This document shows positions 1 through 64,000 of a DNA stretch of 64,000 nucleotides, one piece after another. The translations under genes were made by a program, and so were the position numbers. The notes under the pieces are model-generated. The model saw nothing but the letters and a program-made list of their open reading frames with translations. It did no database searches and had not been told where the DNA came from. Source of the DNA: Cystobasidiopsis lactophilus (taxonomy: Eukaryota; Basidiomycota; Agaricostilbomycetes; Agaricostilbales; Chionosphaeraceae); the NCBI GenBank assembly GCA_001599975.1, contig BCIO01000002.1, positions 1,995,883 to 2,059,882 of the forward strand. The letters run 5' to 3'. The number at the start of each line of letters is the position of its first letter. Positions within the stretch are counted from its first letter, which is position 1.

Positions 1-935
1 ATTCATCAGTACGTGAGCATGAGCACACAGAAGAGCAACCAACCTCGCATAAGCCACAACACTGGGGTAATTTTCCGATAGACGGACCATGCAGCTCGAG
101 CCCGTGAAGGTAGTTTCGGCAGCAGCTCCTGCCACATGCTCGGTACCAACGCGATTACAGGCCACAAATACCACTCCTGAGCCCAGTAGAGGCGTGCACC
201 TGGTGACGAAGTAGCTGATCGTTTGCCGAACGCTTTCGAATCCTGTCGCAGGCTCATTGTTGTCGGCAGAAACCAGCCAGTTCATCTGTTACTAGCTCGT
301 TAGCTTCTAGAGCAATTTAAACTTGTCGTAGACCAACACAACAGACAACCAAGTCGGCCCGCTCTTGCTTAGCGCAGGTGGCAAACGTGAAGGCTTCGAA
401 CGGCTCTTGGAACTGCCCGCATCTTTAGCTGAGCTTCGGACAGGTATAACAGTCCAATTACCTTCCATTCGTTCAAATCCATGCATATGCCTACGGCCAT
501 GCGCACAACCATGCCTTGGAAGGGGAGCTCGAAAACGGAGAAGCTGGGGCCTTCCGAAGCCCAACTTTCGTCTGTTTCGTAGAGATGGTGCTTGCGGTGG
601 ACGCCAATCACTTCTCCACCCGGTCCAACGACGGCAGCAGAGTTGAAAGCCGTATCGCCGTCCTTTTCGGCAAAGCCCACAACAACGAAGCAAGAAAGTC
701 GGCGGGCATGGCCCTGCGCCCAGCGGATGGATGGGCTGTCTGACGCCGTTTCGAGAAAAGGTTCAATCTCTTGACGCGAGGAGAAGCAGTAGCCGGCAAA
801 AGCCATCTCTGGTAGCACCAACAGGTCGCAAGGCTTGCAGCGAGACACCATGAGGTCGGCGTCGGCCATGCTTTTCTCAGGGTGCTTGAACGTAGGTTGC
901 GTCTGCAAACAAGCAACACGCATATTACAGACCAT
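1..935 (-). CDS. NTA1: Protein N-terminal asparagine/glutamine amidase (3' end outside window)
   Basis: This is a nitrilase-superfamily amidase that deamidates N-terminal Asn/Gln, so that proteins enter the Arg/N-degron pathway. The usual Glu-Lys-Cys triad can be read: Glu in LVLPEMAFAGY, Lys in GVHRKHHLYETD and Cys in VGICMDLNE. The protein continues through two introns (donors gtaattg and gtgttgg) into QEPFEAFTFATCAK, MNWLVSADNNEPATG, VVFVACNRVGTE and ETTFTGSSCMVRL, all in NTA1 order. Two in-frame ATGs exist, at 935 and 923. The second gives MRVACLQTQPTF, the usual nitrilase opening, and may be the true start. The gene runs off the left edge, so its C-terminus is not seen. Its 5' end faces the 3' end of the cytochrome b5 gene 226 bases away. 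The family call is firm. Confidence 0.88.
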
Positions 936-1161
936 GCTGAAGAGATGCCTCTTGGTGAAGTGAAGTGAAGGAGAGCAAGCTGTCGAGAATTTAGTGGCGC
1001 ACAAGTTGAAGTCGCCACCCGCCTGTAGTGGTGCTCTTTCAAAGCGATCCAGCGATATATGCTTTTGATATATCTCAAACCAGGAAACGATACAGGACAA
1101 CACCCAGCATAAGACTGGAGCCGACTCCCGACCAAACACGGACCATGCGGTCTATTCCTCT

Positions 1162-1856
1162 CTAGAGCTTGGCTTCGCCCCCGACCTTGCCAATCAAGAA
1201 TGGCGCCGCGGACTTGGCTATTAGTCAGGGAGAATGTGCCGTCAGGAACAGGGTCTTGATACTTGTGGCTAGTATAAAGACCAACTGAGAACTTTCTTCG
1301 AATGGAACCTGGACAAGGTATCAGGACGAGACGAGCGTAGCAGCGCAATAGTCCTCTAACTCACTTCCAAAACGCCTCAGTTGAATCTGATATCAGCCCT
1401 CCGGGCCTACATAAGCTCTGCAGCCACACTTTGCCGGGCAATCCGCTCACCTTTGCCGCAGCTGTTCAACAGAATCTTCTTGCCCCCTGGAAGTACCAAA
1501 TGTTAAAAGGCCAGCCAGACAGGACGAAACAATTGGGAGAGGCTTTACCGGGGTGATCGCTGTTTGCCCCACGGGGCAGCTCTCAGCGTCTTCAAAGTCC
1601 ACTCCAAATGCCCTATGGACTCACCCTAAGAAGGAGGACACATCCTATGCAGAACTGTTTCAGCAAGGAGGACACCACTTTGTGCGCCAGACCCACGTAG
1701 ACGCCATCTGCAGCGCAACAACACCTGCGTCAGGGGGAGGCTGGTCTCGATTGGCACGTCGCCTCATCTGAGAGACTCGCCTTCGATGATTACCCAGGCT
1801 GAGTCAGCGCTCTTGTGCTTAGCCACCTCGGCTGGATTGTACACTTTGTCGGACAT
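1162..1856 (-). CDS. Small soluble cytochrome b5-like haem protein, eight exons
   Basis: This is an electron-carrier domain of about 84 residues. Joining eight exons in phase gives an N-terminus MSDKVYNPAEVAKHKS, the haem-binding motif DHPGGKKIL (first axial His) and FHSKKVL (second axial His), and an end FLIGKVGGEAKL. That is one complete cytochrome b5 fold. There is no C-terminal membrane anchor, unlike ER cytochrome b5, so it should be cytosolic or act as a free partner protein. The gene is unusually fragmented, with seven introns for 84 codons. Exons 2, 3 and 4 are only 11, 20 and 11 bases (1697-1707, 1625-1644, 1549-1559). The first intron (1708-1780) starts with GC in an AAG/GCGAGT context rather than GT. 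Start ATG at 1856, stop at 1162. The correct phase at every junction and both ligands make the call strong. Confidence 0.87.
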
Positions 1857-2101
1857 GTGAATTGGAGATGGGCTGGTTCTGATTGGTCGTCTGAGGTCAC
1901 CCCGCGCCACCCCGAGGCCAGCATCGCCGGAATCAGTGGGGGACCGCGCTCTACTGATGGGACGGAGGAAAGGATTGCACAAAGAGGGTTGGGTTGGCAA
2001 TAGATACAGTCATGAGAGGGCGCCCGATGCAGATGAGAAACAGAATTCTAAAAGCGAAACCCAGTGCGCAAAGCCGAGTTCAAATGGCACGATGGACAAG
2101 C

Positions 2102-5100
2102 TTATGACAAGTGAAAGGCGCCTAGAAACGCAAGTGTGAGTTCTTGGAAGGCAAGACGACGGGTAAAGGGCAGGGCTCACCTTGGCCTTCATGGACAGCA
2201 ACGTCAAAGCGAGCAGCCAGCACGTCACTGCTGGAGTACTCCGGCAGCTTGATCTGGGTTGCGAAAAGTCAGCATGAGGAGCGGACACAAAGGGAGGTGA
2301 GCCGGCGCACATAGTTCTGGCACGTCATGACGCTGGGCAGGTATTCGTCGGGCTGGTGGCCAGACTCTGGCAGCTTCCGCACGACGGTGAGAGGCGGGTG
2401 GAGCGCTCGGAAGCCTCCAACAGGCAATCTGGGGCTTCCGGTCGCAAAGCTGAGGAAGGAGCGCTGCTGCGGCTTCTCATAGGTCGAAATGAGGTGCAAG
2501 AGTTCGGTGACGATTCGCGAATCCATGGAGAACCCATGGTCGGCGCGGATGCTCTCGTGAAGAACTATACAGAGGCCAGTCAGGGCTGAATTCGATGCAT
2601 GAGAACGGAATGCCTCCTCACTTTCGAAAGTCCAATCCTCGGAGGGGTTGCCGAAGAGAAGTACGAGCTCTTCTGGAGTGAAACACGCCAGGTCCTTAAC
2701 TGGGAAGACTTCGCTAAACCCTTCCCGGAAGGCTTGGACTTGTCTGTGCAGGGTAGAGCGACTTTAGCATGCCGACCGGGAAGCAAGGGAAAGGAAAAGT
2801 TGAACGCACTTGACGGTGCCCTTCTTCAAGGTGTAGTCGATGACGAGCTGAACATACTCCTCTACATTGTCGATGGTGACGCTGACGCTGTCGCCGTCGG
2901 GCTTGAGCAGGATGTGGGGATAGCCTGGGAGCGTGAAGTCGAGTGAAAGGTCGTCGACCGAGGCGCCCTTGATTTTGATGCCTTGGACTGCTTGGCTCTT
3001 TGCTTGATCAGAGCTAGAGGCATCGGCGAGGATCTCTTGCTTGGCTGTGACGTAGGCCATGACATGGTCGAGCGAGCTCCCGAGCACCGGGTCGACCGTC
3101 TTGACACTTGACGTCGTCAAAGGGATCTCTTGGTCAAGGACGAGCTTCATGAACGTCTTGCCAAACGGGATGTCGATGATGCGGGAGTCCATGAGGCCCT
3201 TGGCGATGAATTGGCCCAAGACCCGGAACATGCTAGTGACTTTGCGGCCGCCTTCGCTCTCGACGTTCTCGTCCATGATAGGGGCCGGGAAGAGGCCACA
3301 GGCGTTGTTGATGAAGATGGACGGGTTGGAGGCGTCGTCGGATGACCGCCAAAGCTTGAGGTCCTTGCGGCTGAATTCTTTTGACACCAAGGCGTCTTGA
3401 AGTTTCCATCGCTGTTGAGTCAGGATTCGAGTCACGAAGAGGCGCGTAGGCTTACAGAACTCTAATGTCGGTCCGAGGCCAGTGCCAACTTCTGAGAAGA
3501 ACTCGATCCTATTGCGAACCTTGTCAGCTGCCAAGCTAGCGGCACAATAGGAGAGGGCAGAACGTACTCGAGCATGGCGCGGCTTTGCCCATACAGTTCG
3601 AACACCTTGAAGGCAGACTCCAGCAGCCGATCTCTGGCGAGGCGAACCTTTTGACGCTGCAGTCGACCCAGAAAGCCGAGGTTCTCGTCCCTCCTGGACT
3701 CTTGCCGAGCCTGCCCGACCCATTTTTGCATCAATCTGGCGTAGCCAAAGGACGTTGACTGCAGGAAAGAGAAGCGGGCCTCGAAGGGGAACAGGAAAGG
3801 GAACGACTGGGGCAGATCGAGAGCCCAATCGGGGAGGCAGGAGCTGGCGACAATCATCGGCTCCTCGAGCTGGCGGTTGAGCTTGGCTGTCAGCTTGTTG
3901 TTGAAGAAGGCGGCGTCGTTCAGCTGGCTGGAGGGGTGGGCCGAGTCGATGAGTTCGGGAATGTCAGCGTTCAAGTTGCGAAGGACACGCAAGAGCTGGA
4001 GTATGTGGCTTTGGCGAGAAGCGTCCGGAATGCAGTCCGGCAAGATGGTCAACGGGTTGTCTTCTTGTTGCTCGACCGGCTCTGGGGAAGTGCGCGCGTG
4101 CGCAGTTGGCCCTGGCCCCGCCACACGCCGGAACTTGACAGTGTAGATATTCGACCAGAGAGTACGACTGGTGGCCGACCCTTGACGGACTTCAAAATTG
4201 TGGATGGCGCCGTAGATGGTCGTGTCGAGAGGCACGTCCACGTCTCCCATGGAGAACTCAAGGTGCCAGTCTGTCGGAGCCGTCCTCAACGCGGAGGCAT
4301 AGGAAGCGCGCGGTTGCGAGGCCGAGGATGGCACCGGCTGCGGCGCTGTTCGGTAGGGGTTAGGCGTGGCAACGCGAGTCCCGCCCGGGGTGTGCCCTTC
4401 GAGCCTTGACCCATCTGCCGCAGGTTCCAAGTTTGTCGTGAGTTCGTCCCTGGACATGTCTGAATCAAGATCGTCGAGAATCTGGAGAAGTTCCAGAGCG
4501 CGTTAGAGGACAAACAGGTCAGATGAATTTGGCCACTTACTTGCTGGCCAAGATCTGACAAGTCAGCTTGCGCACTTCTCGAAGGCACAGGGCTTCCTGC
4601 TGGTGTCGATCCCGGTGAACCATCTGCTGAGGGACCTTTAGCCAAGCGAGAGCTCCGGCGCCTGACGATTTGCTGAGCTGCGTTCTGTGGCTGCTGCGGC
4701 TCGCCGGCTTGAGATGTGGACTGGGCAGCGTCCGCAGAAGACGTGCCGAGACTGGTGGAAAGTCGGTCTGCGGGCGACGGCTGGCTTGGGGTCTCCGCCA
4801 TGGCGGCCAGCGCGCGAGACAAGTGGGAAGAGGGAGCCGGCGCGCTTGAACTCATATTGATTCGGTCGGTGGCGGATGAGGCTGCTGAAATGCGAGGGCG
4901 CAAGTAGTCATTGAAAGCTTGAAAGGTGGCGATGGCGTGAATCGACACCACAACGTTGGAGCACGATCGCGGAATATCGACATCGTCCGAAATCAAACGG
5001 AGCTTGAGCTGTCGGGCCAGCATAGTTGCCGAGTTGCGGTCGTCCGCCGTCCCGTGGACTGCTGTCACCACTTCAAACTCTTCCAATCGACTCAGCGACT

Positions 5101-8100
5101 CTTGCAGGCGCTTGACGAGCGCAGCCAGAGCCGTGGTTGAAGATCCAGGCGGCTGGGCAGAAAGGGCAGAGGCCAAGAGAGCCTGCCTAGCCACAGCGTC
5201 GTCTGAATCGCCAGGGCGTCAGCACGGTACTGCGGCACACGAAGGAAAGAAGCCTACTGGAAGTGCCCTTGCAGCTGAGAGCAAATCTGAGCAGTGAGTC
5301 CATAAGGCCCGATTCCATCATTTCAAAGCCGCTGATGGACTGGTCCGGGTTGGTGAACTGCCGGCTGACCTGCTCCAAGGCACCAACGAAGTCGGCTTTG
5401 GGGTCGCCGAGGCGGAGTTCGGAGAGCTTGTCGAGGCGCTTGGCCAGGTCCTTGATGCCCTTCAAGTCTTTGCTGGCCTGGTTGGCCGACCCAGTTGACG
5501 ATGAGCAGTAGCGGTCGCGCATGAACCGGGCTCGCTGGGTGACTAGGTCCTTCATTTGCGCGTCAATCGGGCTCACGGGGGTGGCCAAAGCGGCGGCGCT
5601 GCCTCGGGTTGGGCTAGCTCGGCCGCTCGCAGTGGCTTGGAGGGCGCGAGTGAGACCTGATGCACCCGAAGGCAGCAGCTCCCTGGTCAAGATGTCCGGC
5701 GCGGCGTTTGAGCTGTCGTGCGCAACCTCGCTGGCTAGACCTTGAGCCACGAGCGACGCTGTGTCCTTGGAAGGGGCTGAGGCCAACAATGGTTCGGCGG
5801 CGAGCTGCTCGACCTCGTACATGACGCCCTCTCGCCGGAACAGGTATTGCGAAACGTCCGGCAACGTGATGAGCAAGAGCTCGACAAGCTGAAGGCCGCT
5901 GGTGATCAGGGAGGGCTGGTCCTTGGAGGCGAGGATGGAGCCAAGGAAGCTGGTCAAAGGCAGAGTGCTGATGATCTTGGTCAGGAGGTCCTTCGGGCAG
6001 TAGTAAACAATCTTGGTGAGTCCGAGCATGGCCTTTGAGCGAACAGTGACGCCAACGGAGGCAGAGTACACGTCGATCAGGGTGGGCAGAGTGAGGGCAT
6101 AGAAACGCTGGATGGCTTCTTGTCGGCTGCCGGTCTGTGAATTGAGCAGATCGATGCGAATTTCGTTGGGTGGCCGCGAGCTGCGAGAAGATCCACTCGC
6201 TTGAGCGTTGCGGAGGTCGTCGGCGGTTGCCGGGCGTGGCTCTGTCTTCACTTCAACGTCTTCGTCTCCGTCTGGGTCTTGCTGGGTAGTGGGAGTGGTC
6301 TCCTCGCGCTTAACTCGAGATTTGGTCTTTCTGCTCCGCGAAGCGTTTGGTTTGGAATGGAAAATGCCATCTGGTCATCCTTTGTTATGAGCTCAGCCAT
6401 CAAAGCAGCTTGCTGAACAGGCGCACCTTTAGGCAAGGCGGGCAGCAGCTCGGTGATCAATCCCAAAGCCTCCTGCACCTGATCCTTGGGACGGTGGACC
6501 AGGTTTTGCAGAACGATCATTTCGTCTTCCTCGTTCTGCTTTTGGAGGGCTTCCACTTCTGATCCTTTGGATGGAGGTGCAACGCCCGTCAAGATCTGAA
6601 AGAGCGCGTCTCCGCAGTTCATCTCGAGCAGCAAGGTGGCGACGCCGGCGCTCGCTCGAGCAGCCTGAGCGAGAACCCTGATGGTTTGCGTCAAGGTGTG
6701 GCTGGCAATAGGGCTGCTTGTAGGAACGAGGATGGCGACAAGAGCCGAGCAGAGGTCGGCGCTGAGGAGAGCGTCCAGCTTGTCCGGATGGTGGCGATAA
6801 GACTCGATGATGCGGGTGACAGCCAGGCAGGCTTGTTCCACCACTCGTTGATCACTGTATGCCAAGACATTGCGCAGGATGGGGATGACATCGCGGACCA
6901 TGTTGAAGGACTCGATGGTGAGCGAGCGACAGCAGTTGGCGGCGGCGGTGACGGCGGTGCGTTGGACATTGGTGGAGAAGAAGTCGAGGTAGCTCAGCAG
7001 AGCTGCCAAGCCGCCCTCGCGGACAACAGCTCCAGGCACTTCTTCCGAGATCTTTTCCAAGGTCTGCCACGAACTGAGTCAGCCGAAGAACCTAAGCCTG
7101 AAACACACCGGGAAGCGCACACTGAGGGTCTGCTCTGCTAGGTCGATGTACTGGATCTCCAACAGCTTGGCGCAAAGGATTGGCACAGCCCCTCCTGCAA
7201 CGACAGAGTGCCCGCTGCCCGGAAGGGCTTCCATCAGGTTGGCCAAGCAGCGACAGGCCAGCAGCATCATCTCCACCGCGCTCTCCTCTCCGATCAGCTC
7301 GATATCCTCTCCACGCAGAACGTTGACTAGCTCTTTGACGAAGCTGTCGATGGAAAAGTAGCCGGACAAGGTGTCTTCGGTACTGATGCTCAAAATCTCG
7401 GACAGCTCTTGCAATGCCACCAGCTTTTGAGTGGGATCAGACCGGTCTCTGAGTTGGTTGAGGATGGTCTTGAGGTGGTTGGAGAGGCCAGCGACGGCGC
7501 CGGAGAACCCGGCGAGGCCGGAGAGCACGTTGGAGAACGACCGATAGCTGGATCCGGCGAGGTCTTCGTCGTGACCCGCTCCGTGGAGGGCGGCGGTATT
7601 GGTCGGCCCAGTGCGAATCAAGTTGCCGTCCTCATCGTACTCCTCCTCGAAGACTGGCTCCTCTTCATCTTCGCCATCCGAATGCGCCTGTGGGAGTCTG
7701 GCAGCAGGACGGGAAGGGCTGGCGGCATCATCGTCCTCGTCGGAGATGTAGAGAGCCGCGCCGGATGTGCCAACGCCTTGCGCACCCGCTCCACCACCCA
7801 ACTCATCAGCGGGGATGAACCCGTCGTCTTCGTCCATCCCATCGTCGCTGTAGTCGTCGTCGTCCTCGCCGATGATGAGCTCCGCATCGTCCTCCAGCAC
7901 GCCATCGTAGATGGGCTCGTCCACCTCCATCACGAGCTCCGGAGCTGGGGCCTTCTTTGAGGTGGGCGCAGCCGCAGTTGCGGGTTGCTGTTGCTGGGCC
8001 GCAGCGGCTCGGTTGCGGCGCTTGTTAGCGCGCCCACCGGAGGGAGCGGAGGTGTCAACGTCGGCAGGGTGTGCGGCGCCAGCTTCAGTCTTGACCTTGG

Positions 8101-8871
8101 CCGCCGCTGACGACGACGAAGCCCCCGACTTGGATTTTCGGGGCATGGCGGCGATGGATCGCTTTCTCTTCTTGGTGGCGTTCGGCTGGGCGACGCCGGT
8201 GGTGGCGGGCGCTGAGGTGGAAGGCGACCGAACTGACGGAAGACGGGAGCGAAGGTTGTAGGCAGAGCCGGTGGGCAAGTCTGTGGTGAGGGAGAGGCGG
8301 CGCTTCTTGCTCAGAGGCTTGACGTCGTCGGTGGCTGAGGTCGAGGTTGAGGCCTGAGGCTGATCAAGGGATGGGGACGGAGAGCGAGCTCGCTGCTTGC
8401 CGAGGGCCTTTTCGGAAAGGTGGGTGCTGCTTCGATTCCGAGTGGACCTGTTCCATCGCCACGTACAGCTGCATCAGCATCGTGTCCATCATTGAAGGAA
8501 TCAGAGAGTGGAGGCGGAGCTGGAAAAGGGGCGACTGGTCGTCTGAGGCGATTTACGTGCGCGGTGCAGTGGCGAGAGCGGGCAAAAGGCCAAAACCCTC
8601 CAAAGGCAACGCAGACATACCTTCTGAGAGAAGAGCCTGAGGGCGCTGAGGCAGAGGCAGAGTCGGGGGCAGAGGGACGCTTTCGCTTGCGGCCTGAGCT
8701 CGTCGACTCTGGAGCTGCGGCGTCTTCGCTGGAAACCTTGCCGCTCAGTCGGGTCGAGCGTCGGCGTGGCAAGGCAGGGATGGAGGTGGCTTGGGTGGTG
8801 ACGGTCTCCCCGTCGGAGTCTATCGAAGAGAGCTCGCTGAGGTCTTGCGTCGAGGTCTCAGCAAAGCTCAT
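2102..8871 (-). CDS. UFD4: HECT-type E3 ubiquitin ligase, UFD4/TRIP12 family
   Basis: This is a very large, roughly 2,000-residue ubiquitin ligase of the ubiquitin-fusion-degradation pathway. The N-terminus (from ATG 8871) is disordered and charged, with Lys/Arg-rich stretches, a Gln run and long Asp/Glu-rich segments. It is followed by an armadillo-type helical region (about 7.6 to 6.3 kb) beginning near LSGLAGFSGAVAGLSNHLKT, as in TRIP12. The C-terminal HECT domain is complete: NNACGLFPAPIMDE, LGQFIAKGLMDSRIIDIPFG and FTLPGYPHILLKPDGD in the N-lobe. The catalytic Cys is in SVMTCQNYVKLPEYSS, and the protein ends FDVAVHEGQGAFHLS. Two short introns split the last 60 codons, and the stop is at 2102. 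The start was chosen because ATG 8871 opens the frame. Some central exon borders are approximate. In yeast Ufd4 also works with Ubr1 on N-degron substrates, which is interesting beside NTA1. Confidence 0.9.
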
Positions 8872-9111
8872 AAGAGCATCGTTTGAAGCCGTCTAGGTCG
8901 GCTTGCGGGGTGCTTGCGGTTGTGCAGATGGCAGGCGAGGTGGTGGAGGCGGCAGCAAGGGTATAGGGAGTTGCGGATCGAGAAACCGGAGGACAAGGGG
9001 CATTCGACCTTCGTTTCCCTTTGGGTGAACGAACTCCGACGTTTATGGTGCAATGCAAATGCGTCTAGAAGCTGCTAACTGAGAAGGCCTTTGCATCCCT
9101 ATAGATCCCAG

Positions 9112-12039
9112 CTATTGGGTCAAATGCCAGTCGAGCTGCGACCATCTCGTGAGCATGAGAAACGCATCTGAGGCTAGGCAGGCGAGCTCGTACCTTGTCT
9201 GCCCACTTGGGCAGGATCTCACAGAGTTCTGCCACGTCTTTGTCGCCTCTGCCACTGAGGGTCTACGGTCGGGTTCGCGTGAGATGTCTGCTGTACTTGG
9301 AGGGCTGCGGAAAGGCACTGACCATGACGATGTTCGCCGTCTTAGGCATGGTCTTGGCGACCTGGACGGTCGTCCAGATAGCATGCGAGGTCTCGAGAGC
9401 GGGAATGATGCCCTCGTTCTCGGCGCACATGCGGAAGCCGCGCAGGCACTCTTCGTCAGTCGCCACATGGAACTCGGCTCGGTTGGTGTCCTTCAACCAG
9501 GCCAACTCCGGGCCCACACCTGCGGCACGCCCATCAACAATGCGAGATCCCATATCAGAAGCCAACTCGCGCACCAGGGTAGTCCAGTCCCGCAGAAATC
9601 GAATGCGTCTCGACAATCTGGCCGGCCGCCGTCTGTAGGATGTAGGTTTTGACCCCGTGCAAGACGCCCATCGAGCCTTTGGAAAGGGTGGCAGAGTGCC
9701 TGTTCGTGTCCAGGCCCTCGCCTCCCGCCTCGACGCCAATGAGCCTGACGCTCTTGTCCTCGATGAAGGGGTGGAAAGTGCCGATCGAGTTGCTGCCTCC
9801 GCCAACGCAGGCCACTACCGCATCAGGCAGCTTGCCCACTTCGGCTTGCAGCTGAGCCTTGATCTCTTTGCCGATGACGGACTGGAAGTCGCGAACGATG
9901 GTCGGGAAAGGATGGGGCCCAATCGCCGAGCCAACCAGATAATGCGTGGTGGACAGGTTGGTCACCCAGTCGCGCATAGCCTCGTCTGGAGGTATTGACT
10001 TTTCAGCCGTGCGAAGAGACCTCTAGAGATGCGGCCGCTCACTGATGGCATCCTTCAATGTCTGACTGCCGCTGGCGACCGCCACAACCTGTAAGGCTCA
10101 TTCTTTCAGCCACGGTGGCTTTTAGCCGTGTCTTCGGTGAGGGTCACCTTTGCTCCGAGCATTTTCATCCGGAAAACGTTCAATGCCTGGCGCCGCACAT
10201 CTTCGGCGCCCATGTAGACAGTGCAGTCCAGGCCAAACTTGGCACAAACAGTGGCTGTGGCAACGCCGTGCTCTATTTGGCAAACGAATCAGCCGGAGCC
10301 TTGGCATGCATAACGAGCAGAGGCTCCTCACGGCCAGCTCCCGTCTCTGCGATGATCCGCTTCTTGCCGATGCGCCTAGCCAGCAAAATCTGTTAGGCGA
10401 TTGCGTTTTCAGCCCTGCGCCGAGATTCTATAAGCAGTCACCCGACCTGTCCAATGGCATTGTTGATTTTGTGACTCCCGGTGTGGTTGAGGTCTTCCCG
10501 CTTGAACCAGATCTTGGCACCGCCAGCCAATTCTGTGAGTCGGGTCGCTTCGTAGAGCCCGGAAGGTCGATTCATGTAGGTGTAGTAAGAGCGGAACTCC
10601 TTGAGGAACTCGGGATCGGCCATCGCCTTTCGGTGGGCGGCCTCCAGCTCGACCAAACAGTCAAACAGCGCTTCGGGCACATACTGGCCGCCATACTCTC
10701 CAAATCGCAACGGCATCTCGTTCGATAGGTCAAGAGGCTCGCCAGAGTCGACGACGGCGTCAACTTTGGGTACGGCATGGTCCAAGGTCGATGTGGTTGA
10801 GTTGAAGACTTGGGTCAGGTTGACCTCTTCGGTCTTGACTGCACTCTTCGAAGGGCCGACGGAAGAGCGAGTGCGGTTGATGCCGCCGCAAATGGCCTCG
10901 CAAGCATCGCGAACGCTCGCTGCCTCTTGGCCGGGTCCAGCGCCTTTCAGAACGCTGACCAGCTTGGAGCCGACCACAACGCCGTCTGCAAGCGCACCAA
11001 TGGAGTCAAAGTGATCTTTTGTCGAAACGCCGAAACCGACGGCCAGCGGGATCGGTTTCGAAACCAGCTTGTTAATGCGTTCGACAAGCGGCAAGGCCAT
11101 GTTCGACACCTGGGTGGAGGCGCCCGTCACGCCCATCTTTTGAGGGCGACGTGGTAAGATGGCGCTCGTATCGTTAGAGTAATGACGCCGACACCTACCT
11201 TGGAAACAACATAGATGAACGAGTCTGCAATCGAGGAGAGAAACTTGATGCGCGAGTCGGTCGTGCTCGGCGCAATCAATGGCACGTAGCTCAACCTGCT
11301 CGTAGACCTAGTGAGCGAACTAGTCAACGCAAAGCATCGCAAACGGGCGTACCCTTCAGACGTGCAAATCTCTCGGAACTTGAGCGCTTCCTCGGGCGGC
11401 AAGTCGACCATGATGAAGCCATTTGCGCCTGCTGCCTTGGCGTCCTGGACCGCCTTTTGCTCTCCATACGCCAAAGTCGGGTTGTAGTAGCCTGTGCGCC
11501 ACGTACACCACCTTAGTTCTAGAACAGAGAGAATCAGACATTTTGCGAGTCTCACCCATCAGAATGACTGGCGCTTTAAGGCCCTTTGCTCTTGCTTCTT
11601 TGACCAGCGCAAGGCACTTGGCATAGTCGACATCGTACTTCAGAGCAACCTGCGGTAAAGGACATCAGATCTCTTGGAATGAGGGCGCAAACAATCAATG
11701 AGATGGACATTGTTTGAGTCTTGAATGGCCGGGCCCTAGCTGCCAGCATCAGCATTGAGCGCAGAGTGTATCAAAAGAGCCAGCGCACATCGGCGAGCGG
11801 GTCTGTGAACGGCACACCGAGCTCGATAATATCGGCTCCACCAGCCTCCATCGCAAGCATGATGTCGACCGTAAGGTCGGGGTGTGGGCTGCCAAGGACA
11901 ATTGTGATCATCGTTGGTCAGACACAGGTGATGCCGGCGGAGCGCCAATCACTTACAAGCCAGCCGTGATGAAGCACACGAAGACGGCGACATTGAGCTC
12001 CGCCTTTTGGGCAAAGACCTGGCGGATGAGATCGCTCAT
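9112..12039 (-). CDS. TRP5: Bifunctional tryptophan synthase (alpha-beta fusion)
   Basis: The enzyme catalyses the last two steps of tryptophan synthesis: indole-glycerol phosphate to indole (alpha) and indole plus serine to tryptophan (beta, PLP). The order is alpha then beta, as in fungi. The start [17 protein letters not shown] is at ATG 12039. The alpha part shows [18 protein letters not shown] with the catalytic Glu and Asp, and later MGVTGAST and [13 protein letters not shown]. The linker leads into the beta part, [19 protein letters not shown], with the PLP lysine in [19 protein letters not shown] and the Gly-rich phosphate loop [13 protein letters not shown]. The last exon encodes LDWHLTQ with a stop at 9112. 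There are many short introns. Two TGACTC motifs lie about 110-135 bases upstream, which suggests general amino-acid control. Confidence 0.93.
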
Positions 12040-12569
12040 TCTTGCTTCTGGGTGCGGTAGTAGGCTCAGGGTATCTCTATGGAGATCACAGAAGAGAGCA
12101 GCCTGACCCTCTGTCGTTGTACGAGGACACAGCAAAATTTCTCTTTGACTCGCTCGTCGCTGCTACTTGACTCCTCATCTGACGGGCCCCGCTTATGCAT
12201 GTGCAAATGAATATGGACCCTCGATGGTGGCCTTGCAAGCGTGCTTTTAAAGAGTGGCGTTTTGCTCCGCCCTCTGTTGGCAGATTGTTGCCTGCCTGCT
12301 GCCCACCGATCTGTGATACCCCGACTCCGACATGACCGCTCTGTGATTCTATATAGCGCATTGCTCCATGATTATTAAATACACCAACAATCTGCACCGA
12401 TCGCGGCCTCCACCTCGAGGGAAATAAAGTTTGCCACCGGATGCGGCAAGAGCTGGCAAGAGTCAACATCTTGGCGCCAGCTGCTCTTCCAGGCCTCCAG
12501 ACACATCAAACAACCACCAGATACAGACAATATACGAGCGTGCACCCAGCCGTCTGTTTGCTGAGAGAT
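12040..12569. other. Divergent intergenic region between TRP5 and a membrane-protein gene
   Basis: About 530 bases separate the start of TRP5 (minus) from the first plausible ATG of the plus-strand membrane protein. No convincing coding exon was seen. It holds two TGACTC motifs near the TRP5 side and a tatata stretch near 12350. Part of it could be 5' UTR of either gene, and an upstream coding exon of the plus-strand gene cannot be excluded. Confidence 0.6.
12146..12173. promoter_or_regulatory. Pair of GCN4/CPC1-like sites upstream of TRP5
   Basis: TGACTC occurs at 12146-12151 and again at 12168-12173, with starts exactly 22 bases apart (two helical turns), 107 to 134 bases upstream of the TRP5 start codon. 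This is the core of the bZIP site bound by Gcn4/CpcA, which drives amino-acid biosynthetic genes including TRP5 in other fungi. That the sites are used here is inferred from motif and position only. Confidence 0.5.
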
Positions 12570-13814
12570 ATGCCCCGGTATGCCGTCGCTGCGAACGCTC
12601 CTGCTCGCCCATTGGTTCGCGGGTGCGTCCTGGAATATCAAGTGCCACACGCAAGACTGAGGAGCTCTCTAGGGGATGCTATTGCAAACTTCGCCCTGGG
12701 CATAATCGTCCTTCAAGTTCTTTGGTACCGGCGCATGTTTGTCTCGTCGCATACTTCCTTTCCTTGACATCAACCTCATTGGGACGCCCTACAAAGGCAA
12801 TATCGCGACAGCATCCTCATCAAGATCTTGATCTACTTGCTTCTCGCCCTCAATCTGCTAGACCAGTGTACCATATCCTACACAGTTGGGGAGTGGTCAC
12901 TTCGGGACGACTTACCTGGCACTTCGCAAAGCTCTTTTTACGCCTCCGAAGCTCACATTGTCTTCTGGGCTCTGTCCAACCTGCTCAACCAGAGCTTTTT
13001 CGGTTGGCGCTCCTGGCGCGCTTCACACAATAACAAAGCCGTCTTCGTTCTCATCGCCTCCCTAATCCTGCTCAGCTTTGCAGCAACGTCGGGGATGTTT
13101 GTCGCGGCAATCACGCGTCATATAAGCGTAGAGTCCGTGGGGACGCCTCCTTTGATCGTGGCCGTGTTTGTGGGAGCCTGGGGCACAAGCTCAGCTGTTA
13201 CAGGTGCGCGGACCCGCTCAGACATTGCCGTCACTGTCCTGACAGCCCTTGATTGTACTGGAAGATCTCACCACCTCTTTCATCCTCGTTTATTATCTTT
13301 CCAAGAAGATTCAAAAGTTCAATCACGCCACCGACTCGGTACTGCGCCGCATACTCGAGGTGGCCCTCTGCGCGAGCTGTCTCAACAGTGCATTGGTCCT
13401 CATCGATACGATAACCTACCTAGTACTGGCTCCAAGAGGCAACCGCCTGCATTCGGTACGCCTAGTCACAATGTTTGACGGCATTGGCTGACAGCAGGTC
13501 CGTAGGTGTTTTACGCCTTCATCCCCCGAGTTCACTTCATCAGCACTCTCTACACTCTGCTTGTCCGCCGGGATTTACGCCAAGATCTCGGGAAGGTCGC
13601 ACTCACTCACGATGCGCTGGCAAATCCGGACCTGGGTCGTTCTCGCACCACCGTGACTTTTGAAGAAGGGAAGCTGACTCGTGAAAGGGGTATGATCCGG
13701 TCTTTAAGCAAGGGCCTATCTCGGAGCAGCTCGAGGGCAACGGGGGGCCCGCGGACACCTTTGAGCTCGTTTGTTCAGATCGAAACAGAAGTGCAAATCA
13801 TGTCTTCGTCGTGA
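12570..13814 (+). CDS. DUF6534-like multi-pass membrane protein, copy 1
   Basis: This is a fungal membrane protein of unknown function. The first exon gives DAIANFALGIIVLQVLWY. Later exons give ILIKILIYLLLALNLLDQC, FVLIASLILLSFAATSGMFVAA, PPLIVAVFVGAWGTSSAV and LEVALCASCLNSALVLIDTI, so about seven hydrophobic helices are present. The last exon encodes a Ser/Arg-rich cytosolic tail ending in IMSSS. The layout (helix pair, central loop, helices, FYAFIPRVHFISTLYTLL segment, polar tail) matches the DUF6534 domain of basidiomycete proteins. The neighbouring gene has the same plan. Start ATG 12570 is the first in-frame ATG near the first helix, but an earlier one at 12441 is possible. Several exon borders are approximate. 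The family call is by architecture and should be confirmed by profile search. Confidence 0.68.
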
Positions 13815-14229
13815 TTGTAACATCGTAATGACTTGCATTTATCATGGATCTAGATTCTTTAGCCACATACGTTGAACGAGTGTGCCGAATCCGACGCCAC
13901 CGCCGCGTGCGCGCGAGGGAGTCCTTTCTCGCCTGTCCCTCCACTCTTCTTGGATCTCTGCCGCACATGATGGGTTCTGTACCGCTACAGCTGTCTCGTA
14001 TGCATGGTAACCAAAGAGAGGCCCTGATTTTTAAATTTGGCAATATTTTCCAAGCTCGTCGAGCAAACCTTGTTTTGGAGCGAGGGATGATCTCGCAATT
14101 CCAGCAGCAAACTTTTGGGCCAGGCAAGGGCTTGGCCAGTTTCTTTTGTGGTTCATGTGCTTGTGGAACGACTGCTTGCCTGGGAACCACGACAGCACAT
14201 CATTATTGCCAGCGTTATCACGTCCAAAA
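13815..14229. other. Intergenic region between the two DUF6534-like genes
   Basis: These 415 bases hold no exon I can support, although open stretches exist in three frames. They most likely contain the 3' UTR of copy 1 and the promoter of copy 2. Confidence 0.55.
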
Positions 14230-15360
14230 ATGGTGAACCAGCGAATGAGGGCGGGCCTGCCCTTCATGTGTGGCGCGATGATCAGTAACTTCATCTTGGG
14301 CCTCATCGTGGGCCAGACTATTTGGGTATATTCTTTGGCGTGAGCGTCTCGCTTCCACGCTGGATGCGGCTTACCTTGACATCAACTTCAGACGGAATTC
14401 AAAGCAAAAGACTCGGACGGTGTCGCTCGCTGTCGCGCTATGTGGACTCAACATGGCCGATCAAGCATTTCGTGAGCGACAAAGTGGGCTCCAAGGAAGT
14501 TCGCTGACACAGGCTCTATAAAGTCACTACGGGTCAAGCCCTGTTCGCCATCTCCGACACTGATCCTGGCCGCAACACCCAAACCATTGCCGTCATCCAG
14601 ACGCACCTACTCTTCGCAGCGCCTGTTCTCGCAATCTGCCAGTTCTACTTCGTCCGCCATTGGGCATCAACTTCCAATCGCACTCCGCTCAAAGGCCTGT
14701 TCCTGGCATTGATCGGCCTGGTGCTGATTTCTGGGATTGGCTCCTACGTTACCACCATGGTTGAGCTGCTCTCCGGTAGCGAGGTCATTCGGAAGTACCA
14801 GGTCGTGAGTGCAGCCCGACAATTCTGAGAGCCTCTTGCTCACCGCCTGGCGTCTAGAAAATCCTCTTCTTTTGGCTATACTGCGCCTCCTCGGTGTGCG
14901 TAATGGTCCCTACAGCCATGGTTTCGAGCATCGCCGTCTGGAAGAGCCAATCCGCGAACGCCACGCCGGCACACATCTTGGACCGCGCTGCCGCTTTTGT
15001 GATCATTGTGCCGGCTTTGACGAGCGTTGGCTACCTGGCAGCTGCCATTGCTATGCAATTCTCCTTCGTCAATGTGAGCGCGAAAAAACCTGAGAGTAGG
15101 CGCACGACTGACATACGATGGAGGCCTCTCTCGTCTTTTGGGCCGCCTTACCTCGGGTGTATACACTCAGCGCTCTACAGCACCTCATCACTGCCCAAGA
15201 AGAAACCAGTGAAGGCGACCTAGTGCCCGCCAAGTCGGCGTCTAGCTCAAGTCCTCCCCTCATGGTCTCCATCAAATTCGACGACGCCAAAGTTGGGCCG
15301 CGGTATACCGAAGACGAGCCAGAGCTTGGGGAGGATAACACAGGACAGGGGAAAAGTTGA
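14230..15360 (+). CDS. DUF6534-like multi-pass membrane protein, copy 2
   Basis: This is a tandem paralogue of the preceding gene with the same topology. Exon 1 (ATG 14230) gives FMCGAMISNFILGLIVGQTIW. After an intron with donor gtgagc and acceptor cttcag the frame continues TRTVSLAVALCGLNMADQAF. Next comes VTTGQALFAISDTDPGRNTQ, a helix in THLLFAAPVLAICQFYFV, then LFLALIGLVLISGIGSYVTT, ILFFWLYCASSVCVMVPTA and AAAFVIIVPALTSVGYLAAA. A last conserved segment, FWAALPRVYTLSALQHL, precedes an acidic tail ending NTGQGKS. The sequences of the two copies have diverged strongly, so the duplication is old or fast-evolving. The stop lies only 50 bases from the stop of the converging coiled-coil gene. Function is unknown. 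The acceptor of the third exon is unresolved. Confidence 0.72.
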
Positions 15361-15410
15361 AAAGAACAGACATTCGATTGTCCCAAGTTGCGCCCACTTA
15401 AAAAGTTAAA

Positions 15411-18400
15411 TTACATGCGGTTTGGATTAGGAGAGCCAATCGGCGAGGGCAAGGACGGCAGGTCGTCGAATCCAGCCTGTCGGTTCACCGGCGACCACGA
15501 GGTGGGGTCGGAGGCCGGCAAGTGCTCCTGGCGGGAAGAAAGCCTGGTCAGCTCCTATACGAACGAAGGAAGTAAGGCCACTGACTTCTGGGAATGAACC
15601 CACCGACGACAGGGACGGAGTGCGCTGATGAAGCTTGTTGCTGGCAATAGAGGCGCCCGACGCGTTGCGAACGCGCGGAAGGCTTCCACCAGCTTGAGGC
15701 GGTCGGGACCCGCTCGACCGATTGAGGGTGGGAGAGGGCAGTTTGCTGGCCCTGGTCGAACCAACCTTTTCAGGCGAAGGCGACGAAACAGAGTGGTCGA
15801 AAAAGGGTTTGGTGGCCGCCAACGGTGTTTCTACAGTAGACCGCAAACCGAAGCTGGAATCCGCCAAAGTGGAGGTGGTTGACTGCTTTCTGCTGCGGAC
15901 AGTAGCTGCGGCGATTCGCGAAGGGGTAGTCGGGGTGAATGAGCCCGAAGGAATGCGCGAGTGGCCCCTTTGTTGCACCTGAGAAGGGCTGCGAGGCGGC
16001 GTGGTCGTAGAGTGAGAGATCTTGCCCGCGAAGGCAGAGCGGGCATTTGGACGAGCCACATCCGGGTTCACCGTGATTGTGTCTTCGCCATCAGGGCTCT
16101 CGTGGCGAGGGCCATGATTAGCTGTGCCGTTGGACTCCGTGCTGGGAGAAGACAGGTGGGAAAACTCGGCCGTCAGCGAGGCTACCCGCGACCCCAGGCC
16201 GATGTTCTCCTTGGTCAAGTCGTCCTCCCTCTGTGCACCCTCGTGAAGCTGTGTGCGCAGCTGCTGGATCAAAAGCCGCTGTTCTTCCACCTCTTGAGCC
16301 AAAGAGGCCGCCCGTTCCTGCCACAATGCCTTGCTACGGTGCAAGCCTGCCAGCTGGTGACTCTGGTCCTCGGCATTGACGCGTTCCTTGGAGGCGTAAT
16401 CAAGCCGCATCTGGAGGTCATTGCGCTGCCGGCGAAGATCGTGGACCACATTTCTCGTTTCGTGCAAAGCGTCGAACAGGGCTGCGCTCTCCAGCTGGGA
16501 CTGTTGCTTGAGGGCCTGGTATTGGGCCTCCACTTTGGAGTATCGCAAAAAGAGCTGTGACCCAATCGCAGCTTGATCAGCGTTCGTATTTGTGGCCAGT
16601 AAGTAAGGCTTACCTCAAGTTTGTCAGCCTCCCGGAATTCAGAGAGCGTGCTGGACATGGCGGTCTGGCCAGACTTAGAGGACGAGGCAAAGCTGGCGTC
16701 TGACCTATGCCTGCTCAGTTCCGACAGTCGAGAAGGCACCGTGCGCTCCGCTGGGCCAGCAGCCGCGCGTCTCCTCGCCGGCGTGTCCGCAAACCAGGTA
16801 GCTTGGTTGCGAGATTCTGGTCGAGGTGTGGTCGCCTCTTCGTAAGAGGCACGGGAATGGCTGCCTGCGATGTGGTTGTTGGTGGCGATGGTCGAGTTGG
16901 AGTCTGCCGAAAACGACGAGGAGCGGCTCTTGGATGTGGCATTGTGCTTCCGAGCCACTGGCGCTTTCGGTGACGCTTTGGACAGCCAGTCCTCAATGTA
17001 AGCACGCTCGGGTGGTGCTGCTTCGGACATCAGAGGCACTGTGCTGGTCTTGGGGGTCGACCAGCCGTCGCCATTAGCCGTGACCAGCGTCTCGGCGGAG
17101 CGGTTCTTGGCTTGGCCGGCGGCAGCTGTTCCGAGAGTCATTGCGGGAGATGGCAAGGCGGCGCCGGTCAGCGGTCGGCCATGAGCGTAGAGGTCCAAGC
17201 CTTGGGCGTGGCGGAGCAGCGGAGAGGTCTCTTTGGAAGGTGCCACCGAGGGGGCTGGGTCCGACAGGGAGGTGACAAAAGTCCTGGGGGTGAAGGCGCC
17301 GTCGGACTCCTCGTCGGCTTCTTGGACCTGCAGCAAGCCGTCGTGGGAGGACGAGAAGGACTGGTCTAGCGCGGGTGTGGACAACACCGAATTAGCCTCT
17401 GGAGCAATCAACTCTGAAATGCCGATTGACCGCGCGGTCGAGTCGCCAAAGCTGTCGTCGTCGGGATCCAGCATTCGGTTAGACGAGAGGGTGGAAGACT
17501 GGAGGTTGGTGCGCGACGAAGCGAACAAGTCCTTCATCCTGGCGTACGCCTCCTCCATTTCGGCCATGCTCCACCTCCTGGCCGTCCGCGGTGTGATCTT
17601 TCTCATCTCCCGCGCGTTCATGTCTGGAAACCCAAGACGAGGGGTTGCCATATCAACCTCATCCTCCTCTTGGGCTACCGCTCGAATTCGCACCAACGGA
17701 TCCATCGGCGACTCTTGCTGCAGGTACTGGTTGGCCGGCAAAGAAGGCTCTGGGGAGGACGTGCGCGTCGGATTGGCTGTTACCATAGAGGAATGGGCCG
17801 AGTTGGACGCGGACCATGCGGACGGCAAACGCAGCCCATTCGTCCCAAGGTTGAGCTCCGAGGACGAAGCAACGCTGATTCTTCGACTCTCCTCTTCCAG
17901 GTCTGTCGGCAGAGGAGCGGTGCCTAGACTGGCCATCAGGGGCGACGCGCCGTCAATGTCGTCCGACCGAGCCGTGTCTCTCGAATCCCTCCTTCCACCT
18001 AGGTCCGCGATCAGCTCCTCTAGCGGCGACTTGGTTTTAGACCGCCTGTCTTCAGACTCTGCTCTGCTCGATGCTGGCAGGTGCCGCGGGGGAGCGGCCA
18101 GCGCATTCGCGTTGGACAAGAAGCTTTCGCTTCTCGAACGCTGCTTCCGTAGGTTCTTTCGCGGAGTGGTCGAGGGTGGTTGGGTGAAAGATAAAGAGGG
18201 CTGGTCGGTGCTGTGGGCTGATTCTGTGCCGGAGAAGCGGGAGGGCTGCGGCGACCAAGTGGCGTCTTCCTCGTCGCGCTCTTGCTGCGAAGAAGGCTGC
18301 CAATAGTCGTCTTGCTCTTGTGAGAAAGTGGAATGCCACTCGGCGTCAGCAGCGCCGGGGTCAGACCCAAGGGACTGAATGTCGTCGTGCATCAAGCTGT

Positions 18401-19088
18401 GCCCAGACAGAGGACGGCCGACGGCGTGGTATCTGCTGCCCGCGCTGGCCCCGCCAAATCCGTTGGTGCCAGGCAGGCCAGGTTGGGCGGTCAGGCTCTT
18501 GATGGAAATCGGGTTGCTCGTCGTCCGCACGAAAAGCGGTTTCGACTTGAAGTGGGCGGACCCCTCTGTGTGGTCGCTGCTGGAGGCCTGGGAGCTGATG
18601 CTGGCCGCCTCGCTCGGCTCGTTGAGCACAGGGTGAACCTCGACCGTCCGCGGCGGGCCCGACAACCACGAAGAATCCGCCTCAGGCTCTTGCTGCTGCT
18701 GGGGATTCTGCTGTTGCTCCTCCATGATATGGGGTTCGTTGCTGCGGATGTGGATGGTAGATTCAGACAGTCGTTTCTGGTGCTGATTTGGGCCTTTGGC
18801 TCGCAAACTGCCAAAGCGGAATCGCGAACGAAAGGACCCTGTTGAGCTGGTGTTCAATTTGAGTTGATGAGCTTTGAGCGCGTAAGTCGAGCGCGCTTCG
18901 CTGTGCCTACCTCTGACTGGACCTGGGACACGACGTTTTGATGAGCTGGAAACGACCTGCGAGCTAAGAGAAGGGATCCCGCACTTCAATGAGCTCGATG
19001 TTGACGGCGGGCTTTGGCCAACGCCAACAGAACCTAACGACGGGCTTCGCTTCATGCCGACGACCGGTTCGCCAGGCCGTTTGAGCAT
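15411..19088 (-). CDS. Large Ser-rich, C-terminally coiled-coil protein, possible microtubule plus-end binder
   Basis: I do not recognise a named family. From ATG 19088 (MLKRPGEPVVGMKRSPSLGS) the protein is about 1,190 residues. The first 800 are low-complexity, rich in Ser, Pro, Thr and Arg with many SP sites. A coiled coil of about 120 residues follows (KVEAQYQALKQQSQLESAAL through LRTQLHEGAQREDDLTKENI), and then a second basic Ser/Pro tail. The tail contains SRIP (about 15945-15965) and SKLP (about 15729-15750), both fitting the [ST]-x-[IL]-P EB1-binding motif in a basic, Ser-rich setting. Two introns were resolved in phase: one after LSEFREADKLE and one near the end, giving the C-terminus FDDLPSLPSPIGSPNPNRM with a stop at 15411. 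A cytoskeletal adaptor is an inference from motifs only. Confidence 0.72.
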
Positions 19089-19365
19089 GGCTCGAATAGA
19101 TGCAGGGTATAAAAATAAGAAATGGGGAGATCGCCGTCGTCGTCGACGCATGACCTTTTGGAAGTGCTCGACCGCTTGGCAGCCTGCAGCAAGATTGGTG
19201 CACGCACCGCCTTGACGTTCACTTGCACACACATCGTACTGGAGGGCCAGGCGCTGGAAGGCTCGGACGGCGTCAAGTTGGGGCCCGGCGTGTGGCTCGG
19301 TGCTGCTTCGTTGAGCACTTGGGGACTTCTCTCCTAACAGGCCTTTGGGCTCTAAGCGACCGCCG

Positions 19366-22300
19366 ATGAACTACATCGGGCAAGAGCTGCCTGGCACTTT
19401 GGGGTTTGAAGGGGACCAGGAGGCGACTTTGGCGCAGCTCAAGAAGCTGCTGCCAGACCAGGTGCGGCAGTCTCTCCAAGGGCCCTCGCCCTGCCCGCTC
19501 GCTGAGCCACACACCTTGCACAGATCGAAGTGCAGCAAGAAGAGCAACCATCCATTTTCTCCATCGGGAGAGTGCAGTACACCCTCTCACATCAGCTCTC
19601 GCACCTCCGCTGCGCCAACAATGTTCTCCTGCTTGCCCTCAAATCCTCGCCGCCGCGGCTGATCCAGATCGACCTAGACCGACCTGACGCAGAACAAGTC
19701 GTCGACCTACCCTTCCAGCAGCCTCCACCAGGACAGAAGCCGCCGGCCGTCCACTCGCTGTTTTTGGACCCCACCGGCAAGCACATCCTCGTCTCGCTGA
19801 CCTCGCTCGAAGTCCTCTATGCCTACTCCACCTGGTCTGCGGACCCTGCCACCCGGAATCGACGGGCTAAGCCGCTGGGCCGCCTAAAAGGCTCGCTCCT
19901 GGAGTCCGTTGCTTGGTCCCCTTCCGCTTTCACCTCTTCCAAAACCTCCAGCTCCACCCAGGAGATCCTAGTGGGCACTTCGGATGGAAGGATCATTGAG
20001 ACCTGTCTAGATGGAGAGCTAGAGTCGTCCGGCGTTCGGCCTTTTGGTCGCTCTGGCCACGACCGCTATTCCAACCTCATCTTGACCCTGCCAGATCGGA
20101 CGGCCGTTCGAGGGCTCAAGTTTTTCACCTGGACCTTGAAGAACCGGCGGCGGACTGCTATCATCGCCACCACCGACTCGAAAATCTTCCAATTCGTGGC
20201 GTCGACAGCCAGCGGGGGCGGCGCGGGGAATCAAAGCGACGCATTTGAGCAGCTTGGCTCTGTCTACAAAGATGCGGTGCCGAGTAAGTGCTTTTTGCGT
20301 GCCTTGGAGTTAGGCCATTCTAATTGTGGAAGTTCCTTCACAGAATCACTAGAGTTGCCCTCCGGCGCGCTAGCCCAATCTCAGCTCCATTTCTGGCATA
20401 ATAAGAGAGACCACATGTCAGCTCAGAGCTTGGCGTGGCTCACGGGTCCCGGCATCTACCATGGCAAGCTTTCGCTCACCTCGCAAGAGTCGGGCGACGG
20501 CGTCATCGAATCCGCCCAGCTTCTACCCTACCCCATCCACGCACCCTCGAACAATCCAGAGTCGGCCTCCTACGAATCTGACTCAGCCATCGCCGGCGAG
20601 TCGTCCTCGGCTTCTGACGTGCCCGTCGGCATGGCGCTCACAGAGTTCCACTTCATCTTGGTCTACCCGGACAAAGTGCGCATCATCCGCGCCTTAGACG
20701 ACCAAGTCGTCTTCCAAGAGCCTTTGGATCTCGCGCGGTCTGAAAAGGCCTTCAACATCACGGCCGACCCAATGAAAGGCACCTTCTGGATCTCGACGCC
20801 GCAATCCATCTTTGAGCTCAGCGTGTCTGAAGACGACCGAGACATCTGGTCCGTCTTTCTCCACCGGAAACAGTTCGACACGGCGTTGCAGTATGCCAAG
20901 ACGGCGGAGCAGAGAGACGCTGTGCTCAGCCAAAAGGCCGACGCGCTCTTTGATAGTGGCCGACAGATGCAAGCAGCCGACCTCTACGCCCAGACCTCGA
21001 AGAGCTTTGAAGAGGTTGTTTTGAAAATGGTGGAAAGGGACGACAAGGATGCCCTGCGCAATTACTTAAGCTCTCGACTATCCAGGCTGGACAAGGGTGT
21101 ACGTTTAAAGGTCTTAAACTCGTGCCTGCCCTCTCTTACTGACGTGTCAATCGTACCTGCAGAACCTGACTCAGCGGATGATGTTGGCGACTTGGCTGCT
21201 GGAGAACTTTCTCGCCAAGCTCAACCACCTCGAAGACGCGGTTCTCTCAGAAAGCGACCCGGACCAGACCCAGAGCTTCAAGATGGAACAAAGCATTCTG
21301 ACCGAGGATCTCGAAGACTTTTTGAAGACCTACAAAGAGAATTTGGACCCGAAGACAGTGTACGACCTGACTACCTCGCACGGCCGAGTGGAGGTCATGC
21401 TCAAGTTTGCGGCCATGACGGGCGATTTTGGGCGCATCGTAGAGCACCAGGTCTCGGAGGAGAACTGGGCTGCAGCACTCGACGCCATCAATCGTCAATC
21501 GGATCTCGACCTCTACTACCGCTTTGCTTCCGTTCTTGTGAAGTCGGCACCCAAGCAAGCCATCGAAAGCTTTCGGAGGCAGCCTCTCCTTGAACCTCGT
21601 CGCCTCCTTCCTTCCTTGCTGTACTGCTCGTCGTCGCCGCTGGCGAAGCCACCGATCTGCAGCTACCTTCGCCACTGCGTCTTCGATTTGCTCAACACCG
21701 AGCCCGTCATCCACAATGCCCTCTTATCGCTACTGGCGACCGGATCCAGTGAGGAAGAGCTCATGCACTTTCTGGCCACAGCTCCGGAAGATGTAGAAAC
21801 GGGCCAGCCTTATTACGACCTCGACTATGCGTTGCGCCTGTGTCAAAGTCAAGGGAAGATCCACAGCAGTATTCGGATATATAACAAGATGGGCATGTGG
21901 GAGGCTGCGGTCGACCAGGCACTTAGCATTGGCGACCTCGAATTGGCCAAGGCCAATGCCGATGGACCAGACGAGTCCGACGTGCTGTTCCGCAAAAAGC
22001 TCTGGCTGAAGATCGCGCACTTTGTAGTCGGCGAGAAGCACGACATCAAGGCGTAAGTTTCTCCGCATATGTTCATTGGAGCTGTCGCTCATCATTGAAT
22101 CCTCCAGTGCCATGGACTTCCTCGAATCCACCGACCTCATCAAGATTGAGGATATACTGCCCTTCTTCCCAGACTTCGTGACCATCGACGACTTCAAGGA
22201 CGACATTTGCGGGGCGCTGGAGCGCTACTCCTCTCACATTGACCAGCTCAAGGCCGAGATGGAGCAGGCCACGGAGAGCGCCGATGCTATCAAGCACGAA

Positions 22301-22915
22301 ATTTCAGAGCTCAGCAACCGGCTCGTGGTCGTCGACGTGGCCGAAAAGTGCTCCGTCTGCTCGCAGCCCTTACTCAGCCGCCAATTCTACGTCTTCCCTT
22401 GCCAGCACGCTTTTCACGCCGACTGCCTCATTTCTCAGGTCACCGAGTTCCTCTCTACCACTCAACTGCGCAAGGTCCTGGACCTGCAAAACCAAGTCGC
22501 TCAGATCACAGCGGCTGCGACCGATCAAGCGCTCGGGCAGCAGCAGCAGCGGACCCCGCTCAACCTCTCCCTCACCCCGGCTCTCGGTTCTCTCGGTCTG
22601 AAACCCATTCCGCGCAACAAGTTGACGGCGGCGGGCTTTCAGTCCATTGACCAGCTTCGCAAGCTCGTCATCCCGGATGCGCTGGTGTCTGTCATTGGCG
22701 GCGGCGTGAGCGAAGCAATGAAGCTGGCAGCTACAGTCGGTGGAGATGCCAAGGCAGCAAACGGCATGTCGAGTGCCTCACTGGTCAGCCAGAACGTCAA
22801 GCTGGAAAAGCTGAGAAAAGAGCTGGACGAGATACTGGCCTCCACTTGCGTCTTTTGCGAGCGCAACCTGGCTTCTCTCGATCATGGCTTCGTGAAGGAG
22901 GGAGAGGAATTGTAA
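19366..22915 (+). CDS. VPS18: Vacuolar sorting protein 18, RING subunit of HOPS/CORVET
   Basis: This is a core subunit of the tethering complexes that drive fusion with endosomes and the vacuole. Exon 1 (ATG 19366, MNYIGQELPGTLGFEGD) joins at ttgcacag to IEVQQEEQPSIFSIGRVQYT, the start of the N-terminal beta-propeller. The Pep3/Vps18 region includes AKTAEQRDAVLSQKADALFD and ADLYAQTSKSFEEVVLKMVE. The helical solenoid includes MLATWLLENFLAKLNHLEDA, YYDLDYALRLCQSQGKIHS and MDFLESTDLIKIEDILPFFP. It ends with a coiled segment and a RING-H2 finger, CSVCSQPLLSRQFYVFPC, then QHAFHADCL and a final CVFC. At least four introns are phase-consistent. It is transcribed away from the coiled-coil gene across a 277-base shared promoter. 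Confidence 0.92.
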
Positions 22916-23177
22916 AACGACACGCTTTGCCTGTATGAACTCGCCCAGTGGCGGACATTCGACAGTGGCGGAGATTTTGCCACCTGACATTGCGCGGTCT
23001 TTCGACGCCCAGTGAACCTTGAAAGTATCTACCTGTCTCCTTTGAGAGTCCACCAGCGACGGACCGCGCAGTCTAGCAAAGTCTTCGCGCTGATTGGCTG
23101 CCGCACCGACCTTTTTTTTAACGACTTGTTTCATCTCTCCCCCGTTGAAGCTGTTCGGCCAAGTAGTCGGAACCGAA

Positions 23178-25034
23178 ATGGCGCTAGATATCCATAGAAC
23201 TCAGGCTCTACGGCGGCAGGTTCCGACCATCGTCTTCGTCAGCCTCATTTTGGATCTTTTGGCGTTCACCCTCATCCTGCCTCTTTTCCCAAAACTCCTC
23301 GAGTGGTTTGTGGAGCAAGAACAATCGTCGATCAAAACTGTTCTATCCAGCTTACTGAGGCTGACCAAGACTGCAAGAGAGGCCCTCTGGAGCCTCAGCT
23401 CCTTCAAGGCTCCCTCGGCGACCAACTCGAAATGGGACGTCGTCCTTCTGGGCGGCTGCCTTGGATCTCTCTTTTCAGCTTGTCAAGCAATTGCAAGTCC
23501 CTTCATTGGTCAGCTGTCAGATCGCTTTGGGCGTAAGAGCGTCCTCCTGTTGACCATGATTGGCAACTTGGCTTCTGCGGCGCTGTGGCTCGTCTCTCGA
23601 GATTTCAACGTAGGCCTCAGGTTTTTGTTGACGCGAGATGTATTGATATTCCTCCCGAGCTAGACTTTTGTTCTGTCGCGCGTTGTGGGTGGTCTGAGTG
23701 AGTGGCGTTCTCGCCTCTGTTCGGTGCATTGGTCCGTCGACTGAATGTCCTCCAAGGCGAAGGGAATGTCCAGCTCAGCGTAAGTAAAAAATGGTTTCTC
23801 GTCTGCATAATTTTGGCTGAGTGACGGCGACAGATGACGATGCTCTCGGTTCGTTGATCTCGAACAAGCAAAATTTGACAAATCTCAATGTCCGTCCAAC
23901 AGGACGTATCAACCCCTGAGACTCGGGCACGGTCTTTGGCCTTGGTTGGAATAGCGTTCTCGTTATGGTCGGCGCCTTTAGTTCAATTAAGCCTGGACGG
24001 TGATAACACTTCGCGCAGCTTCACCGTTGGCCCATTCTTAGGCGCCGTCGCCTCGTCCAGACTAGCCAACGCGGAAGCACTCCCTGGCGTGTCTCTCAAC
24101 ATCTGTAAGCGCAAACCATTTTGGGTAGCAAAAGCTCACGCTATAAACCTTCAGTCGCTGCGCCTGCGGCAATCGCCCTCGTACTTCTGCTGGCCGAGAC
24201 CCTCTTGTTGGTTGTCTTCCTACCGGAGACATCAACATTGCGGCAAAGTGAACCGTCTTCCACCAAGAAAAAGAATACGGGCTCCGTAGAGCAGCGAGCC
24301 AGAGCCCTCGGCAAGCTGCGTGTCCTACACTTCGCCTTCCTGCTGATCTTCAGTGGTAAGCATTCTGCCACTCCTTGGGTTCTTGGGTTGCGTCAAGTGA
24401 AGTGGCATGGCGCATTCTGGCCAGGGGTTGAATTCACACTCACCTTTGTGTCTTTCGACCTGCTCGACTATGGCAACCGAGACAATGGCATTCTACTGGG
24501 CTTCGTTGGCCTGATCGCAAGCTTGTATGTTGATCTTCTTTCACTTCATCTAGCGTGCCTCACGGTATAGAGAAGATTGCAAGGGGGCTACGTTCGGCGC
24601 GCGTCTGGCGGCAAAAGGTCCCCAGCTTTCTTTGTGCGATCTGGCTTGACGGCCTGTACGCTTTCATTCGCCCTCTTGGCTTCTCTACCGCGCGCAAAAG
24701 AGCTGGGCTACCCACAAACCGTGCTCTATGGCTCGGCATGCCTGTTGGCGTTTAGTGCGTAAACCCGCATCGAGCTTGCCACCAGGAAACTGAGATTCAG
24801 GGAGTAGCTTCGGCTACCGTGGTCAACAGTCTTACGACTCTGGCGTCGTTTCAGTGTGACGAGGGGCACTCGGGCTTGGGTCTGGGCCGATTCAGGTCAA
24901 GCGGCCAGCTCGGCCGGGCAATTGGGCCCCTTCTGGCAACAAGCGTCTACTGGCTTTTCGGTCCCACCGTGTGCTACTCGCTGGCAGGAGGAGCGCTCTT
25001 CCTTGTGTCGCGGTTGGCAGACTTGGAGGCATAA
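23178..25034 (+). CDS. Major facilitator superfamily transporter, MFSD10/TETRAN-like
   Basis: This is a 12-TM membrane transporter. ATG 23178 opens MALDIHRTQALRRQVPTIVF followed by helix 1 (SLILDLLAFTLILPLFPKLL). The long loop between helices 1 and 2 is typical of the MFSD10-like branch. MFS motif A is intact in GQLSDRFGRKSVLLLTMIG. Later exons carry TFVLSRVVGGLSEGN, DVSTPETRARSLALVGIAFS, FTVGPFLGA, AIALVLLLAETLLLVVFLPE and GLGRFRSSGQLGRAIGPLLA. The C-terminal helix pair ends LFLVSRLADLEA. About eight short introns are needed. The substrate cannot be told from sequence. The family's mammalian member moves organic anions. Confidence 0.8.
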
Positions 25035-25437
25035 TGAGGAATACAAGCATCGCTAGAACGGCGTGCTGCCAGCCTTGCTAACTTTCACGATCTGGACGTC
25101 TCACCAGCGCCGTATCAGCATTTGAGACCTCCATTTCCGCTTGCCACCACAATTGAGCGCCCGGTGGCAAATGAGCCGCCGGCACTCCGACGCGCTCCCA
25201 TTAAGTTGCTCCCGATTCGCCATCCCAACGCGTCGCTGCCTTCTTACCAATCTATTAACGCTCGCATGCTCCTGTACGAATCTAATAATGCTCGCGACAG
25301 CTGCCCCTACCAACGGTATGCGGCGCGGCTGGCGCTGACCTGATGTTGTTTCTTCGGCCCGGGTTGGCGAGGAACAACAACTTTATGTACTCTCTTGCCT
25401 CGTCCAAGGGTTGTTTCCAAACGACCAAGATTGCAAT
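25035..25437. other. Intergenic region upstream of the secreted peptidase gene
   Basis: About 400 bases without a supportable exon. They presumably hold the 3' UTR of the transporter gene and the promoter and leader of the peptidase gene. Confidence 0.55.
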
Positions 25438-27588
25438 ATGTTGTCTGTGATACCAGTGCTGGCTCTAATAGGGGCAGTAGCGGCGTGGGATCCGACCCGG
25501 CTGGACAACGTGGGTGTGCTCTGGCTATTCCCAAAGTCCTGCTCGCTAACTTGCCACCAAATTCCCAGGTTTATCTTGAACAGGAAGCGGAATCCAGCAA
25601 CATTACCCGCCGCTCGCAAAGCAGCAAGATCAAGTGGTTCTCCTGCCCGGATGCGCCGAAGGAGGAATATGATTGCGCCTACTACAACGTGCCCATGTCC
25701 TACGACCCGAAGAACAAGCTGAACAAAAAGACGGTGTCGTTGGCCTTGCGGCGGAGAAGGGCGAAGGGGAGGTGGCAAGAAGCGGAGTACATTTTCTTGA
25801 AGTTCGTTCTTGTCTCGCTCTCTCCCCTGGAACTAACTTGCTGAACTTCCGTCATGAATAGCCCCGGTGGACCTGGCGAGAGCGGCACTGGGTAAGTTCC
25901 TTTCGTCCTAAGGCGGATTGTCAGGAGTCAACAGATCTCGCATGCGGGCAGGATGGTGGCGGACAGCGACATTTTCTAGTGCGCTCGCCTCTCTTGGACG
26001 ATCTCCAAACCTATTTGATCACAAAATTGGCACAGCAACGCTTTTGACGGCGCCGCCAACTTGATCGCCTGGGACCCTCGGGGCGTCAACTTGACGCTGC
26101 CGGCGCTCAACTGCTTTTCGACGGACGAGTTCCAAGCGACCTCCTACGCTTGGGACGCCTCGCTCGGTAGTGCGGTCGACTACCGGGGTGGGCAATCCTC
26201 CACGGCCGGGCTGACGTTGAAGAAGTACGCCCAGCTGGCCGGCGTGTACTTTACCAAGTGGACGGCGTTCAACGCTGGCCAGCGGCTGGCTTGCGAGAAT
26301 TATGGAGACCACGACATGCTCCGAAGCGTGTCGGCCGCGCTGACGGCGAGGGACATGCACAGTTTGATGTTGGGTTTGGGCTTGAAAGAGATCAACTACT
26401 GGGGTCAAAGGTCGGGCTCTCTCAAATCCATCTCTTCCACTTTATCCTGATGCCAGGTTGGTGACACAGCTACGGCACGCATCTGGGCCAGACCTTCGCC
26501 CGCATGTTCCCCGAGTCGGTTGGCCGGATCTTACTGGACGGCGTGCTGGACAGCGAGGTGTACGTGTCCGACCTGCTGCAGTCCGATGTGGAGGCCCAAA
26601 CGGACATCGAGGCCACTTTGACCGGCTTCCTCGATTTCTGCGTGGGCGCTTCGACCAAGTGCGCCTTGAACGACCGACGCTTGACCCCCAAAGCGACGGC
26701 CCACCCCACTCGGGCGTCGCTGAGGAAGCGCATCGATCAGCTCAGCGTCGACTTGGCTGTCAACCCCAGGCCGTTGGCGGTGGGCTTGGTCACTTCTTCC
26801 ACTTTGTGGCTCCTCTTCTCGCACCTGCTGCCCGCTCCTTCTTGTGAGCTGCTTATCTTCTCCACGCCCAATCACTCCCAACATCTCATGCCCACTTCTG
26901 TCCATTCCATCGCAGACTGGCCTCAGATCGCGGAGCAAGTAGCGACTTGGGAGGCGCACTCGGACCTGTCCACCCTCCCCTTCACGCCGGCAAGCTACGT
27001 GGCCGACCTGCAGAAGAACGCGTTCCACCGGACCATGCTCACCGAAAACTTTGGCTTCACGGTCGCCATAGCCATCATGTGTTCCGACTCGGCCGCCTTC
27101 TCCACCACCCCCGCCCAAGTGCAGCAGTTCGCGCTGGACATGGCCAAGGCGTCGGTCGCGGGCGAGAGCCGGTTCGGGTACTTCCCGTCGGTGGTGTGCT
27201 CCGGCTGGAAGTTCCGGCCGACGGAGGAGTTCACCGAGTTCGAGCGGCGCGTCCGGACCAAGAACCCGATCTTGATCACCAGTGCACTCCACGATGCGGT
27301 GCGTTGCCAAACTCTCCTTTTTTTTTAACTCCTCTTGCTGCCTCAGAGGCTCAAAAAACGTGGGAAATGAACACACAGAACACGCCGGCGGGCAACGCGA
27401 AGAAGGCGCAGCGGCTGTTCGCTGGCTCGGTCACCGTCTACCGCCAAGGGTACGGGCACACGGTGACGACCATGCAGTCCGCCGAGCTGTACGGCGTGAT
27501 CAAGGAGTACTTTTTGGCGGGCCAGCTGCCAAAGGACGGGAGGGTGTGCAGGACGGAGAATCTCAACCCTTTCTTGGCTCCTGCTTAG
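25438..27588 (+). CDS. Secreted alpha/beta-hydrolase peptidase, S33 tripeptidyl-aminopeptidase type
   Basis: This is an extracellular serine exopeptidase. The first exon encodes a signal peptide, MLSVIPVLALIGAVAAW. The spliced product then shows the oxyanion motif NPGGPGESGTG, the core strand NLIAWDPRGVNLTLP and Cys-rich loops. The nucleophile elbow GQSYGTHLGQTFARMFPE is split by an intron between GQ and SYG. The lid follows, then the acid in NPILITSALHDA-NTPAGNA and the catalytic His in QGYGHTVTTM, near the C-terminus FLAPA. About seven introns are phase-consistent, and the one after GESGTG resolves only with the acceptor tgtcag. The roughly 570 residues fit the TAP/SlpD family. The likely role is recovery of peptides outside the cell. 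Confidence 0.86.
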
Positions 27589-27879
27589 GTTTCTCGACTT
27601 GGAACCCTTTGGGGCGAGGGTGTGTGTCACATAACAGCACAGTGGTATTGACGAGAGCAAAGCGTTGATTCATTCAAATCGCGGTCTTGCCACTCGAGCG
27701 CCTTGAAAGTTCCAGGATAGATTCCACCCGCAATCATCCACATTTGCACCACGCGGCAACAACATGGCAGAACGAAAGAGGATCTTTTAAGTGCCAGAAG
27801 TGATTGAAGGAGAGTGGATCATCGACGTGCTTTGGCAAGAGAGGAGGTTGCGCCTGCTCCATCATCATTTGCGAAAGCC

Positions 27880-29021
27880 ATGCGGTGCCTAGCAGCAGCT
27901 GTGGCGTTAGCATCTGCGTCGGTCGTGAGCTCTCGTGTTCTGAAAGTGAAGAGAGGGAGAATTGACCCAAGGGAACAATCCAACAGCTGGCCTTTGAAGG
28001 CACCCACCCGCTCCTCGCCTTCAAGTCTGCAGGCCGATGCCAGCACACGCTCCTCCTCTCCGTCCCTTCTCTAGTGACAGACGACCTGTCGCGCTTCCCC
28101 CGAGCCTCGACCGGCTTGCAGGCCTCGTTCGACCAGGCAGCGGCGCAGGGAGCTAAGCACTTTGTCCCTTACCTGCCCGCCTCCGAGTCGATTTGGCCGG
28201 CGTTGAAGGGCCTGGCGTGCGACATGGGCTCACAGTCGTCCTTGGTCTCGCTGGACGTCGACCTCAGCGGCTTGCAGGGGAAGCAGAGGGAGGCTCAGTT
28301 GGCCCGATTAGGTGCGTCTCGCTTCTTGGGCCACCCTCCAATGTCCAACAGGTTTTAACAAAGGGCGGCAAACAGATGCGATGATCGCTGTGGAGATGGA
28401 GAAGCACTCGAACGCTTTGGTCGTCCTCTCTTCCCACCCGAGCCTGGCAAAGCGCCAGCTGCTCGAGCCCAACGTGGACGAGATGGTGCACGCCCTCGAG
28501 GCCCAAGGCGCCGACCTGCTCTCGCCCGAGGAGACGTCAGAGCTCAACGAGGCCTTGCAAGCCTTCCAAGACGCCGAGGCGCAAGACGATGATGAAGAGG
28601 AAGGGATCCAAGTGCACGACCTCCAAGTCGACCCTCCCACGCCGACCATCTTCCAACAACAATCCTCCTCGCTCCCGTCCGGCTCTTCCTTGCCCTCCGG
28701 CTCCGCCTTGCCCAGCGGGTCCGCCATCCCCTCCGCCTCGGCCAAACCCTCCTTGATCCCGCTACCCTCCAACGCCCCCTTCCAGCAGCGCTACGAGCTC
28801 TTCACCCCCAACATCGTCTTCGCCACCTTCCTCTTCCTCCTCGTCCTCTTCCCTTTTGGCTGGTGGTCCATTTCAGCTTTGTCGTCCATGTGAGTTTCTT
28901 GTCTTTTTGAAGGGACAAGAGAGAGAGAGCGCAAGGCTGATTTGGAAACGATAGCGAATCGCCATTCGGGTTGGAATCCAAGATGACAGGCGGCGTGTCC
29001 ATCGAGAAGAAGGATCAATAG
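27880..29021 (+). CDS. V-ATPase V0 assembly / ER membrane protein, VOA1-BIG1 type
   Basis: This is a type I membrane protein of the ER that in yeast assists V0 assembly (Voa1) or cell-wall glucan synthesis (Big1). The N-terminal signal peptide is MRCLAAAVALASASVVSS. After one intron the frame reads LAFEGTHPLLAFKSAGRCQH, the conserved FxGTHPL start of the lumenal domain. A second intron precedes MIAVEMEKHSNALVVLSSHP. The lumenal part ends in an acidic stretch and a Pro/Ser repeat of LPSGS units (about 28670-28750). One C-terminal helix follows (NIVFATFLFLLVLFPFGWWS), then SPFGLESKMTGGVSIEKKDQ with a Lys-rich end that may act as an ER-retrieval signal. The helix and tail match the Ac45/VOA1 transmembrane family. 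Fungal Voa1 and Big1 cannot be told apart here. Confidence 0.75.
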
Positions 29022-29284
29022 TCGCTCGCCTTTACGTGTGGTGCTTGCGTATATAGAGAAAGGTGTGGCGGTTGATAGTGTCATTTTGCAAGGACCAAAA
29101 ATCGCGCGCGCGCCTTGAGCGTACATCATTTTAGACATTGCCATTTTGTTCCCACTAGCATCCCTGAGTGCTCCGTCGTCGAGCTCCTGGAGGGAAAGTT
29201 GATTTGTCGACTCGCTATTGGGTATTTTCACTTATTATGAGATGGACTCGGGAGAAGGCACCGTTTTCGCTTTGACAGCCAGAT

Positions 29285-31149
29285 CTAGAGATGAATGGGT
29301 GAACTTTCTTGCCACTGTACCGGAAAGAAGCCTCGCGCACCGAAAGTTTGCTTCATCGACGCCCAAGTGTTCACCGAGCCATAGTACCCTACAATGGTCC
29401 ACATTAGCACTATGACCCTTTTGGCGATAAGCGGAAAGTCGCCTCACCGAAATCGCGCGACTTGGTCAGCGAGTAAGAGAGCGGCCAGTTGACGGTGAGC
29501 GCAAAGTCGGCAATGGCGAACGCATAGTCGGCGTTCATTAGTGTCTATCCGCAAATCTTCTGAGCTTGGTCTGTGTAGGAGGAGAAGGAAGAGGCACACA
29601 CCTTCTTCAATCCAAACTGGCCCGCCATCTTGTCCATCGCCTCTCGAACATCCGGCTCATGCAACCACTCAGCGAGCAGGAACGTGTAGTTGCACTTTGC
29701 TCTGCACACCAATGGTCAACTCTGAAAAGACTTTGGGACAAAAGAGTAAGGGGAAGAAGGCCGAACCGGAAGGGATAGCCAATCTCGGCGTCTTGGTACA
29801 GCTCGAAGCTCTTCCACTCCACCGTCTTGTCGTCCAGCGCGGCAGGCGGCGAAGCTTTCAGGCCGTAGAGGTCCGCCAGCCAGGGCCAGAAGCGGGACCA
29901 GAAGAAGGGCGAGCCGTCGGCGACGTGGAACGCTTGGTTGCCGGTGTGAGGGGAGAGCATCGCCCATTCTGTGCGAGACTGTCAGCAATGGCATAAAGGG
30001 TCGTCTTTAGGGAGAGGAGACCAGACCTTGGGCCAAACCATTGTGGTCTGTTTGGGTCAGTCAACGCTCTGGCCTCCGGCAAGACAGCAAAAAACGAACA
30101 AGCCGTGCTGATCTCCATCAGCTTGTTGTACGAGTCTCGGTCCGAAGGGAAGGGCAAGTCCTTGTGGCCTTGGAACTTGCGAGTGGCGGCATAAAGGAAC
30201 AAGGGCAACAGGAAGTTGAGGTTGTTGTCCTCGACGTGGCCCACGATCCAGCCCGGGCGAGAGTCGATCCATTCCACGTTGTTCTTCTTGCAGAACTTCC
30301 ACAGCACGTCGTCGTGAGAATAGTAGAAGTTGGCCTCTTTGTAATAGCGCTGCGTCTTCAGGTCGTCCTCCTCCGCCGGGCAGATGTAGGGCCCCACGGA
30401 ATATCCATATCCTTTGCCCTACTCGCCATAGTCAGTAACAAAGCCCACAGTGAAGGGAAAGCGAAGGAAGCCCACGCCGGTCTGCAGCAAGATGCGCTTG
30501 GGTCGCAATCCCGCCGCCCAGACCCCTTCGAGGAACTGGTCCAGGATCTTGCCATTCAGCGCGGCCAGCTCCTCGGCTTCTTTCCACAGCGTCTTCTTGT
30601 CCGCTCCGGGGTTGGGCATGAACACGTAGAAAAAGACGTAGTCCACGTCCTTGATGCCGGCCTTGACAATGTCCTGCGCGATTTGCTCGGGCTTGTTCTC
30701 CAGCAGGTCGATGGCGTGCGAGCTGAAGTGGCTGGGAAAGTCCTCCAAGGGCGGTCGCCGCGAAATAGCGTACACCTTCTTCCAGATCTTCGGGTGGTCT
30801 CGCATGACCCGCATCACTTGGAGGGCACGCCAACATGTCAGAGAGCGTGCGGCTGCTGATTGAGCAGACCTCACTGTGGGTGCCAGAGATTCCGTTTCTT
30901 TGGGCACTCATCAAGCACGAAGCATCCCAAACTTGAAGATCAGAGAGCATACGAGCCTGCGACCAGAGCAGTCTTGCCATGGAAAGATTCATCGTAGGTC
31001 GGCAGTCCTTTGTAGATTCCTTCGGAGTGGATGGCGAACTCCTCCGGGATGGGGGCAGTAGGTTTTTCACCGACGGGAATGTCGGACAAAGGGGCATGGC
31101 AAGTGTAAGTCGACGCCGCGAGAGAGGCGGCCTCGTATTGTGAAGACAT
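29285..31149 (-). CDS. PRISE-like NADPH reductase / SDR (GsfE/SirQ type)
   Basis: This is an atypical short-chain dehydrogenase related to plant progesterone 5-beta-reductase/iridoid synthase and to fungal cluster enzymes such as GsfE. ATG 31149 opens MSSQYEAASLAASTYTCHAP. After a Lys-Thr-Ala-Leu-Val-Ala-Gly strand, two introns bring together the nucleotide-binding loop GSNGISGTH. Further features are VYAISRRPP, DVDYVFFYVFMPNPG, RILLQTGVGF, the active-site region FYYSHDDVLW, IDSRPGWIVGH and HTGNQAFHVADGSPFFWSRF. The C-terminal exons encode YAFAIADFALTVNWPLSYS and YYGSVNTWASMKQTFGARGF, with a stop at 29285. All fit the PRISE Rossmann family in order and length. The substrate is unknown. It diverges from the cyclase gene, which shares its 508-base promoter region. 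Confidence 0.82.
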
Positions 31150-31657
31150 GGCAGTCTCGAGTCTCAAACAGTATTGCTTCAAAGACGTCGATATTCGGCG
31201 CAAAGAGGGCCTGCACTAGTCGCTGTTGCGAACTCAGCACTCCAGCGGGCACTCAACAAACGGAGGAGGGGCAGCAGTCTGGCAGTGCGGGGTGAGGCCT
31301 TGGTCTCGTCGGCGTGCAGTCCGGCACCCTGCTGACTTAATTTATCCGTCATAAAACCTGCGAGCATTCGAAGACACGATAGGAAATGCAGGACATGTCG
31401 CCGATCACGGTGGCAAAATTTCTGGCGGCGCTCAGTCAAGGCTGGCACTTGACCTTGCACCACTGTCACTTTGACCGCGTGCGGCTTCTATACCATGCCT
31501 GCCGTGTTTTTCCAGACCTGAATGCCGTGCCGAGAGATCTGCTACTGCCAATGAGACTTCTGCCGTCCCAGGCCCCGCGCTGCGTTCCTTTTGAATTCTG
31601 CTGGGTTGCCGGCATTGCTTCTCTCTATTCTTGCTCTAACCAAGCGACGAGCCCATC
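31150..31657. other. Divergent promoter region between the PRISE-like reductase and the cyclase
   Basis: 508 bases between two start codons that face away from each other. No exon was seen. The arrangement would allow shared control of the two enzymes, but I recognise no named operator. Confidence 0.6.
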
Positions 31658-32991
31658 ATGCCTACCTTACAAGATCTAGAGGCCAAATACCCCGACTTTG
31701 AGAGCGCTTTGAAGTTCGAGTCCACCTTCTGGGGACCGAGCGGCAGCTACGAAGAGGGACTTGGCATGCGTAAGCTTCTCTAGCCTGTCTCTTTGTGGTG
31801 GTCTAATTCTCCCGTTTCCATAGTGAACCTGTTGACTCCTGAGCGACATCTCCGCGCCAAAGAAGAAATTGTCGACGGCGAGTCTCACGGGGTCAGTAGC
31901 CCGCGTCGTCGGGAACGAGCTGGACTAACGGGGTGTGGCCTATAGCTCAATTGGAATTTGCGGCATATAGAAGAGCCCGACTTTGGTCGCCTGCCCTTCC
32001 AGCACAAGATCATCAAGGCAGAGGGCTTTCACGCACACGACGATGAATTTCACGTCAACCCACAAACTGGCTCTCAACTCGACGGCTTTCGCCACTGGGG
32101 CCATTCGCAGAAAAAGGTGTTCTACACTGGCATTACGCTGGACCAGATCCAAGACGACACCAATAGTCAGGTGTGATGCTTTCCGTGGATCAAAATGCCC
32201 AAATCTGACTAGTCCCTGGAAGGGTGGTATTGGATTCTGGGCCCAGTAGGTCTTCAGCTGGCAGCGTGTTCGATTGAGCCTCAGATTTCGTCGCGCTACC
32301 ACAGAAAAGGAATCGTCGGCCGTGCTGTCTTGATTGACTACGTTAAGCGTAAGATATCTTAGCTCAATGCACAGCAGCGGAAAGGGTCTCACGTTTGATC
32401 AGACGCCGAAACGTATGGTATCAAGTACGATCCTCACAAGAAGCACCGAGTCACACTGGCCGAGATCAAGCAGTTCGCCAAAGACCACAACATCGAATTC
32501 TTGCCGGGTGACATCCTCTTGATCCAAGTGGGCTACGTGCCGGCCTGGGAGGCCAAGACCAAGCAAGAAAGGTACGACGTTATGCACGGCAACAACCAAA
32601 GCGCTGGGTTGGACAACAGCGAGGAGGTGTGCCGCTGGATTTGGGAGAGGAAGTTCAGCATGATTGGAGCCGACAACATTGGTCTCGAGTGCTTCCCGTT
32701 CCACGACCTGAACTACTTGATCCACGACTTTTGCTTGCCGACTTGGGGCATCGTCATCGGTCTGTCTTTTTCAGCGTATCCAGAACGCAACACTGAGAAT
32801 GAATCTAGCCGAATTGCTGGACCTCACCCGAATCGCAGCTCACTGCCGCAAAACCGGGCGCTACTCCTTCTTTCTGTGGGTTCCGTGTTAATATTTGATG
32901 TTGACGCATCTTACCGCTTTACAGGACTTCGGCTCCATTCAACTTGGACGTTGCAGTTTCTTCGTGTGCCAACATGGTGGCGTTGACTTGA
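31658..32991 (+). CDS. Cyclase/kynurenine-formamidase-fold metal hydrolase (PF04199 type)
   Basis: The enzyme belongs to the Mn/Zn-dependent cyclase family, which includes bacterial kynurenine formamidase and isatin hydrolase. ATG 31658 gives MPTLQDLEAKYPDFESAL. A metal-site segment follows: FHVNPQTGSQLDGFRHWGH with the Q-L-D-x-x-x-H pattern. Then come RKGIVGRAVLIDYV, FLPGDILLIQVGYV and NIGLECFPFHDLNYLIHDFC. The last two exons give LLDLTRIAAHCRKTGRYSFF and TSAPFNLDVAVSSCAN, ending MVALT, the family's usual C-terminus. Introns are short and phase-consistent. Length (about 330 residues) matches fungal members. These act on ring amides or lactones, but the substrate here is unknown. It sits between a reductase and an EthD protein, which suggests one pathway. 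Confidence 0.85.
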
Positions 32992-33380
32992 AGCGGTCTC
33001 ACTTTAAAAGTCGCCACACCGGTGGCGTTGAGCCAAAATCGTCCCGCTCTGAGCTGCAATCTAGAAAATTAAGGGGACAGCTGCCTGAAACGCTTAGACT
33101 GTGGCCATTAGTCTTGAAACCGGAGCAGTTGAGGCGAACTGCCGGCACATTCAGCGCTTGTCCGAAACGGTCACCGGCAGCCAACAGACACAGCGGCCGC
33201 GTCCTTCCGTCTCGAATTGTTCCAATCACTTCCTCAGCTTGTCAGCTGCCCAGTATCCATTACGAAGCCGAGCGCACTTGCGGGGAGATGGAAAAACGCG
33301 AGCGTGCATATGCGCATGTCTTGCCTGGGATGCCGGCTTGCCACTGCGATCTCCCGGCGCCAGCTTGGCCATGACCAACA
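32992..33380. other. Intergenic region between the cyclase and the EthD gene
   Basis: About 390 bases without a supported exon. They probably carry the promoter of the EthD gene. An upstream non-coding or small coding exon of that gene is possible. Confidence 0.5.
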
Positions 33381-34583
33381 ATGCTCGTCCACGCAGAGCA
33401 CATTGAGCTCAGCTTGCACGCCATTACTCAGCTCCCTCGAGGGGATGTGCCCGTCTTGGAGTCCGGCAACCGGCCGATCAAGTTGACCTGCGTTGTATGC
33501 CCCTCGTCGTTTTGCAGCATCGAGGAGACCGACAAGTTGGGAGATCTTTTCATTAAAAAAAGGGGTAGGGAACAAGGACTCAGGGCTTTCTGCGCAGACA
33601 CTGGCGCGAGATTCATGCGCCACTGGTCAAGAGCATCTTGCAGAAGAGCGACACGATTGACTCGCCCTTCGAGAGATACGTGCAATCACCCGCCCATCGT
33701 TTCCCTGCTGTCGACGCACTGCGCGGTGCCACGCCCTTCCCTTTCATGGGCATTACTGAAGTCTGGCATGTGCTTCTGTTGCCAGCGACTGTAGAGACTA
33801 AAGTTCATCCTTCACTGCCATGCAGGTTCCCCGATTACCAAAGGTGGGACAATATCAAGCATTTCGAAATGTGCCAGCTCTGACAGTACTTGGTCCAAGC
33901 GTGATTGACATCATGCAGAGCGATACAGGGTCGGAGAAGCAGGACTTACTCCTTGAGGATGAGAGGGTACATCATTTCACCATCTTGTTTGTTGACGAAG
34001 CTTACAGGACTTCAGAAAACGGCCAACCCCAGCTTGGTGTGGGTGGCGCCGGAGGATGTCATCGTCGAGTCGCCCCAGTGGAAGAACTATGGCAGTGGCG
34101 TCAAGCTTGTTGTTGGTCTTTCTATTGATCGTTGTCAAGTCTTATACTTATACAAGCGCCAGGTTCTGATCAAACGCCGCCCCGGATCCAGCTGGCGCGA
34201 ATGGTCGGATGGGTGGCAAAGCGTTGCGTCCGTTTACAAGCGCAACGCGGCTTCTCTGGGCATCCAGCGCGCGGTCCAAACCAGAGCGTACCACTCAGAG
34301 GCAGCGGAGCTCTGGCGCGCTTCCCGCGACTGGCCGCAATGCCCCTTTGACGGTGCGCTCCTTGTCCCTTCCTGGTCTCCTCGATATATGCTGATTCTCA
34401 CGAATAGGCATGGCCGAGTTTTGGTTCGAGAGCTATCCGGCAATGCTATCAGCTGCATCATCTGAAGCAGGCAAGGCCGCTGCTGCTGAAATAGCGGCGG
34501 TCGAAGAAGGGCTGCATGGCGAAGTGCTGCCGTTCATGTCGGCGGAGCGGCTCATCTTCGAAGGTGCAAGAAAGGGGCCTTGA
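33381..34583 (+). CDS. Tandem EthD-domain protein (two dimeric alpha-beta barrel modules)
   Basis: Two EthD-like modules can be read. The first holds NRPIKLTCVV (strand 1), FLRRHWREIHAPLVKSILQK, FERYVQSPAHRFPAVDA and FPFMGITEVW, and then an exon VGQYQAFRNVPAL. The second begins VKLVVLIKRRPGSSWREWSD (an intron sits between V and V), continues GIQRAVQTRAYHSEAAELW, and after another intron CPFDGMAEFWFESYPAMLSA, ending LIFEGARKGP with a stop at 34583. EthD proteins are cofactor-free or accessory proteins for degradation or cyclisation of aromatic compounds. ATG 33381 is the likely start. Exon borders near 33485-33590 and 33980 are not resolved, and two adjacent single-domain genes (second start at ATG 33959) remain possible. 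Each module's own sequence is convincing. Confidence 0.66.
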
Positions 34584-34874
34584 TGTTTTTGCATTTCCAA
34601 TTGCCTTTGTTCAAGGTGCTTTGCCCAGCCAGCAGGCAGTGTGGTGGCAAAACTTCAAATGACTGATTATCTTGCCCAAGTCATGAGAGAGCGCAAAGAC
34701 TGCCAAAAGATCAACAGGAAATCGCTTCATGGGAAGCAACAAATCGGGACAGGCCCCAGAAGTCGGGACAATTCGAGGCGAGCGGAACCACAAGCCGAGT
34801 TTTGTGGCCAACAAAATTTGTGAGGGAGAGGCAAGACCCTCTCTCTTCGACGTTTCCTCCGCCCCTCTTCAAAC

Positions 34875-36096
34875 ATGGGACGAGTCATCCGGAACCAGCG
34901 TAAACACGGAGGCATCTTCACTGCTCACAGCAGCAAGAGAAAGGCGAGCTTGCTTCAGCCCGAGAACAACCCGGCGCAAGGAAACTAACCTTCATTGGTC
35001 TGCTAGGCACCTGCAAAGCTCCGGTCGCTCGACTTCGCTGAGAAGAATGGCTACTTGAGGGGGTTGGTCAAGGAGATCATTCACGACCCAGGCCGGTGCG
35101 TCCAACAGTCTTCATTCATGCGAAAATGGCGAGGCAGCTCACTTTCTTCGTTCGCTCTTCTCAGTGGTGCACCGCTCGCCCGGATTGTCTTCAGGGACCC
35201 GTAGGCTCTCGTTGACATATTGGTTAGGATGGTCTTTGAGCATTGGGGGCAAAACAGGTACCGCTTCAAGACCCGCACCGAGACCTTCATCGCTACCGAG
35301 GGTTTGGCCACCGGCACCTTCGTCTACTGCGGCAAGAAGGCCGGCATTGCTGTCGGCAACGTTCTGCCCGTCTCTCGTCTCCCTGAAGGTACCATTGTCT
35401 GCAACGTCGAAGAGCAGCCGGGCGACCGGGGCACTTTGGCTCGCACTTCGGGCAACTACGCTACCGTCATCGGCCACGACGTCGAGAACGACCGCACCCG
35501 CATCAGACTCCCCTCTGGCGCCAAGAAGACCATCCACGGTGGTGCCCGTGCCACCGTCGGCATCGTCGCTGGTGGCGGCCGTCCCGACAAGCCCATGCTC
35601 AAGGCTGGCCGTGCTTACCACAAATACCGCGTCAAGCGCAACTGCTGGCCTCGCACTCGTGGTGTGGCTATGAGTGCGTCAACTAGGCTCGAATTGTGGA
35701 GCTGCACTGACTTTTTTGCTCCCAGACCCTGTGGATCATCGTTCGTCGTCCGCTTTTCGACCAAGACCTTTTCTAATCTTCTTCTGCAGCTCACGGAGGA
35801 GGAAATCATCAACGTTTGCTGAGCTCTTTTCGCACTCTTTTGCTCTTACTGACCTTCGAAAAACAGATATCGGCAAGGCTTCAACCATCTCGAGGTTCGC
35901 TCTTGCTTTTTTGATCTTCCCTGTTGGCCTGGACTCTAATCAATATTCGCAGACACGCTGTTCCCGGTCAAAAGGCTGGTCTCATCGCCGCTCGTCGTAC
36001 TGGTCTGCTCCGCGGTACCGTCAAGGTCAAGGTACTGCCGTTTTCTATTGATCGCTCGGCTGTCCAGCGTTTTCAACTTGCTTACAGGACACGTAA
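34875..36096 (+). CDS. RPL2: 60S ribosomal protein uL2 (L8/RPL2)
   Basis: This is a universal large-subunit protein near the peptidyl-transferase centre. Eight exons join to [111 protein letters not shown] and [20 protein letters not shown], ending in [20 protein letters not shown]. The [20 protein letters not shown] loop, which includes the conserved hydroxylated His, is split over three exons. The first intron (34944-35006) begins with GC (AAG/GCGAGC) and has a CTAAC branch site. The stop is TAA at 36094. Many introns in a ribosomal protein gene is usual for basidiomycetes. Confidence 0.95.
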
Positions 36097-36382
36097 CCAC
36101 CGTCATCATTGGTTTCCTTCCTTCAACGTTGGCTTTTTCGCGGGATCTGGGTTTTGCATTGACGAAGCTTTCCGCTTGTTCGCTTCCATCGCTCGTTTTT
36201 CAGCATTTTTTCGGGAACCCGATTTCTCTGCCCTTCAGTCCTTGATAGTGTCAAATCATGAGCCAATGAGAACCACTAGAAGCGAGAAGTCGAACCGGAA
36301 GGCGCCGCATGAACAACTTGCGAAAAACAACCCTTGCCCACGGACCATCCCTTCGATACTCCGATAACTGGCACCCAAGCCT

Positions 36383-38589
36383 ATGCGACAGCTGTTCTGG
36401 CGCATTACAGGCCGCCAGAATGCCAGGAGATGCCGCCAGTACCATGCGCTGGCGTCGCCCTCCTTGCTCGAGCAACGCCGGGCTTTTCATCGCGAGCGAA
36501 GCTTCCGGGTGCTTGCTGTCCTCATTTTCAATTGTTTGTCAATCATTAGGTCCTACTTGCAAAGCTGAGTGGTCGCCGTCTTGCAGTGTCCTCGTTGACC
36601 ATCGCCCCGTTTGCCTTCCTGCCTCCCTCGAGCACGATCTCCCCGACAGCACAGCATGACGAGAAGACCGATGCTCCAGCACTTGTCCAAACAGAGGCAA
36701 CCACCGACCCGCTTCCATCTAAGATTCAAATTACGCCTGAAGACTCGCGAGGCCTGGCGAGAGCAATCCGCTTCAGCGTTCGGTTCAAGATGGACGGCGC
36801 CCTTTCAAGTCTGACAGAAGACATCATGAATCGCCTGTGGCATGCGCGCCAAATCGCGCAGGAGACTCCGCACAGCAATCTCCTTCCCTTGGCGGCTTTG
36901 GTGCACGGCCTGGCCCGGCGCCACTTCTCGGATGCTAAGCAGGCGTCTGATAAGACGACGGCGTCACAGTGCTTGGTCAGACTGCTGGAGGGAGACAGGA
37001 CGAAGCCAGTGGCGGAGTGGGATAAGGTCAAGCCCAGAGTCCTCCAGGTCTTGTTGGCCTGCTTGGGCTCGATCCGGCACGGTCTGCGCCAAGCAGATTA
37101 CCCACTCTACGACCTCGATGAATGGCCACAGGCTGTTCGGTTAGCTGTTCTGCGGCTCGCGCTGCAGGTCGTCACCGCTGGCGAAGACTGGTCCCTTCTC
37201 ATTGATGCGTGGCTGTACGTGGCTACCCGCAAGGAAGCTCTCGAGGAAAGGCACCAGCCCATCTTTAGCGATCTGAATCGCTGGCTACCCGTGGCAATCG
37301 AACGCTGTGGCCAGAGGCAGCTGGCCGGGAGCGACGGCAGGAATCCAGCGCTCAGCCGCCTGGTGCGGTTTTTGGAAGACGCTAGAGTTGGCCGACAACA
37401 ATATGCCGTTTCGGCCTCAATCATTTCCGCCATCGCTGCCCTTCCTCCGGCTCACTCGTGTCAGAAGAAGCGAAACCAAGACGTCTTGGCCGGCTTCACA
37501 AACCACTCTTGGATCTCGACGCAATCGGCCGCTCTACCGGCTGTTGATGCTCGACACCTCCGCAATGCTCTCCTGCAGTTATCCATGCGGCAGTTGCAGT
37601 CTCGCCGGGCGGCTGGCCGAGTGTTGCAAGCGTTCCCTTCTAGTGCGGCAGCATACACCATTCTTCTTGGGGAGTCTCACCACGTCGCCGACTCCGAAAA
37701 GCTCGCCGAGGTTGCATTGCAAGCCTTTGGGCTGTCCAAAGCGGGCAACCAGACCGCTCAGTTTCCGGTCACCGACTTGGTCCTGGCGGCTTTCCTTTCC
37801 CACCTGCTGAAGACAGATCAAGTCGACACGGCCCGAAAAATCGTGCGGAGCGTTTTCAAAACGCTCAGCGTCCCCGGAAGCAGTCTACCGTCCCTTGGTC
37901 TGGGCGCAATGCAAAACCTGGAGATGAAGTTACGACGGGACCCGCAATTGCTGGACGCCATGCTCAAAGTGGCGTATAGGATGAACGACATGACCATGGC
38001 ATTGACGGTGTGGTCGCTGGGTTTGAGCGCCAGGAGACTTGTCCGTGCTCGGCGGAAACGCCAGCGCCTGCTGGGACTCAAGCCCGACAACCAATTCTTC
38101 TTTCCCACGACTCAGTCCTGCGAAACCATCTTGCGCCTTTGTCGGAAAGAGGTCGAGGCATGTGGCGACAGGTCCGAAGGTGCGAAGCCGCTGGCTGTCC
38201 CCGGCCGTCGTCTGGCGCCGGAACTCAAACGGATGGGCCTGTACCATGGGATGGACAGGAGGCTGGGCGTGCAACGGGTGGCCTCGCGAGTCTACCGCGA
38301 GCTCAGCAAGTCGAAGTCCAATCCGACGCTGGATCCGCACACTCGCTTGCACGAGCCGCACCTCACCTACGACATCTTCTACGAACTGTACGGCATATTT
38401 CAACCGGATGGATCTCGCCCTACTTCCTTGGAGGACATCAAGCGAAGGGAGCCCGTAGGCTGGGTGCAGGCAGAGCTCCAAGAGTGGGCAGCGGCCAAAC
38501 CCCGACACAGGCCAAGGACCGTGTTCGAACGCCTGAAGAAGCTTTTAACAGTGAGCTCGTGTTGCTGTCAGCAGCAGATCAAACTCTAA
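36383..38589 (+). CDS. Putative mitochondrial helical-repeat (PPR-like) protein
   Basis: The family is not recognised with certainty. ATG 36383 opens an Arg-rich, acid-free stretch, MRQLFWRITGRQNARRCRQY, that looks like a mitochondrial presequence. An intron with donor gtttgt and acceptor cttgcag joins it to SSLTIAPFAFLPPSSTIS. The rest is about 660 residues in one open exon made almost wholly of paired amphipathic helices, such as AVRLAVLRLALQVVTAGEDW, LRNALLQLSMRQLQSRRAAG and MLKVAYRMNDMTMALTVWSL. This is the pattern of PPR/TPR-like solenoids of organelle RNA factors. The C-terminus is rich in Arg and Pro and may have one more intron near 38548. The body lacks its own upstream ATG, which supports the extra first exon. 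Confidence 0.55.
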
Positions 38590-38690
38590 GCGGTCTTGAA
38601 GTGAACTACTCCGACCTACCGCAAGTCCTGATTTTCGCCAACGACTTCGTGTCCAGACATTTTTTGGGCTCTCTTCCCCGGACAACGGCC

Positions 38691-39573
38691 ATGTCAAGAC
38701 GTCCGCGCGATTACCGGGACCTCGACAGGGAACGAGAGCGAGATCGCAGCCCGCCGAGGCGGCGAGAGGAGGACGATTACCGACGACGAGGTGAGCTTGC
38801 CCTGCCAATTTCCTTGTTGTCCGTCCCAGTCCACAACTGCTTCTAGATCCCCTCCTTTGATCTTGCCTGTTGAGAGAGAATGGGTTCCTGATTTGCTTGT
38901 TCGTTTCCTTCTTGGCTCTTTTTCCGCCCATCGAGCAGACAGGGACAGGGATTACCGCCGTCGTTCAAGATCACCACCACCCGCTCCTCGCGGCGACCGG
39001 GACAGGGATCGAGGGGGGCACCGTCGGGACGAGCACAAAGGGCCGCGCGATGATGACAGGAGGAGAGGGGGCGAAGATAGGAGAGGGCCGCCGCCGCCAA
39101 GGGAGGACCGGAGACGAGATGACCGCTACGACCCAGATACCGAGCGCGCGCCGCCTCCGCCGCCCCGTCGAGAGCGCCCACCGACTCCCCCTTATTCCAA
39201 GAGCGAGGCCGCCCCGTCTCCAGCCGCCGCCGTGGACTCGCCGGCTCCGGTGCCCGAAGGTGAAGAAGGCGCCGACGATGCGGCCATGATGGCAATGATG
39301 GGCTTCGGTGGCTTTGGCTCGACCCATGGCCAGCATGTGGCAGGCAACGAGGACGTTGGCACTGCAGCCGTCAACAGTACGTCCTCCCGACATCATCTCA
39401 AATTTAATTCACAGAATGACCGCTCCCTCGCGCTTAACAGAGGCTCGCAAATACCGCCAGTATATGAACCGCAAGGGCGGTTTCAACAGGTGCGTTTGTG
39501 ATGCTGGAACGCTTTGCCCCTCCCTTGTCAGATGCTGAGGATCAACTGCAGGCCGCTGGACAAGATGGAATGA
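38691..39573 (+). CDS. SNRNP27: U4/U6.U5 tri-snRNP 27 kDa protein homologue
   Basis: This is a spliceosomal SR-like protein. ATG 38691 gives MSRRPRDYRDLDRERERDRS. An intron joins an Arg/Asp-rich domain with many RD, RDR and RRSRSPPP repeats and Pro runs. The conserved C-terminal domain follows: AMMAMMGFGGFGSTHGQHV, then KYRQYMNRKGGFNR and, after the last intron, PLDKME with a stop at 39571-39573. The motif MNRKGGFNRPLD is diagnostic for SNRNP27 (RY1), whose C-terminus influences 5' splice-site choice. There are four exons. It is preceded by a helical-repeat gene on the same strand with a gap of about 100 bases. Confidence 0.9.
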
Positions 39574-39730
39574 ACTCGTTGCTGTTCTCGCATATAGACT
39601 CGCAAATGAGACCTTGCATTTCTAGTATGGCATCTTGCAGCATGTAGTACAGAGCCAGCACCCGCGGGTTGCTTGGCTTGCGCTTCAAAGGGGAAAGGCT
39701 CAACTCGAAGCTCTTCCACCGCCGTCCACG

Positions 39731-41028
39731 ATGAAGCGCCAAACGTACGGCAAACGAGGCGCCAAGCGCAAGCTGGCCCACGGCGATGGTGTCCAGTCCT
39801 CTGAGCCCGAAGCTGCAGCACCGGTGAGCCTGGGTCCCTCGGCGCTGCAGCACAACTGTCTGGAGACCTTGTTTTGACAGCTCAAGTTTCAAAGGCTGGG
39901 AGGCGCGTCCAAGTCGCTCTCGCAGCCAAAACACCAGCCTCCCACCCTCTTCGACAAGTCCAACGCGGCCACAGCGCCAAACCGGGGTCGAGCCGTGCTG
40001 CGTGTGGGCGGCATTCGACCGACCCAAAGCTTGGGCTCGCTCTCCAACGCCGCGGAGCCTACTCCAATGCTCGTCTCGCCCTCCCTTGGCTCTTCAACGA
40101 GCAAGCCTCGGCGGCTGACCTCCACGCCCAAGCGTCCCAAGCCGGCCTCCTTCTCTCCGTTCAGAGATCTTGACGCTGTGCCAGTAGAGCCAATCGCCCC
40201 TCGAAGAGCCCACTCTCATACAGACAGCACCGGTTCTCCTATGGATATCGATCACTCTTTGGCAGCCGCAGACAACTCAGTTGAGCCAGTCGTGACCCAG
40301 GATGTGCTGCGTCGACCGATCCGACCTTTGCCCCTCCGCAGCGGCCATTCGTCCGCATCCACGCCTTCGCCCGTGCTTAACCCTGAGGATGATGCCGATG
40401 ATGAAGACAGCCCGAGCGGCGCCCACCAAACTTCGCCGAGCCCAGTCAAGCGGCGCGGCCCACCCAGCATCTCCGCCGAGTTCTACGCTGCCCAGCACCG
40501 CCAGGTGGCCGCCGATTCTGATGAGGACATGCAGATCTCGGAGGACGAGCTGGCCATGACCATGAAGCAGGTGGCGCTGAGCGACGACGCAGGAGCCTTC
40601 TCTCCCAAGGTCAAGCGCAAAGTGGTGCGTCTTCAAAGTTTCAGAACGCCTTGCTCTATTCGATTTAGGGATGGAGGCTCTCAGCTGGCCAACGGAAGAC
40701 GCAGCTCTGGCGTGCGAGGCTTACCGACTCTGCGCATGAAGGTCTTGCGGGTGACCTTCCTCTCGGTGACCTTCGACCAAGCTGCTGACTGTGTTAGTCG
40801 ATCAGACCAAATGCAGCAGTCAACAAAGACAGCTCTTCGTCCGACCCGCTTTCGCGCCCACCGTGAAGATCCACCAGCTCGTTTCTTGATTCGCTTCAGC
40901 TGCCGGTCAGCTCCATCAAAGGCTCAAGCATATTCGCATCGGCATCGGCCGCTCGCTGGTCCGAAATCTCACTATCACCTGTCGAACACTACTTTCTGTC
41001 GCGTCGTTTCCGTCGAATGACAAGGTAG
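39731..41028 (+). CDS. Uncharacterised disordered, probably nuclear protein
   Basis: Not recognised. ATG 39731 gives MKRQTYGKRGAKRKLAHGDG, a basic start resembling a nuclear-localisation signal. After an intron (gtgagc...ttgacag) about 250 residues are rich in Pro, Ser and Thr with Ser-Pro sites, acidic patches (NPEDDADDEDSPSG) and a conserved-looking segment ISAEFYAAQHRQVAADSDED. A phase-consistent chain of short exons can then be traced, QLFVRPAFAPT, then LPVSSIKGSSIFASASAARW and SLSPVEHYFLSRRFRRMTR, with a stop at 41026-41028. One exon between 40669 and 40749 is uncertain. The MKRxTYGKR opening recalls cohesion factors of some fungi, but no catalytic domain is present, so no function is proposed. 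Confidence 0.5.
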
Positions 41029-41379
41029 CAAAAGCCGCCACTCCGATCTAATTCGTTCAAGAATTGTCCCATGGGATTCAGCCTTTCCGCGGCTCCTTGT
41101 TTGTTTGGAGACTCGTGTACGCGCCACTTGCCCAGCTGTCGTCGCCTTCCAAGTTCCAGCCAAGAAGTTAGCGGAGGGTGATGGACTCTAGTGGGCGAAA
41201 GGCATCCGAAGGGCTGCATTTGTGTTTGCCATTGCAATCCAATGGAATCGCCTTGTTTCCCTTTGTTCATCTCTTTCTTGCCCGCCGAAAGACGTCGTCA
41301 GAAATCATCTGTGAGTTTCCGTTCAGATTTCACGCGGGAGTCCATCCTTGGACCGCGTCTGCCACCGACTCTGGCTGCA
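41029..41379. other. Intergenic region, possibly with the 5' end of the next gene
   Basis: About 350 bases. An ATG at 41242 is in frame with the start chosen for the next gene and would add 46 residues. That extension is not clearly coding-like, so the region is left as leader/promoter. Confidence 0.45.
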
Positions 41380-43667
41380 ATGGCGGCGCGGCCTTGCACC
41401 TGCGAACATTCTCAGAAGCTGCTCTCCCAGGCGGCTGCCAACGTTGCCAGGGCCGACGAGGCCAAATCAAAGGAGTCGGCACGCTTTGCTGGCTTGCCCC
41501 CTGGACCTTACCCATGGACCTGTGCGTCGCTGTTCACCTTTAGACCATAAGGCTACTTTGACTGTTCGAATGCGCAGACCCTGTCTACCAGCCGACGGAC
41601 CAGGAGACGAAGCGCAACCTGGCCAGGAAGCATGCGAGGACAACACGAACCGTCAAAGAGATTTGGGCCGTCGTTCTCGCCCAGTGCAGCAGGGTGGACC
41701 GGCTCAGCCTGAGGGACTCGTGTCGAATGCTCAGAGAGTGAGTTGGCGCTGGTTTTGTCTCGGTAGAATGAGACTCAGGTTCGACAAAGGGTCTACAATG
41801 AGCAGCACCATTCAGACTTGCGCCTGGAACAGGTGCGTTTTGCTGCCCCTTTGCCTCTGTTGTGCTCCTTTACTAACCTTCATCTTAAACAGGTGTGTTC
41901 TGATGCGGTTAGCCCGCAGGTCGCCTGAGCTCATCACGAACTAATGCAGTTTGTCTTCAACGCCCGGTGCCCCGAAGAGATCCTCGTGCTGGATTGGAGG
42001 AGTCGGAGGTTGAAGCAGTCGGATCGAGCTGCTGGTATGCCTTCAAGCAGCGTCTTGCCGCAACGATACGAGGCTGTGCCCGTTCTTCGACCAGCCAAAG
42101 CGTACGAGCGCGACAAGAAGATCCTCCACTCCATCTTCTTCGAGACGCTCGCCTTCGAAGAATTCAAGAAGCCAAGCTACATCGATGAAACAACGTGGAC
42201 TTCGCGCACCTCCTTCCACGCTGGCGTTGAGACGCCTTCTGGCAACGTATTGCTGGAGACATCTTTGGCGGCCGAGCCACTTTACATAGCTCCAGGTCTG
42301 TTTCTTTACATTTCTAGTGTAAATTGAAGGAGACACGCTGACCAGACGTCTCATCAGGCCACGAGCACGGCAGTGTCATGTGCGAGAGGTGGACACGGCT
42401 CGCCAATCGAGGTGTGCTGCCTCGTTTTTTATTTTCTGCACTTCGGTGTCTCACTTCTTTGCCTATTTTCTTCTGCAGAATGGATCGAGTATCTGGAAGA
42501 AGTGCCGCCACTGGATGAGGCCGCCTCTGATGAAACGCCGTCCACTGCCAACACTTCTGGATCTACTAGCCCGGCTACTGGCACCCAAGAGCTGGAGGAT
42601 GATTCGGTTCTGATTGCCGACGAATCAGACGACGATGGGGACGATTTGGTGCGAGGGGGCGGTCTGGCAGCCACAAAACCCGCCTCCCTTTCTGATTCGG
42701 CGCCCACCTCGCTGTCATCATCCCAGCTCGACGTGGCTTCAGACCCGGCAGCTGCGACCAGCAAACCACCGCCGTTCAAGGGCAAAGGCCGGGAGGGCGA
42801 GAAGCGGCGTTACGAGCTGGCCACGGCTCCCGTCGACCTGCTCGCTGGCTTCACCGCGCAGGCCATTAGCGAGATTGTCGTTGGTCGGTTCAAGTCTGTC
42901 AAGGCGGAACAGCAGTGGCCCTTGACGCGCCTATATCGCTCGTATGACCGACACTGGGCGCGCGGCATCACCACGACGTCCAAAGCGTTTCACAAGGAAG
43001 GCCCCTTGTTGATTTTCTTGACCGACCGGGCCGCGGGCTGGATGCCCGTCAACGCGAACGACCCCATCCTTTTCAGCAATTGGACAGCCCTCATCCACCA
43101 GTTCACCTTGCAGCACTTAGACGCGTTGGTTCCCTCCTTTTCTCTAAGTGGCGCTGGCATTGACTTACAAACGGACAGCGTCGCGCGCTACCTCAATTTG
43201 CCACCTCTGCCTCCACCTTCTAAATGCAAGAATCCCAGCACGTCGACCTCGGACTTCATCTGGCGAGTTTTCTGTGGTGCGTCTGCTCTGCGACCGCAAG
43301 ACTTTCCGTGGCTGAACTTTCCTGGGGAACCACAGGCACGAACGCTTCGGAAATCGACAGCTTGCCGAGCACTATATCTGACGCGATTTCGGGAATGGTC
43401 CAAGAGTCCTGGCGGCGCACGATTTACAATGAGCCCGTGTCGACCGAGTCGCCGTTCTGCTCCCGCTGCACCACCTTGATTTGCAAGGTCGAACGACACT
43501 CCGACCTCAGCCCGTCACTCAACTTGCTGAAACAAGAGGCTTTCAAGCTCCGGCGGGCCACCGCGGCCCTTCGCTCCTACAAGGCCACCACCTCTTCAAG
43601 CTGCCCGTGTTCGGCTTGCAAGAAGCAGGCGGAACGGGCTGCCCGGCGCGCTCGGTTGGCGAATTGA
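41380..43667 (+). CDS. Uncharacterised multi-exon fungal protein with a C-terminal Cys-rich region
   Basis: Not recognised. From ATG 41380 (MAARPCTCEHSQKLLSQAAA) phase-consistent exons give YPVYQPTDQETKRNLARKHA, IWAVVLAQCSRVDRLSLRDS, RQRVYNEQHHSDLRLEQ and VFNARCPEEILVLDWRSRRL. Next are YERDKKILHSIFFETLAFEE and a central acidic, Ser-rich linker. A folded region follows (VDLLAGFTAQAISEIVVGRF, GPLLIFLTDRAAGWMPVNAN, WTALIHQFTLQHLDALVPSF). The last exon holds two Cys pairs (SPFCSRCTTLIC and SSCPCSACKKQ) that could bind zinc, and ends RRARLAN. One inferred intron (about 41914-41943) is only about 30 bases, at the lower limit. ATG 41242 is an alternative start. Confidence 0.58.
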
Positions 43668-44008
43668 AGCTTCTGAGTTCTTGTGGCTGGCTAATTTCGG
43701 CCTCACACTGTTGTCTGGGACCTTGGGAGTGCATGGGTTGGTGGAAAGCGATGGAGCTTTATGGCAATCAGCTCGGCCTCTTCGGTCTCCGGTTTGCAAC
43801 ATGGAATTGCTGCTCTTAGTGGAAGCGTTTTTTCTGCCTCCGTTGAGACTTTCTGAGGTGACCGCCACTCGCCGGCCTCGGCGGTTTTGCATGATTGCGC
43901 CTTCGAGCTCAAAAATGGCTTGACTCGGCTCCATAAGCATCCGTCTTTTGCATGCCAACGTGCTTCCGCCCAAGACTCCTCACTAGACACTTTAGAACCA
44001 GCGCAACC
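43668..44008. other. Intergenic region upstream of the aminotransferase
   Basis: 341 bases without a supported exon, between the stop of the uncharacterised gene and the aminotransferase ATG. It probably holds a terminator/3' UTR and a promoter. Confidence 0.55.
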
Positions 44009-46095
44009 ATGGCTCAAGCTGCCGCCCCGAAATTCCAAGTCAGCTCGCGCATTGCCTCTGAGATCAACAAGCTCGTTCGTCTTGCCAATCTAGAAGGCCG
44101 GATGAAGGTTTTGTGGGCTAAGCTAGGGCTTTGTTTTGTGCAGGATGTGTGGAGTGTGTTCAGTCCACTTTCCGGCGTAAGTAGACTCGTCCGGAGCCCG
44201 AGGAAGGGCCAGCTTTGATTCAAATTGCGCTTGCTCTGCCCACACAGTTTGTGCCGGCAGACAGGTATGGCATCTCTTTGCTTCGTGCAGATACCCCCAT
44301 TGACATGTATCGCTAAACAGCAAAAATCTGGGACAAGGCTTCATGAACTGGGCGCCGCCTGCTTTCGCCGTGGATGCGGCCACCGCGGCATTGCATGAAG
44401 TGGCCGCCAACCACTACAGCTTGAACAAAGGCCGCATTGCTTTGAGAACGGAGCTTTCGAAGCAGTATTCCGCTTCGTTCAACCTGCCAGATGGCCGAGC
44501 CCTCGATCCAAACTCGGAAATCCTGGTGACTGCCGTAAGTGGCCACCGCCTTCTTTCCCCAGCCTGGCGTGATCTGACTCCAAGGGTCTACAGGGTGCAA
44601 ACGAGGTGCTTGATGAAATAACCTTAGGCAGACAGCATCAACCCTAAACAAACCTTCGCAGGGCATCTACGCTTTCTTGGCCGCCTTCCTGAACGACGGC
44701 GACGAAGTGATTGTAAGCCTCCTCCCACGCGACAAGAGGTACTGTCCTCAAGGACCCGGAGCCTGTCAGGTTATGGAGCCCTTCTTCGATCAGTATATCT
44801 CCAACATCACATTCAATGGTGGCGTGCCCAAATGTGAGCTAGAGCTTTTTCGATTTGATTTGAAGCAGCTCACGATCGCAGATGTTGCTATTCGACCACC
44901 CGCCAATGCCGCAACGGAGACAGTCAGCGCTGCTGATTGGGTTGTGGCAAGGGAGGACTTGGAGGCGGCCATCACCCCCAAAAGCAAGATTTTGCTGCTC
45001 AATACGCCTCATAAGTAGGCCACCTCATCATGTGTTTGGGCTAGTCTGAAGTCATGGACGTACAGCCCGATCGGCAAAGTTTTCTCTCAAACCGAGCTTG
45101 AAGACATTGCGGACGTGAGCGGACGGGCCATCAAGCCGAGGGGCCATGCTAAAGCGTTGCCTGTCGCTCCAGTTCGCCAAAAAGCACAATCTTCTCGTGC
45201 TCTCTGACGAAGTCTACGACTGCCTCACCTTTGCGCCTACGCAGCACGTCCGGATCGCTTCTGTAAGCCTCCCTTTCTGCTGCCCGTCGCGTCAGCTCCT
45301 GAAAGGAGTGCGTCAGCTCCCTGGAATGTTTGAGCGCACCATTACATGGTAAGATCTGCCCTTGGACTGCTTTGCCCGGCACGCCTCTGAGTCGTTGTCA
45401 CAGCGGCAGCGCTGGGAAGTCATTCTCTTGCACTGGTTGGCGCATTGGCTGGATGCTGGGTCCCGAGCACCTGGTCAAGCCTACGACTTCAGCTACCACC
45501 AGAATTGTCTTTTGTGTGAATTCGCCGCTGCAAGAGGCCGTGGCTGGTGCCTTCGCCGCTCAGGGCGACTTCTTCGAAAAGCAGAGGCAAGAGTACGTCG
45601 AGCGCCGAGCAGTCCTGACTAAATGGCTCGACAAACTTGGGCTGCCCTAGTAAGTGCCTACGGGCTGCACCCGTGTTGGCAACGCTGAATCGGCGCCTGC
45701 AGCACCATCCCTGATGGCTCATACTTCGTCCTCATCTCCATAGCGCGCCTCGAAATTCCTTCCGACTTTGAAGTTTTGGACATAATCAAGCACAGGTCGC
45801 GAGATTGGGCTGCCAGTTGGTTTGTGGCTAAACAAGCTGGTGTTGTGTGCGTAGAGGCTGCAGACTTTCACGCGGCTCCTGCTTACCCGCAGGCTTGCAG
45901 TTGTATCCCAACCGGCGACTTCTACTCTGAGCAGCATTCCGACATTGCTAGCAACTTCGTCAGACTTGCCTTTGTAAGCGAGCCCTTGTTTGCCACGAAC
46001 CGACTAATTTGTTCTTGCAGTGCAAGGACCTGCAAACGCTAGAAGACGCTGGCGAGCGCTTGCTCAAACTCAAGCCGTTTATCAAATCGGCCTGA
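44009..46095 (+). CDS. BNA3: PLP-dependent kynurenine aminotransferase-like enzyme
   Basis: This is a class I/II aminotransferase that converts kynurenine (or arylamino acids) to the oxo acid. ATG 44009 opens MAQAAAPKFQVSSRIASEIN. Exons then give DVWSVFSPLS, NLGQGFMNWAPPAFAVDAAT, NHYSLNKGRIALRTELSKQY, ANEGIYAFLAAFLNDGDEVI, MEPFFDQYISNITFNGG, ILLLNTPHNPIGKVFSQTEL and LLVLSDEVYDCLTF. The PLP lysine is in GSAGKSFSCTGWRIGWMLGP, and the phosphate-binding Arg region RLAFCKD is near the C-terminus KPFIKSA. At least nine short introns are needed. The order is that of kynurenine--oxoglutarate transaminase / Bna3. It converges on the helicase gene with 51 bases between stop codons. Confidence 0.86.
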
Positions 46096-46146
46096 ACGGA
46101 GATAGCCGTGTGGATGGGAAGTCAAATAGAAAAAGAGAGCGGGCGC

Positions 46147-49100
46147 TTAGACGCCGGTAGCCACTTTTTGCAAGAGAACCAGTAAGCAAGCCTCCAATGG
46201 GCCCGCGTGCAGGGTTCTGCCGGCCTTGTAGCCCATCAATAGGATGTGCTGCGATTTGGTCCCGATCTTCTCCTTGTCCACCGGCAGCTGATCCCGCAAG
46301 GCCCTCGGCCATTTGGAATACTGTCGGTGACAGTTTGAGCAGGGGACGAGCGATCAAATGAGCACGACCACTCACGTATTGCCATAGCTCGGCTTCAGGG
46401 CAGTCCAAGGTGAGGTTCTTGGCCGCGAGTGTGCCGACATCCGCGACCTCTTGGACCCGATTGAGACCCGCCAGGGACAACTCTCCTTCGTTTGCTGCAG
46501 ACCCGATTGCGGTCATCGAGCAGAGGCTGTTGTCGATGCGGACGCACTGCAACCGCCGCAGGACGGCTAGAATGTAGTCGAGGGCGCGCGACAAATCGTG
46601 CGCGAGATCTTGCGGATCGTCCACATAGTAGCTCGGGTTGGTCTGGACGCGCCGCGCCAGGTAGGTGGATGAGAGGAAGGTGAGCAGCGACGAAACCGGA
46701 ACCGACTTCTGCGTGGCGGCGGCGTGCAAGAAGAGGGCTGGCAGCGTGAAATTCGTTTCGTTCGACAGGACTGACTCCAGAAAGAAGCCCTTGGCCCAAA
46801 GTCGGGTGAAGCGGGGCGCTTGAGTTTCGTTGCACAGCACCAGCATATCAGTGCGCGGGATTTGGGCGAATTCGACGATTTCTTTTGGTGAGTAGTGCTG
46901 CAGGACTCTGTTGCCGTCCTGGTCGACCAGAGCTGACGAGCATGTCATGAGGAGCAATGTGTCCGCGCGAATGCCCGTGTCCAGTGCCATCTTGCGGGAA
47001 GTGACCAGCAGCCGAGCACTGCCGGCCTGAAAGCTGCCGAGAAGAGCGCGCTTCACCCGAGATGGCATATGCTCGTGGACAAGCACGAAGCCTTGCTCCA
47101 GGAAGTCCGCAACGTCCGGCAGATCGGCGATGGATTCGGCCGCCCGAAAGATAGCTTGAGGGTCTCGGACGAAGGGCGACGTCAGGCTGAGGTCGGCGCT
47201 CGTCTGTAGAGACCGCATGAAAGAGGCGACGACTTGCTTCAGCTGAAGGTGCGAGGGAAGGACACAGATGCAAGATTGTTCGGGCGCCAGGGCTTTCAGC
47301 AGCGCGAACGCAGGGCCAGAAGCCTTGGCAAGCATGCCCGCAAAAGGCGCCACTATCGTTCTGGCGGAAAGTTGAAGGGGGGCCGCGCGGTCTTGGGGCA
47401 GGAAGTTGTAGACGTGCTCTGGAGGAGCGCGCAAGAATTGGGCGAGCGACGAGCTGTCGTTAAGGGAAAAGCCCAAAGCGATAACTCGCTCCGCCTGTCG
47501 CACCAGTTTGGACAGCGCCAGTTCATACTCCGCGCCCATGGCGTGGATGTCCAGAGCGATCACCACTTGAGGGAGCTTGCCTTTCTGGGCCGGCGGGCTG
47601 ATGCCCGATAGGCGAGACCAGGCTTCGCCTGCCAGAAGGCCCAGTACAGGCGACTGGTGGGAGGGAGGGTGGGACCCTCTTGAAAGCCAGACGACTGGGT
47701 TTTTTGCCAGGTAGAAGGCGGCCGCTTCGCGATAAGCAGAGAGCGACTTCTCGTCTGGCGCCACGATCCACACGCGCTGGTTGTTCTGGATCGCTCGACT
47801 GGAGGGAAAGACACTCAGAAGTAGTTCTGACGGGTCTAAAGGGCTTGCCTCACACGAGAGGAGACAAAGCGACACGGCAGTTGGTGGCTTGGGACGAGGT
47901 GCAGCACAAAACATTGCTGCGCGAGTGAAACATTGAGTGCCAGACTTGCATTGGAATGGTGCTGAGAACATCGTTGAGGTAGCGCTGGGAGAAGAAGGGC
48001 GTGTCGTGCTCCGCAAGCAAATCGCGCTGCTTGAGGAGCGGCAGGCGCAATTGGGCGGTGGCGAGCGGCGGCCGGGGCGGCATGACTGCTGGCAAAGAGA
48101 CGGCCAAGGAATGATCGGATGTCAGCCATTTGTCAAACTCGACGTGCACGAGCAACGAGGTGCCTGCCGGCACACTGGTCTCGAAGATGTGTTCGACTTG
48201 GAGCTGATGGTGGCGGAGCGCCAGCTGGTCCAGACCCAACATTTCACGGTCATCTTCCGTAGACAGCCAAACCCAAAAGGCGACGCTGGGTCCGTGAAGG
48301 GTATCGGCGTGCAGGAAGTTGCGCCGGGCCTGCACCGCGACCTGCACCAAATCGTGCGTAAGCGGTTGCACCCGCGCGGTGACATTGACCGAAGGTATCT
48401 GTCCGGCAGCCTGCTGGACCGACATCGCCAGCTTTTCGTTGGCGCGCAGCAAACTCGCAAGATCGGCAACCTTCATAGCCAGCAGGTCCTCGGTCGAATA
48501 GTCGTCTGCGTACTGCACGACCTTGTACTTGAGGTCTGAGGAAAGCGATGACTGCTTGAGTGGGTGCTCGAACGGCCACATGCGCTCTGGCAAGGTCGCA
48601 TCAGTGCAAATCGAATTGTCGGGGGAGAAAGCCAACCCACTTTCGATGGCTTTGCAGAGTGAAAGCACAACGGCCGCCGTGCTCGACCACCTCTTGCTGG
48701 TAGCCAGTTCAAACAGAGAGCGGCAAATGCGACCCGCGTTCTGGGCCACGTAGCCCTGGTCACTGATCAGGGCAAAGTCCTCCACTGGAAGCATCGAAAT
48801 GTAGGCTTGAAGCAGGAGATTGACCTTGGCAGACGACACTGCCAGTCCACCCTGTCTCTCAAATTCAGCGTGTGGCAGGCAGATGTACGCTGAGGACATC
48901 GGACCTTGATAGCACACGGCACTTTGCGTGCGAGCGCGTCCAACTCTTTGCTCTCCTCTTCGCGTACCGCGACTTGTTCAAACTCTTTGGATCTTGACAG
49001 AACGGCAAGGACGTCTGCTTCCGACATCTGGATTTTGAATTCCGAAGCGAACATTTCGATCGACGCCGCGCGCAGATAGTATTTGGAGGCGATGGTGCCC

Positions 49101-51756
49101 GGATCCAGCGACGACAGAGCACCCGTGGTTTGGTCATAGGAAATCATGCCGAATCGGCTGAGTGTGAGAGCCGCGTTCACGATGAGGCGGTGGCGGGCTT
49201 CTCCCAGGCCTGGATCGCGCATCACGTCGTCCGCTGAGAGGCCATACACCCTGCAACATTGGGACGATTCAGCTTGGAGGGATCAGGAGAGGCCATTCCC
49301 CACTCACATGGGGTTGCGCCGCATTCGCACAAAGAGAAACGTGTAACCGATCCAGCGCACACCTTCGTCGATGGTGCTGACGGTGCCTAATGCTATCTCC
49401 GAGTTGAGAGCATCAAGAATACCGGTCACGAATCTGAAGGTCCGCTGTGAGAAACCAAGACGGCACTCGAAGCAGCCGACACCCACTTTGACTCGATGGG
49501 ATGCTGTTGCGTGATTGCGTTGACGTAGAAGTCGAGCTTGTCCGCAGTCGTGGCGATATATCCAACGCCGTGCGTCTCGTACTGTGGGCGTCCAGCTCTG
49601 CCAAAGATCTGCAGGACGTCAAGAATGGACAGGTCCACGAATGCACCCTTGGATGGGTCGTAGAGCTGGGTGCCCTTGATGACGACAGCATATGCTGGAA
49701 GATTTACGCCCCAGGCCAAAGTCGCGGTGCACACCAGGACCTATGGCTTCTGTTCAGCTCTGGTCAATTATCACTTCGGCCGCAAGGCCTACTTTGGTGA
49801 TGTTGCTCTCGAAAATGCGCTCGCTCAACGTGCGGTCAGATCGTAGCATGCCAGCATGGTGAATTCTGTTGTGGTAAACTGAGCAGAACGTCGCCTGGAA
49901 AAGAAGATGAAAGGTGCGCACCCAAAGCCGAACTGGTAAAGCTCTTTAAGCTCCCGGTTCCGGCTGTTGCCCAAGTCTTTTTTGAACTGGTCGTACTTCG
50001 GGTGCTCCGACGGGTCAAACTCGTCGATGAAGCCATCCAGGGTGGCGCGCTCCTTGAGCATGGTCGCTGTCTTGACCGTCTCTTTGCGCGCGTGCACAAA
50101 GACCATGACCTGGTGGCCGGCTTTGACCAGCTCAACCACTTTGTCGAAGCAAGCTTCGTCCAAGTTGGAGCGACTGGCCGGGCTGCCTGGCTTGCCTTTG
50201 CACCCCAGAAAGTGCTGCTCCAGAGGCACCGGCCGGAAGGAAGCGTCAAAGTAGAACAGGCCCACGTAGCGGTTCACGCCCAGAAAATCGGCAACGTCCA
50301 GATAGTTGGGCAGGGTGGCGCTGAGGCCGACGATGCGGATGAGGGACTGCGAGGACTCGACCTGGCGCAGGGTCCGCGCCACCAGCAGCTCGATCACGGC
50401 GCCCCGCTCGTCGTGCAGCAAATGAACTTCGTCGATGATCAGCAGTTTGACCTTCTGCTCGTTCGTCCTGGTCATTGGTGGCGATATCAAAAGAGCATGC
50501 GAAGGCGCTTACAGAGGCAAGCGAATCGTCAGATCCTGGCTTGTTCGTCACAACAGCCCACTTCTCCGGCGTGGTGACAATCAGATGGGTCTCCGCAATT
50601 TCGCTTCTGGACATTTGCATGTCGCCTGAGCCCTCAAGTCAGTCGTCTGGGTATTGAGCTCAACGGGCAAGCTAGCCACTTACCAGTCAGCTCCCGGACT
50701 TTGACGCCCAGCCACTGCAGTCTCTTGGACATCTTCCGAACCACTTCAGCAGCCAAGGCTTTCATGGGTGCCACGTAGACCATCTTGAAGTCGGCGTTGA
50801 GCAGTTTTGAGTTCTTGATCTGCCCGTATTGTCCAATGGCGCGCAGAATTGTTAGCATGGCCACGTCTGTTTTTCCAGCACCAGTAGGGGCACAGATGAG
50901 CATGTTCTCGTTGGTCTTGTAGCCCACGGGATAAACGATGGACTGCAGCCGGTTGAGCGTGGTGTAGCCCTGTCGAGCAATACTCGAGTTAAAGACCTTC
51001 GGCTTGATCAGGATTAAGAGAGCACGCACAGGAAAGCAGGCTCGCGCAAGCTCGTCGAGCTCCGAGATGGGAAGCAAACGCTCATCGTTGCGCATGGGAA
51101 TCTTGTGCGGCGTTGGGATAGTGATCTCTTCGTATTTCTGGGGGCTTCCTGCGTCAGTATATTTAAAAAAAGCGCTCAAAAGATCCACATTACCTCGGTG
51201 GACTCGCGGGTTGTGCCTTCTGGAAGCGCAAAGCGAGCGCCGAATGCTGCCAAACGCTGGCTGCTTGAAGCAGCGTAGACGTGAGGATATCGGATCTGAT
51301 CAGGATCAGCAGCCTTGAGGTTCAATTTGGCTTAGCTTTGTGTCTTGTCAGGGTCGGAAGGGCGTTGACTCACGGCCAGGCCATCGGTCGCTGAGCGACT
51401 GGCGTTGGCGGCCAATTTAGCCTCCTGCAGCATTTGTAGCTCGGCAAGCGTGCGATGAGCTTTCAGACTTTGTTTGAGCGTGTGTTGTTGCACAAACGGG
51501 CGACCGCCTCACCTTCTGGGGCGCGATGCGAACGGCGAGCTTCTTGCTTGGCCCGCTTCGCCTGCGCTTGCTCCTCGAGCGAGCGAAAGGTGATTTGCGC
51601 TTGCGGGACATAGTGCCTTTCTCTTCGAATGGCGAGGTCTTCAGGCGCCCTTTCGTCCAAGTGTTCGAGCGGCCGCAAAAAATCGAACTCGACGTCGGAG
51701 GCCTCTGCGCCTACCAGGGCCTCGAGGGTGCTCAGAACATCGTCGGTCGGCCTCAT
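46147..51756 (-). CDS. SLH1: Ski2-like RNA helicase SLH1/ASCC3 with a degenerate second cassette
   Basis: This homologue of yeast Slh1 / human ASCC3 resolves collided ribosomes in the RQC-trigger (ASCC) complex. Start ATG 51756. N-terminal exons give [20 protein letters not shown] and [20 protein letters not shown]. Cassette 1 is intact: [20 protein letters not shown] (Walker A), [19 protein letters not shown] (DEVH), [20 protein letters not shown] and [13 protein letters not shown], followed by winged-helix and Sec63 parts. Cassette 2 keeps its length but has lost its motifs: the Walker A position reads [13 protein letters not shown], the DExH position [11 protein letters not shown], the motif VI position EFAQIPRTD. 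The [12 protein letters not shown] anchor survives. The protein ends soon after, [12 protein letters not shown] (stop at 46147), without a second Sec63 module. The frame is open through all exons, so this is not simply a dead gene. An upstream ATG (51879) is in another frame. At about 1,700 residues it is shorter than the yeast protein. Confidence 0.88.
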
Positions 51757-52693
51757 GGTGGGCCTTTCGTGGTTCTACCAAGTCTTGTTGGGGCAGCGCG
51801 AACGCCTTTTGTCGACTGTCTCTTGGTTCTTCGCGGACAACCACGTCGACCCTGATTCACTTGCCTCGCCTGCTGCCATGCCGTGCTGCGTCTCCCTTCA
51901 TCGCTGATGTTTTATGGCGCGATGCTCTGCTCCACCTAAGACTGCGACGTGGCAGGTTCTCTGGGGTCAAAGCCGAGTGGCGACCTGTGACAGGCGCCGC
52001 CGGAACCTTGGCCGCCTTACGCCCAAGCCATCCGCCTTTTCAATCTTATGTCTGCTTTGTCTGGCTGTGGGATTGACGCTTCGGATGTCGTCCTCCCGGC
52101 ATTAGTTTTTTGCGGTCGAGCCCTTATTGCTGCCAAGTGCATCTTTCAACATCGCACATGCCCTTTGCACCTTTCTCATGGCAGTGGATAGGCAGTCTTT
52201 TGCACCTTTCTCATGGCAATCGATAGGTAGTCAGACCATGTGCTGGATCGAGCGGCCGTGAGTGGCCAACTTTTGCCGATGTCGCCACCCTTGCTCGAGG
52301 AAACCCTCTGGTGCCTGACCAGTGCTTCGGCCGCTCCTATGGGCTCATCTTATCACATTTGAGTGCTGCACTGCACAGATCATTGCTCTCGCGCCGCACT
52401 GGCGGCATTGAAGGCGCGAAATCCCCAGGTGGTCTCGGAACTGGGCCAGATACTGATCAATCGTTCCTCCAATCTCGCATCTCGTCCTGCGAACCTTGTG
52501 CTCTCCTCTCCATGCGTTACAACAGGCTGAAGCATCGGCCATACAAGAGCAGCCAGATTGCAGAAATCGCTCCGCTTTGGCACATTGCAAACGCTCCGGC
52601 CGGGCTCCAGCGCCACGCCGGCGGCGCTACTTGTGGTGCTACTGTTTTAAGTCAACTGTCGACACTTTAAACGATGCCGACACACACATCGAC
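51757..52693. other. Large intergenic region left of the tRNA gene
   Basis: More than 900 bases between the helicase start and the tRNA gene. I find no supported protein exon. The 51757-51880 part may carry 5' UTR or a short extra exon of the helicase (an ATG-led reading MAAGEASESGSTW sits at 51879 on the minus strand). A short imperfect direct repeat lies at 52164-52232. Confidence 0.55.
52164..52232 (+). repeat. Imperfect tandem duplication of about 34 bases
   Basis: The unit TTTGCACCTTTCTCATGGCA... followed by a GATAGG(C/T)AGTC end occurs twice in a row (52164-52197 and 52198-52232) with three or four differences. It is non-coding. It may be a slip-strand duplication. No function is evident. 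Confidence 0.75.
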
Positions 52694-52829
52694 GCCTAGC
52701 TAGCTCAAGTAAGCCCGCCTCCACTTCTTTCCCCAGCTACCCGGCTCAAAAACGTCGCAGTCGGTAGAGCGTGAGACTCTTAAACAGTCTGAAATCTCAA
52801 GGTTGTGGGTTCGACCCCCACGTTGGGCT
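52694..52829 (+). tRNA. tRNA-Lys (anticodon CUU) with a canonical intron and a D-loop insertion
   Basis: The 5' acceptor strand GCCTAGC (52694-52700) pairs over all seven positions with GTTGGGC (52822-52828), with two G-U/U-G wobbles. TA follows, then D-stem GCTC (52703-52706) with GAGC (52767-52770). The anticodon stem is TGAGA/TCTCA with loop CT-CTT-A-A (anticodon 52779-52781). The variable loop is five bases, and the T arm GTGGG-TTCGACC-CCCAC contains a good B box. An 11-base intron (52783-52793) lies at the usual place after base 37 and can pair AGTCT with AGACT of the anticodon arm. A second insertion of 52 bases (52709-52760) splits the D-loop and the A box. The discriminator base is T52829. 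An alternative is a damaged gene, but complete pairing of both ends argues for a working one. Confidence 0.78.
52709..52760 (+). other. 52-base insertion in the tRNA D-loop with GT-AG ends
   Basis: The insertion begins GTAAGC, contains a pyrimidine tract (CCTCCACTTCTTTCC) and a CTCAA branch-like motif, and ends GTCGCAG. Its length and signals equal those of the protein-gene introns in this window. Exact removal gives D arm GCTC-AATCGGTA-GAGC, a normal tRNA-Lys D arm. An inner CAG at 52733-52736 would give a 28-base alternative that does not restore the arm. Whether it is removed by the spliceosome, by another route or not at all is unknown. Confidence 0.6.
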
Positions 52830-52847
52830 AATGGTTACCAAAAACAC

Positions 52848-52854
52848 TTTTTTT
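52848..52854 (+). terminator. RNA polymerase III T-run terminator
   Basis: Seven consecutive T residues lie about 20 bases downstream of the tRNA 3' end, as expected for a Pol III terminator. This supports the tRNA gene being transcribed. Confidence 0.65.
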
Positions 52855-53150
52855 GGTCCCTTCGCAAGTTTTTTGGACCCTCCGCAAGGAGTTTCGTTCT
52901 TTTTGCTCAGGCTCACCGTCTTCCAACCTGTATGGAGGCGTTCCAAGAGCGTCTTGGGAAGTCTTTATGCCATTTGTCCAATTTAGCAGCAAGAGGAGAC
53001 GGCAAAAGACGAGCAAGAGAATTTACTCATGCGCATGAAATTGCGCTCGGGGTGGCAAATCGTGCTTCCCACGCTCTCAGGCAGTCTTGTCGCACTATCC
53101 AGGCCTTGTAAACATACCCAACAAGACAAAAGGCCAAGAGATGCACGAAA

Positions 53151-54445
53151 ATGGAGAATCCAGGGTTGACCTGGTGCGACGACTTAACGAACGCCGCGAC
53201 ATGCCAAACCGCCGTTTTCAGGATGTCGTGCTCAGACTCTAGCTCTGATGAAGAAGAGCTATTGGCCAGCGATGATGAAGCCAGCGAGGCAGACCGCATT
53301 CTGGAAGAGCTCGAGAGTTTCGAGGGAATTCTCGCAGTGGCCGCCCTCTCGCACAAGCAGAAGCGCGCTTTAAGAGCTTGGACAAGCTGCAGAGTGGCTT
53401 TGGTGAAGCGGCAGTGGGGCGAGGTCCTGCGGGCCATGCACGGAATTGAGGAGAACAGCGGGATTCGCACCTCGGGGCAAGACCGATGTCTATGTGAGCC
53501 TAATGGTGGACGCCTTGAACAGACCTAAACGCTGACAAATGGGCACAGTGCGACTTTACAGGAACGTCTCGGATGCCGTGGCCCTTGCGCGAACGGCTTC
53601 ACGCGCAAAAACGAGCAAGGTGGCGGATCTGCTTTCGACGCTCAAGACGGTATTCTGGCAACCCTTTGCGACGACTCTCGCAGAAAATCCTCAACTTGAC
53701 GAAGTGGTCTGGCTCCAAGTCGAGTTTTGCGTTCTCAACCCTGCTCTCAACGAGCTCCACCTCTCGTCGGTCGGGCCTGACGTGCTCCAGCAGCTGTACA
53801 CCGCCATCGAGTGGATCTGCCAGTCTCAGCCAGAGAGACGCTCCTTGCTGCACCGCTTCAGAACCTTGGACTTGTCAAACAACCAACTGAGCAGTTCGTC
53901 CCTGTCGAAAGATTGCCGCTGCTTTGCGCGCCACTCACAACAGGTCCACAGACGTTCCTGCCAATGTGTTCATCCACTTTTCAAACATGGCCGGGTTGGA
54001 CCTGGCCGGCAATCGCCTTCGATTCCTGCCTGCCACGTTTGAGGGGTCAAAGCTGGAGCGATGTGTCGACACAGACACCATTGGCCGCTGCAGCTTCGCC
54101 CGCAATCCATGGCAGACCACTGCTGCGTCGTGCCAGATGGGCGCAAACTGCCCAGAACGCGTCCCCTCCACTTTGACGGACGCCTGCGTGCAGCAGATCC
54201 ACTCATCCGGCCTGGCAGCTGACACGCCCGACTTGGCTCCGCACCTGCTGCGTTTTATAGCATCAGCTTACACCTGCGGCGAGTGCGCCTCGTTCATCCT
54301 AGACCGCCACCTGTCCTTTGACGTCCGGCTCGCGTACCGCACCTCCGGGCACACGCTCGCAGTGCGCCGGTCCTGGTGCTGCAAGTGTCGCGGGCGCTTA
54401 CGGGGCGAAGAGGCCACTGCGGAAGGCCAGCAGGAAATCAGATAG
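53151..54445 (+). CDS. Leucine-rich-repeat protein with C-terminal Cys-rich module
   Basis: No named family recognised. ATG 53151 (or 53223, MSCSDSSSDEEELLASDDEA) opens an acidic N-terminus, then helices (ILAVAALSHKQKRALRAWTS). After an intron (T/gtgagc...gcacag/TG) comes LRLYRNVSDAVALARTASRA, followed by LRR-like segments LNELHLSSVGPDVLQQL and FRTLDLSNNQLSSSS. A weak-donor intron (gtccct...caacag) joins the latter in phase to TDVPANVFIHFSNMAGLDLA and GNRLRFLPATFEG. The C-terminus has several Cys (FARNPWQTTAASC, CPERVPS, AYTCGECASFILDRH and SWCCKCRGRL) that look like a zinc-binding or capping module. It resembles LRR scaffold proteins of unknown role in fungi. Confidence 0.66.
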
Positions 54446-54691
54446 CACCGAAAGTCACGCGCCAGAGCCGTTATAACGCGAGTCGAGACTTCCTGCTGCG
54501 CGAAGGGAACACCCCCAAATTATTGCTCTTGCTCTTCGTCTGTGCTTCCACCCTCCTCGCTCCTTCGCCTTTCCGTCTTTCGACGCCTCCGACACGCTCT
54601 GGTCAGCTGTCGACTTTCGTTTCAGTGTCCATCTTCCGCAAATCTCGCGTCGTTCTGCCGTCCTCGTCTCACAAAACCTTAAAAGCCAATC

Positions 54692-55805
54692 ATGCTTGTC
54701 GCGACGATTTCTCTCGCATTGGTCATTGCTTCTGCCGCCGCCAGCGTTGACGTTGGAGGCCCTCACGGCATCTACAACCAAGTCGTCAAGCGGTCGTCCC
54801 ATCGCCGCCATCATGTAAAGCGGTCGACCTGCAACGCCAAGAGCACGGCCTTTGCTTCCCCTACCGCTACGAAGCACGCCACTGCCACTGCCGCCGCCGC
54901 CACTGCGGCATCCACTACCGCATCGTCGTCGTCCAACTCGTCTTCCATCTCTGCCGATTTGGGGGACATCACCGGGTTCTTGGGCACGAACACTGGCATT
55001 GGTACGCGCCCTCTCTCTATATCACGACCGTTGTTCTGCACTAAGCCAGGTACCATCAGGCTCTTGGTTCAGAACCGATTCAAGCAGCGACAGCACGAAC
55101 GGTGGGTCTTGCTCGCGGCGTCGACTCGACGAGGCCTGAGCGATGTCCTCGCTGCAGGTCGTTCTTGGTGCCAGTTGAACTATCAAGATAGCTGGATGGG
55201 TTTTGCGCCTGATGTGAGGCCTGGCGCCTCTAAAACCAGACGGCGAGGCTGATCACATTTGGAGCGCTGCACAGGTTTCCGTCATGCTGTCCAATTTTGG
55301 GTCGTCCACCGAGAAAGCTGGCACCTCCTACTGTGGACTGGAGGCAAAGGCCACCAATCCCAACAACGGCAAAACGGCTCTGATCTATATTGTTGATGGT
55401 GAGCTGGAAAATTAAGTATGAACAAACCAGAATGTTAACATGCGTCTGGGAAACAGGATTCGACCCCAAGTGGGTTAGAACTCCAGGTTCCATCGATTTG
55501 ACGGTTGCAGCCGTAAGCTCGCCTTTCAATTCGAACTTGAAGGACGGTGGCCTGAGCAGCTTTACACCCAGTTCACTGCTCTGTACGGGTCGTTCGACAA
55601 CAACAAGGTGAATAGCTTGCCGTGGTCAGAGTGTGAAGCGATACTGACGAGGCTTCGCAGAACACCGTCGTCCAGAACCTGCAGTGGGGTAAGTTCACAA
55701 AAGCTAAAGGCTTCGACCGGGTCTGAGGGTCTGACACTAACGTGCAACCCCCCAGAATTTACCGGAAACCGCAAGAGCGAGTATACCTTCAACTCTGGCA
55801 GTTGA
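54692..55805 (+). CDS. Secreted double-psi beta-barrel (RlpA/expansin-like) protein
   Basis: This is a small secreted protein of the DPBB family (basidiomycete 'riboflavin-aldehyde-forming-enzyme-like' and barwin-like proteins). A signal peptide MLVATISLALVIASAAAS is followed by a Ser/Thr/Ala-rich linker with two Lys-Arg sites (VVKRS, HVKRS) that may be Kex2 cleavage sites. After several introns the barrel domain reads SGSWFRTDSSSDSTNGGS, WMGFAPDV, TSYCGLEAKATNPNNGKTA, LIYIVDGFDPKWVRTPGSI and FTGNRKSEYTFNSGS. The VDxFDPKWVRTPGSID segment is characteristic. The ATG follows a CT-rich leader typical of highly expressed fungal genes. The role is probably in the cell wall. Enzyme activity is unproven in this family. 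Confidence 0.82.
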
Positions 55806-56094
55806 AGAGGCGATTACTTCTCAAGGGAGCGAGCGGGTTTCGTGGGATCAAACGATGAACTTTGCGAGGTCACACGCACAGAGCATTCTTCGTTATGCTG
55901 GTTCATAAGGTTGTTGTAATCTGTCCGTGTGCCGATGTTGAGCGCGTCTTGTGCCACATCATGTGCTGCTGCCGCACACTCGCTCCAAGAGCGACTTTGC
56001 CTTCTTGCTCTGCTGTGGCGACTTTTGGCCCGACGGAATCGTCTTCGACGCGCCGACTAGCAATTGATCCAAGCAGCGTTGCATCCTGTTGCGC

Positions 56095-58129
56095 ATGCGC
56101 CGTACGGCGATGATCAGATTACCCAATAGCCCCAATTCGCCGGCGATGGGACCGACGCCCTTTGCCAACTCGCGCTTGAGCAGGCTTTCGCGCCGTAAAA
56201 ATCTGATTCGAACTCTCCTCTTGGTTTGTATATTGGGATCAGTGTATCATTTCTATGCGCGTCCTGCCCGCCCGAAGCCCTCAAGAGTGTCGGCTTTGGA
56301 CGAGCAGACTGGCACCCGTGATGTGCGCGCTAAGCACAGACTCCCAGCTCAAGAGCAGGCGCCTATAGGACAACCACCGCAAGACGATGTGGAGGAGGAA
56401 GAGCTGGAGATGGGCATGGACGAGAGCATGGAGGACATTCTGACAGGCGTTGGACCCAGCTGCCCGGACCCCTTTCGACCGCCGCCGAATCTGGCGTCCA
56501 TCGCCATGGACACCACATCACAGCTTTGCACCGCTCTTCCAGTAAGCGACGAAGACTTCGAAGTCTCCATCTGCCCTCCACCCTCGTCGCTGCCATGCAA
56601 CAGCTTTCTGCTCTCGGTCAGGCGAGTGCTCGACACGGCGAGCTGCAACACTTTCCCGATTTCGAGATGGGAACAATTTCGACTGAGCGCTCGCAAGACG
56701 CATGGGCCAGACGCCTTTTCGGTGCTTGTGACTGGCTCTGAACGATTTGCCACGGCAGACGCCCTAGTGAGCCCAGCGCACACTGCCCTGACGTGCGCAG
56801 CTGATTCAATGCACGTGTAGTATTCTGAGACGGACCCGTGTCACTGGACCTATGTGGTCGTCCTTTCAAACGCCGGGCCTTTCGATCTGCAACTCTACCA
56901 CGCCTACTCGGACTGGAACCACTTATCTGAGCTCCCGTCAGCCGACGCGGCCAACAATCACGTCCAGGAAGACAAGTTCCCAGTGCTGCTGGATAAGCCC
57001 CTCTTTGAAGGCAAGCGCGGGCTTTCCAGCGAGTCGTTGCCGACATGGTCGCGCTGCCCGTCTTCGTGCCAGCGGTACGCCTTCGACCGTTCGTCAGAGC
57101 CACACGACCCTACTGGCAGCATTCGAATCCTCAGTAATCAGCAGGACAAGTACCGGAGCTTGCCATATTGCTCCAGACAAGACCCAATCCCTGGAGCGTA
57201 CTTCCCGGACAGTTCGGCCTATCAGAATACCACCCTACCGCATCTCCCCTTCCGGTGGCACCCTTTGGGATGTCGGCTATCAGAAAGGAATGTGGCCATG
57301 CTGGACGGTAGGCAGGGGCAGGCCGTGAGACAGCAATGCCTGAGCAAGCGGAGGCGGATATTATTTGAAGGAGATTCCCACGCCCGCATGTCTTTCGATG
57401 CGCTTCTCCCACGGCTCCAGAACGAAGGCACCGAACTTCCGATCTACCAGAAAGCCAAAAGCAAGTCCGCGACCATCCACTCCCTGACGCTGGACTTCGT
57501 TTGGGATTCGCATCTTCACTACCTGATGGCCGAAAGGCAAGCGCCGAAGGCAGACGCTGTTGTCATTTCAGTTGGATCTCATCAGTGCAGAAACCGGTCA
57601 GTCTGTTATCCAATCTGCGCCTCAGCCGTAGGCTAATCCGTCTCGCTCTCGGCCGCAACCAGATACCCTGTCAAGACGTTCCAGAAATTTATTGGCGGCA
57701 TCATCTCATACCTCAAGGGCTGGTCAAGCCCACCTTATACCATTCTTCTCACTCTGCCGGCCAAGCAGCCCTACTTTGCCGACTACCGCACTCAGCCTCG
57801 AGTGTCCATGTGGTCAAAAGTAAGCAGACCCTGCACAGCAATCCACGAAAACCTCCTCATCTATTTACTCGAAAATTCTAAAGATCCAGCTCAAGGAGGT
57901 CCAAGAGGTGTTGCCTCGGATCGGCGCCGTCGAAGGCTATGGCAGCTCCTTGCCCTTTGCCCGAGACTCGCCGGATTTCATTGTGAGCTCCATTCTCAGG
58001 TACTCAGCTCAGCAGCCGCTCATTCCTTTGCATTTTCTCATGCAGCACTTCCGAGACACACCTGCGCAAGAGGCGTGGCTTATGCAAATGGTGCACAAGC
58101 TGGACTTGTGCGAAGAGTGGACCGTCTGA
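56095..58129 (+). CDS. Type II membrane SGNH/PC-esterase-like protein (Golgi-type acyltransferase/esterase)
   Basis: The N-terminus (ATG 56095) has a short basic cytosolic tail, then one helix, LIRTLLLVCILGSVYHFYA, giving a signal-anchor topology. A stem region rich in Pro and acidic residues follows. The lumenal part has paired Cys segments (ICPPPSSLPCNSF), CHWTYVVVLSNAGPFDLQL and TWSRCPSSCQRYAFDR. The catalytic signature is RRILFEGDSHARMSFDAL with the GDS(H) nucleophile, then ADAVVISVGSHQC. After the last intron the Asp and His of SPDFIHFRDTPAQEAW fit the family's DxxH pair. This order matches PMR5/TBL/Cas1-type enzymes that O-acetylate glycans. The acceptor is unknown. At least five introns. 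An ATG at 56110 is an alternative start. Confidence 0.72.
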
Positions 58130-58501
58130 AATGCCATCTGACGTGATCACTGCCTTGTGCACGAGGGGTTGAGAGTGGCACCACCGTTCGATGCCTGAAT
58201 CCGAGAGAGGCTGAGTGGCAACGCGGAACTATGCTTTGTTCCTTCAAGCTTCCTTGCACTACACTAAGGGCCATTGTTCTACTGTATCTTGCCACTGCTT
58301 GACGAACTCGAGCCTCTTGATTTGGGAGCATAGGCCCCAGAACGCCGTATCCGTGCCAGCAGCAGCGGCCAACCTGCCCCTCTCTTCCCTCTTCTGAATC
58401 CTCCTCGCTCCACGGTCTGATTCTTCGACTCGGCCCAGTGTCTCCTTTGACAAAACTCACGCCAATATTCTTCACGACGACTCGGTTTTCGACCTGCAGT
58501 A
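58130..58501. other. Intergenic region upstream of the RAD51 paralogue
   Basis: 372 bases with no supported exon. Probably the 3' UTR of the esterase gene and the promoter of the recombination gene. Confidence 0.55.
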
Positions 58502-60004
58502 ATGAGCGCTTGCAGACCTTTGGCAGACCTGCTGCCCACGCTTGACGACAATGTAGACTGGGGTGATACGGTGGCATATCTCAGTTCGTTGGGCGTTCGT
58601 TTCTGCTCTGTTTCGAGTACTATCGAATCTTCAATACTGAAAGGGGTGCATCTCTAGATCAAGGATGGTGCGTCCATCCACCGCCAACTTGCCTGCTTCC
58701 TCCTCAACCCGCACCTGCTCGCAGACATCTCGCTGGCTTTCACTGGCCGGCAGTTCACGGCCTCTTTTGACGCTCGCTTGGCCCAGCAGCTGTGCTTAGC
58801 GTTTTTGGCCAGCGGAGGTTCCAGCGGCGATTCATTGTCCAGCCAGCCACGTCCACACCTTCTCCCGACAGGCTGCTCATCGGTCGACAATCTCTTACAG
58901 GGCGGTTTCTGCACTGGTCGGGTGGTTGAGGTCTCTGGCGCCACCTGCAAAACGGTAAGACGACTTGCGCTTCCAGTTGCCGCCGTGGTCTCTCACGCGG
59001 AAGCAGCTGATGTGCCTGACGGTCGCTCTGAACCTACTCTTGCTGGAGTCAGAAGCACGCGTATTGTGGTTGGACACGAGCGGATTCAACCCTCAGCGCG
59101 CGTTTGCCGTTCTTCGCCACCTCGCCTCTTCGAATCCGCAGACAAAAGACCTCAAGGAACCAGACTTGATGGCTGTGTTCGACCGCCTAGGTGAGATAAG
59201 ACCTTTAGTTTTCTAGATGTCTTGTGTGACTGATGATATTGCCAAGTTGTGGCGCCAGTCCAGGGTGTGCGAGATGCGTTGCGGCAATTGGAAGAGTTCA
59301 ACAGCGAAAACGTAAGCGCTCTTTGTCCTTCTTCGTGTGTTTTGATTCCAGTAACATTGACCTGGCCATTATGTAGAGCGCCGGCAGCCAACCGATCAAG
59401 TCTTGCATTGTGTTGGACCATGTTTCGGCGCTTTACAAGGACCGCCTGGCAGGTAATGCTGCGCAGGGAGTCAGTCACTATCTACATCATACACGAAAGA
59501 GCGATGCAAGTCTCACGACAGATCCAAATGCGCAGCACGCCAGCCTGGTCGCTTTGGTTCGCCACTTGCGGGTCCTGGCGCAGTCCGAGTCCTGTCCGGC
59601 ATTGATTTTGGTGAGCCCCGGTTATTTTGCGCGAATAATCATTACCCACTCGCACCTCAGTTGGCCAACAGCACGGTCCGGGCTCTGCCCTCTGCGCCAC
59701 TATCCGCCTTCCAAGGCTGCCAGCTCAAGCCGGCGCTGGGTGCCACATTCTCTTACCTCACTGACTGCACCCTATTCATCAATAAAGGCGACTCGGTGCT
59801 GTCGAACTGCTCGCTCAAGTCGCATGCTTCGGACAAGGTGTACTTGCTCGAAGTCTGGCGAGATCGCTTCGGCCCTGCCCAGACGTGGACGGCGTTTCGC
59901 TCAGTACGGTGGCTTTTTTCGCATTCGGTTTGCGTATTTCTTATTGCAAATTTCAGAATGGCATCTACCTGGAGGACGTAGAGCTCTCGGATGTGGCAGC
60001 CTAA
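58502..60004 (+). CDS. RAD51 paralogue, RAD51D/Rdl1-like recombinase-fold protein
   Basis: This is a RecA-fold protein of homologous recombination. ATG 58502 gives MSACRPLADLLPTLDDNVDW and an N-terminal helical part (IKDGASIHRQLACFLLN). The core starts HLLPTGCSSVDNLLQGGF, the usual TGCxxLDxLLxGG signature. The Walker A position reads EVSGATCKTQLMCLTVALN (an intron sits between KT and QL), lacking the usual Gly before Lys-Thr. Walker B-like strands are ARVLWLDTSGFNPQRAFAVL and SCIVLDHVSALYKD. Later come LVALVRHLRVLAQSESCPAL, GATFSYLTDCTLFINKG and NGIYLEDVELSDVAA (stop at 60002-60004). Spacing and the single N-terminal helix domain point to RAD51D/Rdl1, but RAD55 or XRCC2 cannot be excluded. 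Confidence 0.7.
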
Positions 60005-60315
60005 TGATGTGGCAATTCCCCCTCATAGCACGGACGGACCCTGTCTTCGCTCCGCTGCAACACTGCTCCCTTGATAAGACTGTGGTTCCGGCCGGCAGAT
60101 GCATGTAGGCGATCGCTAGCAAGTGACCATCATGGTGCGGAGGCAGCCAGGCCTGAAACACTGTGGCTGGGATCGTAATGGGCGTAGTTTGGCGTGTCAA
60201 TCAGCAGCTGCGATATCTAGCAGAGCCACAATTCCATACTCGAGCCTTCAGCGGACAAAGAGAACTAGCTAAAGGTTGGAGCCAAAGCTTGCTCCGCACC
60301 AGCCAGTTTGAATCG
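60005..60315. other. Intergenic region between the RAD51 paralogue and REX1
   Basis: 311 bases with no supported exon. An in-frame open stretch runs into the REX1 gene from 60163 but has no upstream ATG, so it is taken as leader. Confidence 0.5.
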
Positions 60316-62658
60316 ATGGGCAGCAGCGAGAAGCGAGGGGCCGCAGCCATGGAAGCTGACGGCTTTACTCTTGTGCCCAGCAAATCGGCGAAGAAGGCCA
60401 AGAAGCAGAAGCATCGGCAGCAGGTGAGCAAAGGCAACAGCTTCCAAAAGTTTTCGTCCGCAAGACCCTGACCGCATCTGGGCTTAGGCAAACGGCAGCG
60501 GCCCGAGGCCTGAGTTCAACTTTGTGGCCGACAAGTTGAAGCATCGGCAGGTTGGCATCAAAGAGGTCCGCGACTTTGCGCTCGACCTGCTCCAACAGGG
60601 CAACCCGCCAGACTGGCTCCAGACCTCGAACAAGCGGTCGGTCGCCCGCACCGTCGTGCTCTTCACGCCAGGCGTCACCACGGAAGCTCTGGGCCTGAGC
60701 AAGCCGGCGCCGACGCTCTCCATGCCCCAGCCTTTGCTGCCATTCTCCCAAGCCAGCGCCGGGCCGTCCAAGCTGCCTGTCTTCTCCAAGCTGTTCACCC
60801 ACTATTGCCCCGTCAAGGCTCCAGGCGACCGCTACAAGCTGCACTCGTGCATGCAGACCTTCCTGACTGCTCCTTTGTCGGCCAAAGAGCAAGAGGCTCG
60901 CTCGAAACAGCGGAAACAGCGTGCGTTTGGCCACTCTTTTCGTTCTCGCCCAAAATCCAAAGCTCACTGATGGAAAGCGTGGTGTGATTGAAACTGAAAG
61001 AATTCATGAATGCGAAAGACTCGTCCATCTTCCTCTTGGACCACGACGCCTTGCAAGAGTCGCTCTACCCGATGCCGGCATACGACCAAGATCTGCCTTT
61101 TGACCACCCAGACCTGCCTGATTCCTCCTCTGTTCCCTTCTCGGCGTGGCAAAAGGCGAAAGGAATGATCCAAACTCCGCAAGCGCTGCTGTCGGACGAA
61201 GTCAAGGTGTTCGCGATTGATTGCGAGATGGTTCGTTTGATTTTCGCCTTCTCTACTGGAAATGACTTAGAATTTGCTACCTTTTAGGTGCAAACGACAG
61301 AAGGATCAGAATTGGCGCGGATCAGCATCGTTGACCAAAAGTTCAAGGTGATCTACGACGAGCTCGTCTTGCCGGAGAACACCATCACCGACTACGCCAC
61401 GCCGTACTCTGGCATGACACAAACTCGCTTGGAAGGCGTGACTACGCGGCTGCTGGACGTCCAGCGGAAACTGGCCAAGCTGGTCGACTATCGCACTATC
61501 CTGGTCGGACACTCGCTAGACAATGACTTGCGAGTATTGAAAGTGAGCTGTATTGTGCAGCGCTGTTCCTCAAGGTCGAATGCTGACGTTGGCTTGTTCG
61601 AACCAGTTCGCACATCGTTCGTCGTCCCTTGTTGATTGTGACCCCTTATCCAGCTGCTGACACGAAGCACGAACAGCTTGGGTAGTAGACACTGCCCTTC
61701 TGTACCAACATACCCGCGGGCCACCTTTCAAGCCCTCGCTGAAGTGGCTCGCCGAGAAGTGGCTCCAGAAGAAGATCCAAATACCCAACCCGGTCGCCAT
61801 CGCCGGCCAGGAAGAGGTCGTCGTGGGACACGACTCAAGGGAGGATGCCCAGACCACCATGGAGCTGCTGAACTTAAAGATGGAGAAGGGGCCTGGATTC
61901 GGCGAGTTCTCGATGGACATCGAGTCGGTGTTCGAGAAGCTCGGGCGAGGGGATCGGCCAAAGACATCCCTCATGGTCGACCACGGCACGCCGGAAAAGT
62001 GGCATGGCTCGAAAGCCACCACAGCCGTGTCCTGTGCTTCGGATAGCGAGGTGCGCGCGGGCTGTCTTTTCGCCGGTGACCAGTCAAAAACTGATTTTGG
62101 CCTCTTGACCCCACGGCAGGTCCTGAAAGGCCTACAGCAGCATGTGTCCAGTCATGACTTTACTTTTGCTCGCCTTCTGGAGCTGTCTCATGCGCTTGAC
62201 TGTACGGACGTTTTCCTCTATCTCCCTGCTTTCTTGCCATACTGACATTGGAGGCCACGTCAGGGACCCAACCATCCACAGCAGTAAACAAGATGCCTTT
62301 TCGCGCAGATGCGCAGCCGGCTGCGCCTATCGCAGTGGTCTCGGATGGTCTGGCCTCAACAGAAGAGGAAGCCACCCAACAGCGAATCGAGCAAGCCTAC
62401 AAGGACCTCGACGCCAACCTTACCTCTCTTCTTGCCTCTTTGCCACCATTGACAGCGCTGGTCATCATTACTGGGCACGATGACCCACGACAAATGTCAG
62501 CGCTGATGGCCAAGAAGACCAAGTTTGAGAAGGCCTGGAAAGAGTCCAAAGGCGTGGGGATTCCCGTCGAGGAACGATGGATGGAGGAGGAAGACCGCAA
62601 GCTGCAGGAGATCACGCAGCAGTGCCGGCTAGGGCTCGCTTTCTTTGCAATCACTTGA
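60316..62658 (+). CDS. REX1: RNA exonuclease REX1 (RNH70), DEDDh family
   Basis: This is a nuclear 3'-5' exonuclease that trims 5S rRNA, 5.8S rRNA and tRNA precursors. ATG 60316 gives MGSSEKRGAAAMEADGF with a Lys-rich nuclear signal (SAKKAKKQKHRQQ). The linker domain includes HYCPVKAPGDRYKLHSCM. The DEDDh core is complete: FAIDCEMVQTTEGSELARI (Asp-x-Glu), TILVGHSLDNDLRVLK (second Asp), ALLYQHTRGPPFKPSLKWLA and VVVGHDSREDAQTTMELL (His-x4-Asp). A C-terminal region with ALVIITGHDDPRQMSALMAK and EDRKLQEITQQCRLGLAFF matches the tail of fungal Rex1 proteins. About seven introns, stop at 62656-62658. It is two genes away from the intron-bearing tRNA. Confidence 0.9.
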
Positions 62659-62942
62659 ACTGGCGCAATCTCATTTGCGGGTTTTCTTAAAAGTTGGGTG
62701 GTGTGATGCTTTGCGATTTTGCGCGTTTGATTCTACAATCCATCTCGTAAAGAAAACGAACCTCAATGGGAAAAGACACCCGCCCTTCTCAACTCGGGTG
62801 CTTAGCTGTCCTCCAATCCTCCGCACTCCTGGCCAGCTCTAGGGCGTTCAATCGCTCTCTTGAAGATTCGGGTATACAGACGACTTTGAGCGACTTTTGA
62901 GGTGAGGAGTGGTGAACAGATTTGGGTTAGGGGACCAGTGGG

Positions 62943-64000
62943 CTATGCCGACGATGACGACGCGTCTGTGGTTGCCGAGTTGGCGATGAGCGCAGCTTCT
63001 TCTGCTGCTTGGGCTCCTGAAAATGACACTGCAAGTCAGCAAACGAACGACAGGCGGACGAAGCTTCCGGTAATTACCTCCTACAGCTGGCGAAACATCC
63101 ACATTAGTCCGATCTTCGAGCTGTTTGGAAAGGAAATTGGCACTTACTGCTAAAGAAAGAGTGCTTCATGGCCTCTTGCGCAGTCAAGCGCTCTTGGTGG
63201 TCGTAGCGGAGCAACCGGTCCAAGAAGTCAATGGACTCGTTGGAGATGAAGCGCTGGTTCTCAGTGGTGACGAAGCGTGACCATGGCTTGCGCTGATACC
63301 GCCCAAGAATGTCATCGTAGGCGGAGTCCAAGTCGATGTCGTACCTGTTCAATTGGAAAAGTGCGTCAGACGGCCCACGAGCAACAAGGAGAATGAAAGG
63401 CGATGCGCACTTTTCTAGGTACGTGTAGAGCTCGTCTGTCCCCAACACCTTGGTAATCTTGACCAGTTGGTCGTAGTTGTCATGGCCGTGAAAGAAGGGC
63501 TCCTTCCGGAAGATCTGTGGTGCACACACCGTTAAGCCATCTCGCCGCAACGACAGAGAACCCGCTCTGGTGCTCTAGTGAAGCGCAGAGAAGGCCCGTT
63601 CAAGCTTACCATGCTCGCAAACATGCAACCCAAGCTCCACATGTCGAGGCTGTAGTCGTACTCCTGGAAGTCGACGAGCAATTCTGGGCCCTTGAAGTAC
63701 CGGCTGGCTACCCGGACGTTGTATTCGGTGTTTGGGTGGTAGAACTCGGCGAGACCCCAGTCGATGAGCCGGAGCTGGCGCTTCTCGTGGTCGATCATGA
63801 CATTGTGCGGCTTGACGTCGCGGTGCATGATGCCCCGAGAGTGGCAAAAGTCTAAGGCCTTGAGGAGTTCTAGGATGTAGTATCGCACGTCGTAGTCGGT
63901 GAAGCGGGAGTAGAGCACTTTGAAGTCGGTGCTGCGGTCGAGGGCGCTCAGACTGGTTGCTCCCGTGGTCTCGGCCGAGACAAGGCACACTCACTTGTCA
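62943..64000 (-). CDS. CKA1: Casein kinase II catalytic subunit alpha (5' end outside window)
   Basis: This is a constitutively active Ser/Thr kinase. From the right edge the exons read [40 protein letters not shown] (catalytic HRD), [20 protein letters not shown] (DWG in place of DFG, diagnostic for CK2) and [20 protein letters not shown]. Next are [51 protein letters not shown] and [20 protein letters not shown]. Two further introns (donors gtaagtg and gtaatta) lead to a short tail [15 protein letters not shown] ending SSSSA with a stop at 62943. The N-lobe with the Gly loop lies outside the window. Confidence 0.94.

Follow-up and report, generated by a model that had tools for sequence, protein, structure and literature searches.

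U6 snRNA genes of some basidiomycete yeasts contain mRNA-type introns. An intron of this type also interrupts the U6 gene of Schizosaccharomyces pombe (Tani and Ohshima 1989, 1991, as cited in a passage of PMC10484740). In tRNA genes, ectopic introns of archaea, Cyanidioschyzon merolae and the Guillardia theta nucleomorph occupy many positions, the D-loop included, sometimes with several in one gene, as described in a section of PMC3978253. Passages of the tRNAscan-SE 2.0 description treat noncanonical tRNA introns as archaeal, and a 2026 review presents tRNA splicing as a process without the spliceosome (PMC13149111). No report of spliceosomal introns in tRNA genes was found in a search of open-access full texts (PMC8450103, PMC13149111, PMC10484740, PMC11782384, PMC4035089, PMC4494063, PMC12730881, PMC3978253). 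Here we analyse a tRNA-Lys(CUU) gene that is interrupted in its D-loop, together with the tRNA genes of the same genome.

The gene lies in a window of 64 kb, by which we mean the whole stretch of DNA that was analysed (C2:1995883-2059882 of a 22.1-Mb genome in 8 contigs). Its parts are as follows.

52694..52829, plus strand: tRNA-Lys(CUU) gene, split into three exons by two introns of differing kinds, the only copy found
52694..52708, plus strand: exon 1, with the 5' acceptor strand, positions 8-9, the 5' D-stem strand and D-loop bases 1-2 (TAGCTCAA)
52694-52700, plus strand: acceptor GCCTAGC
52709..52760, plus strand: D-loop insert of 52 nt with GT-AG ends, GTAAGC at the 5' end and CGCAG at the 3' end; GT...AG is co-optimal by structure alone, and similar inserts occur in 24 other tRNA genes
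52745..52749, plus strand: CTCAA, branch-point-like, with its A at 52748, 12 nt from the 3' end of the insert
52761..52782, plus strand: exon 2, with the remaining D arm, the 5' anticodon-stem strand and the anticodon loop to position 37
52779-52781, plus strand: anticodon CTT, inside exon 2
52783..52793, plus strand: canonical 37/38 anticodon-loop intron of 11 nt, AACAGTCTGAA, of the tRNA-endonuclease type
52794..52829, plus strand: exon 3, with the remaining anticodon arm, variable loop, T arm, 3' acceptor strand and discriminator
52808..52818, plus strand: B box / T-loop GGTTCGACCCC, genome position C2:2048690
52829, plus strand: discriminator T
52848..52854, plus strand: T7 run followed by GG, resembling a Pol III terminator

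Removal of 52709-52760 and 52783-52793 leaves a 73-nt tRNA with anticodon CTT, in which 7/7 acceptor pairs and 5/5 T-stem pairs are present and the D and anticodon arms likewise have their stems. The structure and coordinates of the original prediction, a 52-base D-loop insert and an 11-base anticodon-loop intron whose removal allows the stems to form, are hereby borne out. Its naming as Lys(CUU) is less clear-cut, since ARAGORN, given the gene with the insert removed, calls a tRNA-Leu(taa) lacking an anticodon intron; three features led us to keep the identity Lys(CTT), namely a single spacer base at position 26, a variable loop of five bases and the match to the Lys(TTT) gene. The latter has an insert at the same D-loop site, and the two insert sequences are unrelated. 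An intact Lys(CUU) gene elsewhere, which according to the prediction would, together with an absence of junction reads, mark the present gene as a disrupted copy, was looked for and not found: a 23-base piece of the D and anticodon arms, with up to three mismatches allowed, matches the genome once, at the window gene. The suggested look at other tRNA genes revealed inserts of the same kind in 24 others, so the window gene is real and such inserts are beyond chance.

A first genome screen with the Rfam tRNA family, in which 63 of 494 candidates were scored, yielded 12 matches, among them a Pro(AGG) gene with a D-loop insert GTAAGT...TTTAG. The main search pattern describes a T-loop, then a T-run and a G (GTTCRANYCN{12,40}TTTTTG), and is independent of the 5' half of the tRNA. 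Genome-wide it has 64 matches at 63 distinct places, versus 22 for the reversed pattern. All 63 places were inspected: 31 are tRNA T-loops and one lies 30 nt downstream of a tRNA gene, Ala(AGC). The pattern-derived set consists of 32 genes, 24 with inserts and 8 without; four genes were found otherwise, namely Val(AAC) with an insert, and Gly(GCC) twice and initiator Met without. The pattern GGTTCRANYCC was covered at 100 of its 107 places. Other T-stem closings are mostly chance occurrences; about 40 of 166 AGTTCRANYCT places were inspected, and 512 TGTTCRANYCR and 366 CGTTCRANYCG places were left out of deliberate inspection. The new rows of two further candidate lists (34 and 65 rows) were covered in part, and the last 40 loci were screened by a stricter T-stem test only. 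The catalogue of 36 is incomplete, and T-arm inserts are beyond the reach of B-box patterns.

The catalogue comprises 36 tRNA genes, 25 with a total of 26 inserts of 51-76 nt, located in the D arm, the anticodon stem or the variable loop, and 11 without an insert. Inserts are present in Lys (CTT, TTT), Pro (AGG, CGG and TGG, the last with two), Leu (CAA, CAG, TAG, TAA), Arg (TCG, TCT, CCT, ACG), Ser (TGA, GCT, AGA, CGA), Ala (AGC, CGC), Val (CAC, AAC), Phe(GAA), Gln(TTG), His(GTG) and Thr(CGT). Genes free of them are Glu(CTC) (two), Gln(CTG), Gly(GCC) (two), Gly(CCC), Gly(TCC), initiator Met, elongator Met, Ile(AAT) and Tyr(GTA). For ten amino acids (Lys, Pro, Leu, Arg, Ser, Ala, Val, His, Phe and Thr) no isoacceptor turned up without an insert, and for many insert-bearing genes the searches yielded no further copy of the isoacceptor. 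The catalogue, incomplete as it is, lacks a good gene for Asp, Asn, Cys, Trp, Thr(AGT/TGT), Glu(TTC), Ile(TAT), Val(TAC) and Ala(TGC). One sequence resembling tRNA-Asp(GTC) (C5:2907277-2907631, plus strand) has intact D, anticodon and T arms and neither a matching 5' acceptor strand nor a following T-run; it may be a partial copy, or something odder. Two inverted pairs were noticed, both without a GT-AG insert: the Gly(GCC) genes, about 0.4 kb apart (C2:1518000-1518700), and the Glu(CTC) genes, 5.3 kb apart (C4:142480 and C4:147819). The Ser(AGA) gene (C3) is preceded by a second copy of its initial 10 bases (GTCACTATGG), 22 nt upstream.

Most inserts are found in the D arm. Those of Val(CAC), Gln(TTG), Arg(CCT) and Arg(ACG) are in the anticodon stem, those of Phe and His beside position 25, and that of Val(AAC) in the variable loop, while the two of Pro(TGG) seem to flank a 6-base exon GTCTAG, set by eye. 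A natural empty site is provided by Gln(CTG), which aligns closely with Gln(TTG) and reads CAG|ATTCTG where the latter has a 55-nt GTGAGC...CCCAG insert in its anticodon stem. Once spliced, 25/25 genes fold, with acceptors of 7/7 pairs in 22, 6/7 in two (one of them beside an N) and 5/7 in one. The last, Thr(CGT) (C1:740701-743711, minus strand), is the sole insert-bearing gene with two acceptor mismatches, which could reflect editing, decay or a wrong exon 1.

Neither ARAGORN in default mode nor Rfam at gathering score finds a tRNA in the 64-kb window. On the unspliced insert-bearing genes ARAGORN names the right anticodon in 0/25 and reports some other hit in 13/25; after removal of the GT...AG insert it names the right anticodon in 20/25 and some tRNA in 25/25. 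A control in which the excision was shifted by 7 bases still gave the right anticodon in 10/25, hence ARAGORN confirms the inserts and not their exact ends. The five deviating names are Leu(taa) for the window gene, Ser(cga) for Arg(TCG), Asn(gtt) for His(GTG), Asp(atc) for Ser(AGA) and Ile(aat) for Leu(TAA). Since ordinary tRNA finders miss or misname such genes, the same habit may hide in other genomes that seem to lack tRNAs.

Insert boundaries were studied with a parser that tries every excision of a single 20-160-nt insert, with or without a 37/38 intron, scores pairing and conserved tRNA bases, and gives no reward to any end sequence. With the ends left free, GT...AG is co-optimal in 17/25 genes and at most 2 points off the best in 21/25; on these two counts an average pair among the 256 possible ones attains 0.55 and 1.58 genes, and the runner-up 6 and 8. 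Another pair is ahead in 8/25 genes. The margin is 1-4 points in seven of them and 21 points in Pro(TGG), a gene that needs two introns and that no single insert can fit. An earlier form of the parser had GT...AG co-optimal in 14/22 genes; the version that gave 17/25 allows variable-loop inserts. When the parser was used for scanning, the best non-tRNA scores were 20 and 17, and insert-bearing genes score at least 28.

For motif counts the ends were set beforehand as GT...AG in all 26 inserts, so that the dinucleotides themselves are not counted as motif evidence. The 5' end has a G at +5 (GTNNG) in 24/26 inserts and the 3' end reads YAG in 23/26; among the 26, the last exon base before GT is 14 times a G and 5 times an A. 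A CTNAH motif whose A lies 12-22 nt before the end of the insert occurs in 22/26 inserts, whereas 5000 shuffles averaged 4.3 and never exceeded 13; this distance window was chosen post hoc, after the data had been seen. With a wider window fixed first (6-45 nt) the count is 24/26, against a shuffled mean of 12.5 and a maximum of 22. The longest word common to two inserts has 13 bases (shuffles: mean 10.4, maximum 16); a family of related inserts was rejected, shared words being no longer than in shuffles, and no common origin is visible. Group I and group II introns are longer than inserts of this size, and self-splicing introns of either group were likewise rejected because the inserts are too short.

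Reference pre-mRNA introns were taken from an SLH1/ASCC3-like helicase gene on the minus strand of the window, at about 46.1-51.3 kb. They were placed by eye and by alignment to solved chains.

50626..50683, minus strand: mRNA intron 1
49866..49921, minus strand: mRNA intron; the reading frame continues across
49741..49792, minus strand: mRNA intron
49434..49486, minus strand: mRNA intron
49251..49307, minus strand: mRNA intron
48852..48904, minus strand: mRNA intron

With the six removed, the helicase protein is in one frame over five junctions; it is open across the first junction too, in another frame, probably since a seventh intron was left in. In this small sample from one gene the introns measure 52-58 nt, with G at +5 in 6/6, YAG in 6/6 and CTNAH in 5/6, the last only weakly above shuffles (mean 2.3, maximum 6). 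The tRNA inserts share their size class, GTNNG, YAG and CTNAH, but are slightly longer (51-76 nt), richer in T (0.33 versus 0.25) and more often contain T-runs. In every sequence test of spliceosomal introns that could be run, the inserts look the part; the inserts, their boundaries, their motifs, the match to the mRNA introns and the proper cloverleaves upon removal can all be read directly from the DNA.

Canonical 37/38 anticodon-loop introns of 7-64 nt were parsed in 31/33 tRNA genes, initiator Met included, and are absent only from Glu(CTC) and Gly(TCC). These transcripts must therefore be acted upon by the tRNA endonuclease, which could also cut the inserts as ectopic introns via a bulge-helix-bulge, as in Cyanidioschyzon merolae and archaea. 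Introns in tRNAs of the Guillardia theta nucleomorph often have no defined motif, and odd-position tRNA introns that are removed through bulge-helix-bulge motifs do exist (in a section of PMC3978253). Here, however, the strict motif with a 4-bp central helix is present in 0/26 inserts (shuffles 2.3%) and the relaxed helix in 5/26 (39% in shuffles), both below the shuffles. The 37/38 introns as positive control gave 2/31 in the strict test, a weak result (shuffles 1.3%), and 16/31 in the relaxed one (29%). As GT...AG ends are seen in 0/31 of the 37/38 introns, the helix tests and end counts together indicate that two kinds of intron differ within the same genes. Cutting of the inserts by the endonuclease would leave GT...AG, the +5 G and CTNAH unexplained, and we regard it as highly improbable. 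The inserts could also disrupt the genes, making them silent copies while intact tRNA genes elsewhere serve the cell: most D-arm inserts split the A box (8-19), T-runs of at least five are present in 10/26 inserts, and 11/36 genes in an incomplete catalogue are insert-free. This is scarcely credible, as translation would stop for those amino acids of which every copy found has an insert, and no second Lys(CTT) gene turned up. The exons moreover keep full pairing, unlike those of decaying copies, and the inserts keep their splice signals. Between the alternatives of the original prediction, processing by the spliceosome or a silent gene, the recurrence of the inserts strongly favours the former, in which splicing itself is what we infer.

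The polymerase is less obvious. Pol III is the first guess because of the B boxes, which are intact, and the downstream T-runs; the original prediction had assumed a Pol III transcript, which has become less certain in view of the T-runs within the inserts. Runs of at least 5, 6 and 7 T are found in 10, 6 and 4 of the 26 inserts, with shuffled means of 3.8, 1.2 and 0.4, and they are as long as the terminator-like runs downstream; five of the runs within inserts are followed by GC, like 27/33 of the downstream ones. Runs of 7 or 8 occur inside the inserts of Leu(TAA), Leu(TAG), Ser(TGA) and Ser(CGA); they might serve regulation, halt Pol III prematurely or point to a different polymerase. A T7 run within an insert should stop transcription if a downstream T5 run does, which leaves three options: read-through by Pol III, the use of another polymerase, or downstream runs that do not act as terminators. 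The inserts could accordingly be spliceosomal introns of Pol II (or long read-through) transcripts from which the tRNA is excised, given that these T7/T8 runs should stop Pol III and that splicing normally goes along with Pol II. Upstream of 34 tRNA genes, moreover, there is no TATAA at -50 to -11 and little shared sequence, with weak preferences only, near -7 to -5. Against Pol II stand the intact B boxes and the T-runs downstream of the genes examined, 27/33 of which are followed by GC, although the search pattern had in part selected for the G. Pol III transcripts can, besides, be spliced, as the mRNA-type intron in fission yeast U6 illustrates (a passage of PMC10484740), and we consider Pol II transcripts rather unlikely.

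The D-loop insert of the window gene is very probably a spliceosomal intron of the U2 (mRNA) type that is removed by the spliceosome, and belongs to a set of at least 26 like it in 25/36 catalogued tRNA genes. This reading is strongly favoured because inserts of the form GT...CTNAH...YAG recur in these 25 genes, many of which are sole copies of their isoacceptor. From the DNA sequence of a single genome we infer that splicing takes place and is performed by the spliceosome, and the same basis underlies any proposal on the polymerase used and the order of steps. The precursor would be transcribed through the insert, after which the spliceosome would recognise GTNNG at the 5' end, a CTNAY-like branch site and YAG at the 3' end. 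The insert would leave as a lariat and the D-arm halves would be joined, while the 37/38 intron of the same precursor would be cut by the tRNA endonuclease and ligated, before or after the spliceosomal step. The preference for the D arm may derive from the universal D-arm sequence, whose ending in ..CAG or ..GAG is similar to the exon part of a 5' splice site; in addition, the lost end of the A box may be replaced by GTNNG, with which the insert begins. With so many tRNA genes containing mRNA-like introns, the cell probably needs its mRNA-splicing machinery to make its tRNAs. Protein synthesis thus likely depends on the spliceosome, in that the only copies found of most isoacceptors appear to hold mRNA-type introns at AG-rich sites, with two unrelated splicing systems cutting one precursor.

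If true, this would add a class of tRNA intron and an essential class of spliceosome substrates to those known, and would tie translation to the spliceosome. Although the splicing of tRNAs and that of pre-mRNAs are taught as unrelated subjects, a single precursor of about 140-200 nt would here undergo both. Two questions would follow: how the spliceosome handles a tRNA transcript that Pol III may have made, and in what way this polymerase deals with divided A boxes and with T-runs within genes. Four U6 matches above cut-off were found in this genome, two at 88.3 bits and two weaker ones of 64 and 48.3 bits that are perhaps divergent copies (C5:1917364, plus strand; C5:1924492, minus strand; C1:672671, plus strand; C1:643015, minus strand). 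An intron of the same kind in U6 was rejected for the one copy of the four that was read, C5:1917364 (plus strand), which is uninterrupted; this counts against the spliceosomal reading, since U6 is the Pol III transcript known to have such introns in other fungi.

As tRNA introns, these inserts are of a kind for which no precedent was found in the open-access literature, and they are very surprising for tRNA biology. The canonical 37/38 introns cut by the Sen endonuclease occur in the same genes, but the inserts lie in the D arm, anticodon stem or variable loop and have splice signals. With ectopic bulge-helix-bulge introns they have in common the many tRNA positions, including the D-loop, and the occasional presence of several in one gene; they differ in having GT...AG ends and a branch motif instead of a bulge-helix-bulge. 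Their nearest relatives are the U6 introns, which are GT-AG spliceosomal introns inside a short, structured RNA, U6 being transcribed by Pol III. Those, however, concern one RNA species, whereas here at least 25 tRNA genes of at least 24 isoacceptors are involved, some of them with an endonuclease intron as well.
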